Origin: Verrucomicrobiales bacterium
GTDB taxonomy: Bacteria; Verrucomicrobiota; Verrucomicrobiia; Limisphaerales; UBA11320
Reading direction: 5' to 3'
Length of the DNA: 64,000 nt
Assembly (NCBI GenBank): GCA_016793885.1
Contig: JAEUHE010000197.1
Location: forward strand, 1 to 64,000
Part shown: one piece after another, positions 1-64,000 of the stretch
Position numbering within the stretch: position 1 is the stretch's first letter
Layout: each line of letters opens with the position of its first letter
Notes under the pieces: generated by a model
What the model was told of the DNA's origin: nothing
Databases searched by the model: none
Seen by the model: only the letters and a program-made list of their open reading frames with translations
Made by a program: the position numbers and the translations under genes

Positions 1-131
1 TGCAGATTTTTAGCATCACACTTTTTGAGAAAACTCCGCTGTTTGCTGGGCTTTTCGATGACTTGCCTCCCGAGAAAATTCCCAACCTCAATAAAGCGCC
101 CTATTTACCGGGTTTTTAAACCGGACACTAC

Positions 132-165
132 TGATGAGTGATGAGTGATGAGTGATGAGTGATGG
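132..165. repeat. Tandem heptamer repeat (TGATGAG)n
   Basis: Nearly five tandem copies of the 7-mer TGATGAG lie at the left side of a degenerate palindromic element. A related heptamer array in inverted sense lies at 361-395. The 130 bases to the left of it hold no gene I can recognise. Confidence 0.85.
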
Positions 166-300
166 CTAAATCTCTTTGAACCCTATGGGTTCGAGCCACT
201 GCCGCCCAGGTGAGAGACGCCGGTGTCCTCCGATTTGTCGAGTCCCGACTTTTAGCGGCAAAGATGAGGGTACGACACCGCTGTTCCTTCACGCCACGGC
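166..300 (+). repeat. Dispersed palindromic element, copy 1 (one arm only)
   Basis: This stretch carries the hairpin arm GAACCCTATGGGTTCGAGCC, followed by a GTCGAGTCC motif and a tail ending near ACGACACCGC. The same arm recurs at 28800-28880, and in reverse complement at 28589-28700 and 58917-59030. Only one arm is present here; the core and other arm appear replaced by the TGATGAG array. It is non-coding. A short open frame can be drawn through it, but that frame runs through repeat sequence also present at other loci. Confidence 0.7.
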
Positions 301-360
301 AAATCCGGGAGCGGCTGGCACTTCAACAGGTGAACCTCGAGTCTCGATGCTGCGCGCAAC

Positions 361-395
361 TCGTCACTCGTCACTCGTCACTCGTCACTCGTCAC
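361..395. repeat. Tandem heptamer repeat (TCGTCAC)n
   Basis: Five perfect tandem copies of the 7-mer TCGTCAC end just before the stop codon (401-403) of the minus-strand TolC-family gene. The reverse complement, GTGACGA, differs by one base from the GTGATGA heptamer at 132-165, so the two arrays form an imperfect inverted pair around the repeat remnant. Confidence 0.85.
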
Positions 396-400
396 TACCC

Positions 401-1945
401 TTACCTCGCCTCGATCGTGATCTGACGTTGTTCGAGCAAGGTTCCTTCGGACCAGTGCAGGTGGGTGAGTGCGAGCTGATAGTCGGCGAGCGCTCGGACG
501 TGTGCTGCGCGGGCATCGGCGACATCCTGCTGAAGCTGGAGCACGAAAAAGAGCGTGCTCTTTCCGCCGGCGAGCTTTTTCTCCTCGGCCACCAGCGCCG
601 CCTCCGCATTTTCCTTGGCCCGGCGACTTGTTTGGATTCGCTGAGCGCCCGACTCGACGCCATGCACGGCATCGGCGATCTCTCGAAGAATGATTTCCTC
701 CTGGCGCTCGCGCAGAATCTGGCTTTGTTCCTGAAGCTTTTTGCTGATTCGAAACTCGCCCCGCTCGGCCCGACGCGACAGCGGCACGCTGAACACCAGC
801 CCAATCCAGTCGTTGGGAACATCGCCCGCCCGCAGCTGCCTCCAGGCGTCACCGGCGGATGCATCCGCGATTAAGGGTGGCGGGAGCTGCTGGGTGCTCG
901 ACCCTTTGCGGCCGTAACCGCCCACCACATCGAGCGTGGGAAAGAGCTGGTTCCGGCGAAACCTCGTCACCAGCCCGGACTTGGTAATCTCTTCCTCAGC
1001 CATCGCCAGTTCGGGACGCTTTTCGATGCCCCGGCTCCAGCTCGTCTGCAGGCTCGCATCGGCCAGCGGCGCCAGCAGCAGCTCCTGCGGCACGAAGGGC
1101 TGCTCGGCGCGCTGACGGAACCCCTCCCCCAGCAGGCTGATCAACTGAACCTCAGCTCGGCGGATGGCAAGATCGGCTTCCACCATCATGGTCTCTAAGC
1201 TAGCCACCCGCGAGATCGCGAGAAGACGATCGGAGTCGGTGGCTGTGCCCTCCTTGATTTGCCGCTCCGTGGCTTCGAGCAACCGACTGCGCGAGCGGAG
1301 TAGTTCCTCCAAATTGGATTTTATATCGCGTGCGGCGACCCAGGCATAGTAGGCCTGTTCCGTGTCGCGGACAGTCAACTGTGCGATGCGCTCGACGGCC
1401 AGCTTGCCGAGCTTAGAATTTCGGCGCTGCAGCTGGAGATTCAGCCGCCCCGCATCGCTCCAGAAGTTTTTCAGCAGTGGCTGACTGAAGGACATGCTGG
1501 CCACGATGCGATGGGAGGAGAAGTTCCAGCCTTCGCGGTCGCCGTCGCTCTGTGCGTAGCTTCCTCCCAGGGAGTAGCTCATGCCGGTGGGCAGGCGTCC
1601 GGTAAGTCCGGCCTGCGATGTCTGCGAGTCGGCATTGTAGAAGGTGTCCCGGCTGAAGTCAGCGGGATCGAAGCCGCCCATTTCCGACGCCGCTTCGCGA
1701 CGATACTGCCCGAACAGAATGGGATCGTAATAGCCGCCGGCCACATAGAGCTGAAGGCTGGCGACGTCCGAATTGATTCTTTCCAGCTGGAGGTCGCGAT
1801 TACCCATGAGCGCGAGTGCCAAGCACTCCCGCAGTCCGAGCGTTTGGACCTGGGTCGCGGGCGCGTCCCCCGCTGAGAAGAGGCTCAGGCCCAGTGCCAG
1901 CGGAAGGCATCGAGATAGCAACAAGGGTTTCACAGGTAGTTCCAC
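401..1945 (-). CDS. TolC-family outer membrane efflux protein
   Basis: 514 residues. The N-terminus is a signal peptide (hydrophobic stretch to about residue 30, ending near APA). The body shows the TolC/OEP pattern: two long heptad-rich halves with LxLxEClALALxxNRDLQLERIN at the start of the first helical repeat and a similar repeat in the second half. Family members form trimeric outer-membrane channels with a periplasmic helical barrel, taking substrate from an inner-membrane pump through an adaptor. It is the third gene of a minus-strand operon: HlyD-type adaptor, DUF3616 protein, then this gene 9 bases after the DUF3616 stop. No inner-membrane transporter gene accompanies them, so the substrate is unknown. 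Family assignment is firm; substrate is not inferable. Confidence 0.9.
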   Translation of the reverse strand: MELPVKPLLLSRCLPLALGLSLFSAGDAPATQVQTLGLRECLALALMGNRDLQLERINSDVASLQLYVAGGYYDPILFGQYRREAASEMGGFDPADFSRDTFYNADSQTSQAGLTGRLPTGMSYSLGGSYAQSDGDREGWNFSSHRIVASMSFSQPLLKNFWSDAGRLNLQLQRRNSKLGKLAVERIAQLTVRDTEQAYYAWVAARDIKSNLEELLRSRSRLLEATERQIKEGTATDSDRLLAISRVASLETMMVEADLAIRRAEVQLISLLGEGFRQRAEQPFVPQELLLAPLADASLQTSWSRGIEKRPELAMAEEEITKSGLVTRFRRNQLFPTLDVVGGYGRKGSSTQQLPPPLIADASAGDAWRQLRAGDVPNDWIGLVFSVPLSRRAERGEFRISKKLQEQSQILRERQEEIILREIADAVHGVESGAQRIQTSRRAKENAEAALVAEEKKLAGGKSTLFFVLQLQQDVADARAAHVRALADYQLALTHLHWSEGTLLEQRQITIEAR

Positions 1946-1954
1946 AGGTGGAGA

Positions 1955-3040
1955 TTAGCGTCGTCCTGGTGGCAGCTGGGCTAGGGGCATCGAAGCACTG
2001 GGGACCGAGGTGTTGGACTCGGGTGGCAGCGTAGCCCCCGGCAACACCACCGTGGCGAGTCGAAAGGTCTTTTTGCTCGGATCCTTCAACCGCTTTGCTT
2101 CGCGGCCGTCGACCTTCATTGTTCCATCGTCACTCGTCAGGAGCAGGGTAGGACCGGTTGTCCCCTCCGCCACGCTGATTCCCTCAGGGTTGAGGTCCGA
2201 CAAATCGATCCCCGGCCACAGCTCCGGGGCGTCGGAACCTCCATTCCATCGGAAGAGGCGTGAGATGCCACCGGAACCGCTGGATCCGGCTACGATCCAG
2301 TATCCGCTGGCGACATTGACCATCCCGCGAATTCCCTGTCCATCCAGCGGCAGGAGGATCGGGTCACCGAAGCGAGGCTTCGTTCCCCCGATCACCTCCA
2401 TCGGGTTCAGCAGGGAAACCATCAAGGCCTGGCCTTGCGGGGTGGGGCTGCGGAATCCGATGAGCAGTCCCCCCTGAGGAGTGGCAGCCAGGCCCTCGAT
2501 GTTCAATCCTCCCGGACTTTTAGGAGCGCGTTGGGCCGCTTCGGCCAGTCCGAGGTGCGCGAATCGCGGTTCAGCCAGCAGCTCCGCAACCAGATCGGTG
2601 AAGTGATCACCCACCGGGTGCACCCAAGGTACCCCCGCAATGGCGCCGACCTTGGTGGCGAGCAGGCGATGTCGGCTGGAGGCGAATTCACCTGCGGCGT
2701 TGCGTCCATGGGATGAAATCCAGAAGATCGTGTCCCCCACCCGAGCAGAGCCCTCCAGATCCACCTCCTCACTCTTACCCTTCTTCCCTTTGTTGCCCGC
2801 ACGAAGGAAGGGGCTGAGGTCCAGGCTGCGGACGGGGGCTTCCGTTTGCCCACGGTGGTAGATGCGAAGCAGATTGTCCTCATCGTTGGCCACCACGAAC
2901 CAATCCTGATTCAGAACTTCAACGGCGGACGCGTCGGCCATGCCATGGAAAGACTGGGCGGGAAAGGACGGAGAGGGTCTGGTCAGCGAGAAGGCGATGC
3001 CTCCCAGCAGGACGAGCAGGAGAAGAGCGTAGGGTTTCAT
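1955..3040 (-). CDS. DUF3616-family exported protein
   Basis: 361 residues with an N-terminal hydrophobic segment (residues 4-19), so probably exported or membrane-anchored. The motifs VVANDEDNLLRIYHR, LDLSPFL, DLEGSARVGDTIFWISSHGRN and a following RHRLLAT match what I know of DUF3616, a beta-propeller-like family of unknown function. A lysine/glycine-rich insert (GNKGKKGKSEE) sits near residue 85. It lies between an HlyD-type adaptor and a TolC-family channel on the same strand, with 39 and 9 base gaps, so it is almost certainly co-transcribed with them. A role as a secreted or periplasmic partner of that export system is inference only. Confidence 0.8.
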   Translation of the reverse strand: MKPYALLLLVLLGGIAFSLTRPSPSFPAQSFHGMADASAVEVLNQDWFVVANDEDNLLRIYHRGQTEAPVRSLDLSPFLRAGNKGKKGKSEEVDLEGSARVGDTIFWISSHGRNAAGEFASSRHRLLATKVGAIAGVPWVHPVGDHFTDLVAELLAEPRFAHLGLAEAAQRAPKSPGGLNIEGLAATPQGGLLIGFRSPTPQGQALMVSLLNPMEVIGGTKPRFGDPILLPLDGQGIRGMVNVASGYWIVAGSSGSGGISRLFRWNGGSDAPELWPGIDLSDLNPEGISVAEGTTGPTLLLTSDDGTMKVDGREAKRLKDPSKKTFRLATVVLPGATLPPESNTSVPSASMPLAQLPPGRR

Positions 3041-3079
3041 AAAATCGTTTCCTGGGGATGGGGTGGGTTCAGCGTGAGC

Positions 3080-4246
3080 TTAGGGTTGTCCGGCGCGGAC
3101 TGGGCTGGGGGTGAGTGTCGAGGCTGCCCACGAACGCGAGGATAGCGAGGCCGGCTGACTGGCGGTGGCGGATGGCTCCGGGGGCAGGAGTGAGAGCGTG
3201 ACGATTTCACCGGGGCGGATGCGTGCTTCTGTTGGAAGATCCACGACGAGGGGCAGTCCGGCGTCGATCAGCTTGCCCTGCGGCAGCAGAGCCAGCGTGT
3301 TGGTGATGGATTCGATCTGAGCCCCTATCTGAGTCAGCACGCCCACCACTTGGCGGGTTTTGCGCTCCTGGGTGGTGACCCGAACCTTTTGTCCGATCTC
3401 GGGCGTGAACGGATACGGTTGGCGCAGGTATCCGACTACCCGAGTGGACCATTCCGAGTTGATGAGCAGCAAGGGTTCGCCGGCGAGAACGCTCTCTCCG
3501 GGCTGGCGGTAGATGGCGGACACCATTCCGTCGATCGGAGCGGCCAACGTTTTACGCGCGATTAGGTTGCTGGCGGTATTGAGGCTGGAGAGCAGACCGG
3601 CGAGTCGTTCCTGCTTGCCGGTTTGACCCTGGCTTCCGGTCGACTGGCGTGTGATTTCCTCAAAGCGTGCCTCGAGCGCTTGGATCGCCTGTTGTTTGGT
3701 TTCAATTTCCGCCCGGTAGAGATCGCGCCCCTTGTTGCTCAGGTCGTAGATCTCCTCGGAGACCAGCTTCTCTTGGAAGAGCGGCTGGTTGCGTTTGACC
3801 TCATTTTCGGCCCGGGCGAGGTTGACGCGGGCGACGGCTTGTTCCGTACGCAGCCGATGAATCTCCAGTAGCAGGCGGTCAGCGCTGAACGCATATTCTT
3901 CATGGGCGGTGGGTTCCCATTGAAGTCGGGCGATTTGCATTTCCGAGTTGAGCAGATCGACCTCGATCCGCGGTTCAAAGGGATCGAAGTCAGCGAGTGG
4001 CTGGCCGGCCCGGACGCGGTCATAGGCTTGGGCTCGCAGGGAACCCAGCACACCGGGTTGGAGAGCGGAGATGACGGAGCGGGATCCCTCGGCCACTCCG
4101 AGAAATCCACCCTGAACTACCGCGCTTCGCCACAGGAATCCGCAGGCGACGCAGAGTCCGATGAAGAAGAGCGGCGGAAGAGACTTGATGCGGAATTCAC
4201 GCCAGCGGAGGCTGGGAGGGATTGGAATGGGTGCTCGCGATGTCAT
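3080..4246 (-). CDS. HlyD-family periplasmic adaptor (membrane fusion protein)
   Basis: 388 residues from the ATG at 4246. That start follows an AAGGGAG Shine-Dalgarno 6 bases upstream and is preferred over an in-frame GTG at 4264. One membrane segment (about residues 25-45) is followed by a lipoyl/biotin-like half (SVISALQPGVLGSL), a long coiled coil, a second lipoyl half (KTLAAPIDGMVSAI) and a beta-barrel (QPGESVLAGEPLLLIN). This is the standard HlyD/EmrA layout, bridging an inner-membrane transporter to TolC. It is the first gene of the operon with DUF3616 and TolC. No ABC, MFS or RND partner is encoded next to it, so the partner is either elsewhere or absent. Confidence 0.88.
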   Translation of the reverse strand: MTSRAPIPIPPSLRWREFRIKSLPPLFFIGLCVACGFLWRSAVVQGGFLGVAEGSRSVISALQPGVLGSLRAQAYDRVRAGQPLADFDPFEPRIEVDLLNSEMQIARLQWEPTAHEEYAFSADRLLLEIHRLRTEQAVARVNLARAENEVKRNQPLFQEKLVSEEIYDLSNKGRDLYRAEIETKQQAIQALEARFEEITRQSTGSQGQTGKQERLAGLLSSLNTASNLIARKTLAAPIDGMVSAIYRQPGESVLAGEPLLLINSEWSTRVVGYLRQPYPFTPEIGQKVRVTTQERKTRQVVGVLTQIGAQIESITNTLALLPQGKLIDAGLPLVVDLPTEARIRPGEIVTLSLLPPEPSATASQPASLSSRSWAASTLTPSPVRAGQP

Positions 4247-4391
4247 GATAAGCTCCCTTAGCACCGTCCATGCCAGGCCGGAAACTTGCTGGGGCAGGCC
4301 CCGTGGTCGCGTCGAGAGCGGTTTTTAGCTCCGAGCGCTGGCCAGGGCAGGAACGATTTGTTCCAATGAAAGCACAAAAACGAACGTACCC

Positions 4392-5756
4392 GTGACCAAG
4401 CCATCGCTCAAACAATGGATTCTCGTTCTGATCCCCGCGCTGGTGCTCTGTGGGATTCTGGTGTGGGGTTTTGCCAGCACTCGGAACAGTTTGATGCGGC
4501 TGCGGGATCGGATCGCGGCTGGCAGCCCGGCCAGTTTCAGTGTGGGCCTGCGGTTCCGCGAAACGGTTCGCTCCATGAACGAGGGTTTATTGCGGATTCA
4601 GCTGACGGACAGTGACGAGGAGCGCTTTGGGTTTCATGCTCTGTCGGAGGATCTGACGGAGCAGATTCGGCTCGCTCGGCGGCTGTTGTTGACCCCGGCA
4701 GAGCAGCAGGTCCTTTCGCATTTTGATGAGGAGTTTCGAAGTTATCTCGCGGATACCGTGGCGCTGCAAGGGAAAGGCACCCGGGGCATCCGGCGGGATA
4801 CGACCGCGCAGCTCAAGCAGAAGATCGATGTGAAGTCGGCTCGTCTGCTCGCGCTGGCCGAGGACTTGGTGTCGGGCCAGCAGGTCTCTTGGGCAGCACT
4901 TTCGAGCGACATGCAGCAGACCTTGCACCGGACTCAGGAACTCTGGCGGGTCTCGCTTGGGTTGCTCTCGGCATGCTTGGTCGTGATCTTTTTCCTCGTC
5001 TATCGCGCCTGGATCGCGCCCTTGCGCCTGGAGCTCGATCAGAGCCGTGCGATCATCGACCGGCAAGAGAAGCTGGCGGCGTTGGGCACTTTGGCGGCAG
5101 GGGTGGCGCATGAAATCCGGAATCCTCTGACCGCGATGAAGTTTCGGCTATTCACCTTGGAAAGGAGTCTCCCGGCGGGATTTTCGGATCACGAGGATCT
5201 CTCGATTCTGAAAGGAGAACTCAATCGGCTGGAGAAGATTGTGAAGGATTTCCTACTCTTCGCGCGTCCGGCGGACCCGGACCTGCGGGTGCTTCGGGTG
5301 GATGATTTGTTCGCGGAGATTCTTCGGCTGATGCAGGCCTCGTTGAGCGAGCGGGGGATTCGATTGACACAGGAGCCGGCGCCGGGCCTGCAGATTCAGG
5401 GCGACCTGCAGCAATTAATACAAGTGGTGATGAATCTGGTTCAGAACTCGGCTGAGAGCATCGCCGGCGATGGCACTATCACTCTTTCAGCACTGGTGGA
5501 GAATTCTACGCGGGTGGAAGGGCGCGGCGGTGTCGTTTGCCTCCGCATCACCGACTCGGGACCCGGGATTCCGGACGAGGTTCGGCGGCGTCTGTTTGAT
5601 CCCTTCTTCTCCACCAAGGCTGCGGGGACTGGACTAGGTTTGCCGATCGCTTCCCGCATCGTCGAGAAGCATCACGGTCACATTCAGTTTGAGACCCAAT
5701 TGGGAAAAGGAACAACGTTTAGTGTGGTGATTCCGGGGGAGGTTTCCGATTTATGA
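4392..5756 (+). CDS. Sensor histidine kinase, NtrB/ZraS-like
   Basis: 454 residues from a GTG start. Transmembrane segments are near residues 8-28 and 190-208 and flank a helical periplasmic sensor domain. The cytoplasmic part has the HisKA H-box (GVAHEIRNPLTAMKF), the N-box (NLVQNSAESI), G1 (ITDSGPGIP) and a FFSTK-AAGTGLGLPIA G2 region, the form typical of kinases paired with NtrC-class regulators. Its last four bases overlap the start of the sigma-54 activator that follows, so the two are translationally coupled and form one two-component system. It is divergent from the HlyD operon at 4246, a plausible but unproven target. The stimulus cannot be read from sequence. Confidence 0.92.
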   Translation: MTKPSLKQWILVLIPALVLCGILVWGFASTRNSLMRLRDRIAAGSPASFSVGLRFRETVRSMNEGLLRIQLTDSDEERFGFHALSEDLTEQIRLARRLLLTPAEQQVLSHFDEEFRSYLADTVALQGKGTRGIRRDTTAQLKQKIDVKSARLLALAEDLVSGQQVSWAALSSDMQQTLHRTQELWRVSLGLLSACLVVIFFLVYRAWIAPLRLELDQSRAIIDRQEKLAALGTLAAGVAHEIRNPLTAMKFRLFTLERSLPAGFSDHEDLSILKGELNRLEKIVKDFLLFARPADPDLRVLRVDDLFAEILRLMQASLSERGIRLTQEPAPGLQIQGDLQQLIQVVMNLVQNSAESIAGDGTITLSALVENSTRVEGRGGVVCLRITDSGPGIPDEVRRRLFDPFFSTKAAGTGLGLPIASRIVEKHHGHIQFETQLGKGTTFSVVIPGEVSDL

Positions 5757-7153
5757 GATCCAGAATTCTGCTGATCGAGGATGATCCAGGTGCCGGGACG
5801 GCCCTTCAGAAAGTCATCAAGGCTGAGGGCTACGAGGTGGACTGGGTAACACGGGGAGAGGACGCGCTGCGGCGGGTGGCAGAGCAGGGTTACCAATTGG
5901 TGGTGACGGATCTCAAGCTTCCCGGGCTGAGCGGGCTCGAGTTGGTGCGTCGTTTTCATGCCTCACATCCAAAGCTGCCGCTGATTCTCATGACGGCTCA
6001 CGGCACGACGGAAACCGCGATCGAGGCGATGAAGTTCGGTGCGTTCGAGTATCTGACCAAGCCCTTCGAGGTTGAGGAGTTGCTGTCCGTGGTGGCGGAG
6101 GGGGTTGCGAGTTCTCTGAAGATGTCCGAGCCGGTGCCGCTGGGGGCGCAGGGATCGGAGGTGCGGGGCTTGGTCGGGCGCAGTCGGCCGATGCAGGTGC
6201 TCTACAAGGAGATTGGTCGGGCGGCGGCGACATCCGCCACGGTTCTGATCCGCGGGGCGACCGGGACCGGCAAGGAGCTGGTGGCCCGAGCTGTTTATCA
6301 GCACAGTGATCGGTCGGATCGGCCGTTCGTGGCGATCAACTGCGCCGCGATCCCGCAATCGCTGCTGGAGAGCGAGCTGTTCGGACACGAGCGGGGCGCC
6401 TTCACGAGCGCGGCGGTGCAACGCATTGGCCGCTTTGAGCAGGCTCAGGGCGGGACCTTGTTCTTGGATGAGATTGGTGATCTGCCATTGGACACCCAAG
6501 TAAAACTTCTGCGCGTGCTGCAGGAGAAGGCGTTTCATCGTGTGGGGGGAGATCGGCTGCTGACGGCGGATGTCAGAGTCATTGCGGCCACTCATCGCGA
6601 TCTCGACGCGGCGATCCAGCAGAAGGACTTTCGCGAAGATTTATTTTATCGGCTCAGCGTGGTCACGATTCGGGTGCCGACGCTCAGTGAGCGGGCTGAA
6701 GATATCCCGGAGTTGGTGAAGCACTTCATTCAAAAATATGCTCCGGAGTTGGATATCGCCAGTCCATCCATTCAATCTGAGGCACTGGAAGCGTTGTCGC
6801 GTCATCCTTGGCCGGGCAATGTGCGGGAGCTGGAGAATGTGGTTCGTCGATCCCTGCTCCTGGCGCGTCCTCTGGCGGTATCAGCCGCCCATGTCAGGCA
6901 GGCCTTGACTACTTCATCCCAGACGGGCGCACCCGCTGCGCTTCCGCATGCCGCCTACGTCCAGCAGTTGTTGGATCGCGCGGTCAACGGGGAGCTGGTG
7001 GATGTGTATTGGCGCATGGTGCGGGAGTTGGAAATTGAGCTGTTCACGCAGGCGATGCAGCGAGCCGATGGCAACCAAACCAAAGCCGCTCGCTGGTTGG
7101 GGATTACCCGACTGAAGCTGCGGGAACGGCTGGCGGAATGGGAGAGGAGTTGA
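5753..7153 (+). CDS. Sigma-54-dependent response regulator, NtrC family
   Basis: 466 residues. An N-terminal receiver domain (IEDDPGAG acidic pocket, phospho-acceptor Asp in VVTDLKLPG, conserved Lys in YLTKPF) is followed by an AAA+ domain (about residues 140-370) with Walker A GATGTGKE, Walker B TLFLDEIGDL and the sensor/arginine region YRLSVVTIRVP. A Fis-type helix-turn-helix ends the protein (GNQTKAARWLGITRLKLRERL). The sigma-54-contacting loop reads GAFTSA rather than the canonical GAFTGA. The protein would activate sigma-54 promoters when phosphorylated by the kinase encoded immediately upstream (ATGA overlap). I could not identify a convincing -24/-12 target promoter nearby. Confidence 0.95.
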   Translation: MRSRILLIEDDPGAGTALQKVIKAEGYEVDWVTRGEDALRRVAEQGYQLVVTDLKLPGLSGLELVRRFHASHPKLPLILMTAHGTTETAIEAMKFGAFEYLTKPFEVEELLSVVAEGVASSLKMSEPVPLGAQGSEVRGLVGRSRPMQVLYKEIGRAAATSATVLIRGATGTGKELVARAVYQHSDRSDRPFVAINCAAIPQSLLESELFGHERGAFTSAAVQRIGRFEQAQGGTLFLDEIGDLPLDTQVKLLRVLQEKAFHRVGGDRLLTADVRVIAATHRDLDAAIQQKDFREDLFYRLSVVTIRVPTLSERAEDIPELVKHFIQKYAPELDIASPSIQSEALEALSRHPWPGNVRELENVVRRSLLLARPLAVSAAHVRQALTTSSQTGAPAALPHAAYVQQLLDRAVNGELVDVYWRMVRELEIELFTQAMQRADGNQTKAARWLGITRLKLRERLAEWERS

Positions 7154-7338
7154 ACAGGAGGGGGCCCGGGGACTTGTGTCGGGCGTGCTTATCGTAAACG
7201 CGATCACCCCCTCGCCCCTTCGGAGGACTCCGCTTTTCTCACACCGAGGTCCCGGAGCGGGAAGGGGAACTTGGGATCGATTACGATAACGATTACGATT
7301 AGGACCCGACACCTGACATCCACCCCTTTTCTGCTCCG

Positions 7339-7355
7339 CTTAATCATGGCTTAAT
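7339..7355 (+). promoter_or_regulatory. Putative response-regulator box CTTAAT-N5-CTTAAT
   Basis: A direct repeat of CTTAAT with 11-base periodicity lies 83 bases upstream of the dioxygenase-like gene. The same arrangement, in the orientation of the downstream gene, occurs before the CotH gene and before the OmpR-family regulator. The format equals the PmrA/BasR-type box known for OmpR-family regulators. The rest of the 7154-7438 gap has only a GATTACGATAACGATTACG repeat near 7278 and no gene I can support. Confidence 0.6.
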
Positions 7356-7438
7356 TGCGTTCGGTTTAGCATGGATCTCAACAACCTGGATACCGGTTGA
7401 ACGAAGCAAACGATTGAACCAAGAACCTAACTTAGTTT

Positions 7439-8461
7439 ATGAAACCTCATTCTTTCCATATTCCCCTGGATCGGCGGCGCTTTTTCAAATCGATGGCGAC
7501 GGCCTCAGCTGGCTTTGCGCTGTCTGGTTACCTGGCAGAAGCGCTAACGCTCTCCCCCACGGTGACTCAGGGCCCTTACTATCCGTTGGCGGATGATATC
7601 CCGTTGGATAAGGACAATGATTTGGTGCAGTTGAATGACAGCCTCACCTTGGCAGGTGGAGTCGTTACCTATGTGACGGGCCGCGTGCTGGACTCGAATG
7701 GCAACCCGGTGAAGAACGCCTTAGTGGAGCTTTGGCACGCGGATCGGGAAGGGGACTATCTGTACTCTGCGAGTGCGGGACGGAACTCGGCCTGTGATTC
7801 CAATTTTGCCGGGTTTGGTCAATTTCTCACCGGATCTAGTGGCGCCTTTCGCTTTCGAACCATCAAAGCCGGATTGTATCGGGGTCGAACTCGCCATTTG
7901 CATTGGGGCGTGACCCTGCCGGGTCGGACGACCCGCACCACCACCCAGACATTTTGGGATGAGGTAGCTTATGATTTAAATGGGACCCGCTGGGATACGC
8001 AGAATTCGAATGACAATGTCTTCTCCACGGTTTCCAATGCGGCACAGCGCGCTTCGGTGCTGCTCGCCTACGAGGCGGTTCCTGGGACTACCACTGGCGA
8101 AGTTCAGGCCACTTGGGACTACGTGAGTGGATTTACCCCTTCGGAACCCACTTATCCGAACGGCGGAAGTTTGGTGGTGGCTGGCACCGCCGTAGGCGGC
8201 CTCACGGCGGGCTCGGTTCGCTATCAACTGACGGTGCCTGCTTATGCCGGCTATACCTACGAGATCTACGGCAATCCTACCCTGAGCGATCTCGACTGGA
8301 AGGCCTTGCCTTTCTCCCTCGCGCCGGCCGCCGTAGTGGATCGTCACAAACACACGGCGACCAGCGAAGGTACGTTGACCATCTATGTGGATTCCAAGGC
8401 CGAACGAGGCTTTTACCAAGTCGCGTTCCGGGTCCCGGGTGCGAACACGGGCACTCCTTAA
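7439..8461 (+). CDS. Tat-exported intradiol ring-cleavage dioxygenase-like protein
   Basis: 340 residues. The N-terminus is a twin-arginine signal (DRRRFFKSMATASAGFALSG). The catalytic domain (about residues 35-210) has the intradiol pattern: GPYYP, ALVELWHAD, a candidate iron-ligand Tyr in GDYLYSA, then RTIKAGLYRGRTRHLHWGV, which supplies a second Tyr and the paired His ligands of protocatechuate/catechol dioxygenases. The C-terminal 100 residues are an extra beta-rich extension not found in the classic enzymes. Known family enzymes split catechols between the two hydroxyls; the Tat signal implies a folded, metal-loaded protein outside the cytoplasm. The gene is monocistronic, with an upstream CTTAAT repeat shared with the neighbouring CotH and regulator genes. 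The substrate is unknown. Confidence 0.85.
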   Translation: MKPHSFHIPLDRRRFFKSMATASAGFALSGYLAEALTLSPTVTQGPYYPLADDIPLDKDNDLVQLNDSLTLAGGVVTYVTGRVLDSNGNPVKNALVELWHADREGDYLYSASAGRNSACDSNFAGFGQFLTGSSGAFRFRTIKAGLYRGRTRHLHWGVTLPGRTTRTTTQTFWDEVAYDLNGTRWDTQNSNDNVFSTVSNAAQRASVLLAYEAVPGTTTGEVQATWDYVSGFTPSEPTYPNGGSLVVAGTAVGGLTAGSVRYQLTVPAYAGYTYEIYGNPTLSDLDWKALPFSLAPAAVVDRHKHTATSEGTLTIYVDSKAERGFYQVAFRVPGANTGTP

Positions 8462-8511
8462 GTGCCCAGATTCGGATAAGCACGCTGAGCTTGTTCGTAA
8501 ATCCGGGCACT
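8461..8511. terminator. Hairpin between convergent genes
   Basis: Arms 8461-8473 and 8499-8511 pair over 13 positions with two mismatches (AGTGCCCAGATTC against AAATCCGGGCACT). The hairpin fills the whole gap between the convergent dioxygenase and CotH genes; its arms touch both stop codons. No clear U-tract follows, so it may act as a bidirectional mRNA end structure rather than a classic intrinsic terminator. Confidence 0.5.
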
Positions 8512-10240
8512 AAGGCTTTAAGAGGTACGCACGACGTTCGTCGGCGAACTTTTTGAGCCCTATGGTAGACCGTCCACCTGGTCCACCTGGTCCACCTGGT
8601 CCACCTGGTCCACCTGGTCCACCTGGGGGCCCTCCGGCTTCACCGGCGGTGTCGTCGGTGAGGCTCTTCTCAAAGGCTTCGGTGGAGTTGAGTTTGTGGG
8701 TGTCGGCATGGACCGCCTCAGCGATCTGAGCATGGTAACGTTCGGCGATCGGCCCGAGCTTTTTCCAGTCGAGCCACTCGGTGGCGATATCACGCACATA
8801 GCCGAGATACCGCTGGCGCAGAGCTGGAACGGCCAGCAGTTTGGAGGCGAGGGGCTTGGATGCGTCGCTGGCCGCCACCAATGGGTCGAGTTCCACTCCC
8901 CGGGGAGCGGGGGCGGTCGGTGCGGCGGGGGCCTGAGGCGTAGGCGCGGCACCGACGTCCGGAGCGTTGGGGGGGCGTTGCCCGCGCCCGCGCGGCCCCC
9001 GAGGCGATTCTGGACGCATGAACGTTTCATTCAGGTCATGAGGGATGAGGTGAAAGCGTCCGGTAAGGTCCTGATAGATGCTGTAGTCACTGGTCCGAAT
9101 CCAATAGCCGTCGTTGTTGACGAGTGCATTATCCAGGGCGAGGAATTTGAGCGCTCCCTCGATATCCAGCAGGGGTTCGAGTGCCTTTTCCAACTGGTCG
9201 GCGGGCGTCTCGTTGAGAACCTGACATAGACGGATTAAATCCTTCCATACCTTGGAATCCTCCTTCGTTTTTAGCGTGTAGATCTTGCGGTAGTCCTCGA
9301 TGTTGTCGCCGAGATAAGCCAGTCCACCCCGACCTGCCGGGCTGCCGGGAACTTTCCACCGGGCTCCCTTCGTGGTCTTGTAGGCATCGCGAATGAAATC
9401 TTTGTTGAACGGTTGCGCATTCACGTAAACGCCCCAGGATTCGCCGTTGATCACCACTTCGACAAAGTTGACCTTGGGTGCGGGAATGTATGCGCGGGAG
9501 ATCTCGCTCGCCAAGGCGGTGCGCAGGAAGCTGGGATCGCTGTGAGAGTTCAAGAATTCCAGAGTGCGATAGTTGCCGATGCGTTGATCTTCTTTCACGT
9601 AGTCGAAGGAAAGATTCAGAGATTTCTTCCGTCCTTCGCCTACCATCATGAAGGAGGACATTCCGCGGAAGTGAACCCCCACGTCCGGGTAGACCTTGCC
9701 GTCCACGGTCACTTTGGCGATCAGCTCGACATCGGTGTTCTTGAACGCGGTCATCTGCTTTTCCCAATCGGCGTCTTCGAACTCGAGAAAGAAAGTTCGA
9801 AATGCGGCGGGATCATAGATATCGGCGGCGGGATAGGTTTTGACATCGCTAGGCTTCAGGGCGCGTCCTTTCGTTACGGGCGTCTGCTCCCGCTGAGGGC
9901 CGCCGCGAGGCCCCCGAGGACCTCGACGACCGCGACCGGCCGCCTCCTCCTGTTTCAGGAACTCCATCGCGGCTTTCCGTTCCACGGAATTCAACCGCTT
10001 GTCACCGTCCTGATCAAAGCGTCCGACGAGCTTTTGTTCTTCTTGGGGTCCGCCGGGCGGTCCACCGGGTCCCCCTGGGCCTCCAAAGCCGCCTGGCCCG
10101 GGAGGTTCGTCCCGTCCGGGTCCCTGCGGTGGTCGATCGGCATCGCGGGCCGGTTGGGCATGCGGACGCATCGCACTGAGGCTGAGCCAGCAGAGGGCGA
10201 GCGGTAGAAACCAAGTGGTGGAGAGGAATCGATTTTTCAT
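8510..10240 (-). CDS. CotH-kinase-family exported protein with collagen-like Gly-Gly-Pro tracts
   Basis: 576 residues. A signal peptide (to about residue 29) precedes a Gly/Pro-rich tract, an EF-hand-like loop (FDQDGDKRLNSVE, about residues 75-87) and an Arg/Gly/Pro stretch. The CotH domain (about 140-440) shows GVHFRGMSS, KKSLNLSFDY, LEFLNSHSDPSFLR, a GESWGVYVN strand and the acidic LIPHDLNETF motif. CotH proteins are atypical kinases; in Bacillus CotH phosphorylates spore-coat proteins. A second Gly-Gly-Pro tract near the C-terminus is encoded by six tandem 9-mers (8572-8625). The start is upstream of a CTTAAT repeat site at 10317-10333, shared with the divergent response regulator, which suggests control by that regulator. 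The substrate here is unknown. Confidence 0.9.
   Translation of the reverse strand: MKNRFLSTTWFLPLALCWLSLSAMRPHAQPARDADRPPQGPGRDEPPGPGGFGGPGGPGGPPGGPQEEQKLVGRFDQDGDKRLNSVERKAAMEFLKQEEAAGRGRRGPRGPRGGPQREQTPVTKGRALKPSDVKTYPAADIYDPAAFRTFFLEFEDADWEKQMTAFKNTDVELIAKVTVDGKVYPDVGVHFRGMSSFMMVGEGRKKSLNLSFDYVKEDQRIGNYRTLEFLNSHSDPSFLRTALASEISRAYIPAPKVNFVEVVINGESWGVYVNAQPFNKDFIRDAYKTTKGARWKVPGSPAGRGGLAYLGDNIEDYRKIYTLKTKEDSKVWKDLIRLCQVLNETPADQLEKALEPLLDIEGALKFLALDNALVNNDGYWIRTSDYSIYQDLTGRFHLIPHDLNETFMRPESPRGPRGRGQRPPNAPDVGAAPTPQAPAAPTAPAPRGVELDPLVAASDASKPLASKLLAVPALRQRYLGYVRDIATEWLDWKKLGPIAERYHAQIAEAVHADTHKLNSTEAFEKSLTDDTAGEAGGPPGGPGGPGGPGGPGGPGGRSTIGLKKFADERRAYLLKP
8572..8625. repeat. Six tandem 9-mers encoding Gly-Gly-Pro
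   Basis: GTCCACCTG is repeated six times without change inside the CotH gene. On the minus strand it encodes a (Gly-Gly-Pro)n tract. The perfect copies imply recent slippage, so tract length is likely variable between strains. Confidence 0.9.
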
Positions 10241-10316
10241 CGGCGTTAGGTGATGTGGACGGGCTTCGATCCTACGAATCCCCGTCCTGATTGGCGAGCA
10301 CGATAGCCCTTCGACG

Positions 10317-10333
10317 ATTAAGGCTCGATTAAG
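10317..10333 (-). promoter_or_regulatory. Putative response-regulator box (CotH side)
   Basis: ATTAAG-N5-ATTAAG on the plus strand, that is CTTAAT-N5-CTTAAT reading toward the CotH gene, 76 bases from its start codon. It lies 22 bases from a second, oppositely oriented box that serves the regulator gene. Confidence 0.62.
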
Positions 10334-10355
10334 CGTGGAAAATCGCCATTGGGAT

Positions 10356-10372
10356 CTTAATGATGCCTTAAT
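10356..10372 (+). promoter_or_regulatory. Putative response-regulator box (regulator side, autoregulation)
   Basis: CTTAAT-N5-CTTAAT reading toward the OmpR-family regulator gene, 98 bases from its start codon. With the inverted box at 10317-10333 it makes a symmetric divergent control region between the CotH and regulator genes. Confidence 0.62.
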
Positions 10373-10470
10373 CAGCTGGGTGGCATAGTGTTCAGAGCGA
10401 TGGCGAGGTCGTTGAGCCGCCGTGTTTCGGGCCAGAGGACCAGGGCGTCGCCGAACCAGGAAACCATGGA

Positions 10471-11136
10471 ATGTCTATGAGAGTCTTAGTGGTCGAAGAT
10501 GAACCTCGGCTCCTGCACAACCTGAGCAAGGCGTTGCGTGAGGAAGGATATGCCGTCGACACGGCGGACAAGGGTGGGGACGGCTTGTTCAAGGCCGAGT
10601 CCTACGACTACGATGCGATTCTGTTGGACGTGATGCTGCCGGAACTAGACGGGTGGGAAATTCTTCAACGACTGCGCACGAAGAAGTCGACCCCGGTGTT
10701 GATGTTGACGGCTCGGGACTCGAGTCCGGATCGGGTTCGTGGTTTGGACACTGGAGCGGATGACTACTTGGTGAAGCCGTATGACTTGCCGGAGTTGCTG
10801 GCGCGGTTGCGCGCCTTGATACGACGCACTACGGGCCAGGCCTCGCCGGTCATTGAATTGGGGGACGTCCGGGTGGACACCCGCTCACGAGTCGTGACCC
10901 GTGCGGGAGAGACGATTTCCCTCACGGCGCGCGAGTATTCGATTCTGGAGTACCTGGCGCTGCATCGGGGCGAGGTGGTGACCCGGACAGCGCTCTATGA
11001 ACATTTGTTCGATGAGACCGATAATACCTTGTCGAATTTGGTCGATGTCCATGTGTTCAGCATTCGCAAAAAGCTGGGTCACGATTTGATTGCGACGCGT
11101 CGAGGGCAGGGGTATTGCATCGAGCTTTCACCGTGA
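10471..11136 (+). CDS. OmpR-family response regulator (QseB/PmrA/CusR-like)
   Basis: 221 residues. The receiver domain has the acidic pocket VEDEPRL, phospho-acceptor Asp in ILLDVMLPELDG, Thr in LTARD and Lys in YLVKPYDLPELLARLRAL. A winged-helix DNA-binding domain follows (LTAREYSILEYLALHRGEVVTR to ATRRGQGYCIEL). A start two codons later is equally possible. The stop codon overlaps the start of the cognate kinase gene. Regulators of this subgroup, such as PmrA, bind CTTAAT-N5-CTTAAT direct repeats, and exactly such repeats lie in front of this gene, the divergent CotH gene and the dioxygenase gene. That the protein binds them is inference. Confidence 0.95.
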   Translation: MSMRVLVVEDEPRLLHNLSKALREEGYAVDTADKGGDGLFKAESYDYDAILLDVMLPELDGWEILQRLRTKKSTPVLMLTARDSSPDRVRGLDTGADDYLVKPYDLPELLARLRALIRRTTGQASPVIELGDVRVDTRSRVVTRAGETISLTAREYSILEYLALHRGEVVTRTALYEHLFDETDNTLSNLVDVHVFSIRKKLGHDLIATRRGQGYCIELSP

Positions 11137-12671
11137 TGCGGCTGACTCACTCCATTCGCTGGCGGTTGCAGTTGTGGCTGGGCTTTTTGCTTATCCTCCT
11201 GTTGAGCGGCTTTGGAGTGACAGCCTATCAGCTGTATCGCAATCATCAACTGAGCCGGATTGACGAGGAATTGGAGCGTCAAGTGGCGCAGGTCAGCGCG
11301 GCGGTGAGGATTCGTCCGCCGTTTGAGGGGGGGCGCGGCCCCGGGGGAGGCGGCCCATTTTCGCGTGGTCCTCGGGGTCGGCCTGGGCCGGAGGACTCGG
11401 GTCCCGAGGGCAAACGTCCGCCGCATCCGGGACCGGGGGCGGAGCCGGGGGAGGGGCGTCTGCCCGGCATGTCCCGCGAGTTCAAGCCGTGGTTGCGTGA
11501 GATCCGGTTGTCTCCGGAGATTCTGGGCCAATTTGAGGTCGACCGAAGAGATCGGGCCTATTTTGCGATCTGGGCCCGCAATCAAAATTTGATGAAGGCT
11601 TCCACCAACGCGCCGCCTGAGCTCGAACTTCCGACGCCCGTCAACGACACCCGCACGCACATCCGTTCCCGGGGAGAAATACGCGAAGCCTATCATTTTA
11701 CCGAGATTGGGGAGTGTGTGCTGGTCGGGCGTTCGGTGGCGGAGGACCTGGATTCGATCCGCGCATTTGGCTGGTGGCTGGTGCTGGCGGGTGGAACGGT
11801 GCTGGGGATGGGACTGGGGGGAGGCTGGTGGCTGACGACGCGGGCGATCCGTCCCATCGAGGAAATCAGCGCCGCGGCGAGTCGTATCTCGGCGGGTAAT
11901 TTGTCGGAACGCATCTCCGGGGCGGGAGAAGGGAACGAGTTGGGGAGACTGGTATCCGTGCTCAACTCCACCTTTGCCCGGCTGGAGGCGTCGTTTTCGC
12001 GTCAGAGGCAATTCACCTCGGATGCCTCGCATGAGTTGCGGACACCCCTCGCGGTATTGATCTCGGAGGCGCAGACCACTCTCGCCCGCGAGCGCACCAC
12101 GGCCGAGTATAAGGAAACCGTGGAGAACTGTCTTGAGATCGCGCAGCAGCTGCGGCGGTTGACGGAGTCCTTGTTGAATTTGGCGCGTTCGGATGCGGGG
12201 CAGGATCAATTGGAGCGCGAGCCGGTGGACTTGCAGACTCCGGTGGAGGCTTGTGTGGATCGCGTGCGCGACCTGGCCTCGAGCCGGAGCGTATCCATTC
12301 AAACCGAGCTGCAACCGGCATGTGCGCTGGTGAATGGCGTCCAGATGGAACAGGTCATCCTGAATCTGCTTTCGAATGCGATTCAGTACAATAAGCCGGG
12401 CGGCGAGATACGGCTCAGAACCAGCATGGAGGGAGCGGAGGTGGTCCTGCACATCAGCGATTCCGGTTTGGGGATCAGCGCCGAGGATCTGCCGCATGTG
12501 TTTGAAAGGTTTTTTAGGGCCGATCGATCCCGATCTCGGGCGGACGGCCATTTCGGCCTGGGATTGGCGATCTGCCAGGCCATTGTGGAATCCCACGGCG
12601 GACGGATAAAGGTGACGAGCGAACTGGGGGTTGGAACCTGTTTCAGCGTGTATTTGCCGAGGGCGAAGTGA
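11136..12671 (+). CDS. Sensor histidine kinase with Gly/Pro-rich periplasmic segment
   Basis: 511 residues from the ATG at 11136, which overlaps the regulator stop by one base; GTG at 11133 is an alternative. Transmembrane helices lie near residues 11-31 and 200-222. A HAMP domain (TTRAIRPIEEISAAASRISAG) follows, then HisKA (SDASHELRTPLAVLISEAQ), N-box (ILNLLSNAIQYN), G1 (ISDSGLGIS), F-box (VFERFFRAD) and G2 (GLGLAICQAI). Unusually, the periplasmic domain opens with about 45 residues dominated by Gly, Pro and Arg (about residues 61-107), resembling the low-complexity tracts of the nearby CotH protein. It is the partner of the preceding regulator. The signal is unknown. Confidence 0.94.
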   Translation: MRLTHSIRWRLQLWLGFLLILLLSGFGVTAYQLYRNHQLSRIDEELERQVAQVSAAVRIRPPFEGGRGPGGGGPFSRGPRGRPGPEDSGPEGKRPPHPGPGAEPGEGRLPGMSREFKPWLREIRLSPEILGQFEVDRRDRAYFAIWARNQNLMKASTNAPPELELPTPVNDTRTHIRSRGEIREAYHFTEIGECVLVGRSVAEDLDSIRAFGWWLVLAGGTVLGMGLGGGWWLTTRAIRPIEEISAAASRISAGNLSERISGAGEGNELGRLVSVLNSTFARLEASFSRQRQFTSDASHELRTPLAVLISEAQTTLARERTTAEYKETVENCLEIAQQLRRLTESLLNLARSDAGQDQLEREPVDLQTPVEACVDRVRDLASSRSVSIQTELQPACALVNGVQMEQVILNLLSNAIQYNKPGGEIRLRTSMEGAEVVLHISDSGLGISAEDLPHVFERFFRADRSRSRADGHFGLGLAICQAIVESHGGRIKVTSELGVGTCFSVYLPRAK

Positions 12672-12841
12672 GGCATATCGGTGAGGGATTTCCGGCGGTA
12701 GAAACCGACACCTGAACCCTGTTCCCGAGCGATTCGCATTCGAAAACTCCAACCCATCACTCAGATCACGCCCCGATGCCAGGGTGCGACCTCTTCCCAC
12801 TGGACTGATCCAGGATTTTCTTTCAGGCTGCTCCAACAGCC

Positions 12842-14092
12842 ATGGCATTTTTTTCATCCGATGAACGGGTTGGGGATCGTCGCAGTTTCCTGCGGGCAGG
12901 CGCCGTTGCGGGGATAGCCGCGCTGACGGCGGGATCGGTGCCCTCGCTTCGGGCGGAGGAGGCGACGGAGTTACCTTTCGACAACGGGGAGCGGCCGCTG
13001 GTTCGATATCCGCAGAAGCGTCCGATGTTGCGGTTGACCAGTCGCCCGCCGCAGTTGGAAACTCCATTTAGCGTGTATGGCGAGGGAGTCCTCACTCCCA
13101 ACGACGCTTTCTTTGTGCGCTATCATTTGGCGCTCTCGCCCCCTCCTGAGGCGTCGTTGCGACCGGATGCCTTCCAGGTGACGGTTCAGGGCAAAGTCCA
13201 GCAGCCCTTGAAGCTGTCGGTCGCCGACCTGAAGTCTCAGTTTGACGCAGTAGAAGTAGTGGCGGTGAATCAGTGCTCGGGCAACAGCCGTGGGTTCTCA
13301 CAGCCGCGGGTCCCGGGGGGGCAGTCCGGAAATGGGGCCATGGGTAACGCCCGCTGGCGGGGCGTTCGGCTGAAGGACGTGCTCAACAAAGCTGGGTTAG
13401 CTGCCGGTGCGCGCCAAGTCACCTTTAACGGGCTCGACAAGCCCTTGCTGCCCCAGACGCCCGACTTTGTGAAGGCCTTGGATGTGGACCACGCGCTCGA
13501 TGGCGACGTGATGCTCGCCTACGAAATGAATGGCGAGGAGCTTCCCTGGCTGAACGGGTATCCTCTGCGGTTGGTGGTTCCCGGGCACTATGGAACCTAC
13601 TGGATCAAGCACCTTCATGAGATCACGGTGGTGGACGAGGTGTATGCCGGATATTGGATGAGCACGGCGTACCGAATCCCCGATAATGCCTGCGGCTGTC
13701 TTGAGCCGGGAACGGCTCCCACCAAAACGGTTCCGATCCAGCGGTTTAATGTGCGCTCATTCATCACGAGCCCGGCGGAAGGGAGTCGGGTTTCCTCCGG
13801 TGAGCCCGTGACGGTGCGTGGAATTGCGTTTGACGGCGGGTATGGCATCGCACAAGTGCTGGTGTCGGATGATGGCGGAACCACTTGGCGTCAGGCTGAT
13901 CTCGGCAAGGATCTCGGTAAATATTCCTTCCGCGAATGGAGCCTGCCATACGTGTCCAAGAGGAAAGGCACCGTGGAATTGCTGGTGAAAGCGACGAATC
14001 GCTTGGGACAGTCTCAGCCGATGGATCCGCTCTGGAATCCGGCGGGATACCTACGCAACGTGGTGGAGCGGGTCCGGTTGGAAGTACTTTAA
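12842..14092 (+). CDS. Sulfite oxidase-family molybdenum-cofactor enzyme, Tat-exported
   Basis: 416 residues. A twin-arginine signal (GDRRSFLRAGAVAGIAALTAG) precedes the Moco domain. The Moco-ligating Cys is in VVAVNQCSGNSRGF (about residue 144), followed by MGNARWRGVRLKDVL and LPWLNGYPLRLVVPGHYGTYWIKHL, all sulfite-oxidase/SorA hallmarks. The C-terminal 110 residues form the Ig-like dimerisation domain (SPAEGSRVSSGEPVTVRGIAFDGGYG). The next gene, 6 bases downstream, is a small c-type cytochrome, matching the SorA-SorB organisation of periplasmic sulfite dehydrogenases, in which electrons from sulfite pass to the cytochrome. Sulfite as substrate is inferred from family and context. Confidence 0.9.
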   Translation: MAFFSSDERVGDRRSFLRAGAVAGIAALTAGSVPSLRAEEATELPFDNGERPLVRYPQKRPMLRLTSRPPQLETPFSVYGEGVLTPNDAFFVRYHLALSPPPEASLRPDAFQVTVQGKVQQPLKLSVADLKSQFDAVEVVAVNQCSGNSRGFSQPRVPGGQSGNGAMGNARWRGVRLKDVLNKAGLAAGARQVTFNGLDKPLLPQTPDFVKALDVDHALDGDVMLAYEMNGEELPWLNGYPLRLVVPGHYGTYWIKHLHEITVVDEVYAGYWMSTAYRIPDNACGCLEPGTAPTKTVPIQRFNVRSFITSPAEGSRVSSGEPVTVRGIAFDGGYGIAQVLVSDDGGTTWRQADLGKDLGKYSFREWSLPYVSKRKGTVELLVKATNRLGQSQPMDPLWNPAGYLRNVVERVRLEVL

Positions 14093-14098
14093 CAGGGA

Positions 14099-14434
14099 AT
14101 GAGGATGAACACGAACTTTCGGCAGTTGGCGATGGCGGGAGTGGCGCTGGTGCTTTCGGGAGTGGCGGGAGTGGCGGCGGACGCCTGGCTCCTGCCGCCT
14201 GAGACGGCCAAGCTGAAGGCTGGGCCGGGAGTGGAACTGGCCACCACCCACTGTCTTCTGTGTCACTCGGCGGACTATGTCAGCACACAGCCTCGTCTGA
14301 CGCGTGCGGGCTGGGAGGCCTCGGTGAAGAAAATGAGAGAGAAATACGGCGCGCCGATCCCCGCCGGCCAGGTCACGAACCTCGTGGACTACCTCACCCA
14401 AGTTTACGGCAAACCAACTCCCTCAGGTAAGTGA
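14099..14434 (+). CDS. Small monohaem cytochrome c, SorB-like
   Basis: 111 residues with a signal peptide (cleavage near VAADA) and one haem-binding CLLCH motif around residue 52, followed by Leu/Trp/Tyr positions usual in sulfite dehydrogenase cytochrome subunits (TRAGWEASVKKMREKYGAPI, NLVDYLTQVYG). It starts 6 bases after the sulfite-oxidase-family gene, so the two are probably one operon, this protein accepting electrons from the molybdoenzyme. The axial Met ligand is probably the Met in the KKMREKYG stretch; this is not certain. An alternative start lies two codons downstream. Confidence 0.88.
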   Translation: MRMNTNFRQLAMAGVALVLSGVAGVAADAWLLPPETAKLKAGPGVELATTHCLLCHSADYVSTQPRLTRAGWEASVKKMREKYGAPIPAGQVTNLVDYLTQVYGKPTPSGK

Positions 14435-14483
14435 TTCGTTCTTCTACCGTGCGGGGGCGCAGATGGGCTGGCCGTGCCTTCGC

Positions 14484-15956
14484 TTAGCGGTTCCCGGCCT
14501 TGCTGGGAGTGGCGGTGGCGGACGTGGTGGCGAGCGGGGAGCCTCCCAGTGATTTGTAAACGCGAACGAGGCTCGTGGCGGTGAGTGTCTCGCTCGCGAC
14601 CAGCTGTTCCTGGAGGCTCAACAGCGTACGCTCGGCATCAAGCACCCCGAGGAAATCCGAAACCCCATCCCGATAGCGTTGGCGGGCGAGGGCCACAGCC
14701 TCGGCGGCCGCGCGTTCGGCTTCCCTCAGAAAGCCCAGGCGCTGGCGCTGTCCCGAAAAGCCAACTAAAGCGTTTTCCGTTTCCTCGAGGGCCAGGAGAA
14801 CCGTCTTTTCATAGGTGACGAGAGCCCCTTCAGCGCGAGAATTGGCCGCTTTGATGCGTTGGCGTACCCGACCAAGGTCCAGCGCGGCCCAGGATAGGTG
14901 AGGTCCAAAGCCCCAGGCATCGGTTCCCGCATCGCCGAATCCGGAGAACCGGTTAGCCTGGAGTCCGATGCTGCCGACGAAGGTGACACTCGGGAAAAGG
15001 TCTGCGGTTTCGACCCCGATGCGGGCGGTGGCCGCCGCCAGCGACCGTTCTGCCGACCGTAGATCCGGTCTTCGGCGGAGCAGATCGGCCGGAGATCCCA
15101 GGGGCACCTGGGTCGGGAGGGTAGGCAAGGGGGCAGTGGGGCGAAGTTGCTCCTTCAGGCCAGCCGGAGGAAGCCCGCACAGAACGGCCAGCCGATGTTT
15201 GGCTTGCTCGAGGTCGGAGTGCAGCGGAGCGATGGTGGCCAACGTGGCATTCAGGAGCGATCGCGCCCGAGCGACGTCCAGTTGGGTGCCCTGTCCGCCG
15301 TCGCGGAGCGCTTGCGCCAGGACCAGGATTTCGGTCTGGTTCGTGGCATTGCGCTCGGCCACGACCAGCTGATTTTGCAGGCCACGCAGATCCAAATAAT
15401 TGAGCGCGACCTCGGCCCGTACACTGATCAGCACATCGTCCCGAGAGGCTTCGACAGCTTCGATGGTGGCTCGGGCCGCCTCCACGTTGCGGCGGGATTT
15501 TCCCCACAAGTCCAATTCCCAGGTGGAGTCGAAACCGACTCGATACAGTTCGTTGTGTCGGCCGGAGCGATCGCGGTCCGACTGGGTGGCTCGGCTGGTT
15601 TGGGTGTTCTCGTAATAGTTTTGGCTTCGTATCGTGGGAGCGAAGTCAAAGCGTGCCTGGGTCCAGAGAGCCCGTGCCTCCTGAAGCCGCGATTGCGCGA
15701 TCCGAAGGTCGTGGTTGTTGGTGGCGGCGGAGTGGATCAGCGACTCCATGAGGGGATCGCCGAAGCCGCGCCACCATTCGGTTTCGGCCGGCGCGGAGGT
15801 GTCGCCGAGCGCGCCGGCTTGCTCGAACTGGGCTGGATGGAGGTTCGTCGGTTGACGGTAGCGGGGTCCGACGGCGCATCCCGTGGCAAGCAGCAGGGTT
15901 GAGGTGCAGCAGAGTATATCGATCAACCGGGAGAACTGGGTGTGAAAGCGGGTCAT
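14484..15956 (-). CDS. RND efflux outer membrane lipoprotein, NodT/OprM type
   Basis: 490 residues. A signal peptide ends in a lipobox (LLATGCAVGP, Cys near residue 27), so the mature protein is lipidated. Two OEP repeats follow, with family motifs TEWWRGFGDPLMESLIHSA, SRLQEARALW, GLQNQLVVAERN and RRPDLRSAERSLAAATARIGV. It is the outer-membrane channel of a tripartite pump; the inner-membrane RND protein starts upstream with only a 1-base gap, and the adaptor precedes that. All three are on the minus strand, divergent from a LysR-type regulator. The substrate is not inferable, though this architecture usually exports hydrophobic drugs or metabolites. Confidence 0.93.
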   Translation of the reverse strand: MTRFHTQFSRLIDILCCTSTLLLATGCAVGPRYRQPTNLHPAQFEQAGALGDTSAPAETEWWRGFGDPLMESLIHSAATNNHDLRIAQSRLQEARALWTQARFDFAPTIRSQNYYENTQTSRATQSDRDRSGRHNELYRVGFDSTWELDLWGKSRRNVEAARATIEAVEASRDDVLISVRAEVALNYLDLRGLQNQLVVAERNATNQTEILVLAQALRDGGQGTQLDVARARSLLNATLATIAPLHSDLEQAKHRLAVLCGLPPAGLKEQLRPTAPLPTLPTQVPLGSPADLLRRRPDLRSAERSLAAATARIGVETADLFPSVTFVGSIGLQANRFSGFGDAGTDAWGFGPHLSWAALDLGRVRQRIKAANSRAEGALVTYEKTVLLALEETENALVGFSGQRQRLGFLREAERAAAEAVALARQRYRDGVSDFLGVLDAERTLLSLQEQLVASETLTATSLVRVYKSLGGSPLATTSATATPSKAGNR

Positions 15957-15957
15957 A

Positions 15958-18900
15958 TCAGGATTGGGAGGGGGGCGGCGTCATCGCCTGAGACTTATTG
16001 CCACTGGCTGCGCGCACCACCAGGTAGAACACGGGCGTGAGCAGCAGTCCGAAGAAGGTCACGCCCAGCATTCCATAGAATACTGCGGTTCCCAGGGCCT
16101 GGCGCATCTCGGCCCCGGCGCCGGTGGCTCGCAGCAGCGGCACTACCCCCAGGATGAAGGCAAAACTCGTCATCAGAATCGGGCGCAGCCGGAGTCGGCA
16201 GGCCTCGACGGCTGCGCTGAAGCGATCGAGTCCCGCCTGCTCGCGCTGGCGGGCGAACTCAACAATCAGGATGGCGTTTTTGGCGGACAACCCGACCAGA
16301 ACCACCAAGCCGATCTGGGTGAAGATGTCGTTGTCGCGTCCATTGAGCCAGACTCCGCCCATGGCGCTCAACAAGCACATCGGCACGATCAAAATGACCG
16401 CCAGCGGCAAGCCCCAGCTTTCGTATTGCGCCGCGAGCACGAGAAACACGAACACGACGCAGAGCGGGAAGATAAAGAGAATCGTATTCCCGGCAATGAT
16501 CTGCTGGTAGGTGAGATCGGTCCATTCGATGGTGAATCCTGATGGCAGGACATCCCGGGCCAGTTTCTCCATTTTTGAGATCATCTGACCGGAACTGACG
16601 CCCGGTGCCGTGCTGCCGCTGATGTCGGCCGAATAGAAGAGGTTGTAACGTTGCAAGCGATCCACACCGCCGATTTTCTCCACTTTGGCGAGGGCCCCAA
16701 GCGGAACCATCTGGCCTCGGGAGTTTCGGGTTTTCAGCTGATGAATGCTATCCGGCGTGACGCGAAACCGGGGTTCGGCCTGCGCATAGACCTGCCAGGT
16801 TCGCCCGAACAAGTTGAAGTCATTGACATAGACGGAGCCCATGAACGTCTGGAGGGTCTCACCGACATCGGCCATGCTGACTCCCATGCTCTTGGCCTTG
16901 GCGCGATCGATTTGGATGCGATATTGGGGCACATTCGCACGAAAGCCGGAAATCAGCGACACGAAATCAGGATCCCGCTGAGCCGCTTCCAAGAGCAGGC
17001 GGGTGGCGCCTTCGAGGGGGATGAGGCCGGCGTTGTTGAGGTCCTGGACTTGCACTTTGAACCCGCCCGCATTTCCTAATCCGCGCAGGGATGGCGGTGG
17101 AAGCACCAGCACCCGCCCCTCCTGGATGGAGGAGAATTTCTGACGAATAGTGGCCAGCATGCGATCGCCCCGCAGAGCCGGGTCTTTTCGGTTCTGAAAT
17201 GAATCCAGCACCAAGAACGCGGCGCCTACGTTGGGCTGGTTGGCCTGCAGCACGGAGGAGTAGCCGGAGATCGCGAACGTATGGCTGACACCGGGGATGG
17301 TTCGCGCCATCGCATCCACCTCGCGGACCACGGCATCGGTTCGTTCGAAGGATGAGGCATCGGGCAGTTGAATCACGACGATGAAGTAACCCATGTCCTG
17401 CACGGGAATGAACCCGGTGGGCACTTTGGCGAACGTGAATAGACCTAGTCCGACGAGACCCGCGTATCCGACCAGAACCAGCGTGGTGATGCGGAGCAAC
17501 CGTTTCACGAGGCCGGCGTAGAGATCTCCGGCGCTTTGAAAACCCCGGTTAAACGCGCGGAAGAACCAGCCGAACACGGCATCCAGGATCCGGGTGAGGC
17601 GGTCCTTGGGCGCCCCGTGCTCAGGCAGGAGCAGCGCGCACAGGGCAGGGCTGAGAGTGAGGGAGTTGAACGCGGAGATGACCGTGGAGACCGCGATGGT
17701 CAGGGCGAACTGCTTATAGAACTTGCCAGTGATGCCCGTGATAAAAGCGGTGGGCACGAACACGGCGCAGAGCACCAAGGCCACCGCGATCACCGGGCCG
17801 GTTACCTCGGCCATCGCCTGAAGGGTCGCGGCGCGCGGCTTGAGCCCTTTGGAGATAAACCTCTCCACGTTTTCGACCACGACGATCGCGTCATCCACGA
17901 CAATGCCGATGGCCAGCACGATGCCGAAGAGAGACAGATTATTGAGCGAGAAATCGAACAGCTTCATTACCGCCAGCGTGCCGATCAGCGAGACGGGGAC
18001 AGCCAGGAGGGGGATGATGGAGGCCCGCCAGCTCTGCAGAAAGACCACCACCACAATGACCACCAAGACGATGGCTTCCAGCAAGGTCCACAGCACCGCC
18101 TGAACCGAGGCCCGAATAAACTGAGTGGGATCGTAGTTGATCCGGTAATTCACGCCGGGCGGGAAATCTTTCTTGAGCTCGAGCAGCGTGGCGTACACCT
18201 CGTCCGCAGTTTCCAAAGCATTACTGCCGGGCAGCTGGAATACCCGAAGGGACACGGCGTTGTACCCGTCCATGTAGGTTTTGGTGGAGTAGTCCCGCGC
18301 GCCCAATTCGACTCGGGCGACATCTCCCACCCGCGTGACTTCTCCCTCTGCGCCCGTCTTTACCACCACGGCGCTGAATTGTTCGGCTGTCATCAGCCGA
18401 CCCTGAGCCACCAGGGTGTATTGAAAATCGGTTCCTGAAGGCACCGGGGGTTGGCCGAGGGAGCCGGCGGCGATCTGCAGGTTTTGTTCCCTCAGCGCCC
18501 GGGTGACATCTCCGGCGGTGAGGTGGCGGGCGGCGAGCTTGTCGGGATCCAGCCAAATTCGCATGGTGAAATCCTGACCGCCCAGGGAATTCGCTTCGGC
18601 GACCCCTTTGATGCGTGCGATGCGATCTCGCACTTGGAGCGTGACGTAGTTGGCGAGGTAGGCGACGTTCCGTGAGCCATCGGGGCTGTAGAATTGAGCC
18701 GCCAACGTGAGGTCGGGGGACTGCTTGCGGGCAATGATGCCCAGTCGTCGCACGTCCTCAGGCAGTCGGGGCGACGCGCTGTTGACACGGTTTTGCACCA
18801 GTACCTGGGCTTCATTGAGGTCGGTCCCCAGTTCGAACGTGATCGTGATCTGCACTTTGCCATCACTGGTGCTGGAGGATGACATGTAGAGCATTCGTTC

Positions 18901-19122
18901 CACACCGTTGATCTCCTGCTCCAGCGGTGTTGAGACCGTCTCGGCGAGCGTTTGGGCATCGGCTCCTGGATAGGTGGCGGAGACAATGACCGTGGGAGGG
19001 GCGACGTCGGGATACTGCGCGACCGGGAGCGCGAAAAACGCCAGGATTCCCAGGAGCGTGATCAGGATGCTGAGCACGGCGGCGAAGATGGGGCGGTCGA
19101 CGAAAAAGCGCGGGATGCTCAT
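15958..19122 (-). CDS. RND efflux permease, AcrB/MexB (HAE1) type
   Basis: 1054 residues, the normal length for AcrB-type pumps. N-terminal FFVDRPIFAAVLSILITLLG, the porter-domain signature PGADAQTLAETVSTPLEQEINGVE, the proton-relay pair in [19 protein letters not shown] (transmembrane helix 4) and PILMTSFAFILGVVPLL near the end are all intact. Twelve membrane helices flank two large periplasmic loops. It is a proton-driven antiporter working as a trimer with the adaptor and the outer-membrane lipoprotein of the same operon. Its start overlaps the adaptor stop by four bases (ATGA), so translation is coupled. A LysR-type gene divergent from the operon is the likely regulator. Confidence 0.96.
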   Translation of the reverse strand: MSIPRFFVDRPIFAAVLSILITLLGILAFFALPVAQYPDVAPPTVIVSATYPGADAQTLAETVSTPLEQEINGVERMLYMSSSSTSDGKVQITITFELGTDLNEAQVLVQNRVNSASPRLPEDVRRLGIIARKQSPDLTLAAQFYSPDGSRNVAYLANYVTLQVRDRIARIKGVAEANSLGGQDFTMRIWLDPDKLAARHLTAGDVTRALREQNLQIAAGSLGQPPVPSGTDFQYTLVAQGRLMTAEQFSAVVVKTGAEGEVTRVGDVARVELGARDYSTKTYMDGYNAVSLRVFQLPGSNALETADEVYATLLELKKDFPPGVNYRINYDPTQFIRASVQAVLWTLLEAIVLVVIVVVVFLQSWRASIIPLLAVPVSLIGTLAVMKLFDFSLNNLSLFGIVLAIGIVVDDAIVVVENVERFISKGLKPRAATLQAMAEVTGPVIAVALVLCAVFVPTAFITGITGKFYKQFALTIAVSTVISAFNSLTLSPALCALLLPEHGAPKDRLTRILDAVFGWFFRAFNRGFQSAGDLYAGLVKRLLRITTLVLVGYAGLVGLGLFTFAKVPTGFIPVQDMGYFIVVIQLPDASSFERTDAVVREVDAMARTIPGVSHTFAISGYSSVLQANQPNVGAAFLVLDSFQNRKDPALRGDRMLATIRQKFSSIQEGRVLVLPPPSLRGLGNAGGFKVQVQDLNNAGLIPLEGATRLLLEAAQRDPDFVSLISGFRANVPQYRIQIDRAKAKSMGVSMADVGETLQTFMGSVYVNDFNLFGRTWQVYAQAEPRFRVTPDSIHQLKTRNSRGQMVPLGALAKVEKIGGVDRLQRYNLFYSADISGSTAPGVSSGQMISKMEKLARDVLPSGFTIEWTDLTYQQIIAGNTILFIFPLCVVFVFLVLAAQYESWGLPLAVILIVPMCLLSAMGGVWLNGRDNDIFTQIGLVVLVGLSAKNAILIVEFARQREQAGLDRFSAAVEACRLRLRPILMTSFAFILGVVPLLRATGAGAEMRQALGTAVFYGMLGVTFFGLLLTPVFYLVVRAASGNKSQAMTPPPSQS

Positions 19123-20303
19123 GGCGTTGTCCCGGTCTTGGGCGCGGTCTCGGCTGTGGCAACCGTGTTGGTGGCCATCGGCACCAGCTGGGGGTTCACT
19201 TTGGTCCCCGCCCGCGTGCTCATCAAACCGTTCACGATGATTCGGTCTTTCTCCGTCAGCCCCTCGCGCACCACTCGAAGCCCCTTGACCATGGGACCGG
19301 GTTTGATGGTTCGGTAGGTCGCGGTGTCGTTGTCATCCAAGGCCAGCACGAAGGCTCGTCCCTGATCGCTTCCGATGGCGATGTCCCGAATGAGCAGGGC
19401 CGGGTATTCACCATTTCCGGGCATGCGAACCCGCGCGAAGAATCCCGGAGCCATGAGCTTGTCGCCATTGGGAAAGACCGCGCGGACGCGGATGGTGCCC
19501 GTGGCTGGATTGAGCTGATTGTCCACGAAGTCGATCGTGCCCTGGTGGGGGAAACCCTGTTCGTTGCCCAGCCCCATCTCGGCTGGGATCGGTCCGAACA
19601 GCGCGCTGGCGCGCTTGCCTTCCCGATAGAGTTGTCGGTAGCGCAGAGCGGAAGCTTCGTCCACATCGAGGTAGCAGTACATCCGGTCGAGGGAGACAAT
19701 CGTGGTCAGGAGGGTGGAGGAGGAAGCGCTCCCGCCCGTGACCAGGTTGCCGGCGGTCACGCGGGCATCGCTGATGCGGCCGGCGATGGGTGCCCTGACT
19801 TCGGTGAACTCGAGATCGAGTTGAGCGACCTTCAGCGCCGCCTCGGCGGAACGAACGGCTTCTGCGGCCTCGGTGGCGGTCTTGACACGGGTCTCGAAGG
19901 TGTCGGTCGAGATGGCCTTGCTGGCCGCCAGGCCCTCGGCGCGTTTCGCCTCGCTTCGGGCGAGTTCGGCGCGGGCGCGAGCAGCACCCAGTTCAGCGGT
20001 GACTCGATCGACCACGGCGCGGTAGGGACGGGGGTCGATAGTGAAGAGCAAGTCACCTACCTTGACGTCGCCCCCCTCTTTGAAATGAACCCGATCGATG
20101 TAGCCGGGAACTCGCGCCCGGATCTCGACCGTTTCCGGTGAGGCCAGGCGGCCCGTGAATTCATCCCACTCGTTCACCGTTTCGGCAACGGGACGGGCTA
20201 CCGACACACTGGGCACGGATGGCGCGGTGGGGCGCGGCGCAGGCTTGCTGCAGCCGGCCAGGGCAATGGCGAGTCCCACACCCGCGATGTGATGTATCTT
20301 CAT
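19119..20303 (-). CDS. RND efflux periplasmic adaptor, AcrA/MexA type
   Basis: 394 residues with a lipoprotein signal peptide (AIALAGCSKP, Cys near residue 19). The hairpin and lipoyl domains show ETVEIRARVPGYIDRVHFKEGGDVKVGDLLFTIDPRPY and, after the coiled coil, FTEVRAPIAGRISDARVTAGNLV; the beta-barrel and membrane-proximal domains contain NQLNPATGTIRVRAVFPN and APGFFARVRMPG. It is the first gene of the adaptor-pump-channel operon and overlaps the pump gene by four bases. The 102-base gap to the divergent LysR gene (start 20406) holds the shared control region. Confidence 0.95.
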   Translation of the reverse strand: MKIHHIAGVGLAIALAGCSKPAPRPTAPSVPSVSVARPVAETVNEWDEFTGRLASPETVEIRARVPGYIDRVHFKEGGDVKVGDLLFTIDPRPYRAVVDRVTAELGAARARAELARSEAKRAEGLAASKAISTDTFETRVKTATEAAEAVRSAEAALKVAQLDLEFTEVRAPIAGRISDARVTAGNLVTGGSASSSTLLTTIVSLDRMYCYLDVDEASALRYRQLYREGKRASALFGPIPAEMGLGNEQGFPHQGTIDFVDNQLNPATGTIRVRAVFPNGDKLMAPGFFARVRMPGNGEYPALLIRDIAIGSDQGRAFVLALDDNDTATYRTIKPGPMVKGLRVVREGLTEKDRIIVNGLMSTRAGTKVNPQLVPMATNTVATAETAPKTGTTP

Positions 20304-20405
20304 AGTCGAGGAACGAGTGGCGCCGAGCGGTCGCCTGAAATCATCTTAAGCGACCTGCCGCGTTTGCCTAGACGCAGTTGCGTATATCCGTTATTCACTT
20401 CACGC

Positions 20406-21404
20406 ATGACTGGATTGGAAGATCTCCGGCTTCTGAGAGCGTTCGTCAGGATAACCGAGAGCGGGAGCATCTCGGCCGCCGCGCGGGTGTTAAACGTCTC
20501 TCAACCGACGCTTAGCCGTCAACTCAGTCAGCTCGAGCGGTCGGCTGGCGTTTCGTTGATCCGTCGGGACACCCACACCATGAGTTTGACCGCGGCGGGA
20601 CGGCGATTGGTGGAGGACGCGCGCGACTTGCTGGGAATGGCGGAGGCCGCCAGTCAGAGGTTGCGCGAGGAGCAGGACACGCCCCGCGGGCATTTGCGCG
20701 TCGTGGCGGTGGTCGATTTTGGTCAGTGGATCGTCCCGCGGTTGCTGGCGTCATTTCGTCAACGCTATCCGCTGGTGACGGCCGAGCTTCACCTGATCAA
20801 CCGTCCCAGCAAGTTTGTGGAAGAGGGATTTGACTGTGGCGTCCTCGTCGGTCGGGTGACAGACGGCTCGGTTGCCGTTCGAAAAATCGCTGAACTCTCC
20901 CGGCTCTTGGTGGCGGCACCCTCCCTGCTGCGCGAACGTGGAATTCCCCGAAAACCCGCTGAACTTAAGTTGTTACCCTGGATTGGTGCGCTTCAACCGC
21001 ACTTTTACCTTCGTGATCGCATTCAACTGGTGAGGGGGGAGGAGCACCGGATGGTTAAGCTGAGTCCGGTCCTCCTTTTGGATAGCGTGACGGCTTTGCG
21101 TGAGGCTGCCATCGCCGGTGCGGGAATGACCATTCAGCCTGACTGGCTGGTGGGAGATGCGCTGGCCGGGGGCGGGTTGATCCACCTGCTTCCGGAGTGG
21201 CGGGTGCCGGCGGTCGATGTGCAGGTCGCGTATGCACCGGGCCGTCATCTTCCGGGGCGGGTGAGGGCGTTCGTCGACTTTGCCGCGACTGAGGTGCCCC
21301 GTCTGATCGAAGATCTCACCCATCCGAACCTGCGGCGTGGGGCGCGGGGGCAGGAAGGGCGCAGGCCGTCCGTCCCGCCTTTTCGTGAAAGGAGTCCAGT
21401 TTGA
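20406..21404 (+). CDS. LysR-type transcriptional regulator
   Basis: 332 residues from the ATG at 20406. Upstream in-frame starts would extend it into the promoter of the divergent adaptor gene and add no conserved residues. The helix-turn-helix is textbook (LRAFVRITESGSISAAARVL, NVSQPTLSRQLSQLER). The effector domain shows GHLRVVAVVDFGQWIVPRLLASF and FDCGVLVG, of the CrgA/DmlR-like subgroup. LysR regulators commonly control the divergently transcribed neighbour; here that is the RND efflux operon. The inducer is unknown. The C-terminal 30 residues are Arg-rich and look non-conserved. Confidence 0.92.
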   Translation: MTGLEDLRLLRAFVRITESGSISAAARVLNVSQPTLSRQLSQLERSAGVSLIRRDTHTMSLTAAGRRLVEDARDLLGMAEAASQRLREEQDTPRGHLRVVAVVDFGQWIVPRLLASFRQRYPLVTAELHLINRPSKFVEEGFDCGVLVGRVTDGSVAVRKIAELSRLLVAAPSLLRERGIPRKPAELKLLPWIGALQPHFYLRDRIQLVRGEEHRMVKLSPVLLLDSVTALREAAIAGAGMTIQPDWLVGDALAGGGLIHLLPEWRVPAVDVQVAYAPGRHLPGRVRAFVDFAATEVPRLIEDLTHPNLRRGARGQEGRRPSVPPFRERSPV

Positions 21405-21468
21405 TTTGTAACTTTCTCGGTTTTTCTGGCTCAATAAGCCCCGGGAACACTTTGATTAAGGTTTGCCT

Positions 21469-21720
21469 ATGAAGTGCGAAGAACTACTTGCGATGCTGAA
21501 CGAATATGTCGACGGAACCGTCGATCCGGGCATCTGTGAAGAGTTTGAGAAGCACATGGCGGGGTGCAGTCCTTGCCAGGTGGTGGTGGACAACATCCGG
21601 AAAACCATCGTTTTGTACAAGGATGGGGTCCCCTATGATCTCCCTATCCCGTTTCGCGAACGTTTGCATCAGGCGCTTCGGGAAAAGTGGGCTCAGAGGG
21701 TGACTTCGTCCGAGTCCTAG
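21469..21720 (+). CDS. Small zinc-finger protein, anti-sigma (zf-HC2) type
   Basis: 83 residues from the ATG at 21469. The zinc-binding ZAS pattern is visible: Cys in MKCEELLAMLNEYVDG, then His-x3-Cys-x2-Cys in HMAGCSPCQ. There is no transmembrane helix, so it would be a soluble anti-sigma or redox sensor of the RsrA/ChrR N-domain type. An ECF sigma factor gene lies 400 bases away but converges with it instead of sharing an operon, unlike usual sigma/anti-sigma pairs. Pairing with that sigma factor is possible, not shown. The gene ends in a CTAG-context stop codon. Confidence 0.8.
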   Translation: MKCEELLAMLNEYVDGTVDPGICEEFEKHMAGCSPCQVVVDNIRKTIVLYKDGVPYDLPIPFRERLHQALREKWAQRVTSSES

Positions 21721-21763
21721 AATGCACAGTGCCTCGGTTCTCACTGATTTAGTGCTCCTCCAC

Positions 21764-21917
21764 GTTCTCCGCGCCTCCGCGAGAAACGATCCCTCCCCTG
21801 ACTCCGAAGGACTGCCGGAATCACTCGCGGAGGCGCGGAGAGCGCGGAGAGGAGAGAGTTCCAGAGAAACCTACGACGGAAGTTTTAACCACGGATTTCT
21901 CGGATGACTCGGATGGA
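21764..21917. repeat. Dispersed hairpin repeat with AACCACGGATTTCTCGGATG module, copy 1
   Basis: A long imperfect stem (CTCCGCGCCTCCGCGAG near 21768 against CTCGCGGAGGCGCGGAG near 21824) with a roughly 40-base loop is followed by a module containing AACCACGGATTTCTCGG. Both parts recur at 31480-31655, in opposite order; the second module alone recurs near 37285. The remaining bases to 22112 carry further repeat-like sequence (an AATCCGTGG motif twice between 21960 and 21990) and no gene I can support. Confidence 0.8.
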
Positions 21918-22054
21918 AGAGAAGAAGGGGGTTTCACTTCCGATCCCGTCAGGATTCTTAATCCGTGGAATCAGCGAAATCCGTGGTTCATCAGTTGCTC
22001 TCCCTCTCTGCGCCCTTCCCGTCTCGGCGGTGCAAGTCCTTTCGGCCTTCCTTT

Positions 22055-22116
22055 CTAGCCTTGTAGGAGCCGAGGTAACGAGGCTTGGTTCATGGGGAGG
22101 GCCGTCGGCGTGCTAG
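22055..22116. repeat. Possible degenerate CTAG-bounded element at the ECF sigma stop codon
   Basis: The 62 bases are bounded by CTAG. Read from the sigma gene, the sequence CTAGCACGCCGACGG begins at its TAG stop and resembles CTAGCAGGCCGTCGG, the end of the elements at 35435 and 43516. The left end does not match, so this copy is doubtful. Confidence 0.35.
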
Positions 22117-22793
22117 TCGTGCTCGTGGGCGTGGGGTTTGAGCTGAGTGGCGGGATCGCCGAAGGCGCGGGTCATTTGTTCGCGCAGTTGCAGTCTGGCG
22201 CGCAGTAAGCGCACTTTAACGTTGGCTTCGCTCAGTCCCAATTCGGCCGCGGTTTCTTTGATGGAGAAGCCTTCCACATCCCGGAGCAGGAAAATGAGCC
22301 GGTGCTTTTCATCGAGTTGCTCGAGGGCGGATTCCACTTGCTGGAGGGTTTCCCGGCTGTCGACCAGCTTTTCCGGAGACTGGTTCCAATCGGCGATGAA
22401 TTCCGGGTGAGGCACGTTGCTGTAACCTTCTCCCGGCTCGGTGTTGGCTTCCAAAGAAACGGTGGGCAGACCTTTGCGTTTGCGCAGGATCTTAAGGGCG
22501 GCGTGCGTGGCGATCCGTTGGATCCAGGTGCCGAATCGAGCCTCCTCTCGGAACCCTGCCAGATGGTCCATGGCACTCAGCAAAGCTTCCTGGGTGACAT
22601 CCTGGGCATCCTCGTGACTGCCGGTGATCCGACGGGCGAGGGTGTAGAGACGACGTTCGTAGCGGGTAGCCAGGGCTTCAAAAGCAGCCAGTTCTCCTGA
22701 TTTCGCTCGGCTGACGAGGTCTTCGTCTGATGGATCAGACGCATTCTCTGCGGAGGGGACTGGCTTACCGCTCAACATGTACCGGGCATTCAT
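22113..22793 (-). CDS. ECF RNA polymerase sigma factor (RpoE-like)
   Basis: 226 residues. Sigma region 2 (about residues 35-100) includes ALATRYERRLYTLARRITGS, HEDAQDVTQEALLSAMDHL and FGTWIQRIATHAALKILRKRKG; region 4 (about 150-205) includes QLDEKHRLIFLLRDVEGFSIKETAAELGLSEANVKVRLLRARLQLREQM. A linker of about 40 residues separates them. The C-terminal tail is His-rich (LKPHAHEHD), possibly metal-binding. The gene is divergent from a tripartite RND efflux operon (TolC at 22923), which is a candidate target. No anti-sigma gene follows it in the same operon; a small zinc-finger protein lies convergently 400 bases away. Confidence 0.93.
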   Translation of the reverse strand: MNARYMLSGKPVPSAENASDPSDEDLVSRAKSGELAAFEALATRYERRLYTLARRITGSHEDAQDVTQEALLSAMDHLAGFREEARFGTWIQRIATHAALKILRKRKGLPTVSLEANTEPGEGYSNVPHPEFIADWNQSPEKLVDSRETLQQVESALEQLDEKHRLIFLLRDVEGFSIKETAAELGLSEANVKVRLLRARLQLREQMTRAFGDPATQLKPHAHEHD

Positions 22794-22922
22794 ACGCGGG
22801 TAAAGCTTTCGGTGGCGAGCCTGAAAAGCGGCGGGCCTCTTTGTAACTAAAACGGGGTTGGTGGCTCAGGGAGGATGGGGCTGTAACCGATGGGGTTCGG
22901 CCGCCCGTTGATTCGAACGGAT

Positions 22923-24242
22923 ATGAAGATATTTGCCATAATGTGCCTTAGTTTGGTGCTCGTCTCTCCGAGGATCGGAGCAGCCTCAGCCGCTGAGGCT
23001 GAGGTTTGGACGTTGGCTCGTCTCATCGCCCACGCTCAGACGAACAGTCCGGACGCGCGGATCGCGGTGCATCGGATGCGGGCGGCGCGTGCTGGCGTTG
23101 CGCAGGCGAATGCCGGGCTGTGGCCTCAGCTTCAGCTCCAATCCAGCTATACGCGGACCGACAACCCAATGCAGGTGTTTGGCAGCCTGCTCAATCAGCG
23201 CGCTTTTGGGAATTCACTGGATTTCAATCATGTGCCCGACGTGGACAACCTGAACCTGCGTGGGGTGCTGACCTATCCACTTTACACGGGCGGCCGAACC
23301 CGGGCGGGTCGGGAGGGAGCAAAGGCTCGATCCGAGATGGCCGAGGCTCAAGCCGAGCAAGTTCGCCACACCCTGGCCTTTGAAGTCGCTCGCACCTTTT
23401 ACACAGTCCATAAGACGCGATCGGTGGTCGAGGTGGCGGAGGCGGGATTGAAGTCGTTTGAGGGACACCTTCAAGTCGCCCGCCAGCGGCTGCAGAGCGG
23501 AGCCATTCTTCGCAGTGAGGTTTTGGATCTGCAAGTGCGTGTTGCCCAAGCCCGCGAGGAACTGGTGCGCTCTCGGAACGCGCACGCGATCGCCGAGCAT
23601 GCGTTGTGCAACCTGTTGGGAATGGACCCGGGGGCGTTGAGCCTGGAGGGGACGGTGATGGAACTGCCGCCTCCGGCCGACGGCGATGCGTCGCGGCGTC
23701 CGGAGTGGCGTGTGATTCAGGCCCTGAGGCGGAGCGCCGACCAGGAGGTTCTGCGGGCTAGAGCGGGCTATCAGCCACGCGTCTCGGCATTCGGCAGCCT
23801 GGACTCCGACTCCGGCTGGAAAACCGATGGAAATGGCCGGAGCTACACCGCGGGACTCATGGTTCAGTGGGATGTCTGGGATGGCAAGCTGACCCAATCG
23901 AGAGTAGCTGAAGCCCGAGCCAACGCCGATGCCGTCCAGGAACAGGAGCAGAAGCTGCGGCTCTCCATCGATTTCGAATTAGCCGAGGCGCGTGTGCAGC
24001 TAGAAGGCGCGACGGAGCGATTGGCTGTGAGCGGGGCCGCCATTGCTCAGGCGGAGGAGAGTGTGGCCCTGAGCCGTGCCCGATTTGAACAAGGACTCGC
24101 GCTCGGCCTGCAACTGACGGATGCGCAGACGGCCCTCACCACGGCCCGTGTGCGACAGGTCGAAGCTCGAGCCGACCAGCGCATTGCTATCGCGGCCTTG
24201 CGTCGGGCGCTCGGGTTATCCCAAGTTGCCCCAGTTCCTTAA
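22923..24242 (+). CDS. TolC-family outer membrane channel (second efflux system)
   Basis: 439 residues from the ATG at 22923, chosen because it opens a typical signal peptide (MKIFAIMCLSLVLVSPRIGA); an ATG at 22890 would add 11 polar residues. OEP repeats include VWTLARLIAHAQTNSPDARI, GLWPQLQLQSSYTRTDNP and, in the second half, LRRSADQEVLRARAGYQPRVS. It is the first gene of a TolC-adaptor-RND operon; the adaptor ATG is 14 bases downstream. Divergent from the ECF sigma gene. Substrate unknown. Confidence 0.9.
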   Translation: MKIFAIMCLSLVLVSPRIGAASAAEAEVWTLARLIAHAQTNSPDARIAVHRMRAARAGVAQANAGLWPQLQLQSSYTRTDNPMQVFGSLLNQRAFGNSLDFNHVPDVDNLNLRGVLTYPLYTGGRTRAGREGAKARSEMAEAQAEQVRHTLAFEVARTFYTVHKTRSVVEVAEAGLKSFEGHLQVARQRLQSGAILRSEVLDLQVRVAQAREELVRSRNAHAIAEHALCNLLGMDPGALSLEGTVMELPPPADGDASRRPEWRVIQALRRSADQEVLRARAGYQPRVSAFGSLDSDSGWKTDGNGRSYTAGLMVQWDVWDGKLTQSRVAEARANADAVQEQEQKLRLSIDFELAEARVQLEGATERLAVSGAAIAQAEESVALSRARFEQGLALGLQLTDAQTALTTARVRQVEARADQRIAIAALRRALGLSQVAPVP

Positions 24243-24255
24243 CCTGCTGCCTTTC

Positions 24256-25287
24256 ATGAAACCAAACCTTCTGCTCGCTCTGTCCGCCTTGGCGCTGCTC
24301 GCGCTCGGGACCGGATGTCGACATCACGAACCGAATCCGGGTTCGACCGAAACCCTTCCTTCGGCCTTGGTGACCGTCCATCGGTTGGAGGCTCGGGAGA
24401 CTGAGCTCATCGAGGAAACCATGGGCACGGTTAGGTCCAAGCGCCAAGCGAGGATCGAAGCGAAGGTCTCGGGCCGTGTTCTCGAGGTTTTGGTGGTCGT
24501 GGGACAGACCGTCCGTGCCGGTGAGGTTTTGGTGAGGCTCGAGGTGTCCGAGACTCGGGCTCGCCTGGAGCAGGCTAGGGCTGTCGATGAGCAAGCTCGT
24601 AATGACTTCAGGCGCATGGCCTCCCTGTTAGAGCGCCAGGCGGCTACGCCCGCGGAGTTTGAGTCCATCCAAGCGCGGGCTCGAGCGGCAGCGGCGGCGG
24701 TCAAAGAATTAGAATCGCTGGCCGGAAATGGCGAGATCGCCGCTCCCTTTGACGCGGTGGTCACCTCAAAATCCGTCGAGACGGGCGATCTGGCGATGCC
24801 AGGGAAACTATTGTTTGAGTTGGAGGATCCTCAGGCAATGCGTTTGGAGGTGCAGGTTGGGGAGTCCCTGATCCGCCACCTTCAAGCGGGCCAGGCTCTG
24901 CCCGTGCGAGCTCCCTCTTGGGACGGGCCGCTGCAAGGGGTGGTGAGCGAGATCTCGCCAGCCGCGGATCCAGCCAGCCGAACCCTTCTCGTGAAGCTGG
25001 ATCTTCCACCGACCCCCGGGCTCAGATCTGGGGCCTTTGCGCGTGTGGATCTGCCAGGGGGCAAGGCGAAATCGCTTCGAGTGCCCAGCGTTGCGGTGAT
25101 TCCGCGCGGTCAGCTGGAGCTTGTGTTCGTGGCTGCGGAGGGACACGCCCGGCTGCGCCTGGTGAAAAGCGGTCGTGTGAGCGGCGCGGAGACAGAGTTG
25201 CTCGCCGGGGTTTCGGCGGGAGAGAGCGTGGTCGTGGAAGGTGCTTCCGGACTTCGTGACGGCCAACCCATCACTGTTCAACCATGA
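24256..25287 (+). CDS. RND efflux periplasmic adaptor lipoprotein
   Basis: 343 residues from the ATG at 24256; the start is set by the lipoprotein signal peptide ([19 protein letters not shown], Cys near residue 22). Adaptor domains: [36 protein letters not shown] (lipoyl half), a short coiled coil with [43 protein letters not shown] (second half) and a beta-barrel with [21 protein letters not shown]. It lies between the TolC-type gene and the RND pump gene, whose ATG overlaps its stop by four bases. It belongs to the short-hairpin adaptors that accompany HAE1-like pumps. Confidence 0.92.
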
Positions 25288-28200
25288 GTCAGTCCTCCTC
25301 CCAATCGACCCCGGTACCTGGCATCGCTGGCCGAGTGGCGGCGATGTTCTTGGATTCCAAGCTTACTCCCCTGGTGGTACTGGCGTCCGTGCTCTTGGGG
25401 TTGGCCGCCGTGGTGCTGCTCCCCCGCGAAGAGGAGCCACAGATCAAGGTTCCGATGATCGACGTGATGGTGGCCATGCCTGGAGCCTCGGCTCAGGAAG
25501 TGGAGGAGCGTGCCACTCGTCCGATGGAAAAGCTGCTGTGGGAGATTCCCGGCGTCGAGTATGTTTACTCAACTTCTCGGACCGAGGAGTCACTCGTCAT
25601 TGTGCGGTTCAAGGTTGGTCAGGATCCGGAACTGAGCCTGGCGCGCCTGAGTGAGAAGCTTCGCTCGAACTTCGATCGGATCCCTCCGGGTGTCTCCTTT
25701 CCCTTGATCAAGCCTAAGAGCATCGATGACGTGCCGATCCTGGCCCTGACCTTTCATTCCTCCCGTTATGATCATCTGACCCTGGGACGGTTGGCGGCCC
25801 AGGTGGACGACGCCGTCAAGCAGGTGCCCTTGGTGGCGGAGACGATGTTAATTGGCGGCGTACGGCGGCAATTGCGTGTGATCTTGGATCCGCTTCGGCT
25901 GGCGGCTCGCCAGCTTTCCCTTACCGATCTGGCACCGATCCTCCGTCAGGCCAACCGTCAATCGCGGTCGGGCGAACTGATCTCTGGAGACAGAACCATC
26001 CTGATTGAGACCGGGGGCTTTCTTCGCTCGGCTGCGGAAGTAGCCAGCGTGGTGGTGGGGGTTTCCGGGGGGCGGCCAGTCTATTTGCGGGATGTGGCCT
26101 CCATCCAGGACGGCGCCGAGGAGCCGGCGAGCTATGTCTTCTTTGGTCGGGGTCGGGAGGAGGATCGTCCGGCGGTCACGTTGAGCGTGGCGAAAAGGCC
26201 GGGCGTGAACGCCATTGAGGTGGCCGATGCGGTCCTGCGCAAGGTCGATCAGTTGAAGGGTGTGATTATCCCGGCTGATGTTGAGGTGTCGATCACCCGC
26301 CACTACGGGGAGACGGCGGCGGAGAAATCCAATGAACTGCTGTTCCACATGGCCATTGCGGTGGTGAGTGTTTCGCTGCTCATCCTGTTCACGTTGGGAT
26401 GGCGGGAATCGATCGTGGTGGCGGTGGCGATTCCATCCACCCTCGCCCTCACCCTGCTGGTGTTTTATCTCCAGGGGTTCACGCTGAATCGCATTACCTT
26501 GTTTGCCCTGATCTTTAGCATTGGGATCCTGGTCGACGATGCGATTGTGGTGGTGGAGAATTTGGTTCGGCATTTTCGTTTGCCGGAGAACCATTCCCGG
26601 GACCGTTTTGTAGTGGCGGCTGAAGCGGTGGGGGAGGTTGGAAATCCAACGATCCTTGCGACCTTTGCCGTGATCGCGGCCGTATTGCCCATGGCATTCG
26701 TGGGTGGACTGATGGGTCCCTACATGCGTCCGATTCCGGTGGGGGCGAGCGCGGCGATGTTCTGGTCCCTGCTGATCGCGTTCGTGGTGACGCCTTGGGC
26801 GGCGGTGCGGTTGTTGAAGCTCAGAGGTCACGGCCAAACGGCAGTCGATACGGGTGAGGAAGCTCGGCCCCCCACGAGCGCTGAGGCGCATCCGGAGGAC
26901 GGCTTCACGCGCTTTTATCGTCGGGTGATGGTGCCGCTGTTGATGAAGCGGGGTTGGCGGTACGGGTTTCTGGGCGTGATTTCTCTGCTATTGCTGGGCG
27001 CGATGGCGATGGTTCCGCTCGGGTGGGTCAAGGTGAAGATGTTGCCTTTTGACAACAAGTCGGAGTTTCAGATTATCTTGAATATGCCGGAGGGAAGTGT
27101 GTTGGAACGCACTGCCCAAGCTGCCCGGGAAATTGCCGCCGTGGTTCGGCAGGAGCCGGAGGTGCTCGATTGTCAGGTGTATGCCGGGACTGCTTCGCCC
27201 TTCAATTTTAACGGATTGGTTCGGCACTACTTCATGCGGAGGGGGCCGAACGTCGCGGATGTTCAGGTGAACCTAGTCTCCAAGCATCGGCGCAGCGCGC
27301 AGAGTCACGAAGTGGCCAAGCGGGTCCGGTTGCGGATCGCGGACGTGGTCCGCCGCTATGGGGCGCGGGTGGCGGTCGCGGAGGTTCCGCCTGGTCCGCC
27401 GGTGCTCCAGACTTTGGTGGCGGAGATCTACGGTCCCAGCGAGAAGGTGCGGGAAGCGCTGGCGGCGAAGGTGCGCGATTTGTTCGCTCGGACGGAGGGG
27501 GTGGTGGATGTGGATTGGTATCGCGAGGCCGACCAGGCCCGCGTCCGATTTGTGGTGGATCGGGAGAAGGCGGCCATGCACGGGATCAGCGCGGAGCAGG
27601 TTGCCCAGGCCCTGAAGATTGCCGCAGGAACCGAAGTGGTGGACCTCCTGCATGATCCGGTGGAGAAGCGGGACGTCAGCCTGGTGTTGGAGCTGCCCCG
27701 GAGCGCGCGGCAGACCCCTGAGGATCTGTTGGGACTGCGGTTGCGCGCGCAGCGAAGCTCAGGCTCCTCGGAGGGCCCGCTGGTTCCCTTGCGTGAGTTG
27801 GTCAGGCTGGAACATGGGGTGGCGGAGAAGAGCATCTATCACAAGAACCTGATGCCGGTGACCTATGTGATCGGGGATGTGGCGGGCGCGGTGGAGAGCC
27901 CCGTCTATGCGATCTTTCAGATGAATGAGGCCTTGCGCCAGTGGGACATGCGGGAGATGGGAGGCCAGGTCAAGGACCTGGTGCTCTTGAACGCCGCCCA
28001 GCCGTTCACGGATGGTCTTCCGACCTTGAAGTGGGATGGAGAGTGGCACATCACGCTCGAGGTGTTTCATGATCTTGGCCTGGCGTTCGCCGCGGTGCTG
28101 GTGTTGATCTATGTGCTCATGGTGGGATGGTTTAAGTCCTTTATCACGCCGCTGATCGTGATGGTCGCCATTCCGTTCTCACTCGTGGGTATCCTCCCCG

Positions 28201-28577
28201 CCCACGCGGCCATGGGTGCGTTTTTCACCGCCACTTCGATGATCGGGTTCATGGCTGGGGCGGGGATTGTGGTCCGCAATTCGATCATTCTGGTCGACTT
28301 CATCGAGCTGCGGCTGAGCCATGGTCTTTCGCTTGCTGATGCGGTCGTTGATGCGGGAGCGGTGCGTTTTCGCCCCATGTTGCTGACCGCGATGGCCGTG
28401 GTGGTGGGTGCCGCCGTCATTCTGGCCGATCCTATCTTCCAGGGCCTGGCCATTGCGCTCATGGCCGGTGAAATAGCGTCGCTGCTGATCAGCCGCATGG
28501 CGGTTCCGATCTTTTATTACTGGGTTCATGCTCGGACTTTCTCACCCCGATCCCAGGACGCTTCGCGAGGCGCTTGA
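25284..28577 (+). CDS. RND efflux permease (second system)
   Basis: 1097 residues. N-terminal region [38 protein letters not shown] and porter motif [28 protein letters not shown] place it among RND permeases related to, but distinct from, AcrB. The transmembrane-4 acidic pair is present in [20 protein letters not shown], and [20 protein letters not shown] occurs near the end. A hydrophilic insert (about residues 510-545, between the transmembrane halves) is rich in Thr/Glu/Gly and probably cytoplasmic. It completes the TolC-adaptor-pump operon controlled from the region shared with the ECF sigma gene. No metal-binding signature is seen, so the substrate class is open. Confidence 0.93.
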
Positions 28578-28588
28578 CGCATTGGAGT

Positions 28589-28880
28589 GCGGTAGACCTC
28601 TCTCATCTTTGTTGCTAAGAACGCGGACTAGACAAGCTGGAGGAGCTCATCATTCCTTCGGGTGAGTTCCTGAATCTGCGGCCGAGAACCCGCAGGGTTC
28701 ACAGAGATTAGCCGACGGGTGGCACGCCTTTCAGGGTGCTGTTGAATAGGGGCCGACCAACCGGGGGTGTCGCTGCGCTCCACACCCCGGCTAATGTCTG
28801 TGAACCCTGCGGGTTCGAGCCACTGCCGCCCAGGTGAGAAACTCCCGCATCTTCCGATTTGTCTAGTCCGTGTTTTGTGG
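28589..28880. repeat. Dispersed palindromic element, copy 2 (complete)
   Basis: Left and right arms are inverted copies: 28683-28713 pairs with 28789-28819 with about two mismatches, and GCGGACTAGACAAG (about 28612) pairs with CTTGTCTAGTCCG-like sequence at 28857-28870. The core (28711-28792) includes GGGTGGCACGCCTTTCAG and GGGGGTGTCGCTGCGCTCCA. It has no open reading frame of its own and fills the gap between the RND operon and the amidase gene. Related copies lie at 166-300 and 58917-59320. The structure resembles a MITE or large REP-type element. Confidence 0.8.
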
Positions 28881-28946
28881 GCAATCCACTTCCATTTCCG
28901 TTTCTGGGTTGATCCCTGGGCTGGATCTGCGAGGTTCGTCGGACTG

Positions 28947-30638
28947 ATGAAATCATTGGGATCTTCTTACGCTGGATTCTATCAACGGATGCTTCTGGGG
29001 ATCGCGCTCCTGCTCTCACTCACAGGCGGTCGTGAGATCCAGGGAGCCCAGCCTGCGCTTGCGGAGGAGGATGTCGTCGGCGCTTCCCGTTTAGCCGGGC
29101 TTGAGTTTTCGGAAGCGGAGGTACACCTGATGATGGCTCGGCTGCAGGATCATCTCAGCGCTGTTGTGGAGATGCGGGGCAGCTCCCTGGCTCTGCCCCA
29201 GATGCCCGCGCTTCGATTTGATCCACGGCCTCCGGGCTTCGTCATGCCGGCAGCGGAGTCGGTTTCGTCCTGGCAACCTTCTCGACGGACTCGTCTGCCG
29301 CAGGATCGGGCGGATTGGGCGTTTCTGTCCGTGGAGGAGTTGGCGGGATTGCTCCGATCTAGAGCCGTCTCTTCGGAAACGCTGACGACCTATTTCTTGG
29401 ATCGGCTGAAGCGGTATGGACCCTCGTTGCATTGCGTGGTGACTTTGACCGAGCAGCGCGCCCTCGAATCTGCGCGCCGGGCTGATCGCGAGATTCGGTC
29501 GGGTCGCTGGCGCGGACCCCTGCACGGGGTTCCGTATGGGGTGAAGGACCTATTGGACGTGGCTGGGTTTCCGTCGACCTGGGGGATTTCGCTCCGAACG
29601 AATTCGGTCGCCGCGGCCGATGCCACGGTGGTGGAGAAGCTCGACGCCGCTGGCGCCGTTCTGGTGGCCAAGCTGAGCCTGGGCGAGTTGGCGATGGGAG
29701 ATGTTTGGTATGGTGGCTTAACCCGCAATCCCTGGAAACCTGCGACCGGCTCGTCGGGTTCCTCCGCGGGTTCGGCGAGCGCGGTGGCGGCCGGTCTGGT
29801 TCCGTTCGCGATCGGCTCGGAGACTCTGGGCTCCATTGTTTCGCCGTCGACGGTCTGCGGGGTGACGGGTCTTCGCCCGACCTTTGGGCGCGTGAGCCGC
29901 AGCGGGGCGATGATGCTGTGCTTTTCGCTGGATAAGCTGGGACCCCTGGCGCGTTCGGCCTGGGATTGCGCCTTGGTTTTGGAGGTGATTCGGGGATCGG
30001 ACGGTCGTGATATGTCGGTCATCGACGCGCCGTTCTCGGCGGCGAGGCGGCGAGATCCACGCCGACTTCGGATCGGGTATCTGGCCGAAGACTTGGAGAA
30101 ACCCTACGCCAATCGCACCAATGACCAGAACACGCTGGAAACGTTGCGGGCTTTGGGCCTGACGCTGAAACCGGTCACCCTGCCGAAATGTCCGAAGGGA
30201 GTTTTGTATAGTCTGCTCGCGGCGGAAGCCGCCATGGCTTTTGACGAGCTGACCCGGCAGAATCAGGACGACCGGCTCGTGCAGCAGGACGCCGGGAGCT
30301 GGCCAAACACCTTTCGCAGCGCTCGGTTCATCACCGCCGTCGACTACCTTCAGGCGGGCCGGATTCGTGCCCGATTGATGGAAGACTTCCAGCGACTGTT
30401 CTCCGAGGTCGATGTGGTCGTGGCCCCGAGCTGGAGAGGGAATCAGCTGCTGTACAGCAACATGACCGGTCACCCGTGTGTGGTGGTTCCGAATGGAGAG
30501 ATGGGCCAGGGGCCGCCGCCCAGCGTCTGTTTCCTGTCGGGGCTATTTCGGGAAGCGGATGCCCTGACGGTGGCGCAAGTGTATCAGGAGTCCACCGAAT
30601 GGAATCGTCGACGTCCTGATCTGACTGGGGTGAAGTAG
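28947..30638 (+). CDS. Exported amidase-signature (AS) family hydrolase
   Basis: 563 residues from the ATG at 28947; longer starts run into the repeat element and are unlikely, and an ATG at 28989 would give a more standard signal peptide (LLGIALLLSLTGG). The amidase-signature domain starts near residue 140. The catalytic Lys is in HGVPYGVKDLLDV and the Ser-cisSer pair in ATGSSGSSAGSASAVAAGLV, with GSETLGSIVSPSTVCGVTGLRPT after it, so the Ser-cisSer-Lys triad looks intact. Family members hydrolyse amides, including the Glu-tRNA amidotransferase GatA, but the signal peptide and extended N-terminus argue against GatA. Substrate unknown. No co-transcribed neighbour is evident. Confidence 0.9.
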   Translation: MKSLGSSYAGFYQRMLLGIALLLSLTGGREIQGAQPALAEEDVVGASRLAGLEFSEAEVHLMMARLQDHLSAVVEMRGSSLALPQMPALRFDPRPPGFVMPAAESVSSWQPSRRTRLPQDRADWAFLSVEELAGLLRSRAVSSETLTTYFLDRLKRYGPSLHCVVTLTEQRALESARRADREIRSGRWRGPLHGVPYGVKDLLDVAGFPSTWGISLRTNSVAAADATVVEKLDAAGAVLVAKLSLGELAMGDVWYGGLTRNPWKPATGSSGSSAGSASAVAAGLVPFAIGSETLGSIVSPSTVCGVTGLRPTFGRVSRSGAMMLCFSLDKLGPLARSAWDCALVLEVIRGSDGRDMSVIDAPFSAARRRDPRRLRIGYLAEDLEKPYANRTNDQNTLETLRALGLTLKPVTLPKCPKGVLYSLLAAEAAMAFDELTRQNQDDRLVQQDAGSWPNTFRSARFITAVDYLQAGRIRARLMEDFQRLFSEVDVVVAPSWRGNQLLYSNMTGHPCVVVPNGEMGQGPPPSVCFLSGLFREADALTVAQVYQESTEWNRRRPDLTGVK

Positions 30639-30746
30639 GGTGTCGACTGCGAGAACGGGTTCAAGCTTCTGCGAAAAGAGCCGACTGATATTCTGACTAG
30701 GGTGAAGCCGTTCAACCTGACCAGCAGCAAGCATGGCGTTTTCAAT

Positions 30747-31226
30747 ATGAGCGAACTTTCGGGCAAGATTGCGGACATGGTTGAGCAGTCGGTGCTTTCG
30801 GTTTTTGGAACCATGGCGAACTTGTCCGGGGAGCCCGTCTCAAAAGCTGAGGATGCGACTGACATTCAGCTGAACGGCGTGGGAGGCTTTGTCAACTTTG
30901 CCGGACCTTTGAGTGGGGCAGTCTACCTGTTGATGTCAGAGCAGACCGCGAGGCAGGTGACCGCAAACATGCTGGGGACGGATGAGGTGGGAGCTGGAGA
31001 AATCAAGGATGTTGTCGGTGAACTCACCAACATGGTTGCAGGAGGGCTGAAGAATCAGCTGGCGACCGCCGGCCTGGACTCCAGCCTGACGATCCCCACG
31101 TATATCATGGGAGAGAATTCTCGAATTTCCGTCCGGAACACCTCGGTGGCCACCAAGAACGTGATTCGGCTGCCAGGCATTCTGGATCACGTCCAGGTCC
31201 GGGTTCTGGCTCGAAAGATGCCCTAG
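30747..31226 (+). CDS. CheX-like chemotaxis phosphatase domain protein
   Basis: 159 residues from ATG 30747 (a GTG at 30702 is also in frame). The fold and motifs match CheX/CheC: NFAGPLSGAVYLLMSEQTA, the phosphatase signature Glu-x2-Asn in DVVGELTNMVAGGLKNQL, and a C-terminal VRNTSVATKNVIRLPGI. CheX and CheC dephosphorylate CheY-P. No cheA or cheY is in the window; PilT and a PilZ-like protein lie 3 kb downstream, so a role in pilus-based movement is conceivable. The TAG stop codon is the first part of a CTAG-bounded repeat element. Confidence 0.8.
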   Translation: MSELSGKIADMVEQSVLSVFGTMANLSGEPVSKAEDATDIQLNGVGGFVNFAGPLSGAVYLLMSEQTARQVTANMLGTDEVGAGEIKDVVGELTNMVAGGLKNQLATAGLDSSLTIPTYIMGENSRISVRNTSVATKNVIRLPGILDHVQVRVLARKMP

Positions 31227-31321
31227 CAACCTGTCGGACTTGTCCCGACCGGACGTGAGTCCGGCTTCGAACCTCCTTTGTGCTAAAGAATGTCGTAGGA
31301 AACGTCGCGACAGGCTGCTAG
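31223..31321. repeat. CTAG-bounded element with terminal inverted repeats, copy A
   Basis: 99 bases starting with CTAGCAACCTGTCG and ending with the inverse, CGACAGGCTGCTAG (13 of 14 positions). An inner hairpin CCGGACGTGAGTCCGG lies at about 31249. The first CTAG contains the stop codon of the CheX-like gene. About 85% identical by eye to 43516-43610. Confidence 0.85.
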
Positions 31322-31469
31322 ATATTTTTCCTGCGGAAAAGAGCCGATCTGCTGATGGTTTCCTTGGAGATGGAGCGGGGCAACGCCGTCGAGCTTTGCA
31401 CGGGTCCCCGCTAGATGGCACTGCGTGCTGGGAGACTGGACATCAAGGACTTCCATACTCTGTTCCTGG

Positions 31470-31655
31470 AGAATTCCACAGAAACCTAAGACGGAAGTAT
31501 TAACCACGGATTTCTCGGATGACTCGGATGGACACCAGTTGCTCTTCCTCTCTGCGCTCCTCCGCGCTCTCCGCGCCTCCGCGAGAAAAGATCCCTCCCC
31601 GGACGCGGAAGGACTGCCGGCATCTCTCGCGGAGGCGCGGAGAGCGCGGAGAGGA
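31470..31655. repeat. Dispersed hairpin repeat with AACCACGGATTTCTCGG module, copy 2
   Basis: The module at 31486-31532 (AACCACGGATTTCTCGGATG) precedes a hairpin made of CTCTCCGCGCCTCCGCGAG (about 31567) and CTCGCGGAGGCGCGGAGAG (about 31625). Copy 1 at 21764-21917 has the same parts in the other order. It lies in the gap downstream of the convergent CheX-like and GH5-like genes; the stretch 31322-31470 shows nothing else recognisable. Confidence 0.8.
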
Positions 31656-31661
31656 AAGAGT

Positions 31662-33884
31662 TCAGGGAAAGTCTGCGCCGGTTCGTACGTGGACGAGACG
31701 TTGTTTGGTGAGCTGGATTTTGGTCTCGAGCAGCTCCCGGTTTTCCAGGCCCTTCTGCCGTAGCTCTGCCTCCAGTTCCTGTATTTTTCGCTCGTAGGCG
31801 TTCAGCCGAACCTCGATGGGAGCCTGCAGGTCTGAGAGCCGTTGTTCGAGGGTGGCGAGTTCCTCGGCGGCGCACAGGTGAAGCAGGCGATCTTGGTGTC
31901 GGTCGGTCAGCAGCCGCTGGACAACTTTCTCACGCAACACTTCGGTGAGCTGAGGGGGCAGGATCTTCTGACCCCGCTTTCGATGGTCATTGGACTCCTC
32001 CAGTGCGGCCAAGGCGAGGAGCCGCTCTGCGGCGGGCTTGCGGCGGAGGAGCAGGGAAATCAAAAAGACCAAGGTCAGAGCGAGAAGGCCTGCCATCAGC
32101 CAGCGGGCGAGGTCGTGTGTTTGTTGGGCCTGACGTTGGGCATCGGAGGTCCGGGCTTTGAGTTGGTCCAGTTCCTTACCCGAGAGGCGTTCCGTGGTAT
32201 CGAGCCGCGACTTCAGATCCTCGAGTTGGCGAAGGGCGCGTTGGAGCGACTCTGGGTTTCCCGCGGCCGCCGAGGCGGGCTGACGGTCAGGAAAGAGTGC
32301 CTGTCTCAGGCCGGGAAGGGGCTGTTGCGTTTGGCCATCCCAGTAGCGTTGAAGCTGTCCCCAATCCGACACGGCCCACCCCAATCCACTTTCCTCCAGT
32401 GCGCTGCGCCAGGCTGCGTAATAGCGGGCACGGGAGCCTGGCTCGATACGGCTATCACAACCTAGTTCGGCAAAATAGACTGGTCGTCGGTAGTGTTCCG
32501 CCCACCGAGCGGCCCACTGGGCCTGGTGCAGGAGAGGTTGGGGGCCGCAGGGGTTTCGATCGGTGGGTGTGCGCTGGTAGCGCGCCAGCCATTCTTGAAC
32601 GTTCAAGTCCAGGCCGGCCACCGACCCCGCGGAGAGCGCTGGTTGAGCCGGACCGGGAAACTGGATTCCGGTGAGACGATTTAAAGCGGGGGTGCCGAAG
32701 GCTTGTTGGCTGAAAAACTCCGGCTCTCGGCTGCTCAGCGAGGCGATCCAGTTGCGCTCGCCTTCGGGTGGAAGCAGCCGAGCCAGCTCGGCGGGGTTGC
32801 CTCGGCGTCCGGGGCTGCACAGGACGGTGCGAGCAAGGCTTCCCCGACGGATTTCTCGAATGACTTCAGCATAGATGGGGTTGAGCGACGGCGTATCGGC
32901 TTGGTTGTCGGCTGGGTTCAGCAGTTCATAGGCGATGGTGGCCGGGAAATCGACATAGTGGCTGGAGACTTGGGACCATATTGCCTTGAAGCGAGCGGTT
33001 TCCGCGGAAGGATCCGCGTAGAAGGCGTCGAAATCATGCCAGCTGATCACCACGGCGAGGTTGTGCTTGGCGGCCTCGGCGATCAGAAGGTCCAGTCGTG
33101 CCAGTGCCTCCGCGGAAACCCGAAACTCGGGCGCCTTGCCGGCCAGGGCGTGCCAGGGCAGGGTGATTCGCACGTGGTCGAAGCCCTCGCGCTGGATTTG
33201 TTGTAGCTCGCCGCTACGGGCCATGGCATTGCCAAGCCCCTGCTTAACCGTGTCGGAGGTGCCGATCAAAGAGATCCCCTTGGCGAGAAGCTGAGCGCTC
33301 CGGTGAGCCGGCGTCTCTTGATTCTCCAGTGGAGTGGGGATCTCGACCGTCGGGGGCACTACCGGCCGTGCCGCGAAGCGCATGGTCACCGGGGTATCCC
33401 GGTCGACCTGGATTCCGAATTCGTAGCGTTGCCGGAACCAGGACCGGACGGGAAGGCGGAGCAGGCTCTGGGTCTCCGGGGTGAAGGTTGCCCCTTGCAG
33501 GTCAATGGCTTCCCAGGAAATTTCTTCCTGAAAGAGCGCCTCTTTCTCGTGGGGAACTTTCTCGTAAAATCCTAGTAATGAAATTGTTACGATTCCTTTC
33601 CCGCGAGGTAGGAACTGCAGGGAGATCTCGTTCGTGGAGAACAGGGTGAGCGGAAAGGTAGCTGAAAAAGCCCGGTTTTGTTCGGTTTTTCTGAGCCAGC
33701 CGATGCGGCTGACCGTACCGAACCCTTGGAGGACTTCCGGTTGCTGCAGGGCGACCACTTCGGGGGTGCCATAGACATCCAAGCGGGCTTCGGGCGCGAG
33801 TCTGGCCGGGCCATGAGGCTGGGCGAGCACCAGCATCTGGGCGAACCAGAGCAGCAGGGCCACTGCAGTTCGTTGAATCTGCAT
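31662..33884 (-). CDS. Membrane-anchored GH5-like (cellulase-fold) protein lacking the acid/base Glu
   Basis: 740 residues from the ATG at 33884 (signal peptide MQIQRTAVALLLWFAQMLVL; upstream in-frame codons are unlikely). After a roughly 200-residue beta-rich domain comes a TIM-barrel region resembling glycoside hydrolase family 5: GFDHVRITLPWHAL, HNLAVVISWHDFDAF, ATIAYELLNPADN, and the presumed nucleophile in RRPVYFAELGCD. GH5 enzymes read N-E-P at the acid/base site; here the Glu is absent and the Pro follows Asn directly. A coiled coil, a transmembrane helix (LARWLMAGLLALTLVFLISLLL, about residue 585) and a roughly 130-residue cytoplasmic coiled-coil tail follow. It may be a carbohydrate-binding pseudoenzyme linking envelope to cytoplasm. 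Function is inference. Confidence 0.72.
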   Translation of the reverse strand: MQIQRTAVALLLWFAQMLVLAQPHGPARLAPEARLDVYGTPEVVALQQPEVLQGFGTVSRIGWLRKTEQNRAFSATFPLTLFSTNEISLQFLPRGKGIVTISLLGFYEKVPHEKEALFQEEISWEAIDLQGATFTPETQSLLRLPVRSWFRQRYEFGIQVDRDTPVTMRFAARPVVPPTVEIPTPLENQETPAHRSAQLLAKGISLIGTSDTVKQGLGNAMARSGELQQIQREGFDHVRITLPWHALAGKAPEFRVSAEALARLDLLIAEAAKHNLAVVISWHDFDAFYADPSAETARFKAIWSQVSSHYVDFPATIAYELLNPADNQADTPSLNPIYAEVIREIRRGSLARTVLCSPGRRGNPAELARLLPPEGERNWIASLSSREPEFFSQQAFGTPALNRLTGIQFPGPAQPALSAGSVAGLDLNVQEWLARYQRTPTDRNPCGPQPLLHQAQWAARWAEHYRRPVYFAELGCDSRIEPGSRARYYAAWRSALEESGLGWAVSDWGQLQRYWDGQTQQPLPGLRQALFPDRQPASAAAGNPESLQRALRQLEDLKSRLDTTERLSGKELDQLKARTSDAQRQAQQTHDLARWLMAGLLALTLVFLISLLLRRKPAAERLLALAALEESNDHRKRGQKILPPQLTEVLREKVVQRLLTDRHQDRLLHLCAAEELATLEQRLSDLQAPIEVRLNAYERKIQELEAELRQKGLENRELLETKIQLTKQRLVHVRTGADFP

Positions 33885-33986
33885 GAGGTTTGAATAGCAG
33901 GCGGGTGGAGTTAGGGGCAAGGAATACCAATCCAACAGATCCTCAATTGACGGCACGTTTCTCTGTGTTACGGTGAATCTGCATCT

Positions 33987-34313
33987 ATGAGCGCCAGCAA
34001 ACTCGACACCTCGCTCACCTTCGGACCTTTTTTGGTCCAATCCGGAGGTCAGCGCCTCACCCTCCCTGCCCGGGCGGTCCGTGTCCATAAGAACGGAATC
34101 GAATTTAGGAGCCCCAGTTCTTTCGCTCCCTGGACGGAAATGACCCTCGAACTTGAGGCTCCGTCAGATACCCGCCGCATTCAGGCCACTGGAGTTGTGG
34201 TTGCCTGCAGCGGTGATCGGCACAGCGGCTATCAGGTCTCGCTTGTCTTCACGCATCTCTCCGCCCAGTCTAGAGCACGGCTGGACATTTTGGCGTCCAG
34301 TTACTCGATGTAG
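33987..34313 (+). CDS. Small PilZ-like domain protein
   Basis: 108 residues. The pattern RAVRVHKNGIEFRSPSSFAPWTEMTLELEAP, then IQATGVVVACSGDRHSGYQVSLVFTHLSAQSRARLDILA, fits a PilZ-type beta-barrel, in which the turn before the second strand and the DxSxxG-like segment are degenerate. The canonical c-di-GMP motifs RxxxR and DxSxxG are not clearly present, so ligand binding is doubtful. It is 36 bases upstream of pilT on the same strand, so probably co-transcribed, and may act on the pilus machinery. Confidence 0.62.
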   Translation: MSASKLDTSLTFGPFLVQSGGQRLTLPARAVRVHKNGIEFRSPSSFAPWTEMTLELEAPSDTRRIQATGVVVACSGDRHSGYQVSLVFTHLSAQSRARLDILASSYSM

Positions 34314-34349
34314 ACCGATCGGACACAGACCGACCCTGACCTAGACCGC

Positions 34350-35438
34350 ATGGAAATTTTTAATCGGATCCTGAAAGCCGCCGTTGACGGCGGAGCCTCT
34401 GACATTCATCTCAAGATCGAGACCCCGGTCATCTTCCGAATTAACCGGCAGTTGATTTCAGTCGAGTGTCCCTATCCGACCAACGAGTGGATGGAGAACG
34501 TGGTTAATACCATCGTGCCCAAGCATGGGCGACATCGGTTGGAGACGGAGCGCGAGGTCGACTTTTCCTACTTTCTGCCTGGAGTGGGACGGTTCCGAAC
34601 CAATGTGTTTCAGCAGCGTGGGACCTGGTGTTTAGCGATGCGGTTTGTAAAGACGCAGGTGCCCACGTTTGAAGAGTTGGGTTTGTTGCCGTCGGTCAAG
34701 ACGATCGCGGAGTCGCCTCGGGGCATCGTGCTGGTGGCGGGTTCCACGGGCTCTGGCAAGTCGACGACCCTGGCGGCCATGATCGAGCACATCAATGCCC
34801 ATGGCCGGAAACACATTGTCACGTTGGAGGATCCGATTGAATATGTCTTTGAGGACAATCAGTCGGTCATCGAGCAGCGGGAAGTCGGTTTGGATACGTT
34901 GTCTTTTCAGCACGCCTTGAAGCACGTTTTGCGTCAGGACCCCGATGTGATTATGGTGGGTGAGATGCGGGATGCGACCAGCTTTCAGGCGGCCATGAGT
35001 GCCGCTGACACCGGGCATCTAGTACTTTCGACCCTCCACACCACCAACGCCTCCCTGTCGGTGACGCGTATCCTCGATTTCTTCAAGGCGGAGGAACGGG
35101 AGCAGGTGCGACGGCAGTTGGCGGGCACGCTGCAGGCCGTGATCTGTCAGCGCATGGTCCCGACCCTGGCTGGCGGGATGACTCCAGCGCAGGAGATTCT
35201 CATCAACACGCCGACGGTGCGGAAGCTCATTGAGGAAAACCGGCTGGACAAACTGCCCGCCGCCATCGAGACCGCGACCGACGATGGGATGATCAACTTC
35301 AACCAAGCTTTGTTTGAGCTGGTGAAGCAGGGGAAGATTTCTGAGAAAGACGCCTTGGCGAAGGCGACGAATGCGCAGGCGCTGGAGATGAATTTCCAGG
35401 GCATCTTCCTCAGCGAAGGCAAACGCATCCTGGGCTAG
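34350..35438 (+). CDS. pilT: Type IV pilus retraction ATPase PilT
   Basis: 362 residues. N-terminal LKAAVDGGASDIHLKIETPVIFRIN, Walker A GSTGSGKSTTLAAMI, Asp box (ITLEDPIEY-like VTLEDPIEYVFED), Walker B (PDVIMVGEMRDATSF) and His box (GHLVLSTLHTTNA) are all present. The PilT-type C-terminal helix TPAQEILINTPTVRKLIEENRLDKL is also clear. PilT hexamers power pilus retraction and twitching. A PilZ-like gene is immediately upstream. The TAG stop is embedded in a CTAG-bounded repeat element that starts at 35435. Confidence 0.95.
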   Translation: MEIFNRILKAAVDGGASDIHLKIETPVIFRINRQLISVECPYPTNEWMENVVNTIVPKHGRHRLETEREVDFSYFLPGVGRFRTNVFQQRGTWCLAMRFVKTQVPTFEELGLLPSVKTIAESPRGIVLVAGSTGSGKSTTLAAMIEHINAHGRKHIVTLEDPIEYVFEDNQSVIEQREVGLDTLSFQHALKHVLRQDPDVIMVGEMRDATSFQAAMSAADTGHLVLSTLHTTNASLSVTRILDFFKAEEREQVRRQLAGTLQAVICQRMVPTLAGGMTPAQEILINTPTVRKLIEENRLDKLPAAIETATDDGMINFNQALFELVKQGKISEKDALAKATNAQALEMNFQGIFLSEGKRILG

Positions 35439-35526
35439 CAGGCCGTCGGACTTAGAATGTCGTTCTGCAGGGTGCACGGCTGGGCTTTTGTTTGGCTCCC
35501 GGGTCTTATGGGCATCGGCCTGCTAG
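35435..35526. repeat. CTAG-bounded element, copy C
   Basis: 92 bases with inverted ends: CTAGCAGGCCG at 35435 and its inverse CGGCCTGCTAG at 35516-35526. The left CTAG carries the pilT stop codon. The interior differs from the copies at 31223 and 43516 except for the terminal 19 bases (CTAGCAGGCCGTCGGACTT), which match, in inverted form, the right end of the 43516 copy. Confidence 0.82.
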
Positions 35527-35832
35527 AATACACCCCGACTCCGAGTCGGGGTTGGAAAATTCAGTCTGACTGGTCATAGTGGCTAGACTGAAACAAGCCA
35601 CCGCCATTCCGGATGATGGCGATACAGTCCCATCCCTTGCTCTGAATCTTAATCTGAATCCGAGGCAGTATAAACAATGGCTGAAGACAATCGGTCCTAC
35701 GAAGATGCCCACGGCTAGCTAGGAGGCCATTCAGTCCTGCAGGCAATTTAGCGTACCGAACACAGTGTTTATCGATGTTGGCAAGGAGGATTGGCTCTCC
35801 TCGGATAGCGGCTACAAAAAACTACCCGGGCT

Positions 35833-35961
35833 ATGAACCGAAAGACCTCATTCACTGCCTCGCTGCTGACTCTACTAGGCCTTGTGTGCGCATTGTTGGC
35901 GGCTCTGGTTCCGCGACGGTCACAAAAGCTGAGTACTGTAGTTATGCTTAACCCAACTTAG
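35833..35961 (+). CDS. Possible micro-protein with one membrane helix
   Basis: A 42-residue frame (MNRKTSFTASLLTLLGLVCA, then LLAALVPRR and a short tail) has a positively charged start, a hydrophobic segment and positive charges after it, as in small single-span membrane proteins. The stop codon (TAG, 35959) lies inside the left arm of a perfect 21-base hairpin. No clear Shine-Dalgarno was seen. The stretch 35527-35832 shows no supported gene. Could be chance. Confidence 0.3.
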   Translation: MNRKTSFTASLLTLLGLVCALLAALVPRRSQKLSTVVMLNPT

Positions 35962-35997
35962 CGGACTGCCACCCTCCAGTCCGCTAAGTTGGGTTAA
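35948..35997. terminator. Perfect 21-bp hairpin, 8-base loop
   Basis: Arms 35948-35968 and 35977-35997 are exact inverse complements (TTAACCCAACTTAGCGGACTG and its inverse) around loop CCACCCTC. No U-tract follows. It could be a transcript end, a protein-binding palindrome or the remains of a mobile element. Confidence 0.75.
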
Positions 35998-36150
35998 CGT
36001 AAGGGGAGGCCGCGCAAATTGTTTTTCCGTACAAGTTGAAAACATCAGGTTGGTTGCTGTTTGTGGGTCTGGAGGCTGGATCGTCTCACCCCTACCGGTC
36101 GCTTACCCTGGTTGGACTCCGGTGTATGATCCATTCCTTTGACGAAGTGT

Positions 36151-36627
36151 ATGAAGGATTATTTGGACGATTATAAGTGTCTCTGGGCTTTGCTGTATAG
36201 CGCTCTGGCGTTGGTTCTTTCAGGCTGTACGCTCTTTTCTCCGAAGCGCGCCTTGGTAGCAGCTTTTCCCCCGAATTCAGATTCGCACGCATTCACGTAC
36301 GTCCTAGGAAGAAATGCGCGTAGAATCGAAGTTGAGTGGTTAAATATCGATTCAACCGTCAAGCCTCGTTTGAAACTTTCGGTTACCAATCGTGGGCGTG
36401 TAGCCGTTGTAGCGAAGAATTCACAAATGCATTACGTTCCGATTGATCCTGGTGCGAGTGAGACACTGTTTGAGGGAGAATTGGACTTAGCAACACCTCC
36501 TCTGCGTATCCCAATTAGGTCGATTCCTCGCCGGACGTGTTGTGAATTTCGGTTGGAATTGCTGGAAGCGTTTTCTGGATCAGCTGCCCTGAGGGTGTAC
36601 GTCTATTCTTCGCCCCCTGTTCTCTGA
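36151..36627 (+). CDS. Hypothetical lipoprotein
   Basis: 158 residues from the ATG at 36151 (TTG at 36139 also in frame). N-terminus with lipobox (LVLSGCTLF, Cys near residue 29) marks a lipoprotein. The mature part is beta-rich with no domain I recognise (VEWLNIDSTVKPRLKLSVTN; RTCCEFRLELLEAFSGSAAL). The region has visibly lower GC than neighbours and is flanked by palindromes and repeats, consistent with acquired DNA. Nothing nearby suggests a partner. Confidence 0.6.
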   Translation: MKDYLDDYKCLWALLYSALALVLSGCTLFSPKRALVAAFPPNSDSHAFTYVLGRNARRIEVEWLNIDSTVKPRLKLSVTNRGRVAVVAKNSQMHYVPIDPGASETLFEGELDLATPPLRIPIRSIPRRTCCEFRLELLEAFSGSAALRVYVYSSPPVL

Positions 36628-37534
36628 GCCGACGTTCTTGGCATTGTGGATCAGACGTAAGCGGTGATTTAGCGACCCCTATCTGTGGGCACACGTTCGG
36701 ACTAGAGCGGGAAAAATCGAATGGAAAGTCTCATGCACTCTGCACAAGGATTAGGCTCGCCTTTGTGTCTTAACCGACTGGCCAAATAGGGATCCGCTTG
36801 GGGAGGAAGGCGGGGTCAACCCGTATGGCTAGGTGGGAGACGGGAGGCTTCTTCAAAAGCATGGCGCAGCTTGCCAGCTGGTACCGCCGACAGTTTGCCG
36901 CTGCCTTCCGCGAGCGGTCGAGCTGATAGACGCGGATATGCAGTGTTGGAGGGAACCGGATTGGATGGTTGTTGCGCGAAGGAAAAGCGGTGTCGGTGCC
37001 ACCGCGGTCCATAGAACTCCCTAAGCCCACCGACGGTGGTTTGTCACGTTTCCCTTACCCATGACGTCTTCATTCTCGCCACTCACGCCACCCTGGGCTC
37101 CCTGAAAGTTGCACCCAACCCATGACCAACTCGGTGAACGTACGTTCATCGAGTTGGTCATGGGATTGGCCCACCGGGGTCAAATCTCTTGGTTCTGATA
37201 CTGGCTGCTAAGAGTGATTTCCTGGGTTTGGCAGTTCTTCGCCGTCTTTCGTTTCTTGCGGCTAAACCAATAAGGGAGAATGGAAACCACGGATTTCGCG
37301 GATGACACGGATCCGCAAAGACTTGGAAGGAAGTCGGAGGTTTGGGAGAAATCTAACTCATTCATTTGAGAGAAAGTGATCCGGGGACCAAGCCTCGTGA
37401 CCTTCCGCCGTCGCTCCGAGCTATGGCGGGACAACCGTCTCCTACAGGGGAACTACGGCCCATAGGGGGCGCGGTGGTAGGGAAGAAGGTTCCGGTCAGA
37501 CGAAGTTGCCCACCGGCGCCTCGGCACCTGGCAT
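36628..37534. other. Gene-poor stretch with palindromes and repeat modules
   Basis: No frame here has coding features I can support; the longest ones are short and lack ribosome sites. Visible structure: a 23-base inverted repeat (37119-37141/37142-37164) and an AACCACGGATTTCGCGG module at about 37286 related to those at 21893 and 31502. Confidence 0.6.
37119..37164. repeat. Near-perfect 46-bp palindrome
   Basis: Arms of 23 bases, 37119-37141 and 37142-37164, are inverse complements with a single mismatch and no loop (CCCATGACCAACTCG at one end, CGAGTTGGTCATGGG at the other, centre ACGTACGT). Loop-free symmetry suits a dimeric protein-binding or recombination site more than a terminator. Confidence 0.8.
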
Positions 37535-38980
37535 CTACCTGGCCTGGCGAGGAGGCGTGTAGATCCGAATCGCGCGGATGGGTGGCTCGACCGGGCTGCG
37601 GATCTCCAACGTGTGCCGGGTGTTGGGCAAGCCTTGGGCGACGGTGACGGCGGTTTCTACCGCGGGATCCGCCACTCCGGGCGATACGAATTCATCCACA
37701 AAGCGAGGTTCGACTTTCCAAGTAACCGGGAACTCAGCGGGCACCGACTTGATGCTCGCCAGACTCATGGCATAGGCGACGTTCCAAGCGTTCGTTTCAA
37801 TGACCACACGCCCGGAGGTGGAGACGAATCGCTGATCCGAACGTCCTTCCCCATCCGGTCCGGTCCGCGTTCCCCTCAATGAGAACTTGAACCGCTTTCC
37901 CTCGGGATCGGCCTGGGAGGCCTGGAGTGTCCACTCCTCCTCCAGCAGTGGATGCTGTGATTCGATCGGTGCCACTACCGGCCATCGCACGCGCCATTTG
38001 CCTGCCGGATGAGCGAGTGCTCGGGTGAAGGTGTAAAGCTGCGGCCATTCGGAAGGTTTGCGGCCGTCGATGCGGATCCGTGCCGGTGCCCCTTGTCCAG
38101 GGCGGCAAATGAGATCGATTCGACTGCCTTGAAAGCTGAGGCGTAGCGTTCCGTCCGACCAGCGTACGTTGCGGCCGACTTCGACTGTTTTAACCCAATC
38201 CTCGGCTGGCGAAGGACCCAGGCGGGGGTCGTAGCGAAGGTAGGCTTTCACGCACTGGGCCATCAGCCATTCGCCGTGGGCATTGAGATGCACGTTGTCG
38301 CGGAGCAAGGCTCGGGGCTCGAGGCGGTGCTGAGTGAGATAGGCCTTCCAGAGCGATCGCTGGTCGCAGAGTTCAGCCCCGTACTGCCGCGCCACCTGGG
38401 GCAGCCAGTGGTGGTTCATGAAGGCATCCCAGTGTTTCCCGAGGGGTGGCAGCTTGGCGGGGTCGGTTTCCTCCTGGAGGTGTTCCGGTTTGGTCACATG
38501 ATCCGTCTGAATCAGGATCTCGGCGGTGGTTCGCTCGCGTGTGCGCCGAATGATCTGCTCATACTTATCGTGTGCGCCATACACGTGAAAGATGAGCAGA
38601 TCGGGTTGGAAAGGGTAGAGGTCCGTTTCGGCGGTATGGATGAGCATCTGTGAACCGAATCCACCCAGGGCTCGGTTCTCTACGATCAGGTTGGCGTGCG
38701 GAAAGCGGCGTCGCAGGTCCTGCTCGACGTCCTGGGTCCAGGCTTGCTCGGTAATCGATTGACCGTAGAAGAGGATCCGAACGGTGTTTCTTTGCCCGGC
38801 GGTGCTGGTGGCGAGCAGCCGCATCGTGCGTTGGATGTGCTTTCCCCACTGACTTGAGTCAGGAAAGGCCACCGCCGGGTAGGACATCGAGGGGGCGCTG
38901 CGGCTGATCCCTGGGATGCCCAGGAGCATTCCAACCCAGATCCAGAACCCAAGCTGAAGCCTTTGCAGTGCCAAGATCAC
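37535..38980 (-). CDS. Exported SGNH/GDSL-type hydrolase
   Basis: 481 residues from a GTG that abuts the MqnE stop codon. A signal peptide precedes the SGNH domain: block I Ser in VRILFYGQSITEQ, block II Gly in ENRALGGFGSQ, a HVYGAHDKY segment in place of the usual GxND, and block V Asp-x2-His in RDNVHLNAHG. A C-terminal beta-rich domain of about 230 residues follows. Such proteins deacylate carbohydrates or lipids. It is the last gene of the UbiX-UbiA-MqnE operon by spacing, but a metabolic link to menaquinone is unlikely. Confidence 0.82.
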   Translation of the reverse strand: MILALQRLQLGFWIWVGMLLGIPGISRSAPSMSYPAVAFPDSSQWGKHIQRTMRLLATSTAGQRNTVRILFYGQSITEQAWTQDVEQDLRRRFPHANLIVENRALGGFGSQMLIHTAETDLYPFQPDLLIFHVYGAHDKYEQIIRRTRERTTAEILIQTDHVTKPEHLQEETDPAKLPPLGKHWDAFMNHHWLPQVARQYGAELCDQRSLWKAYLTQHRLEPRALLRDNVHLNAHGEWLMAQCVKAYLRYDPRLGPSPAEDWVKTVEVGRNVRWSDGTLRLSFQGSRIDLICRPGQGAPARIRIDGRKPSEWPQLYTFTRALAHPAGKWRVRWPVVAPIESQHPLLEEEWTLQASQADPEGKRFKFSLRGTRTGPDGEGRSDQRFVSTSGRVVIETNAWNVAYAMSLASIKSVPAEFPVTWKVEPRFVDEFVSPGVADPAVETAVTVAQGLPNTRHTLEIRSPVEPPIRAIRIYTPPRQAR

Positions 38981-40084
38981 TTAGCGGGGCTGAGGTGCTG
39001 CGATGGGTTCGTAGAACGTGTTTCGCTGCACCGGATCGCGGCCGGCCTCGCGGATCGCCTTGATCATGTCGGCCTCCGTTTGCAGCTGGGGCACCTTGGC
39101 CCCCGCCATATGGAAGATGTGCTCTTCGACGATGGTCCCGTGCAGATCGTCCGCCCCATAGCTCAGCGCCACCTGGGCGAGCTTCATTCCCAGCCCCACC
39201 CAGTAGGCGGTCAGGTGATCGAAGTTATCCAGGTAAATGCGGCTCACGGCAATGGTCCGCAGCGAGTCGAACCCCGTGGGGGGATGTTTGACCGGGATGT
39301 CATTGTTATCGGGCTGATAGGCCAGGGGGATGAAGCCCGTGAACCCGTGAGTTTCATCTTGGAGCGCCCGCAGTTGCCGCAGGTGATCGACCCGGTCCTC
39401 GAGCGACTCGACGTGGCCGTAGAGCATGGTGCAGGTGCTTCGTCCTCCGAGTTGGTGCCAGGTGCGATGCACGTCGAGATACTCGGCGGCGGACTCCTTG
39501 CCTTTGGCGATGGCGGATCGGATCGCGGGACGAAAGATTTCTGCTCCCCCACCGGTCAGGGAATCCAGGCCAGCTTCTTTGAGGCGGATTAGAGTGTCGC
39601 GAGTGCTGAGGCGAGCGAGCCAGGCCAGATGGAGGATTTCGATCGCAGTAAAGCACTTGAGCTGCAGCTTGGCGTCCAGCGCTTTGAGTTCGCGCAACAT
39701 GCAGAGGTAGTAATCGAAGGGCAGGGAGGGATGGAGCCCTCCCACGATATGGAGTTCGGTAATGCCAATCGACAGCGCTTCGCGGGCTTTTTGGACGATC
39801 TGCTCCACACTCAGCTCGAAGCCGTCGGCGTCCCGCTTCTTTTTGGAGAACGCACAGAACTGGCAACTGAGAATGCAATAGTTGGAGTAATTGATGTATC
39901 GGTTGAGGATATAACTGGCCTGATTGCCTACTTTCCGTTGGCGGACCAGATCCGCAATGGAGCCCAGCGCATTGAGGTCAGTGGTACGGAAGAGCTGCAG
40001 GGCGTCGCCGTCGGTAATCCGCTCGCCGGCGGCCACTCGATCATAAATGGGGCCCAGATCGCTGCGTTGGATCAGTAAGTTCAT
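38981..40084 (-). CDS. mqnE: Aminofutalosine synthase MqnE (radical SAM)
   Basis: 367 residues. The radical-SAM cluster motif Cys-x3-Cys-x2-Cys is in NYCILSCQFCAFSKKK (about residue 70). Other family motifs: ELHIVGGLHPSLPFDYY, FTAIEILHLAWL, GLDSLTGGGAEIF, STCTMLYGHVES and GFIPLAYQPDNN. MqnE joins SAM chemistry to 3-[(1-carboxyvinyl)oxy]benzoate to make aminofutalosine, the committed intermediate of the futalosine menaquinone route. The start overlaps the UbiA-type gene stop by four bases; a UbiX-type gene leads the operon. MqnA, MqnB, MqnC and MqnD are not in the window. Confidence 0.93.
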   Translation of the reverse strand: MNLLIQRSDLGPIYDRVAAGERITDGDALQLFRTTDLNALGSIADLVRQRKVGNQASYILNRYINYSNYCILSCQFCAFSKKKRDADGFELSVEQIVQKAREALSIGITELHIVGGLHPSLPFDYYLCMLRELKALDAKLQLKCFTAIEILHLAWLARLSTRDTLIRLKEAGLDSLTGGGAEIFRPAIRSAIAKGKESAAEYLDVHRTWHQLGGRSTCTMLYGHVESLEDRVDHLRQLRALQDETHGFTGFIPLAYQPDNNDIPVKHPPTGFDSLRTIAVSRIYLDNFDHLTAYWVGLGMKLAQVALSYGADDLHGTIVEEHIFHMAGAKVPQLQTEADMIKAIREAGRDPVQRNTFYEPIAAPQPR

Positions 40085-40971
40085 CGTCGCACTCGGAAAA
40101 AGTCAGTAAAGACCACCTCGGCCACGGTCACCGCCAGGAAGACCGCGCTGATGACCGCATTGAGTTTGAAGAAGGCTGTATTCACCCAGTTCAGGCTCCG
40201 TCGGCGGGCCAGCCAGTGCTCCATCAGCAGGCAGAGCAGGATGACCCCCATGCCTACGAAGTAGGGCAGACGGAAGCGCACGAACAGTCCGAACGCGGCC
40301 AGGAGGATCCACATGATCATGTGTGCCAGGAAGGCTCCCATGAGGGCGTTTTTCGGGCCCCAGGCCACCACCAAAGAATTGAGGTGGTTCTTGCGGTCGA
40401 AATCGTAGTCTTGGATGGCGTAAATGATGTCGAATCCAATGAGCCAGAACACGACGGCTACCGCCAGGTAGATGGGCTGCCAGGAGAAGGACCCCGTGAC
40501 CGCGACCCAGGCCCCCACGGGCGCGAGTGCCAACGCGATACCCAAGAACACATGGGTGTAGCTGGTAAACCGTTTCGTGAGGGAGTAGAAGCAGACCACA
40601 AACAAAGCCACGGGGGAGAGGTAAAGGCAGAGTGAGTTAATCAGGGCGGAGACCCACACGAACCCCGCCGCGCTTAGGATCCAGAGCGTCCAGGCGCTGA
40701 CCAGTGAGATCTCTCCCGCTGGAAGGTGACGTCGAGCAGTGCGTGGGTTGAGAGCATCATACTTCCGATCCACGATTCGGTTGAACGTCATGGCGCAGGT
40801 TCGGGCCAGGAACATGGCGGCGACGATCAGCGCGAACAACCTCCAGCCGGGCCACCCGCGATTTTCGCGGGCGGCGATAGCCATAGAGGCGAGGGCAAAC
40901 GGAAGCGCGAAAACAGTGTGGCTGATCTTGACGAATTCAGCCCAACGACGGAGGTGCGACCAAAGACTCAT
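40081..40971 (-). CDS. UbiA-family prenyltransferase (MqnP-like)
   Basis: 296 residues with eight or nine hydrophobic helices. The two Asp-rich motifs are NRIVDRKYDALNPRT and AIQDYDFDRKNHLNSL, binding Mg-prenyl diphosphate. The NPRTARRHLPAGEIS stretch is typical of 4-hydroxybenzoate octaprenyltransferase homologues, which in futalosine-pathway bacteria prenylate 1,4-dihydroxy-6-naphthoate (MqnP). Position between UbiX- and MqnE-type genes supports a menaquinone role. Inner membrane. Confidence 0.9.
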   Translation of the reverse strand: MSLWSHLRRWAEFVKISHTVFALPFALASMAIAARENRGWPGWRLFALIVAAMFLARTCAMTFNRIVDRKYDALNPRTARRHLPAGEISLVSAWTLWILSAAGFVWVSALINSLCLYLSPVALFVVCFYSLTKRFTSYTHVFLGIALALAPVGAWVAVTGSFSWQPIYLAVAVVFWLIGFDIIYAIQDYDFDRKNHLNSLVVAWGPKNALMGAFLAHMIMWILLAAFGLFVRFRLPYFVGMGVILLCLLMEHWLARRRSLNWVNTAFFKLNAVISAVFLAVTVAEVVFTDFFRVRR

Positions 40972-40992
40972 AGGGTGCGTTACCTTGGGCCT

Positions 40993-41547
40993 TTATTCTT
41001 CCTCCTGCCAGCGCGGCACGAGGGTTTGGGAGATTCCCAGATGATCCAGGACGCGCGCCACGACCGTGTCGGCAACATCCGCCAAGGTCTTGGGCAGGGA
41101 ATAGAACGACGGGTTGGCTGGGATCAGGATGGCTCCGGCGAGCAAGAGGAGTTCGAAGTTTTTCACATGGATCAGACTGATGGGAGTCTCGCGAGGAACG
41201 AGGATGACCTTCTTGCGTTCCTTGAGCATGACATCGGCGGCACGTAGGAGCAGATCGGAGCTGATTCCATGGGCGATCCGTCCGAGGGTTCCCATGCTGC
41301 AGGGAATCACCACCATCGCATCGAAGGCATTGGAGCCGCTGGCGAATGGGGCATTCATGGTTCGGAGACTGTGCTGAGTCGTGCCGGGACGTAACTTCAG
41401 TCCCTCCGGTAACTCGGTATGAATGACCTGCTGGGCATAAGAACTGAGGATCAGATGCACTTCATGCTCGGCTGGATCCAGTTGGTCCAAAAGCCGTTGT
41501 GCGTACAGTGATCCGCTCGCGCCGGTAATGGCGATCAAGATTCTCAT
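40993..41547 (-). CDS. UbiX-family flavin prenyltransferase
   Basis: 184 residues. UbiX/Pad1 signature: N-terminal MRILIAITGASGSLYAQRLL (FMN site), Ser/Asn-rich loop, then VVIPCSMGTLGRIAHGISSDLLLRAADVMLKERKKVILVPRETP. These enzymes make prenylated FMN for a UbiD-type decarboxylase. In the futalosine route a UbiD-type enzyme (MqnL) decarboxylates the naphthoate, and a UbiX-type partner serves it. First gene of the operon with UbiA and MqnE; no UbiD gene is in the window. Confidence 0.92.
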   Translation of the reverse strand: MRILIAITGASGSLYAQRLLDQLDPAEHEVHLILSSYAQQVIHTELPEGLKLRPGTTQHSLRTMNAPFASGSNAFDAMVVIPCSMGTLGRIAHGISSDLLLRAADVMLKERKKVILVPRETPISLIHVKNFELLLLAGAILIPANPSFYSLPKTLADVADTVVARVLDHLGISQTLVPRWQEEE

Positions 41548-41759
41548 TGCTGGGTATACCCGATCATCGTCGTCAGGCGCTTAATATGGCGAACACTCGG
41601 GTGGGGGGCAAGGGGGACGTGGGGTGCGGCAACAGGGGGGAGAGGTGGATAACTTTTTCAACATCCCCCAAAACTAGGGCATCCCAGGCGCGCTTTCTAT
41701 CGCTTATCCCTAATACCTGGGATTGTGAATCGGGAGGACGCGAGGAGGATAGGAGTCCT

Positions 41760-43100
41760 ATGGAGAATTTCCCACGTGGAAGCAGAGGAGTTGGTTGCTG
41801 GCGGAGACGTTTAGCTCGGCCGCTCTCCTTGGTCTGTCTCGTTTTCTCCACCGGCGCGTCTCCAGTATCGGAGGTCGCGTATCTGCTCGACGCGGATGGG
41901 CAGCGAGTAGGCCGGAGAGAGGTGAGAGTGGATCCCAGCAGCGGAGCATCGATCACCAACACTTCCCGAATACTGATTGGAGCCAATCCAACAACCGGCG
42001 TGGCGCAGCGCTGGGCTGAACTCACGGACGGAGACCTGCACCTGCTTTTGTGGGGGCGAAAGCCGATTGCTCATTTAAACTGGCCCTCCTCTGGGGCAAT
42101 GACGACGGATTACCTGATCGGGGATGCCTTGTCGTCGGTGCGCTCAACGTTGAGCAGCCCCGCGCCCGGCTGGAGCGATACGGCCCCTTTCGACGCGTTT
42201 GGCAATCGTATCACAGCTACCATCACTGACTCGTCACCAGAGCGACCTGGGTATGGGGGGGAGTTCTTCGATGTTGCCACCGGTCTCTACGATTTGAGAG
42301 CTCGGGCCTATGATCCGCATTCCGGCCGCTTCACGTCGCAGGATCCTTTCGAGGGGGAGCCCTCCACGCCCGTCAGCCGACATCGATATCTGTACGCGCA
42401 CGGCGATCCCATCAACCATCTTGATCCCTCGGGCTTGGTCGTCATGCACGCTGCCCGAGACCTGGATGGAATGCCTTGGGGGACTCATCAATTCTTGATT
42501 TTGGTTCCGGACCATCCGGAGGACTTCGTGGGCGCCGGATCGGGTGCGGCTTTGTTGCGGGAGATGGGTATCGCTTTCCGATGGATCGGTGGAAAATGGG
42601 CGGTCACCGCCGGGGGGCATAGTGTCGGGGGAAGGCTTACGGTCCAATGGTTGGAGCGTGCTGATGAGTTGGCAGCGGTCGAACTCCTGGACCGCACTCG
42701 TTCGGTGCCCCTTTATCGGAGTGATTTTGATGTGGAAGCGCATGATATCTCTCCTCCGGCTGGGCTGGGCGACACCGAGTTTATTCTTCGGTTGTTGAAG
42801 GCGATGCAGCACTACCGAAGCCATCAAGCGGTGGCACCGATTGAGTATCCGCCGTTTGGCGGGGGGCTCAGCCCCTGGTCGCGGCGTCAATGGAACAGCA
42901 ATTCGTGGGTCTCCTCGCTGTTGGAGGCGGTGGGGGGGCATCCATGGCCGAACTTCTCCGGATACGATCCACTGCGTCGGAATCGCATTCCTAATCACTA
43001 CTTTCAGTCCGATCCGGCGGCGCAACATCCCGCGGCGCGAGAGAACTGGCTAGCTCCGTTGACTCCCGGCCTTCCGTTCTCCCCGCTGCCTTTCCCATGA
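41760..43100 (+). CDS. Short exported RHS-core protein with variable C-terminal domain
   Basis: 446 residues from the ATG at 41760, preceded by AGGAGG (41743) and AGGAG (41751). A signal peptide (RPLSLVCLVFSTGASP) precedes a few YD-like strands and the RHS core: GYGGEFFDVATGLYDLRARA, YDPHSGRFTSQDPF, then RYLYAHGDPINHLDPSGL at about residue 220. The 220 residues after the core form a separate domain with candidate residues GTHQFLILVP, GGHSVGG and NSNSWVSSLLEAVGGHP. In RHS toxins the part after DPxGL is the effector. It is very short for an RHS protein, lacking most of the shell repeats. Its stop overlaps the next gene start (ATGA), which suggests a coupled immunity-like partner. Activity of the C-terminal domain is unknown. 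Confidence 0.78.
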   Translation: MENFPRGSRGVGCWRRRLARPLSLVCLVFSTGASPVSEVAYLLDADGQRVGRREVRVDPSSGASITNTSRILIGANPTTGVAQRWAELTDGDLHLLLWGRKPIAHLNWPSSGAMTTDYLIGDALSSVRSTLSSPAPGWSDTAPFDAFGNRITATITDSSPERPGYGGEFFDVATGLYDLRARAYDPHSGRFTSQDPFEGEPSTPVSRHRYLYAHGDPINHLDPSGLVVMHAARDLDGMPWGTHQFLILVPDHPEDFVGAGSGAALLREMGIAFRWIGGKWAVTAGGHSVGGRLTVQWLERADELAAVELLDRTRSVPLYRSDFDVEAHDISPPAGLGDTEFILRLLKAMQHYRSHQAVAPIEYPPFGGGLSPWSRRQWNSNSWVSSLLEAVGGHPWPNFSGYDPLRRNRIPNHYFQSDPAAQHPAARENWLAPLTPGLPFSPLPFP

Positions 43101-43519
43101 ATTCGACCCCTCGCCTGCACCTCCTGCGCCTGTTGATTCGGTCGGTAGCCGTCGTGGTGAGCATCGGCCTGTGTTTCGGCATCGGATTGATCCTCTGTCA
43201 GCAGCTTTGGGGAGGATGGCGCATCACGCGGACGGGTGAGGCTTACGGGTTTCGGATTGGGATGTCCAAACGGGAGTTGTTCCAGCGCTATCGGGAGTTG
43301 GGTGAGTCCACCCATTTGCGTTCCTTCGATGGCGAGGGTCAGGTCACTTACCTTTCTGTGGATGGCAGAGGACAGTGGCAGATGAGCCCGTCCTTTATGT
43401 CCGGAGATCGCTGGATGGGATATCGAGCACGGTATCCGGTGTGGTTTCAGGAGTTTGAGTTTGAGGATGGACGGTTGGTCCAGATCGGGACCTACATTCG
43501 ATTCTATGAAACGCCCTAG
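43097..43519 (+). CDS. Small membrane-anchored protein, candidate immunity partner
   Basis: 140 residues with one transmembrane helix (LIRSVAVVVSIGLCFGIGLI, about residues 14-35) and a soluble domain outside or inside the membrane (GFRIGMSKRELFQRYRELGE, then VDGRGQWQMSPSF). I recognise no known family. Its ATG overlaps the stop of the RHS-core gene by four bases, so it is made together with that protein; this arrangement is common for effector/immunity pairs. The TAG stop is the first part of the CTAG-bounded element at 43516. Confidence 0.6.
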   Translation: MNSTPRLHLLRLLIRSVAVVVSIGLCFGIGLILCQQLWGGWRITRTGEAYGFRIGMSKRELFQRYRELGESTHLRSFDGEGQVTYLSVDGRGQWQMSPSFMSGDRWMGYRARYPVWFQEFEFEDGRLVQIGTYIRFYETP

Positions 43520-43628
43520 CAGCCTGTCGGACTTGTCCCGCCCGGACGTGAGTCCGGCTTTGAACCTCATTTGTGCTCAAGAATGACGTAGGAAGCGTCG
43601 CGACAGGCTAAGTCCGACGGCCTGCTAG
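43516..43628. repeat. CTAG-bounded element, copy B (longest)
   Basis: 113 bases. Left end CTAGCAGCCTGTCGGACTT, right end AAGTCCGACGGCCTGCTAG: inverse complements with two mismatches over 19. The interior to about 43610 matches the copy at 31223. An inner CGACAGGCT corresponds to the shorter right end of that copy. The rest of the gap to purL (43629-43986) has an AATCCGTG-type repeat piece near 43710 and nothing else recognisable. Confidence 0.86.
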
Positions 43629-43986
43629 CGGCGAGCGCCGTCGGCGCGATGGCACGTCACTATCCGATAGTAGGAGCCGTCGTGAGAAGGGTCCGATCCC
43701 TTCAGGACTCTTAATCCGTGTGTTCTGTGTGTTCCGTGGACAAAACTCTTCCTTGGAGGTTGTCGCGGCCTTCCTTTGTGAAAGGCTGAGCTGTTCCTTC
43801 GAACCTGTTATCCTCGAGTTGGTTCCGTTGTTTTCTGGGTGGGGCTTGCGAGATTGGCTGAATTTCATCTGGCGCAGAATAATCCCTATTGATCAGAGCC
43901 GGGTCTGATCCTCAAAATGCCCAAGTGATTGCATTCCTGCGGCAAGCGGGCGAGTTAACCGTCGCGGGGTGCGATCCGGATCATCC

Positions 43987-46900
43987 ATGCATTTAATTGT
44001 CATTGAGGGCGGGAACGCTCTGTCTGAGTTCCGGGCCCAAGCTTTGTTGCCTTCGCTCCAAGCCGTTCATTCCGGGGTAGCCGGTATTCACGCACGATTT
44101 GTGCATTGCGTGCTTAGCGCAACACCGCTCGAGGGCGAGGAGTTGGCCAGGCTAAAGCGACTCCTGAATTACGGGGATCCCTATCAAGGAGCCAGCGAAG
44201 GGCAATTGATGGTGATTTCTCCGCGAGTGGGCACGGTTTCTCCTTGGGCTTCCAAGGCCACGGACATTGCCCACAATTGCGGACTGGCTCTCAAGCGAGT
44301 CGAACGGGTGACGGAGTATCGGCTCACTCTCAGGCCCGGAGCGTCACCGTTGACCGTGGCTGAGCTTCAGCGCGCTGCGGCGTTGCTCCATGACCGGATG
44401 ACGGAGAGCGTGCTCAACCGTCGCGAGGATGTGTCGCTGCTTTTCCAGGATCGGCAGGGAGTTCCGATGGAGCACGTCGATGTCCTCGGGCGAGGCCGAC
44501 TGGCATTGGAGGAGGCTAATCGAAGTTTTGGCCTCGCGCTGAGCGAGGACGAAATTGACTATCTTGTGCAGTCCTTCCGCGGGCTGAAGCGGAATCCCAC
44601 GGACGTCGAACTGACGATGTTTGCGCAGGCCAATAGCGAGCATTGTCGGCACAAGATCTTCAACGCCCAGTTTGTCATCGATGGCGTGCTGCAGGATCGC
44701 TCGATGTTCCAGATGATTCGTCATACGCATGAAGTCACCCCCGGCTATACCATCATCGCTTACAAGGACAATGCGTCGGTGATGGAAGGCGGGGAGGTGG
44801 AGCGCTGGCTGCCGCAACTGCATCAGGGAGCGCTCCAATACCAGGCGCAGCGCGAGCTGGTGCACAACCTGATGAAGGTGGAGACGCACAATCATCCCAC
44901 GGCTATTTCCCCGTTTCCGGGTGCAGCGACTGGGGCTGGGGGTGAGATTCGGGACGAAGGGGCCACCGGACGTGGGTCGCGTCCCAAGGCTGGACTGACT
45001 GGCTTTACGGTCTCCAACCTGAACCTGCCGGGGACTCAGGAGCCCTGGGAGGCGAGCCCTTACGGGAAGCCGGAGCACATTGCCAGCCCCCTCCAGATCA
45101 TGATCGACGGGCCATTGGGTGGAGCGGCGTTTAACAACGAATTTGGCCGGCCGAATTTGGCGGGTTATTTTCGAGTGTATGAGCAGACGGTAGATGGCCA
45201 GCGTCGCGGCTACCACAAGCCGATCATGATAGCCGGCGGAGTGGGGACCATCTCGGCGAGCCAGACCCAGAAGGTGGAATTTCCCGTCGGGACCCTGCTC
45301 GTGCAGCTGGGTGGTCCCGGCATGCGGATTGGCATGGGAGGCGGGGCGGCCAGTTCTATGGCGGCGGGGGCGAACGCGGCGGAGCTGGATTTTGATTCGG
45401 TCCAACGCGGAAATCCCGAGATTCAACGTCGGGCGCAGGAAGTGATTGGCCAGTGCGCGGCGCTGGGGAAACTCAATCCGATCCTCGCCATCCATGATGT
45501 CGGGGCGGGGGGCATCTCGAACGCGTTTCCGGAGCTGGTTGATGGAGCCGGTCTGGGCGCGCGGTTTGATCTAAGCAAGGTGCCTTTGGAGGAGAGCGGT
45601 CTGGCCCCGAAGGAGATTTGGTGCAACGAGAGCCAGGAGCGTTACGTGCTCGCCGTCTCTCCCGAGCAGCTGCAGGTGTTTCGGCAACTGTGCGAGCGGG
45701 AACGATGCCCGTTCTCAGTGGTCGGAGTGACGACCGCCGCGAAGGATCTGGTGTTGGAGAATGGGGCGGGTGGAGAGCGATCGATCGACATGCCGATGGA
45801 GATCTTGCTCGGCAAGCCTCCCAAGATGACTCGCGACGTGAAGCGATTGAAGCGAACTCTCCCCGTTTTGGATCTTTCCAAAATCCCTTTGAGTCGGATT
45901 GCCTGGGATGTCCTGCGGCATCCCACGGTGGCGAGTAAGCGGTTCCTCATTACCATTGGCGATCGGACGGTTGGCGGGCTGAGTTGCCGCGATCAGATGG
46001 TGGGACCCTGGCAGGTGCCGGTGGCGGATTGCGCGGTCACCCTGGCGGACTATGACGGCTTTCGAGGCGAAGCGATGAGCATGGGTGAGAGAACCCCGCT
46101 GGCGGTGCTAGATGCTCCTGCCTCGGGCCGGATGGCGGTGGGGGAATCGATCACCAACTTGCTGGCCGCTCCCCTCGAACTCGGCCGCGTCAAGCTGAGC
46201 TGCAACTGGATGGCTGCCTGCGGGGAGAACGGCGAGGACGCGGCGCTTTATGACACCGTGAAGGCGGTAGGCATGGAGCTGTGTCCTGCATTGGGGATTA
46301 GTGTGCCGGTCGGCAAGGACAGTCTGTCGATGCGCACCCGTTGGAGTGCTGAGGGCGTCGGAAAGCAGGTGGTCGCTCCCGTGAGCTTGATCGTGTCGGC
46401 CTTCGTGACGCTGGCGGACGTGCGAGGCGTCCTGACCCCTCAGCTGAAATCGGGAACTGGCACCCGCCTCGTGCTGGTGGATTTAGGGAACGGCAGGAAT
46501 CGACTGGGGGGATCCATCCTGGCTCAAGCCAGTGGGCAGTTTGGGGACCAGGTGCCTGACCTGGACCGCCCGGCCCAACTCAAGTCCTTGGTCGACGCCG
46601 TGAATGCGTTGCGGAACGAGGGAAGGATCCTAGCCTATCATGATCGTAGCGATGGCGGGTTATGGGCGGCGGTGTGTGAAATGGCTTTTGCTGGAAACTG
46701 TGGGTTTCAGTTGATCCTGGATTCTCTCCTTTCGAGCTCCACTGCGGCTCAATCTTTCGATGTCCAGGATGTGCTGGCCGCCCTCTTCAATGAAGAGTTG
46801 GGGGTTGTTCTCCAGGTGGAGACAACGGCACTGGAGGATGTTATCCGTAGCCTGGGCCAGCATGGTCTGGGAGAGTGCACTCATCTGGTGGGCACGCCGG

Positions 46901-47898
46901 GTTTGTCGGAGCGTGCGGAGGTGTGCGTCCAGGGGAAAGTGGTGTTCGCGGCCGAGTTGCGCGAGTTGCATCAAGCCTGGGATGAAGTGAGCTGGCGGAT
47001 TTCGCGGCTGCGGGACAATCCGACGGGTGCCGATTCCGAGCATCAGTCGAAGGGGGTGGCGAAGGATCCTGGTTTGACGGTGCACTTGACCTTCGATCCC
47101 GCTGAGGACGTGGCTGCACCTTATGTGAAGTCCACTCGTCCGAAGGTCGCCATCCTGCGCGAGCAAGGGGTGAATAGCCAGGTCGAGATGAGTTATGCCA
47201 TGGCGAAGGCGGGGTTTGACACGTTTGATGTGCACATGACGGATCTTCAGTCAGGCCGAGTTCGCCTGGAGGCATTTCGAGGGTTTGTCGCCTGTGGCGG
47301 CTTCACGTATGGCGACACGTTGGGCGCCGGAGAAGGTTGGGCGCGGTCGATCATGTTCAATGCGGTGCTGGCAGATCAGTTCAAGGCGTTCTTCGGTCGG
47401 TCCGACACCTTCGCTCTGGGAGTTTGCAACGGGTGCCAGATGATGGCGGCGCTCTCCCCGATGATTCCGGGGGCGGAGCATTGGCCCAAGTTCACCCGCA
47501 ATCGAAGCGAGCAATTTGAAGCCCGGCTCAGCCAGGTTGAGGTCATGGACAGCCCTTCGATCTTCTTCCAGGGCATGGCCGGGAGCAGGATCCCGATCGC
47601 GGTATCGCACGGGGAGGGGTATGCAGATTTCTCGCAACGCGGAGATCCGACCCGGGTGCAGCGCGCACTGCGGTTTGTGGACCATTTTGGGAATCCGACA
47701 GAGCAGTATCCCTTGAATCCGAACGGCAGCCCTGGCGGTTTAACCTCAGTGACCACGGTCGATGGCCGGTTCACGGTCCTGATGCCACATCCGGAGCGAG
47801 TCTTTCGAAACATCCAGATGAGTTGGACGAACGGTGATTTGTCGGCTGACAGCCCGTGGATGCGCCTCTTCCGAAACGCCAGGAAGTGGGTCGGCTAG
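43987..47898 (+). CDS. purL: Phosphoribosylformylglycinamidine synthase, single-chain
   Basis: 1303 residues from the ATG at 43987. This is the large single-chain form that combines the synthetase and the glutaminase, which other bacteria split into PurS, PurL and PurQ. Visible features: N-terminal PurS-like region, linker with [19 protein letters not shown]-binding [32 protein letters not shown], second half with [14 protein letters not shown] and YHDRSDGG, and a glutaminase domain with nucleophile Cys in [10 protein letters not shown] and a PHPER His/Glu end. It converts FGAR to FGAM in purine synthesis in the cytoplasm. The stop codon TAG is in a CTAG context, 14 bases from the stop of the convergent ABC gene. 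Confidence 0.96.
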
Positions 47899-47912
47899 CG
47901 TGGTGGCTCACA

Positions 47913-48929
47913 CTAGCTGGCCGCCGGATCCTTGCGCTTGAACAGCTCGCGAATGACATCCTCGATGGGGACCTCCTGGATGTCGATGTCGGTGACAGGA
48001 ACTTCCTCCAGCAAGGCTTTGCATGCCGAGATCACGCGGTCACGTTTCACCTTGAGTCGAATCGTGCTCAGTGTTTTCTCCACCACCTCCCCCTGGCGTG
48101 CCAGGGTTTCGCTGGCTACCTGGTCGGCGCTGGGGCACTGGATCGTGATGAGTTTGAAATCGGCAAACCGGTCCACGATTTCAGCCAGTTGGCCGTCGAA
48201 GAAAATCACTCCGTGGTCGATGATGATCACCCGGCGGCACAGCTCCTGGATATCGGCCATGTAGTGGCTGGTGAGAATGATGGTGGTCTTGCGCTCCTGA
48301 TTGTGATGGCGGAGGAACTCGCGGACGGTCTTTTGAGAAACCACGTCGAGTCCGATGGTGGGTTCGTCCAAGAAGAGCACCTTCGGTTGGTGGAGCAGGG
48401 CGGCGATGAGTTCCATCTTCATGCGCTCACCGAGCGACAGCTCTCGGACCATGACGTCCAGCTTGTCGCGCACGTCCAGCAGGGCGGTAAGCTCGTCGAT
48501 GGTGCGTTGCGCCTGCGCAGGGGCGATACCGTAGATTCGGGCGTTGAGATCGAGCGATTCCCGAGCCGGCAGGTCCCACCACAGTTGATTCTTCTGGCCC
48601 AGCAGGAGGGAGAACTGGCGGCGGTATCCGTCGGCGCGCTCCCAGGGGCGGAATCCCAGCACGGAGGCTTCGCCGGCGGATGGGTGCAGAAGACCGGCCA
48701 GCATCTTGAGGGTTGTGGTTTTTCCGGCCCCATTCGGGCCGAGGAAGCCGACTAGTTCCCCTTCTGCGATGGTAAAGTTGATGCTGTCGACCGCCACGGT
48801 TTGCTCGTATTCCCGATGAAACAAACCTCGAATGGCTCCCTTGAATCCGGGAGCCTTCTTGTAGGTCCGAAAGGCCTTGGTCAGGCCTTCGGCCCGGATG
48901 ACTGGGACTGGATCAGCCGAGGCTTTCAC
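47913..48929 (-). CDS. ABC-2 type transporter ATP-binding protein
   Basis: 338 residues. Walker A GPNGAGKTTTLKMLAG, Q-loop in SLLLGQKNQLWWDLP, signature LSLGERMKMELI, Walker B VLFLDEPTIGLD, and H-loop His in LTSHYMADI. A roughly 80-residue C-terminal domain follows (IQCPSADQVASETLARQGEVV). The N-terminal insert TYKKAPGFKGAIRGLFHREYEQ is typical of the uncharacterised ABC-2 exporter ATPases of the YbhF/NatA group. Such ATPases pair with ABC-2 permeases, but none is encoded in the window. Downstream of dnaA, same strand, 66 bases away. Confidence 0.9.
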   Translation of the reverse strand: MKASADPVPVIRAEGLTKAFRTYKKAPGFKGAIRGLFHREYEQTVAVDSINFTIAEGELVGFLGPNGAGKTTTLKMLAGLLHPSAGEASVLGFRPWERADGYRRQFSLLLGQKNQLWWDLPARESLDLNARIYGIAPAQAQRTIDELTALLDVRDKLDVMVRELSLGERMKMELIAALLHQPKVLFLDEPTIGLDVVSQKTVREFLRHHNQERKTTIILTSHYMADIQELCRRVIIIDHGVIFFDGQLAEIVDRFADFKLITIQCPSADQVASETLARQGEVVEKTLSTIRLKVKRDRVISACKALLEEVPVTDIDIQEVPIEDVIRELFKRKDPAAS

Positions 48930-48995
48930 AACGCCGCATCAGCTTCTGTTGAGCTCGTGAACGGGCGAGCCTGGTTTGATAACTCAGGTCAAGTG

Positions 48996-50441
48996 TCAGG
49001 TCGTGGTGGCCGAGGTTGGCGCGGGCTGCGTGTGACGCGTCGGGGCGGCGGCTACGTGACGGGTGTTCACCCGCATGAGCTGATTTTCGATATAGCCCAC
49101 GGCCTGGCGGACATTGGGTTCCACCGACATGCGATCGCGCACCTGACGCACGGCGTGGAGCACGGTTCCGTGGTCGCGTCCGCCGAAAGCCTCGCCAATG
49201 GTATTCAGCGAGCTGTCGGTGAGCTGGCGGGCCAGATACATGGCCACTTGCCGAGGAAACGCGATGTTTCCGGGGCGACGTTTGCCGGTCAGGTCGGAGA
49301 CCCGGATATCGTAGTGATCCGCCACCGTTTTTTGGATCATCTCGATAGTGATCGAGGATCGGTTTTCCTCGTGGAGAATGTCGCGCAGGAGCTCTTCCAC
49401 CACCGCGGTCGTGACCGGCTTGCGGGTCAGCGAGAAGTAGGAGGAGACCCGGATGAAGGCGCCTTCGAGACGTCGGATGTTGGAGCGCACTCGTTCGGCG
49501 ATGAACTGTACGATTTCGGGGGGCAACTCGGTGCCCATGAGTTTTTCCTTTTTCCGCAGAATCGCCATGCGGGTCTCGACATCGGGCGGCTGCATGTCGG
49601 TGACCAGACCCCATTCGAAACGGGAGACAAGACGTTGTTCAAGGCCCTGAATCTCATTGGCAGGGCGGTCGCAGGTCAGAACGATTTGGTGATGCTCTTC
49701 GTGCAGCGCATTGAAGGTGTGGAAGAACTCTTCTTGGATGCGCTCCTTGCCGGAGAGGAACTGAATGTCGTCGATCAGCAGGACCTCGCATTTACGGTAG
49801 CGACGGCGGAAACGAACCAGCTGGCCGTTTTGAATGGCATCGATGAACTCGTTGGTGAAGCGCTCCGCGGAGACGTAGGTGACCTTGGCGCCCTTTTTGC
49901 GATCGGCCACGTGCAAGCCGATGGCGTGGAGCAGATGGGTTTTTCCCAAACCAACGCCACCGTAGAGGAACAAAGGATTGTACGTCTTGCCGGGCGCTTG
50001 AGCGACGGCCATCGCGGCAGCATGCGCGAACGTGTTATTGTCTCCCACGACGAAGTTCTCGAACGTGTTCCGCGGATTGAAGCTGTTTTCGACCGGGGAC
50101 GCGCCCTCCTTAATCGATGGAGCGGGTGCGGCGGCGGGTTCCCGCTTCTCGGCGGCGGCGGCTTTGTTAGCGACGGTTCCTTTAAGATCCGCGTTTGAGG
50201 CGCGGAACTGGATGGCGACCTGGGAGCCTGATGCCTGGCCCAGCGCATCCCGCAGCAAGCCCGCGTAGTTGTCCTTCAACCATACCTCGCAGAAATCATT
50301 GGGCACCTCCAGCAGGATGGTACCTTTCTCCAGGGAGATGGCCTTGATGGGGCCAAACCACAGATTATAGATGTCCTGATTGAGTAAAGAACGGAGCGTT
50401 TGTTGAGCGGCACTCCAGAGCTGTTCGGCGACGTTTTCCAT
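48996..50441 (-). CDS. dnaA: Chromosomal replication initiator protein DnaA
   Basis: 481 residues from the ATG at 50441 (a TTG five codons upstream is possible). Domain I: LWSAAQQTLRSLLNQDIYNLWFGPI. Domain II is Ala/Pro-rich and short. Domain III AAA+: FVVGDNNTFAHAAAMAVAQAPGKTYNPLFLYGGVGLGKTHLLHAIG, Walker B EVLLIDDIQFLSGKERIQEEFFHTFNAL. Domain IV: YDIRVSDLTGKRRPGNIAFPRQVAMYLARQLTDSSLNTIGEAFGGRDHGTVLHAVRQV, including the DNA-recognition helix. It opens oriC. The upstream gap has a TTATTCACA box. Confidence 0.97.
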   Translation of the reverse strand: MENVAEQLWSAAQQTLRSLLNQDIYNLWFGPIKAISLEKGTILLEVPNDFCEVWLKDNYAGLLRDALGQASGSQVAIQFRASNADLKGTVANKAAAAEKREPAAAPAPSIKEGASPVENSFNPRNTFENFVVGDNNTFAHAAAMAVAQAPGKTYNPLFLYGGVGLGKTHLLHAIGLHVADRKKGAKVTYVSAERFTNEFIDAIQNGQLVRFRRRYRKCEVLLIDDIQFLSGKERIQEEFFHTFNALHEEHHQIVLTCDRPANEIQGLEQRLVSRFEWGLVTDMQPPDVETRMAILRKKEKLMGTELPPEIVQFIAERVRSNIRRLEGAFIRVSSYFSLTRKPVTTAVVEELLRDILHEENRSSITIEMIQKTVADHYDIRVSDLTGKRRPGNIAFPRQVAMYLARQLTDSSLNTIGEAFGGRDHGTVLHAVRQVRDRMSVEPNVRQAVGYIENQLMRVNTRHVAAAPTRHTQPAPTSATTT

Positions 50442-51051
50442 GTTCCCCAATTCCAAAATCCTAAAGACGGTTGCTCAAATCTTATTCACTGGCACCGACA
50501 CAGCGCCAGCCGACGTGGGAATTCTCCGAGCCAGAGGCAGCCGAGGGATCCAAACAAACTCGATGAATCTCCCGTAAATCGAGGCTGTTTCTTGAATGAG
50601 GATCTCGGACTGCATTGATAATCAGCTGTTTAAGTTGCTTTTCTGAGCGGCACGTTCCGTCGACGAAAACGATCTGCACAACAGTTGGATCAAGTGACGC
50701 GGAGCGGTTGTAGTGGATGAAAACCGGAGTGACTAGGACAATGTTTTAGGAGTTTTTCACCAGTTATTCACAACCCCAAAAAGCCCCAAAAAACGCTGAT
50801 TTTTGAGCGGTTTTAGAAAAGTGCGTTTGAGATTTTTTTCTGCTGGACACATTGCTGAAAAATGCTCCGCGGTGAAGCTTTGGAAAAATCTGCGTGTCAC
50901 GTCCGATTTCAGCCAGCGAATCGTCATGTCGGAGGGGGAGTCTGACCACGGGAATGGCAACCACGGATCGCGAGATTCGGCGTGGGAAGTCCACCGGGGC
51001 GGCTTCGATGGAGGCTTTCGCCGCGGCTTGTCCAGTCTCGCGGCGGCGGCT
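50442..51051. other. AT-richer gap upstream of dnaA
   Basis: No supported gene. Between 50750 and 50910 A/T tracts cluster (CCCCAAAAAGCCCCAAAAAA, GATTTTTTTCTGC) next to DnaA-box-like sequences: TTATTCACA at 50764, TTTTTCACC just before it, and TTATTCACT near 50483. The rest shows nothing recognisable. Confidence 0.5.
50764..50772 (+). promoter_or_regulatory. DnaA box TTATTCACA
   Basis: One box matching TTATNCACA exactly, about 320 bases upstream of dnaA, with a weaker box two bases away in the same direction. It could be part of oriC or serve dnaA autoregulation; one strong box alone does not define an origin. Confidence 0.5.
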
Positions 51052-51738
51052 CTAACTCCTCGGGGAGGCGTTGGCGCGTTTGGTTCCTGGGGCCATGCGG
51101 AAGGGATTCTCAGAAGGGAGTCGATCGAAGGTGTCCTGAGATTCCAGGCTTTGGCCGGCGCCGACAGCGGAGAAGAGTTCAACCCGTGCGGGTGGCAGGT
51201 TGAGCCACACTACCGAGGAAGAGCGGCGTCTAAACTGTCCAAACACGTTGCCGCTGCCGTGGCGCAGGTTATACGTGTATTGGACCAGGTGGGATCCGTG
51301 AGAGAGGATCTTGAGGAATTGGCTGGTGATTTTGGCCACCTGATCGGCCGGCAGCGAGCGCAGCGGGAGGCTGGAAACGACGTGCGTGATGGATCGCAGG
51401 TCAATATCCTGTCTGTGGAGCGTATCGACCAGGTCACACGCATCGCCTTCGATAATGCGAACCTTCTCGAAACGCTGCCTCAGGAGATTGACCATGGAAC
51501 TGGAGCGCTCCACGGCAATGAGGCGGTCAGCGGGCACGCAGTCGCGCAGGAGCGCGGCGGTGATGGCTCCGGTGCCGGCGCCAATCTCCAGAATGTAATT
51601 GCCGCGAGTATGACCTACCATGCGGGCCACACGGCGAGCCAGCCCGGGGGAGCTAGGGCACGCCGCCCCGATAGGTCGCGGGTTTGATACCAGCTCCTGA
51701 CCGAAAACGGTCAATGCCTTAAGCCAGGGGAGTCCCAT
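51052..51738 (-). CDS. SAM-dependent methyltransferase, phospholipid N-methyltransferase-like
   Basis: 228 residues. Class I methyltransferase motif I EIGAGTGAITAALL, motif II AVERSSS (acidic Glu binding the ribose), DACDL, and the SSLPLRSLP motif expected where PmtA-type phosphatidylethanolamine N-methyltransferases have SGLPL. An rRNA adenine dimethylase would show NLPY-type residues at that place. The first 35 residues carry a QELVSNPRPIGAACPSSPGLARR segment found in both groups. Most likely substrate is a phospholipid head group. Divergent from the MBL-fold gene. Confidence 0.78.
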   Translation of the reverse strand: MGLPWLKALTVFGQELVSNPRPIGAACPSSPGLARRVARMVGHTRGNYILEIGAGTGAITAALLRDCVPADRLIAVERSSSMVNLLRQRFEKVRIIEGDACDLVDTLHRQDIDLRSITHVVSSLPLRSLPADQVAKITSQFLKILSHGSHLVQYTYNLRHGSGNVFGQFRRRSSSVVWLNLPPARVELFSAVGAGQSLESQDTFDRLPSENPFRMAPGTKRANASPRS

Positions 51739-51982
51739 TTTCGATCATGCTTCGACGGCACTTTGCCATAACATTCCCGCGGAGTGAATACATTTGGCGT
51801 GTGAGTGTCCATCGCAATTGTTGGCAGTCCAAGCCTCGTTGATTCGCTGAAGTTGGTTGCGTTGATCCCAGTTTAATAGCAGAAGCCCCTGGAGCAAGCC
51901 AACTTCTCTTTGTTGAATTTTTCCGGTTCCCCCCCGACGCATCTTGGCGTTAAATGGTTCCAGACGCTTGAAACGTGCTCAA

Positions 51983-52882
51983 ATGAAACCGTCCGACCGG
52001 TCGTTGCGAAGCCTCGATGTCCGTTTTTGGGGGGTCCGCGGCTCCATTCCTGTTCCCGGCAAAAGCACCACACGCTTTGGTGGAAACACGTCCTGTGTGG
52101 AGATTCGGTATGGATCTCAGTTGTTGGTTCTGGATGCGGGGACTGGGATTCGGGCTTTAGGGGCGGCGTTGCTGTCGGAGTATGGGTCGGCGCCGATGGA
52201 GCTTGATGTTCTGCTGAGCCACCTGCATTGGGATCACATTCAGGGCTTTCCCTTCTTCCAGCCGCTGTATGAGCCGGGAAACCGGATTCGCGTGTTTGGC
52301 CCCGCCGTCGGACGAATGTCGCTCCGCGCGGCGTTCCATCGTCAAATGCAGTCTCCTTGGTTTCCGGTGGATTTGCGTCGACTGCCGAGCTGTCCCACCT
52401 TTTGTGAGGCGGAGTCGCGGTCCTTCAAGATTGGCGCCTTCCAAGTCACTCCGATACGGGTGAACCACCCCGATGGATGCCTGGGTTATCGGTTGTCCGC
52501 GCCCGGCGCCTCGGTGGCGTACCTTCCCGATTGTGAGCTTTCCAAGCGGCTGCCCCGCCAACCGCGTCCTGTACTTTTGGACCGGGATTTGAAGTCGTTT
52601 GTGCGCGGCGTGGATTTGCTGATTCTGGACTCCCAGTACGACATCAGCGAGTATCCTCGGCATGCGGGGTGGGGGCATGGGTGTTTGGAGGACATGGTGG
52701 CCTTGGCCTGTCGAGCCCGGGTCAAGCAGCTGCAACTGTTTCACCACGATCCGGACCATGGCGACCGCATCATCGCGCAGCGGCTGCGGCGAGCCCGGGA
52801 GATCGCTCGGTCGTTGGGGTCTTCCTTGCACGTAGAGGCGGCCCGTGAAGGGGCAACAGTCGTGCTCCGAGCCGCGTGTTAG
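51983..52882 (+). CDS. MBL-fold metallo-hydrolase
   Basis: 299 residues from the ATG at 51983, chosen over an upstream in-frame ATG because the family starts near DVRFWGVRGSIPVPG. Metal-binding motif His-x-His-x-Asp-His is in LLSHLHWDHIQGFPFF; further ligands are likely in PIRVNHPDG, YLPDCE and FHHDPDHGD. This sub-group (GVRGSIP start) resembles PhnP/ElaC-like phosphodiesterases often encoded near signalling genes. Substrate unknown. The upstream 244 bases hold its promoter region and no gene. Confidence 0.87.
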   Translation: MKPSDRSLRSLDVRFWGVRGSIPVPGKSTTRFGGNTSCVEIRYGSQLLVLDAGTGIRALGAALLSEYGSAPMELDVLLSHLHWDHIQGFPFFQPLYEPGNRIRVFGPAVGRMSLRAAFHRQMQSPWFPVDLRRLPSCPTFCEAESRSFKIGAFQVTPIRVNHPDGCLGYRLSAPGASVAYLPDCELSKRLPRQPRPVLLDRDLKSFVRGVDLLILDSQYDISEYPRHAGWGHGCLEDMVALACRARVKQLQLFHHDPDHGDRIIAQRLRRAREIARSLGSSLHVEAAREGATVVLRAAC

Positions 52883-52947
52883 CCTTCGGCTTTCCTTTCC
52901 GATAGGTTCCGCTTGCCAGCCGAGAACATACCCGGTCAAGATGGGCC

Positions 52948-54510
52948 ATGGCAGCACGGAAAACTTCCGCCATTGACGATCAGTTTTATCAGCCGGCCGA
53001 GGCCTTCTTTGGGGCGCATCGCAACGTGGGATTGACCTACGACGATGTGACCTTGGCGACCCTCTACTCCGAGGTTCTCCCTCGTGACACGCAGCTTGAT
53101 ACCGCCCTCAGTGAGTCCTTGCGACTGAATGTGCCGATCGTTTCGGCGGACATGGACACGGTCACCGAGTCACGGATGGCGATCGCGATGGCGCTAAACG
53201 GCGCCTTGGGCCTTCTCCACTACAACATGCCGGAGCGGGATCAGCTCTCGGAGGTCAGCCGCGTCAAGAACCACGTTCACGGCTTGATCCAGGAGCCGAT
53301 CAAGGTCTCTCCCGATCAGCTGATTGGTGAGGTGTTGGACATGATCGAGAAGCGAAAGTTCGCTTTCGGCACGTTTCCCGTGGTGGACGAGAGCGGGAAG
53401 CTGTTGGGACTGTTGCCCGGGCATGTGGTCAAACCCCGTTATGCCAAGCGCAAGGTCGGCGAGGCGCTGACGGAGCGGAGCCAGATCCATACGATCAACA
53501 AAAAGGAGTTGGGCAACGACCCGATCGCGCGCGCTGATCGTTTCTTCAGCGACCATCCGGGGATTCACAAGCTATTGGTGGTGGACAATGCGGATCATCT
53601 GCATGGCTTGTTCACGATGAGCGACATCGAGCGGATCACCCAGGAAAAGAAGGCTCAGTTTAAGCCAGCCCGCGACAGCCAATTTCGGCTGGTTTGCGGC
53701 GCGGCCGTTTCGGCGACCCGGAATGCTTTCGGTGAATTGGACCGCGAACGCATCCTTCGTCATGTCGAGGGGTTGGTGGAGCGGGGTGTCGATGTGGTGG
53801 CGGTCTCGACCGCTCATGGTTTCAGCAAAGGCGTCGGCGATACTGTCCGGATGATCCGGGAGGCTTTCCCGAAGCTGCCGATCATCGCGGGGAATGTGAC
53901 GAGTGCCTCGGGAGTAGAGTTTCTGGCGGATGCGGGGGCCAACTGTATTAAAGTGGGACAAGGTCCTGGATCCATCTGCACCACCCGCATTGTTGCGGGA
54001 GTGGGGATTCCTCAGCTGACGGCGCTCTATGTGTGCTCGCAGGCGGCGCAGAAGAAGCGCGTGACGATTTTGGCCGACGGCGGGATCACCAAGTCGGGGG
54101 ATATCGTCAAGGCTTTGACTTTGGCCAATGGGGTGCTCTGCGGCGGACTGTTTGCCGGGTGTCCGGAGGCACCGGGTCAGATTCTTGAAATTGGGAACAA
54201 GCTGTATAAGCAGTATCGGGGGATGGGCAGCCTGGCTGCCATGAGCGCGGGATCGGCGGCCCGGTATGGGCATTCCAAAGACAATACCCGCAAGGTGGCG
54301 GCCGAAGGCGTCGAGGCGTTGAAAGAAGTCTCGGCTTCCGTGGACACCATCCTGACCCAGTTGATCGGCGGGATCCAATCCGGCATGGGCTATCTGGGCG
54401 CGGCCGATCTGACGCAGCTGCGATCCAAGGCCCGATACATCCGTGTCAGCCCTGCTGGACAGAGAGAAGCCTCGCCGCACGATGTGGTGGAAGTAAAGAC
54501 GGGAGGCTGA
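52948..54510 (+). CDS. guaB: Inosine-5'-monophosphate dehydrogenase
   Basis: 520 residues. TIM-barrel start [17 protein letters not shown] and [17 protein letters not shown]; two CBS domains (about residues 115-235) with [14 protein letters not shown] and [23 protein letters not shown]; active-site loop with catalytic Cys in [13 protein letters not shown], flap residues in [10 protein letters not shown] (an unusual form of the GxxARY segment), and the end region [15 protein letters not shown]. It oxidises IMP to XMP, the committed step to GMP. PurL, in the same purine pathway, is 5 kb upstream. Confidence 0.95.
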
Positions 54511-54567
54511 CGACTTCCTTTGTTACCTCCTGGCGATTTCTGCCGTCAATAAGGGTGTAGGTTCGCT

Positions 54568-55983
54568 ATGAAGAATCAGCACACTCAGTCGGCCGGGATG
54601 GGCTTCTCAACTGCGGAATGTCTCGATCGGAGACACTTTCTCCAACGCACCGCCATGGGCTTCGGTTTTCTGGGGTTGGCTGGCTTGTTGGCATCCGAAC
54701 AGGAGGGTAGGGCCGCTGGTAGTCCTGAGCCACCTGCGGGCAGCCGCTTGGCGGCCAAGGCGAAGCGAGTCATTCATATCTTCGCCCAAGGGGCTCCTTC
54801 CCAGATGGACACTTGGGATCCCAAGCCCGAGCTGGCGAAGCACGAGGATGAAACATTGCCGGGCATGAACGGGGTGGCCATGCCTTCGCCGTTTCGTTTT
54901 CGCAAGCATGGACGGTCTGGCATTGAGGTGAGCGACGTGTTTTCCCAGCTGGCTGAGCATGTGGACAAGCTGGCGATCATCCGTTCGATGCACACGGACA
55001 TCCCCGCTCACGATGTGGCCACCTTGATGATGAACACCGGGTCGCTGCGCATGATCAAGCCCAGCATCGGCTCCTGGGTGCTGTACGGTTTGGGCAGTGA
55101 GAATCAGAACATGCCGGGGTACATTGCCCTGCGGCCGGGGGGGCTTCCGCCCGGGGGCGTGCAGAACTGGGGCTCCGCCTTCCTGCCGGGAAATTTTCAA
55201 GCGACCAGCATTAATACCAAGGCCGAGAGCGTGGAGGGGATGCTCCAGAACATTCGCAATCCGTATTTGACTCAGGCCCAGCAGCGTCGTCAGTTGGACT
55301 TGGTCCAAAAGCTCAATCACTCGTCGCGGTCTCAGTCGCAGGTTCGTCCGGATCCGCAGCTCGATGCCCGGATCGCGGCTTTTGAGATGGCCTATCGCAT
55401 GCAGATGGAGGCTTCGGATGCGTTCGATATCGGGAAGGAGAGCGCTGAGACGCGAGCGCTGTACGGAAACTCGACGCAAGGACGCCAGTTGCTGATCGCT
55501 CGGCGCTTGGTCGAGCGTGGGGTGAGGTTTGTGCAGGTATGGGCGGGTGGATGGGACCATCACGACGATCTCGAAACCAAGCTTCCTCAATCGGCTCGGG
55601 AAATCGACCAGCCGGCGGCCGCTCTGCTGACCGACCTGGCTCAGCGCGGGTTGTTGGACAGCACTTTGGTGCTGTGGGGCGGTGAGTTTGGACGCACCGC
55701 GACTCGGGACCGCAACGGGGGAGATGATCCCGGACGCGATCATAACAACAAGGCGTTCAGCGTTTGGCTGGCGGGCGGAGGGGTCAAGGGCGGGGTGGTT
55801 CATGGTGCCACCGATGAATTTGGCGCGAAAGCCGTTCAGGATCCGGTTCACATTCACGACTTGCATGCCACGTTTCTTCATCTTCTCGGAATGAACCATG
55901 AGAAGCTCACCTATCGCTACAACGGCCGAGACTTTCGGCTGACGGACAACTACGGCAAGCTGGTGCAGTCCATTCTCAGCTAA
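54568..55983 (+). CDS. DUF1501-family Tat-exported protein
   Basis: 471 residues with a twin-arginine-like signal (CLDRRHFLQRTAMGFGFLGLAGLLA). The family pattern is clear: AKRVIHIFAQGAPSQMDTWDPKP, FSQLAEHVDKLAIIRSMHTD, GGWDHHDDLETKLP and LVLWGGEFGRTATRD, which give a sulfatase/alkaline-phosphatase-like fold. DUF1501 proteins are found together with PSD1-cytochrome/DUF1549/DUF1553 proteins across PVC bacteria, and that partner follows 38 bases downstream. The function of the pair is unknown; polysaccharide degradation is a common suggestion. Confidence 0.94.
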   Translation: MKNQHTQSAGMGFSTAECLDRRHFLQRTAMGFGFLGLAGLLASEQEGRAAGSPEPPAGSRLAAKAKRVIHIFAQGAPSQMDTWDPKPELAKHEDETLPGMNGVAMPSPFRFRKHGRSGIEVSDVFSQLAEHVDKLAIIRSMHTDIPAHDVATLMMNTGSLRMIKPSIGSWVLYGLGSENQNMPGYIALRPGGLPPGGVQNWGSAFLPGNFQATSINTKAESVEGMLQNIRNPYLTQAQQRRQLDLVQKLNHSSRSQSQVRPDPQLDARIAAFEMAYRMQMEASDAFDIGKESAETRALYGNSTQGRQLLIARRLVERGVRFVQVWAGGWDHHDDLETKLPQSAREIDQPAAALLTDLAQRGLLDSTLVLWGGEFGRTATRDRNGGDDPGRDHNNKAFSVWLAGGGVKGGVVHGATDEFGAKAVQDPVHIHDLHATFLHLLGMNHEKLTYRYNGRDFRLTDNYGKLVQSILS

Positions 55984-56021
55984 CTTTAAGGGGGGGACTT
56001 GCTCCTCCAGAACTGACGACT

Positions 56022-58871
56022 ATGAAGAAGTTGCGTGAAGTGAGCGGATGGCGCCTGGGGTTGCTGGGTTTGGCGGTGGCTGCCGGGTTGGTGCGGCCGA
56101 TGGGTGGGGCTACGCCGGGGGCTGCTGATTGGGCTTTCTTTGAGGCGCAGGTTCGACCGCTTCTGGAGCGTCGTTGCTATTCGTGTCACAGCACCGCTCA
56201 AGGCAAGGTCAAAGCAGGGTTGGAGTTGGATTGGAAGGGCGGATGGGAGAAAGGGGGCGACTCCGGCCCGGCGTTGGTTCCCGGCGAGCCTGACAAGAGC
56301 CTGTTGATCAAAGCAGTTCGGTATGCCGATCCGGACCTCCAGATGCCGCCCAAGGGAGAGAGGCTTTCTTCGGCTGAGGTGGCGACGCTGGTGTCCTGGG
56401 TGCAGCGGGGCGCGCCAGACTCGCGAACCGAGCGATCGAGCGGTCATGATCCCAAAGCCCATTGGGCCTTCAAGCCGGTGCGGGAGCCGGCTATACCATC
56501 CGTCAAGGAACCGGGTTGGATCGCCACTCCAGTGGATGCCTTCATCCTGTCCAAACTGGAAGAGGTCGGGCTTTCGCACGCTCCGGAAGCGGATCGGTCT
56601 ACACTAATCCGGCGTCTATACTTTGATCTCATCGGTCTGCCTCCGAGTCCGGAGGAAGTGGATGCCTTCGTCCAGGATACTTCACCGAAGGCGTGGGAAG
56701 ACCTGGTCGATCGCTTGTTGGCTTCGCCGCACTATGGGGAGAGGTGGGGGCGTCATTGGTTGGATGTGGCTCGGTATTCCGACACGAAGGGACAATTCCG
56801 TCGGCAGCGCGAGAGCTCGTTGTATCCTTATGCCTGGACCTATCGCGATTATGTCATCAAGGCTTTCAATGACGACAAGCCGTACGATCGATTTATTCTC
56901 GAACAGCTGGCGGGCGACAAGTTCCCGGTGAACAAGGGCAACCACGCCTTGGCGGCCATGGGTTTTCTGACGGTGGGAGAGCATTACAATGGCAACGAAA
57001 ACGACATCATCAATGACCGAATCGATGTCGTTACGAAGGGGTTTCTGGGGCTGACTGTTTCCTGTGCGCGATGCCATGATCATCGGTTCGATCCCATCCC
57101 CCAGGCCGACTACTATTCTCTGCACGGGATCTTTGCCAGTTCGGTTCAACCTGTTTCGTCCCCCTTGCTCAGCGGCTCCCAAACGAACACCCCGGCGTAT
57201 GCCGATTACCTCAAGGAGCGGTCGGAACTCGAGCTGCGCATGGAGAATGTGTCCACGGGACTGGTCTCAGCGGCGTTTGGGGATTATCGGCATCATGCCG
57301 GAGTTTATCTGTTCGCCACCACCTTGCCGGTGAGGGAGCAGGCTCCCTATCTCACCAAGAACGGGGCTGATCCGGAGCTGCTCAAGAACTGGCAGCAGCT
57401 CATCCGGGTGGGGACGCGGCGCGAGGGCGGGGTGTTCCGGCTCTGGCAGGTCCTGCAGCGGGTGCCGCCGGCCCGCTTGCCGGAGCAATCGCGGCGGCTG
57501 TTGTCCAATTTAGGCCAGGATGAACGCACCCGCGGCTTGCCCACAGCGGTAGTTGAGGTGTTTCGCGGACAATCGCCCAAATCGATTGCCGAGGTTGCCT
57601 CCTTGTATGGCTTTGTTTTCGCCAAGGCGGATCCGGTTTGGCAGAGCCGTCTGAACGGTCTGCTCACCGACGTGGCCCTGCTGGTGGTTCCCAACCGGCA
57701 ACGCGCTCGTTATGTGGGATTGCGTGAGCAGTACGATCGCCTGGAGCTCACCCATGCAGGCGCGCCGGCCCGAGCCATGCCGATGCTTGAAGGTCAGAAT
57801 CCCAAGGATTCTCCGATCTTCCTCCGTGGCGAAGTGGGCAACAAGGGTGAGGTGGTTCCACGGCGGTTCTTGGAGATACTCTCGGGGCCGACTCGGCCCT
57901 CCTTCAAGGAAGGCAGCGGGCGTCTGCCGCTGGCTCAGGCCATCGCCAGTCCGAACAATCCATTGACGGCTCGGGTGATGGTCAATCGGGTGTGGCTTCA
58001 TCACTTTGGAGAGGGCTTCGTGACCACTCCGGACGATTTTGGCAATCAGTCGAATCCGCCGAGCCATCCAGAACTGCTGGATTGGCTTGCTGCTCGGTTC
58101 ATGAAGCAGGGATGGTCGATTAAGCAGTTGCATCGCCAGATCGTACTGTCGAGCACCTATCGACAGAGCAGTGATGTTTCCTTGCAGCAGGCGCTGAAGG
58201 ATCCGGCCAATCGGTGGCTTTCGCATGCGAACCTTCGTCGGCTCGAGTATGAGCCGCTTCGGGACGCCATTCTGCAGGTGAGCGGCAAGCTCGACCTTTC
58301 GGTGGGTGGAAAGCCGGTGGATCTCAGCGAGGGAACTCATCAATCGAGCCGTCGGGGTGCGGCTGCGGCCCAGCGGTTAGGTTTGGGTATTCAGCTATCC
58401 ACGGCGCCGCGTCGCAGCATCTACGGATTCATCGATCGCGTGGATTTGCTCGAGGTGCTCAACACGTTCGATTTTGCCAATCCGTCCATCTGCAGCGGCA
58501 AGCGGTATGAGACCGCCGTGCCGCAGCAGGCCTTGTTCCTCATGAACAGCCCGTTGGTGGTGGAACACGCTCGGGACATTATTCAGCGCCCTGATTTCGT
58601 GAGTCTGGCCGACGATGATGGGAGGATCCGGTTCCTTTACCGTCTGTTGTTCCAGCGCCTGCCCAGTGCCGAAGAGGTGGCCACGGGCAAAGCGTTCTTG
58701 GATCACTGGGTGCCGGGCACCGAAGGCGCAGCGACTCCGGTCGCCGGGCAGTTTAAGAAGCGCTTGCGAGAACGACTCTCGGAAGCCAAGCCTCAACCGA
58801 AGGCGCTGCCCAAGTGGGCGGAATACACCCACGCCCTGCTGATGACGACCGATATGTCCTTTGTGAGGTGA
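56022..58871 (+). CDS. PSD1 cytochrome c / DUF1549 / DUF1553 protein
   Basis: 949 residues. After a signal peptide comes a planctomycete-type cytochrome domain with one haem motif CYSCHS (about residue 53) and SLLIKAVRYADPDLQMPPKGERLSSAEV. DUF1549 follows (about 165-370: IDRLLASPHYGERWGRHWLDVARYSDT, VSCARCHDHRFDPIP, which contains a second CxxCH). DUF1553 ends the protein (about 640-890: NPLTARVMVNRVWLHHFGEGFVTTPDDFGNQSNPPSHPELLDWLA). Co-transcribed with the DUF1501 gene just upstream. Usual membership is extracytoplasmic and redox-related; activity unknown. The C-terminus (LLMTTDMSFVR) is the family norm. Confidence 0.94.
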   Translation: MKKLREVSGWRLGLLGLAVAAGLVRPMGGATPGAADWAFFEAQVRPLLERRCYSCHSTAQGKVKAGLELDWKGGWEKGGDSGPALVPGEPDKSLLIKAVRYADPDLQMPPKGERLSSAEVATLVSWVQRGAPDSRTERSSGHDPKAHWAFKPVREPAIPSVKEPGWIATPVDAFILSKLEEVGLSHAPEADRSTLIRRLYFDLIGLPPSPEEVDAFVQDTSPKAWEDLVDRLLASPHYGERWGRHWLDVARYSDTKGQFRRQRESSLYPYAWTYRDYVIKAFNDDKPYDRFILEQLAGDKFPVNKGNHALAAMGFLTVGEHYNGNENDIINDRIDVVTKGFLGLTVSCARCHDHRFDPIPQADYYSLHGIFASSVQPVSSPLLSGSQTNTPAYADYLKERSELELRMENVSTGLVSAAFGDYRHHAGVYLFATTLPVREQAPYLTKNGADPELLKNWQQLIRVGTRREGGVFRLWQVLQRVPPARLPEQSRRLLSNLGQDERTRGLPTAVVEVFRGQSPKSIAEVASLYGFVFAKADPVWQSRLNGLLTDVALLVVPNRQRARYVGLREQYDRLELTHAGAPARAMPMLEGQNPKDSPIFLRGEVGNKGEVVPRRFLEILSGPTRPSFKEGSGRLPLAQAIASPNNPLTARVMVNRVWLHHFGEGFVTTPDDFGNQSNPPSHPELLDWLAARFMKQGWSIKQLHRQIVLSSTYRQSSDVSLQQALKDPANRWLSHANLRRLEYEPLRDAILQVSGKLDLSVGGKPVDLSEGTHQSSRRGAAAAQRLGLGIQLSTAPRRSIYGFIDRVDLLEVLNTFDFANPSICSGKRYETAVPQQALFLMNSPLVVEHARDIIQRPDFVSLADDDGRIRFLYRLLFQRLPSAEEVATGKAFLDHWVPGTEGAATPVAGQFKKRLRERLSEAKPQPKALPKWAEYTHALLMTTDMSFVR

Positions 58872-58916
58872 TGGCCAGTGCGTGTACGCTTGGGATTGGG
58901 TTACAGTGAAGGAAAG

Positions 58917-59320
58917 GCGGTGTCGTGCCCTCATCTTTACCTTCAAAAATGCGGATTAGACAAGCTGTAGGAGATCCTCACTTCTTCGCATGAGTTCCTG
59001 AGGCCGAAGCCGAGAACCCTCAGGGTTCAAAGAGTTTGGCCGGGTTGTGGAGCGCAGCGACACCCCCGGTCTGTCGTACCCCTATTCAACAGCACCCTGA
59101 AAGGCGTGTCACCCGTCGGCGAACGCAATGCCGAACTGATTAGGTTCCTTGAGTCGGGTGATGCAAATCTCCGAAGCCGGTGGCATCGCTGCGCGATGCT
59201 CCGTACTTTTAACAGTTCCGGGGGTGCGAGCACCCCCGTATAGATCTCTTTGAACCCTGCGGGTTCGGGCCCTGCCGGCAAAGTGTGAAACGCTGGCATC
59301 GCCCGGGTGTCCTGGATATC
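58917..59320. repeat. Dispersed palindromic element, copy 3 (core inverted)
   Basis: The left end GCGGTGTCGTGCCCTCATCT and the arm to about 59034 match copy 2 in the same sense. The core (59036-59122) is the reverse complement of the copy 2 core (28711-28792). About 100 extra bases follow, with a hairpin GGGGGTGCGAGCACCCCC at about 59219, then a right arm GAACCCTGCGGGTTCGGGCC. Non-coding; it fills the gap between convergent genes. Confidence 0.75.
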
Positions 59321-59343
59321 TGATGTGCGAGTTTCCAAACGAG

Positions 59344-59380
59344 AAGGCCCGGCTGCTCGGGGGAGCGGCCGGGCCTTGTT
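59344..59380. terminator. Bidirectional intrinsic terminator
   Basis: Stem AAGGCCCGGC (59344-59353) with GCCGGGCCTT (59368-59377), extended inside by GCTC/GAGC, and followed by T-rich bases on both strands (GTT; on the minus strand CTCGTTT). It is 40 bases beyond the stop of the minus-strand lamin-tail gene and may serve both convergent genes. Confidence 0.8.
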
Positions 59381-59419
59381 CGTGGCGCCTGGTGTGGCGC
59401 TCTCCTATCGGTTGCTAGC

Positions 59420-62400
59420 TTATAGCTGGCGAACTCGGTAGAAGCGCATGCCATCGGGACGGACGGTATCGGACGCCTGGGCGGCTGCTCCGCTGGCGGT
59501 AATCGCCGCGCCCAGGGGTTTCCACTCCCCGGAGAGGCTATCTTTAAACTCCGGCTGATAGGACTGTCCGGCGATGGACTCCCAGCTCAAGTTGAGCTGG
59601 CCTGAAGCGACGCTCGGGCGCACTACGATCACGGTGGTTTGGGTAGCGTAGACATTAATCTGATATCCCGCCGTGGCGGACAGATTGGGTGTGCCATTGT
59701 CCGTGGCAGTGATCTGGAGTGTGAACGCCTTGCCGGCATCCGCCTCGGTAGGACGCCAGTTTACCACGCCCGTGGTGGGGTCCAAGGTGGCGGAGGCGGG
59801 TGCACCTGACCCGAGGCGGAAGCCGAGGGCTTGGGCGGGACGATCTCCATCCGCTGCCGTGGAGAATGAGACGAGCTCTCCGACTTTCACATAGCGGGGG
59901 CGCGAGTCTCCGAAGGTGGGAGGCTGGTTCACCTCCCGCACGGTAACGGTGATCGTCTCGACGCTCTGGAGACTCGGGGTGCCATTGTCGTTGACCCGGA
60001 ATGTGACCGCAAACTTCCCGGGACCTTGATCCTCGGTCGGACGCCAGACAAAGAGCCCAGCCGGGGTAATGGTCGCTCCCGCCGGGGCACCCGGCGCGAG
60101 ACTGAACACCAACTGGCTGGAACCTTCTTCCGCATCCTGGGCGGTCAATTGCCAGCTGAAGCGGGTTCGTTCATCGAGGATACGATTGCCAACCTTGGCG
60201 AGCACCGGCGGTGTGTTGGCCCCGCTGAGGCGATTGGCGGCCCGTGGTGTAGGCTGTTCGAAAGCCACGATCGAAGGACCGCCATCGGGGATGCGTCCCT
60301 GGCTGACATTGTTTGTTTGGGAACCGAACTGGATCGTGTCGACGGCTGTCCCATCGGGGGCGAACAGCCCCAACTCCTCGCCGCCCCGCGACAACTGGAA
60401 GTTGGTGTGCAGGTCGGCGGAGTTGGTGGAGTTCTGCCCCGGGCTTCCATCAGCCCAGACGAGCAGATACCCCCCGGCCGGGATGCGTGTTCCAGCAGGA
60501 ATCTTAAACTGAGTTTTGTTGGCGATCCTGTCCGTGAGATAGTAGCCGCTCAGGTCAGCTTCGACTCGACCGGGGTTATAGAGTTCGAACCAATCGTCGG
60601 TGGCCGGCGGGACATCGGCCGGATCCAGGATGAATCCGGTGTTGCTAGCCATCCATTCGTTGATGCGAACGACCAGGGTTTTCGAAGCGCCGTTGTTAGG
60701 AGCTCCGGCCGTCGGGAAGGAGAGCACCTGACGGAAGAAGGGTTGGCCATCGGGGTAGGATCCATAGGATTCGTCGGCTTGGATACCATCAAAGTTGAGG
60801 TAGTCCACGATTTGAGGTTCACCATTCACAAGCCGCGACAGGGCGATAGAACCTTGTGTCGGCTGCACCCGGAAGGAGGTGTGCCACTGGCTTGCGGTGG
60901 ACTGATCCGCATCGCCATCCACCCAGATCACCTTGAACTCCCCGGGCTGAAGAACTCCATCCGACGGGAAGGCCCAGGCTTTGAGGTTGGAGTACGAGTC
61001 AGATAGGAAGTAGTCCTTCAGTGAGACTGGGGTCGAACCCGAATTATGAAGTTCCACCCACGGGTCGCGGTCTCCTTGGGCATCGGTGGGACCGGCTTCG
61101 TTGTACGGTCCCACCTCATTGAGCCAGACATCGTCGTAGGACGGCAGACTGGCGGTGCTGACATTGGGAGCGCCTGGCGTGCCTAGAGCTCTTCTCACCG
61201 ACTGAGTCGAAGCCAGGAAGTTTCCGGGGCTGGTCTTCACCACCAGATTGGATCCGCGGTCTCCGTAGCGCAACCAATAGCTCAGGGTGTAGACGTTGTT
61301 GGAAACGATCGGAAGACCCCGTTGGAATATGGCTCCATTGGTCGAGGCGCTGCCCGCGTTGGTGCTCACGATGCGCAGGCTGGAAGCGCCCGACTTGACG
61401 ATGTCAGTCACGAGCGTGCTAGTCAGATGGTTGTTCGCGACGCGCCAGGTGCCGGCGAGCGGTGCTTCGAAACCGCCGTTAGTCACCAGGTTCTGACCTT
61501 GGCCGGCCTGGTCTCCTTCGACGAGCGAAAGGTCATCGAGGTAGGCGTTGCCCGCACCGGTGAGGTAGACAAAGAAGTCCGGTCCGCCCGCCCGAGCCGT
61601 GACACTGACGAAGCGCCATCCGTCGCCATCGTCAGCCCAGTTGCTTACCCGGCTGTTGTCCTGGCTGCCATCCACCACGTTGAGGCTTACACCCTCGATC
61701 GCGGGTTTTTGCAGCCAAGGAGCGGTTGCTTCGTAGTGGACCTGATCCACCACGATGGGCGCATCGGGAGAGGCTCCTGGGCGCAGCAGGCTCAGAGTTT
61801 CGCCTTCGGGATCGAGATTCCCGTTGAATTCACCGAGCAGTGGCGCTCGGAACGCAAACTTGGTTCCGAAGGCAAACTGATCCTTGGCCACGACCCAGAA
61901 CTGCCCCGGTCCGATGAGCGTTCCGGCTGGGAAATCGAAGTCCACTCCATCCAGTCGCCAGCCGCTGAGATCGAATGCCGTGGTGGTGGAGCGGTTGTAG
62001 ATTTCCACGTAGCCGGCACCGGGGTCGGCGGGCGAGTAAGAGATTTCGTTGATAATGACGTTCCCCTCGGGCTCCACGACCTCGGCGTTGTTCACGACGC
62101 GGACCGTTTGAGTTCCGTTGACCACCACATTCCCGAACCGGTCGCGGGCTTCGATGGTGAGAGAGTTTTCTCCCGGGAGCAGGGGAACCTGAGTGGACCA
62201 ATAGATCGGGCGGCTGCCGATAGTGGTCCAGGTGAGGCGCTGCTTGGTCCCGTTCACGGTGATGGAGTCCACGTTGACTGGAGCAGCTCCTGTCAACGTA
62301 AGGAAGTTCACGTTCGTCGTGATCAGGTTGGGTCCGTAAACGACGAAGTTGGTTTTCGGAAGGACCTGGTTGAGGATGTAGTTCCGTCGATCGCGCGCGT

Positions 62401-64000
62401 AGTCCTTGATGAATTGAGGGGACGATACTGTTACCCCGTTGTCGGCCAGGCCCTTGGATTTCGCATCGATGAGCGGAGCCAACAAGTCCGCGCGAAGAGG
62501 ACCTTCAGCTGCTTCCTGGCAGATGCGGAGGTACATCCGTCGGAACAAGGGATTGGCGTAGAGACGTTGGATCGTCGGCTCATTCGTGGCGAATAGATCG
62601 GTGGTGGCACCATCGCTACCAGAACCTAGATCGAAGTCGATGTCCCACAGCAACAACCCCCACTTGCCGCGCGTCGGCTTGTAGGTATACATGTTCTTGC
62701 CGCGGTTGTATCCATACGAATCCCAGTTCCCAACGATGTGCTGCATGGCAAAGACACTCAGCCATTGCTCCACGTCGACGATGTCTTGAAGTGCTGTGTT
62801 GTACGGTTCTGGAGTAGCGGCGCTGAGCGCATCGACGACTTTAAACAGCTCCGAGAAGTCGTTGGGGTTGTCGCCGGCTCCGATCGACCGAGGACGCCAG
62901 CAGACTCGATAGCGAGCCACCTTCTTGCCCTCCAGTGTCAGGAACTGATCGAGGGTCGCATCGACATTGCCAGTTTTGGTGTCCCCAGCATCGTCGAACT
63001 CGAACCAATCTTCAATTTTGTGAAGCGGGCCGCTTGCGTCATCGGGAAAGTACTGGTCGATGACCTCACCGCTCGGCTGTTGAGTATCCTCGTAAACCGA
63101 TGAAGCGCGTCGCTGGCCGTTGAAATACATAAAGAAGAAGCGACGGTAGTTGTAGGGGATTCCCATTTTTCTGGCGATCCAGTAGCTCGTTTGCTCGGCG
63201 AGTTTGCTGGGGTCGTTGTCCTGGTTTCCGACCGTGCCGAAGACGAAATCCTCCGTGCCCAACAGCAAGTCGTCGGCTGGCGCGTGCAGTACGTAGTCCG
63301 TTGGAGGTTCTCCGGCCGGGCCGCCGTTGTAGGCGGGGGTGTGCCAGGGACTGCCGCTGTAGAGGGTCTCGGCATTGTAGATCACCCTGAAATCATTGTA
63401 GGCGAAGGAGCAATCCAGAGGGTGATTGCTTTGGCGCCCCCGGGTGGACCAGCGGCTGAGGGTGGCCTTGGTAACCCACAGTCGGTAGCTGCCGAGCGCA
63501 CTGGAGGGTTGGGTTTCACCGATGCGGAAGAGGCATTCCCGTTTGGGAGCATCTTTAGGGAATGTCGATGCTGCCGGCGTCGCCGCCGCGTCCCTGCCGC
63601 TGATATAAAATGCCACCATGGTGTTGTTGGGCTGCCCGGGGATGATGGCCGAGTAAGTTCCGTCACCCGGTATAGCATCGCCTTGGGTTCCATCGTCGAG
63701 CAGGGCCACTTCCTGATAGTTCCCTGGAATGGAAATGGTGTCGTTCCTCCATTTAAGCGTGAGGGTGCTGAGGCCGTCGGGGTCGGAAACGTGGGCGGTC
63801 ACCACAATGCCCTGGTTCGCCACCGGGAGTATGGGAGCATGAGTGACTTCAAAGATCGCTGGTCCCGCGTTGCTGATGGTCCGGCTGTTGGCGGCTCCGG
63901 GTGTGCCGAGATTCTTCGGCAGCGTCATGATGCCGGCGCATTCGAGATAGTTGCCGCGGAGGCGCAGCAGAATGTGAGGCGTGCCGGCCAGCCAGCGGAC
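59420..64000 (-). CDS. Giant exported CotH / lamin-tail-domain surface protein (5' end beyond window)
   Basis: At least 1526 residues; the frame is open through the right edge, so the start lies outside. The ATG at 63928 is not the true start: the 24 codons before it read on in frame within a lamin-tail-type end (GNYLECAG, then PKNLGTPGAANS). Visible order: end of a lamin-tail domain, an Ig-like domain, a CotH-type domain (about 63500-62300; LLLWDIDFDLGSG), three lamin-tail domains (NVIINEISYSPADPGAGYVEIYN; YDDVWLNEVGPYNEAGPTDA; VVRINEWMASNTGFILDPAD), two cadherin-like/putative Ig repeats (NTPPVLAKVGNRILDERTRF; VNQPPTFGDSRP) and a beta C-terminal domain. Probably on the cell surface. Similar giants are frequent in Verrucomicrobia. 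Confidence 0.88.
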   Translation of the reverse strand, partial: VRWLAGTPHILLRLRGNYLECAGIMTLPKNLGTPGAANSRTISNAGPAIFEVTHAPILPVANQGIVVTAHVSDPDGLSTLTLKWRNDTISIPGNYQEVALLDDGTQGDAIPGDGTYSAIIPGQPNNTMVAFYISGRDAAATPAASTFPKDAPKRECLFRIGETQPSSALGSYRLWVTKATLSRWSTRGRQSNHPLDCSFAYNDFRVIYNAETLYSGSPWHTPAYNGGPAGEPPTDYVLHAPADDLLLGTEDFVFGTVGNQDNDPSKLAEQTSYWIARKMGIPYNYRRFFFMYFNGQRRASSVYEDTQQPSGEVIDQYFPDDASGPLHKIEDWFEFDDAGDTKTGNVDATLDQFLTLEGKKVARYRVCWRPRSIGAGDNPNDFSELFKVVDALSAATPEPYNTALQDIVDVEQWLSVFAMQHIVGNWDSYGYNRGKNMYTYKPTRGKWGLLLWDIDFDLGSGSDGATTDLFATNEPTIQRLYANPLFRRMYLRICQEAAEGPLRADLLAPLIDAKSKGLADNGVTVSSPQFIKDYARDRRNYILNQVLPKTNFVVYGPNLITTNVNFLTLTGAAPVNVDSITVNGTKQRLTWTTIGSRPIYWSTQVPLLPGENSLTIEARDRFGNVVVNGTQTVRVVNNAEVVEPEGNVIINEISYSPADPGAGYVEIYNRSTTTAFDLSGWRLDGVDFDFPAGTLIGPGQFWVVAKDQFAFGTKFAFRAPLLGEFNGNLDPEGETLSLLRPGASPDAPIVVDQVHYEATAPWLQKPAIEGVSLNVVDGSQDNSRVSNWADDGDGWRFVSVTARAGGPDFFVYLTGAGNAYLDDLSLVEGDQAGQGQNLVTNGGFEAPLAGTWRVANNHLTSTLVTDIVKSGASSLRIVSTNAGSASTNGAIFQRGLPIVSNNVYTLSYWLRYGDRGSNLVVKTSPGNFLASTQSVRRALGTPGAPNVSTASLPSYDDVWLNEVGPYNEAGPTDAQGDRDPWVELHNSGSTPVSLKDYFLSDSYSNLKAWAFPSDGVLQPGEFKVIWVDGDADQSTASQWHTSFRVQPTQGSIALSRLVNGEPQIVDYLNFDGIQADESYGSYPDGQPFFRQVLSFPTAGAPNNGASKTLVVRINEWMASNTGFILDPADVPPATDDWFELYNPGRVEADLSGYYLTDRIANKTQFKIPAGTRIPAGGYLLVWADGSPGQNSTNSADLHTNFQLSRGGEELGLFAPDGTAVDTIQFGSQTNNVSQGRIPDGGPSIVAFEQPTPRAANRLSGANTPPVLAKVGNRILDERTRFSWQLTAQDAEEGSSQLVFSLAPGAPAGATITPAGLFVWRPTEDQGPGKFAVTFRVNDNGTPSLQSVETITVTVREVNQPPTFGDSRPRYVKVGELVSFSTAADGDRPAQALGFRLGSGAPASATLDPTTGVVNWRPTEADAGKAFTLQITATDNGTPNLSATAGYQINVYATQTTVIVVRPSVASGQLNLSWESIAGQSYQPEFKDSLSGEWKPLGAAITASGAAAQASDTVRPDGMRFYRVRQL

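Follow-up and report, generated by a model that had tools for sequence, protein, structure and literature searches.

A rare tandem box very probably marks a small two-component regulon with CotH kinase and dioxygenase genes in a Verrucomicrobiales bacterium

In a Verrucomicrobiales bacterium (assembly GCA_016793885.1), the genes for a two-component system of the OmpR type and for a CotH-type kinase and a dioxygenase, both exported, very probably form a co-regulated set that is real and previously undescribed. The regulator, CotH and dioxygenase genes are each preceded by the box CTTAAT-N5-CTTAAT, and the proposal rests on relatives, which conserve this box and, always equally far from it, a promoter element. 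We consider it highly likely that the two-component system positively autoregulates and activates a small regulon by way of the 17-bp tandem box. The window analysed here is the whole 64,000-nucleotide stretch at positions 1 to 64,000 of contig JAEUHE010000197.1.

Three tandem boxes and the genes behind them

The features of the locus, in window coordinates, are as follows.

7339..7355, plus strand: box CTTAATCATGGCTTAAT, exact match, 83 bp 5' of the dioxygenase gene start (7439)
7367..7372, plus strand: putative -10 hexamer TAGCAT (dioxygenase), 11 bp 3' of the box, conserved spacing
7439..8461, plus strand: intradiol ring-cleavage dioxygenase-like protein, 340 aa (PF00775, 64.9 bits against a cut-off of 27.3)
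8510..10240, minus strand: CotH kinase family protein, 576 aa, with Gly/Pro-rich segments (PF08757, 137.2 bits against 23.8)
10300..10305, minus strand: putative -10 hexamer TATCGT (CotH), 11 bp 3' of the box, conserved spacing
10317..10333, minus strand: box CTTAATCGAGCCTTAAT, exact match, 76 bp 5' of the CotH start (10240, minus)
10356..10372, plus strand: box CTTAATGATGCCTTAAT, exact match, 98 bp 5' of the response regulator start (10471), conserved before orthologs
10384..10389, plus strand: putative -10 hexamer CATAGT (regulator), 11 bp 3' of the box, conserved spacing
10471..11136, plus strand: OmpR/PhoB-family response regulator, 221 aa (Response_reg 103.5 bits, Trans_reg_C 74.1 bits, both above their cut-offs)
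11136..12671, plus strand: sensor histidine kinase (HAMP, HisKA, HATPase_c), its start codon overlapping the regulator stop

A sequence-only reading of this DNA had described the three boxes and their distances of 83, 76 and 98 bp to the start codons. All three are present at those positions and on those strands with zero mismatches, and the distances agree with the annotated starts; for the regulator the distance becomes 104 bp if the second ATG (10477), the start position in its orthologs, is the true start. Is the pattern rare enough to carry meaning? The same reading had seen no further pair in the window, judged chance improbable and proposed a genome-wide count. In a pattern search of the whole genome, the exact box occurs only at these three sites, in the window as in all 8,695,210 bp (8.70 Mb), none more than 3.2 kb from where the regulator gene begins; the motif is thus rare and not randomly common. 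The number of exact boxes expected in the window lies between 0.0005 under a first-order Markov model and 0.0012 from base composition; for the genome it is 0.07-0.16, and a reversed control pattern gives 0 exact matches in the same 8,695,210-bp genome. With two mismatches allowed, the genome yields 112 box matches against 142 for the reversed control. In the absence of an excess at this level, the signal consists of the three perfect sites and very few near-perfect ones, and a large degenerate regulon is unsupported.

The dioxygenase has the PF00775 fold and, aligned to the protocatechuate dioxygenase beta chain (2pcd), keeps the GDY, GLY and HLH positions. The Tyr/Tyr/His/His residues found there, which we take to be the iron ligands, together with the fold identify it as a member of the intradiol dioxygenase family. 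Its N-terminus is twin-arginine-like (RRRFFK), so that the enzyme probably acts outside the cytoplasm.

The CotH protein belongs to the CotH kinase family by its PF08757 score, has a predicted kinase activity and matches the Bacillus CotH structure 5jd9; that it modifies the envelope, as first proposed, is a guess. Kinases of this type are hugely expanded in these bacteria, and we found no literature on their control. The genome itself contains 67 CotH kinase family matches in 8.7 Mb, many of them in open frames of 1,400-3,300 aa; such matches were present in just 3 of 14 control genomes. Given 67 matches, only a very small CotH subset is tied to this regulatory system, and among 30 CotH paralog loci examined the combination of box and -10 element was present at the window gene only.

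Several minor features accompany these genes. The CotH gene ends in tandem CCACCTGGT repeats (8570-8625) that translate into a collagen-like GGPGGP tail, and similar Gly/Pro-rich stretches occur in the N-terminal part of CotH and in the periplasmic region of the sensor kinase. The intergenic stretch at 7180-7310, 5' of the dioxygenase box, combines an inverted-repeat-like GC-rich segment with GATTACGATAACGATTACGATTA repeats and is possibly a dispersed repeat element. An NtrB/NtrC-type two-component pair (4392-7153) lies directly upstream of the dioxygenase gene and lacks the box.

Conservation of the box and promoter layout in relatives

The regulon reading had named its own counter-evidence: a box absent before orthologous genes in relatives that keep the regulator. 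Relatives instead retain the box 5' of orthologous regulator, CotH and dioxygenase genes. We surveyed 293 genomes of the order, 111 of which have a regulator ortholog at E <= 1e-75. Some close-ortholog loci were chosen for retrieval because they bear a box, but the box counts rest on this ortholog list, which is independent of the boxes and of which all but a few places were retrieved. Within 400 bp upstream of regulator orthologs of at least 71% identity, 26/51 have the exact box and 46/51 have it with at most two mismatches, and some orthologs show no recognisable box; the reversed control gave 0 exact matches and 5 at up to two mismatches before the same 51 genes. Orthologs of 66-71% identity mostly have CTTCAT-N5-CTTAAG in the same position, and regulators below 60% identity, mostly paralogs from this genome, have no box even at two mismatches (0/13).

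At the level of whole genomes, an exact box is found in 36 of the 53 that have a close ortholog and in 14 of the 182 that have none (Fisher p 2.4e-18), the latter figure meaning that single boxes can be due to chance or belong to another regulator. Several of the boxes come in divergent pairs that separate the regulator gene from CotH or from CotH partner genes, and a CotH gene lies within about 6.5 kb of the regulator for 15/26 close orthologs against 1/32 in the distant clade.

We aligned the DNA that follows 32 boxes located 5' of regulator, CotH or dioxygenase genes. An A at +13 and a T at +17, which are positions 2 and 6 when counted within a -10 hexamer, are each present in 31/32, and a YANNNT hexamer begins exactly 11 bp 3' of the box (+12 to +17) in 29/32, all three window sites included; other offsets account for 0-2 of the 32. 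This fixed -10 element provides independent evidence of a promoter. None of the three window boxes coincides with a consensus sigma70 -35/-10 promoter, so the box occupies the place of a -35. A box at a fixed distance from the -10 and the lack of a strong -35 are the layout of class II activation at sigma70 promoters, as expected for an activator of the PhoB/PmrA type, with stimulation of transcription as the prediction. Where promoters are activated, pho boxes likewise keep a strict distance from the core promoter (PMC10294691), and they are built from 11-nt tandem repeat units (PMC4415409), the two properties that PhoB shares with the present system; its half-site (CTGTCAT in E. coli) and its targets differ.

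The regulator, its kinase and related systems

What kind of regulator might read the box? The sequence-only reading had assigned it to the PmrA/QseB class. Membership of the OmpR family and the PmrA-type half-site bear this out in part, whereas the scores for PmrA (BasR) (NF007928, 204.5 against 330 bits, second-best) and QseB (NF007663, 177.4 against 345 bits) fall below the equivalog cut-offs. The best-scoring model is CzcR/SilR/CopR (TIGR01387), also below its cut-off (228.2 against 279.2 bits), and the sensor kinase is similarly placed with CzcS/SilS/CopS (TIGR01386, 257.5 against 292.55 bits). CzcR/SilR/CopR regulators use inverted-repeat boxes; here, we saw no metal-efflux gene directly behind the boxes. 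An assignment of the regulator as a PmrA ortholog was rejected on the missed PmrA equivalog cut-off.

Solved structures closest to the regulator include PmrA/BasR (4s04, 8jo2), and the three exact tandem CTTAAT boxes with a 5-bp spacer are of the PmrA (BasR) type. As in Klebsiella, Salmonella and E. coli PmrA/BasR, the box is head-to-tail with an identical half-site; the proposed targets here, in Verrucomicrobia, are genes for CotH, dioxygenases, VTC proteins and cytochromes. PmrB, the partner of PmrA, has a short periplasmic loop with an ExxE iron motif. In contrast, the periplasmic region of the kinase described here is large, at about 150 residues; a structure model predicts that it contains a small domain of beta-sheet and a Pro-rich insert that is disordered, and it has no Pfam match. 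Orthologs of the kinase are 48-60% identical. The half-site 5'-CTTAAT-3' is contained in the Klebsiella PmrA box (PMC3973317).

Of the recognition-helix residues that have been proposed as base readers in PmrA, the regulator keeps Asn188 and His193 and has Phe-Ser (its Phe196-Ser197) in place of His195-Asn196, where the clade with the CTTAAG box has Ser-Asn. Across 70 orthologs, Ser at the His195 position is paired with a box ending in G in 34/34, and Phe or Tyr with one ending in T in 35/36. On the tree these correspond to only two or three helix/box changes, too few for significance, so that the co-variation is suggestive of, and not proof for, direct reading of the box by this regulator.

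Regulon content, proposed mechanism and alternatives

Which further genes follow the box? In relatives it stands upstream of CotH genes (for example at loci L122, L125, L131, L133 and L137), of VTC-domain genes (L121, with a DUF4956 neighbour, and L156), of genes for planctomycete-type cytochromes or EF-hand proteins (L141, L142, L126, L148 and L296) and of a MauG/CCP peroxidase gene (L150). At locus L124 boxes precede a dioxygenase gene and a gene for a phosphodiester glycosidase-like protein, and one box-led cluster (L123) includes a DUF3500 gene. Dioxygenase orthologs are rare (16/293 genomes). The gene is divergent from or near the regulator in G622, G428, G404 and Haloferula sp. BvORR071, and orthologs also occur with the box, in some cases with one to three mismatches, and a -10 at 11 bp. 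In Haloferula sp. BvORR071 the regulator, 70% identical, faces two dioxygenase genes across a CTTAAC-N5-CTTAAT box that is followed by a -10 at 11 bp. Some dioxygenase orthologs have no box; in G431, G450 and G495 the dioxygenase gene adjoins a CotH gene.

When a -10 at 11 bp was added to the scan of the bacterium's own genome, a single further good site emerged, on contig C256 (13761-13777, minus): CATAATGTCCTCTTAAT, followed at 11 bp by TAGGGT, with an ATG 23 bp away, before a gene for a secreted subtilase-like/PKD protein. A spacing of 10 bp adds a site on contig C60 (34096-34112, minus), CTTCAT-N5-CTTAAT with TAGAGT 10 bp downstream, 5' of a CotH gene with a lamin-tail domain that probably belongs to the same regulon.

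We propose that the kinase would sense an envelope signal and then phosphorylate the regulator, which would occupy the box as a head-to-tail dimer, with each 11-bp half contacted by a single subunit. As the box precedes a sigma70-type -10 by 11 bp and stands at the position of the missing -35, which it would replace, the bound dimer would recruit RNA polymerase, like PhoB and PmrA, to the regulator/kinase operon (10471-12671), the divergent CotH gene and the dioxygenase gene. These three units would form the core regulon in this genome, and the near-perfect sites would add the second CotH gene on C60 and the subtilase-like gene on C256. We infer direct binding, activation and not repression, dependence on phosphorylation, and co-induction of the exported kinase and the exported dioxygenase by one envelope signal. 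A link to metals or catechols, drawn from the kinase family and from cytochrome and MbnP-like neighbours in relatives, is a guess.

Could the boxes instead be functionless, a likeness of AT-rich intergenic DNA that arose by chance or shared ancestry? The half-site is short and two-mismatch matches show no genome-wide excess, yet three exact sites lie within about 3 kb where 0.07-0.16 are expected per genome, and the box is conserved across many families despite unrelated flanking DNA, a phylogenetic footprint that contradicts this explanation and leaves it with hardly any probability. Less remote, and still improbable, is a role as repression operators, with the regulator, phosphorylated or not, covering the -35/-10 region and coming off only upon a signal: the box overlaps the -35, a position that would suit a repressor too, and OmpR-family members can repress, PhoB being a dual regulator (PMC10294691). 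A repressor, however, needs neither a -10 at a strict 11 bp, as seen in 29/32 promoters, nor the absence of a good -35.

A somewhat smaller probability attaches to boxes that are real and read mainly by another OmpR-type regulator, the adjacent regulator being one more target. About ten further full-length OmpR-type regulators are encoded in the genome, and comparable boxes are present in some genomes that have no close ortholog; but box presence tracks the ortholog of the adjacent regulator and its helix residues, and the remaining regulators have no box. Autoregulation is also common in two-component systems of the OmpR type. The rarity of the box, its conservation before the orthologous regulator, CotH and dioxygenase genes and the fixed -10 spacing thus support the originally suggested regulon, activated by the adjacent system.

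Autoregulated OmpR-family two-component regulons are known as a kind, and we did not find this member or its targets described in the literature searched; work on CotH with two-component systems, VTC/DUF4956, Verrucomicrobia or intradiol enzymes yielded no such regulon, and no paper found there connects a group of CotH genes with an intradiol dioxygenase or with a two-component regulator of the tandem-box kind. CotH and VTC domains are reportedly mentioned together in one Clostridium perfringens paper (PMC2879425), and in the relatives studied here box-led VTC-domain genes, one with a DUF4956 neighbour, stand in a CotH cluster. Tentatively, and with a confidence somewhat short of even, we suggest that a PmrA-like, non-orthologous system of this order may act through the PmrA half-site to activate a coherent surface programme of CotH, VTC/DUF4956, exported dioxygenase and planctomycete-type or MauG-type cytochromes. 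If true, bacterial CotH kinases would thereby gain a first defined control circuit that is unconnected with sporulation. Box, cognate regulator and fixed promoter layout together offer a handle for finding CotH co-workers and the signal, and an identical half-site with a non-orthologous regulator, in a group that includes a clade with a joint box/helix change, provides a natural test of OmpR-family specificity.

Two further observations concern boxes in other settings. Near the regulator of G404, at 15076-17250 of locus L301, one gene product combines an MbnP domain with a MauG-type di-haem peroxidase domain, and in its vicinity is a CTTAAT-N5-CTTAAG box accompanied by a -10. In G290 and G224, which belong to another order of the class, exact boxes about 1 kb apart precede amidohydrolase and small P-loop kinase genes, and a -10-like element follows after about 10 bp; these are perhaps read by a different regulator with the same half-site and were set aside.
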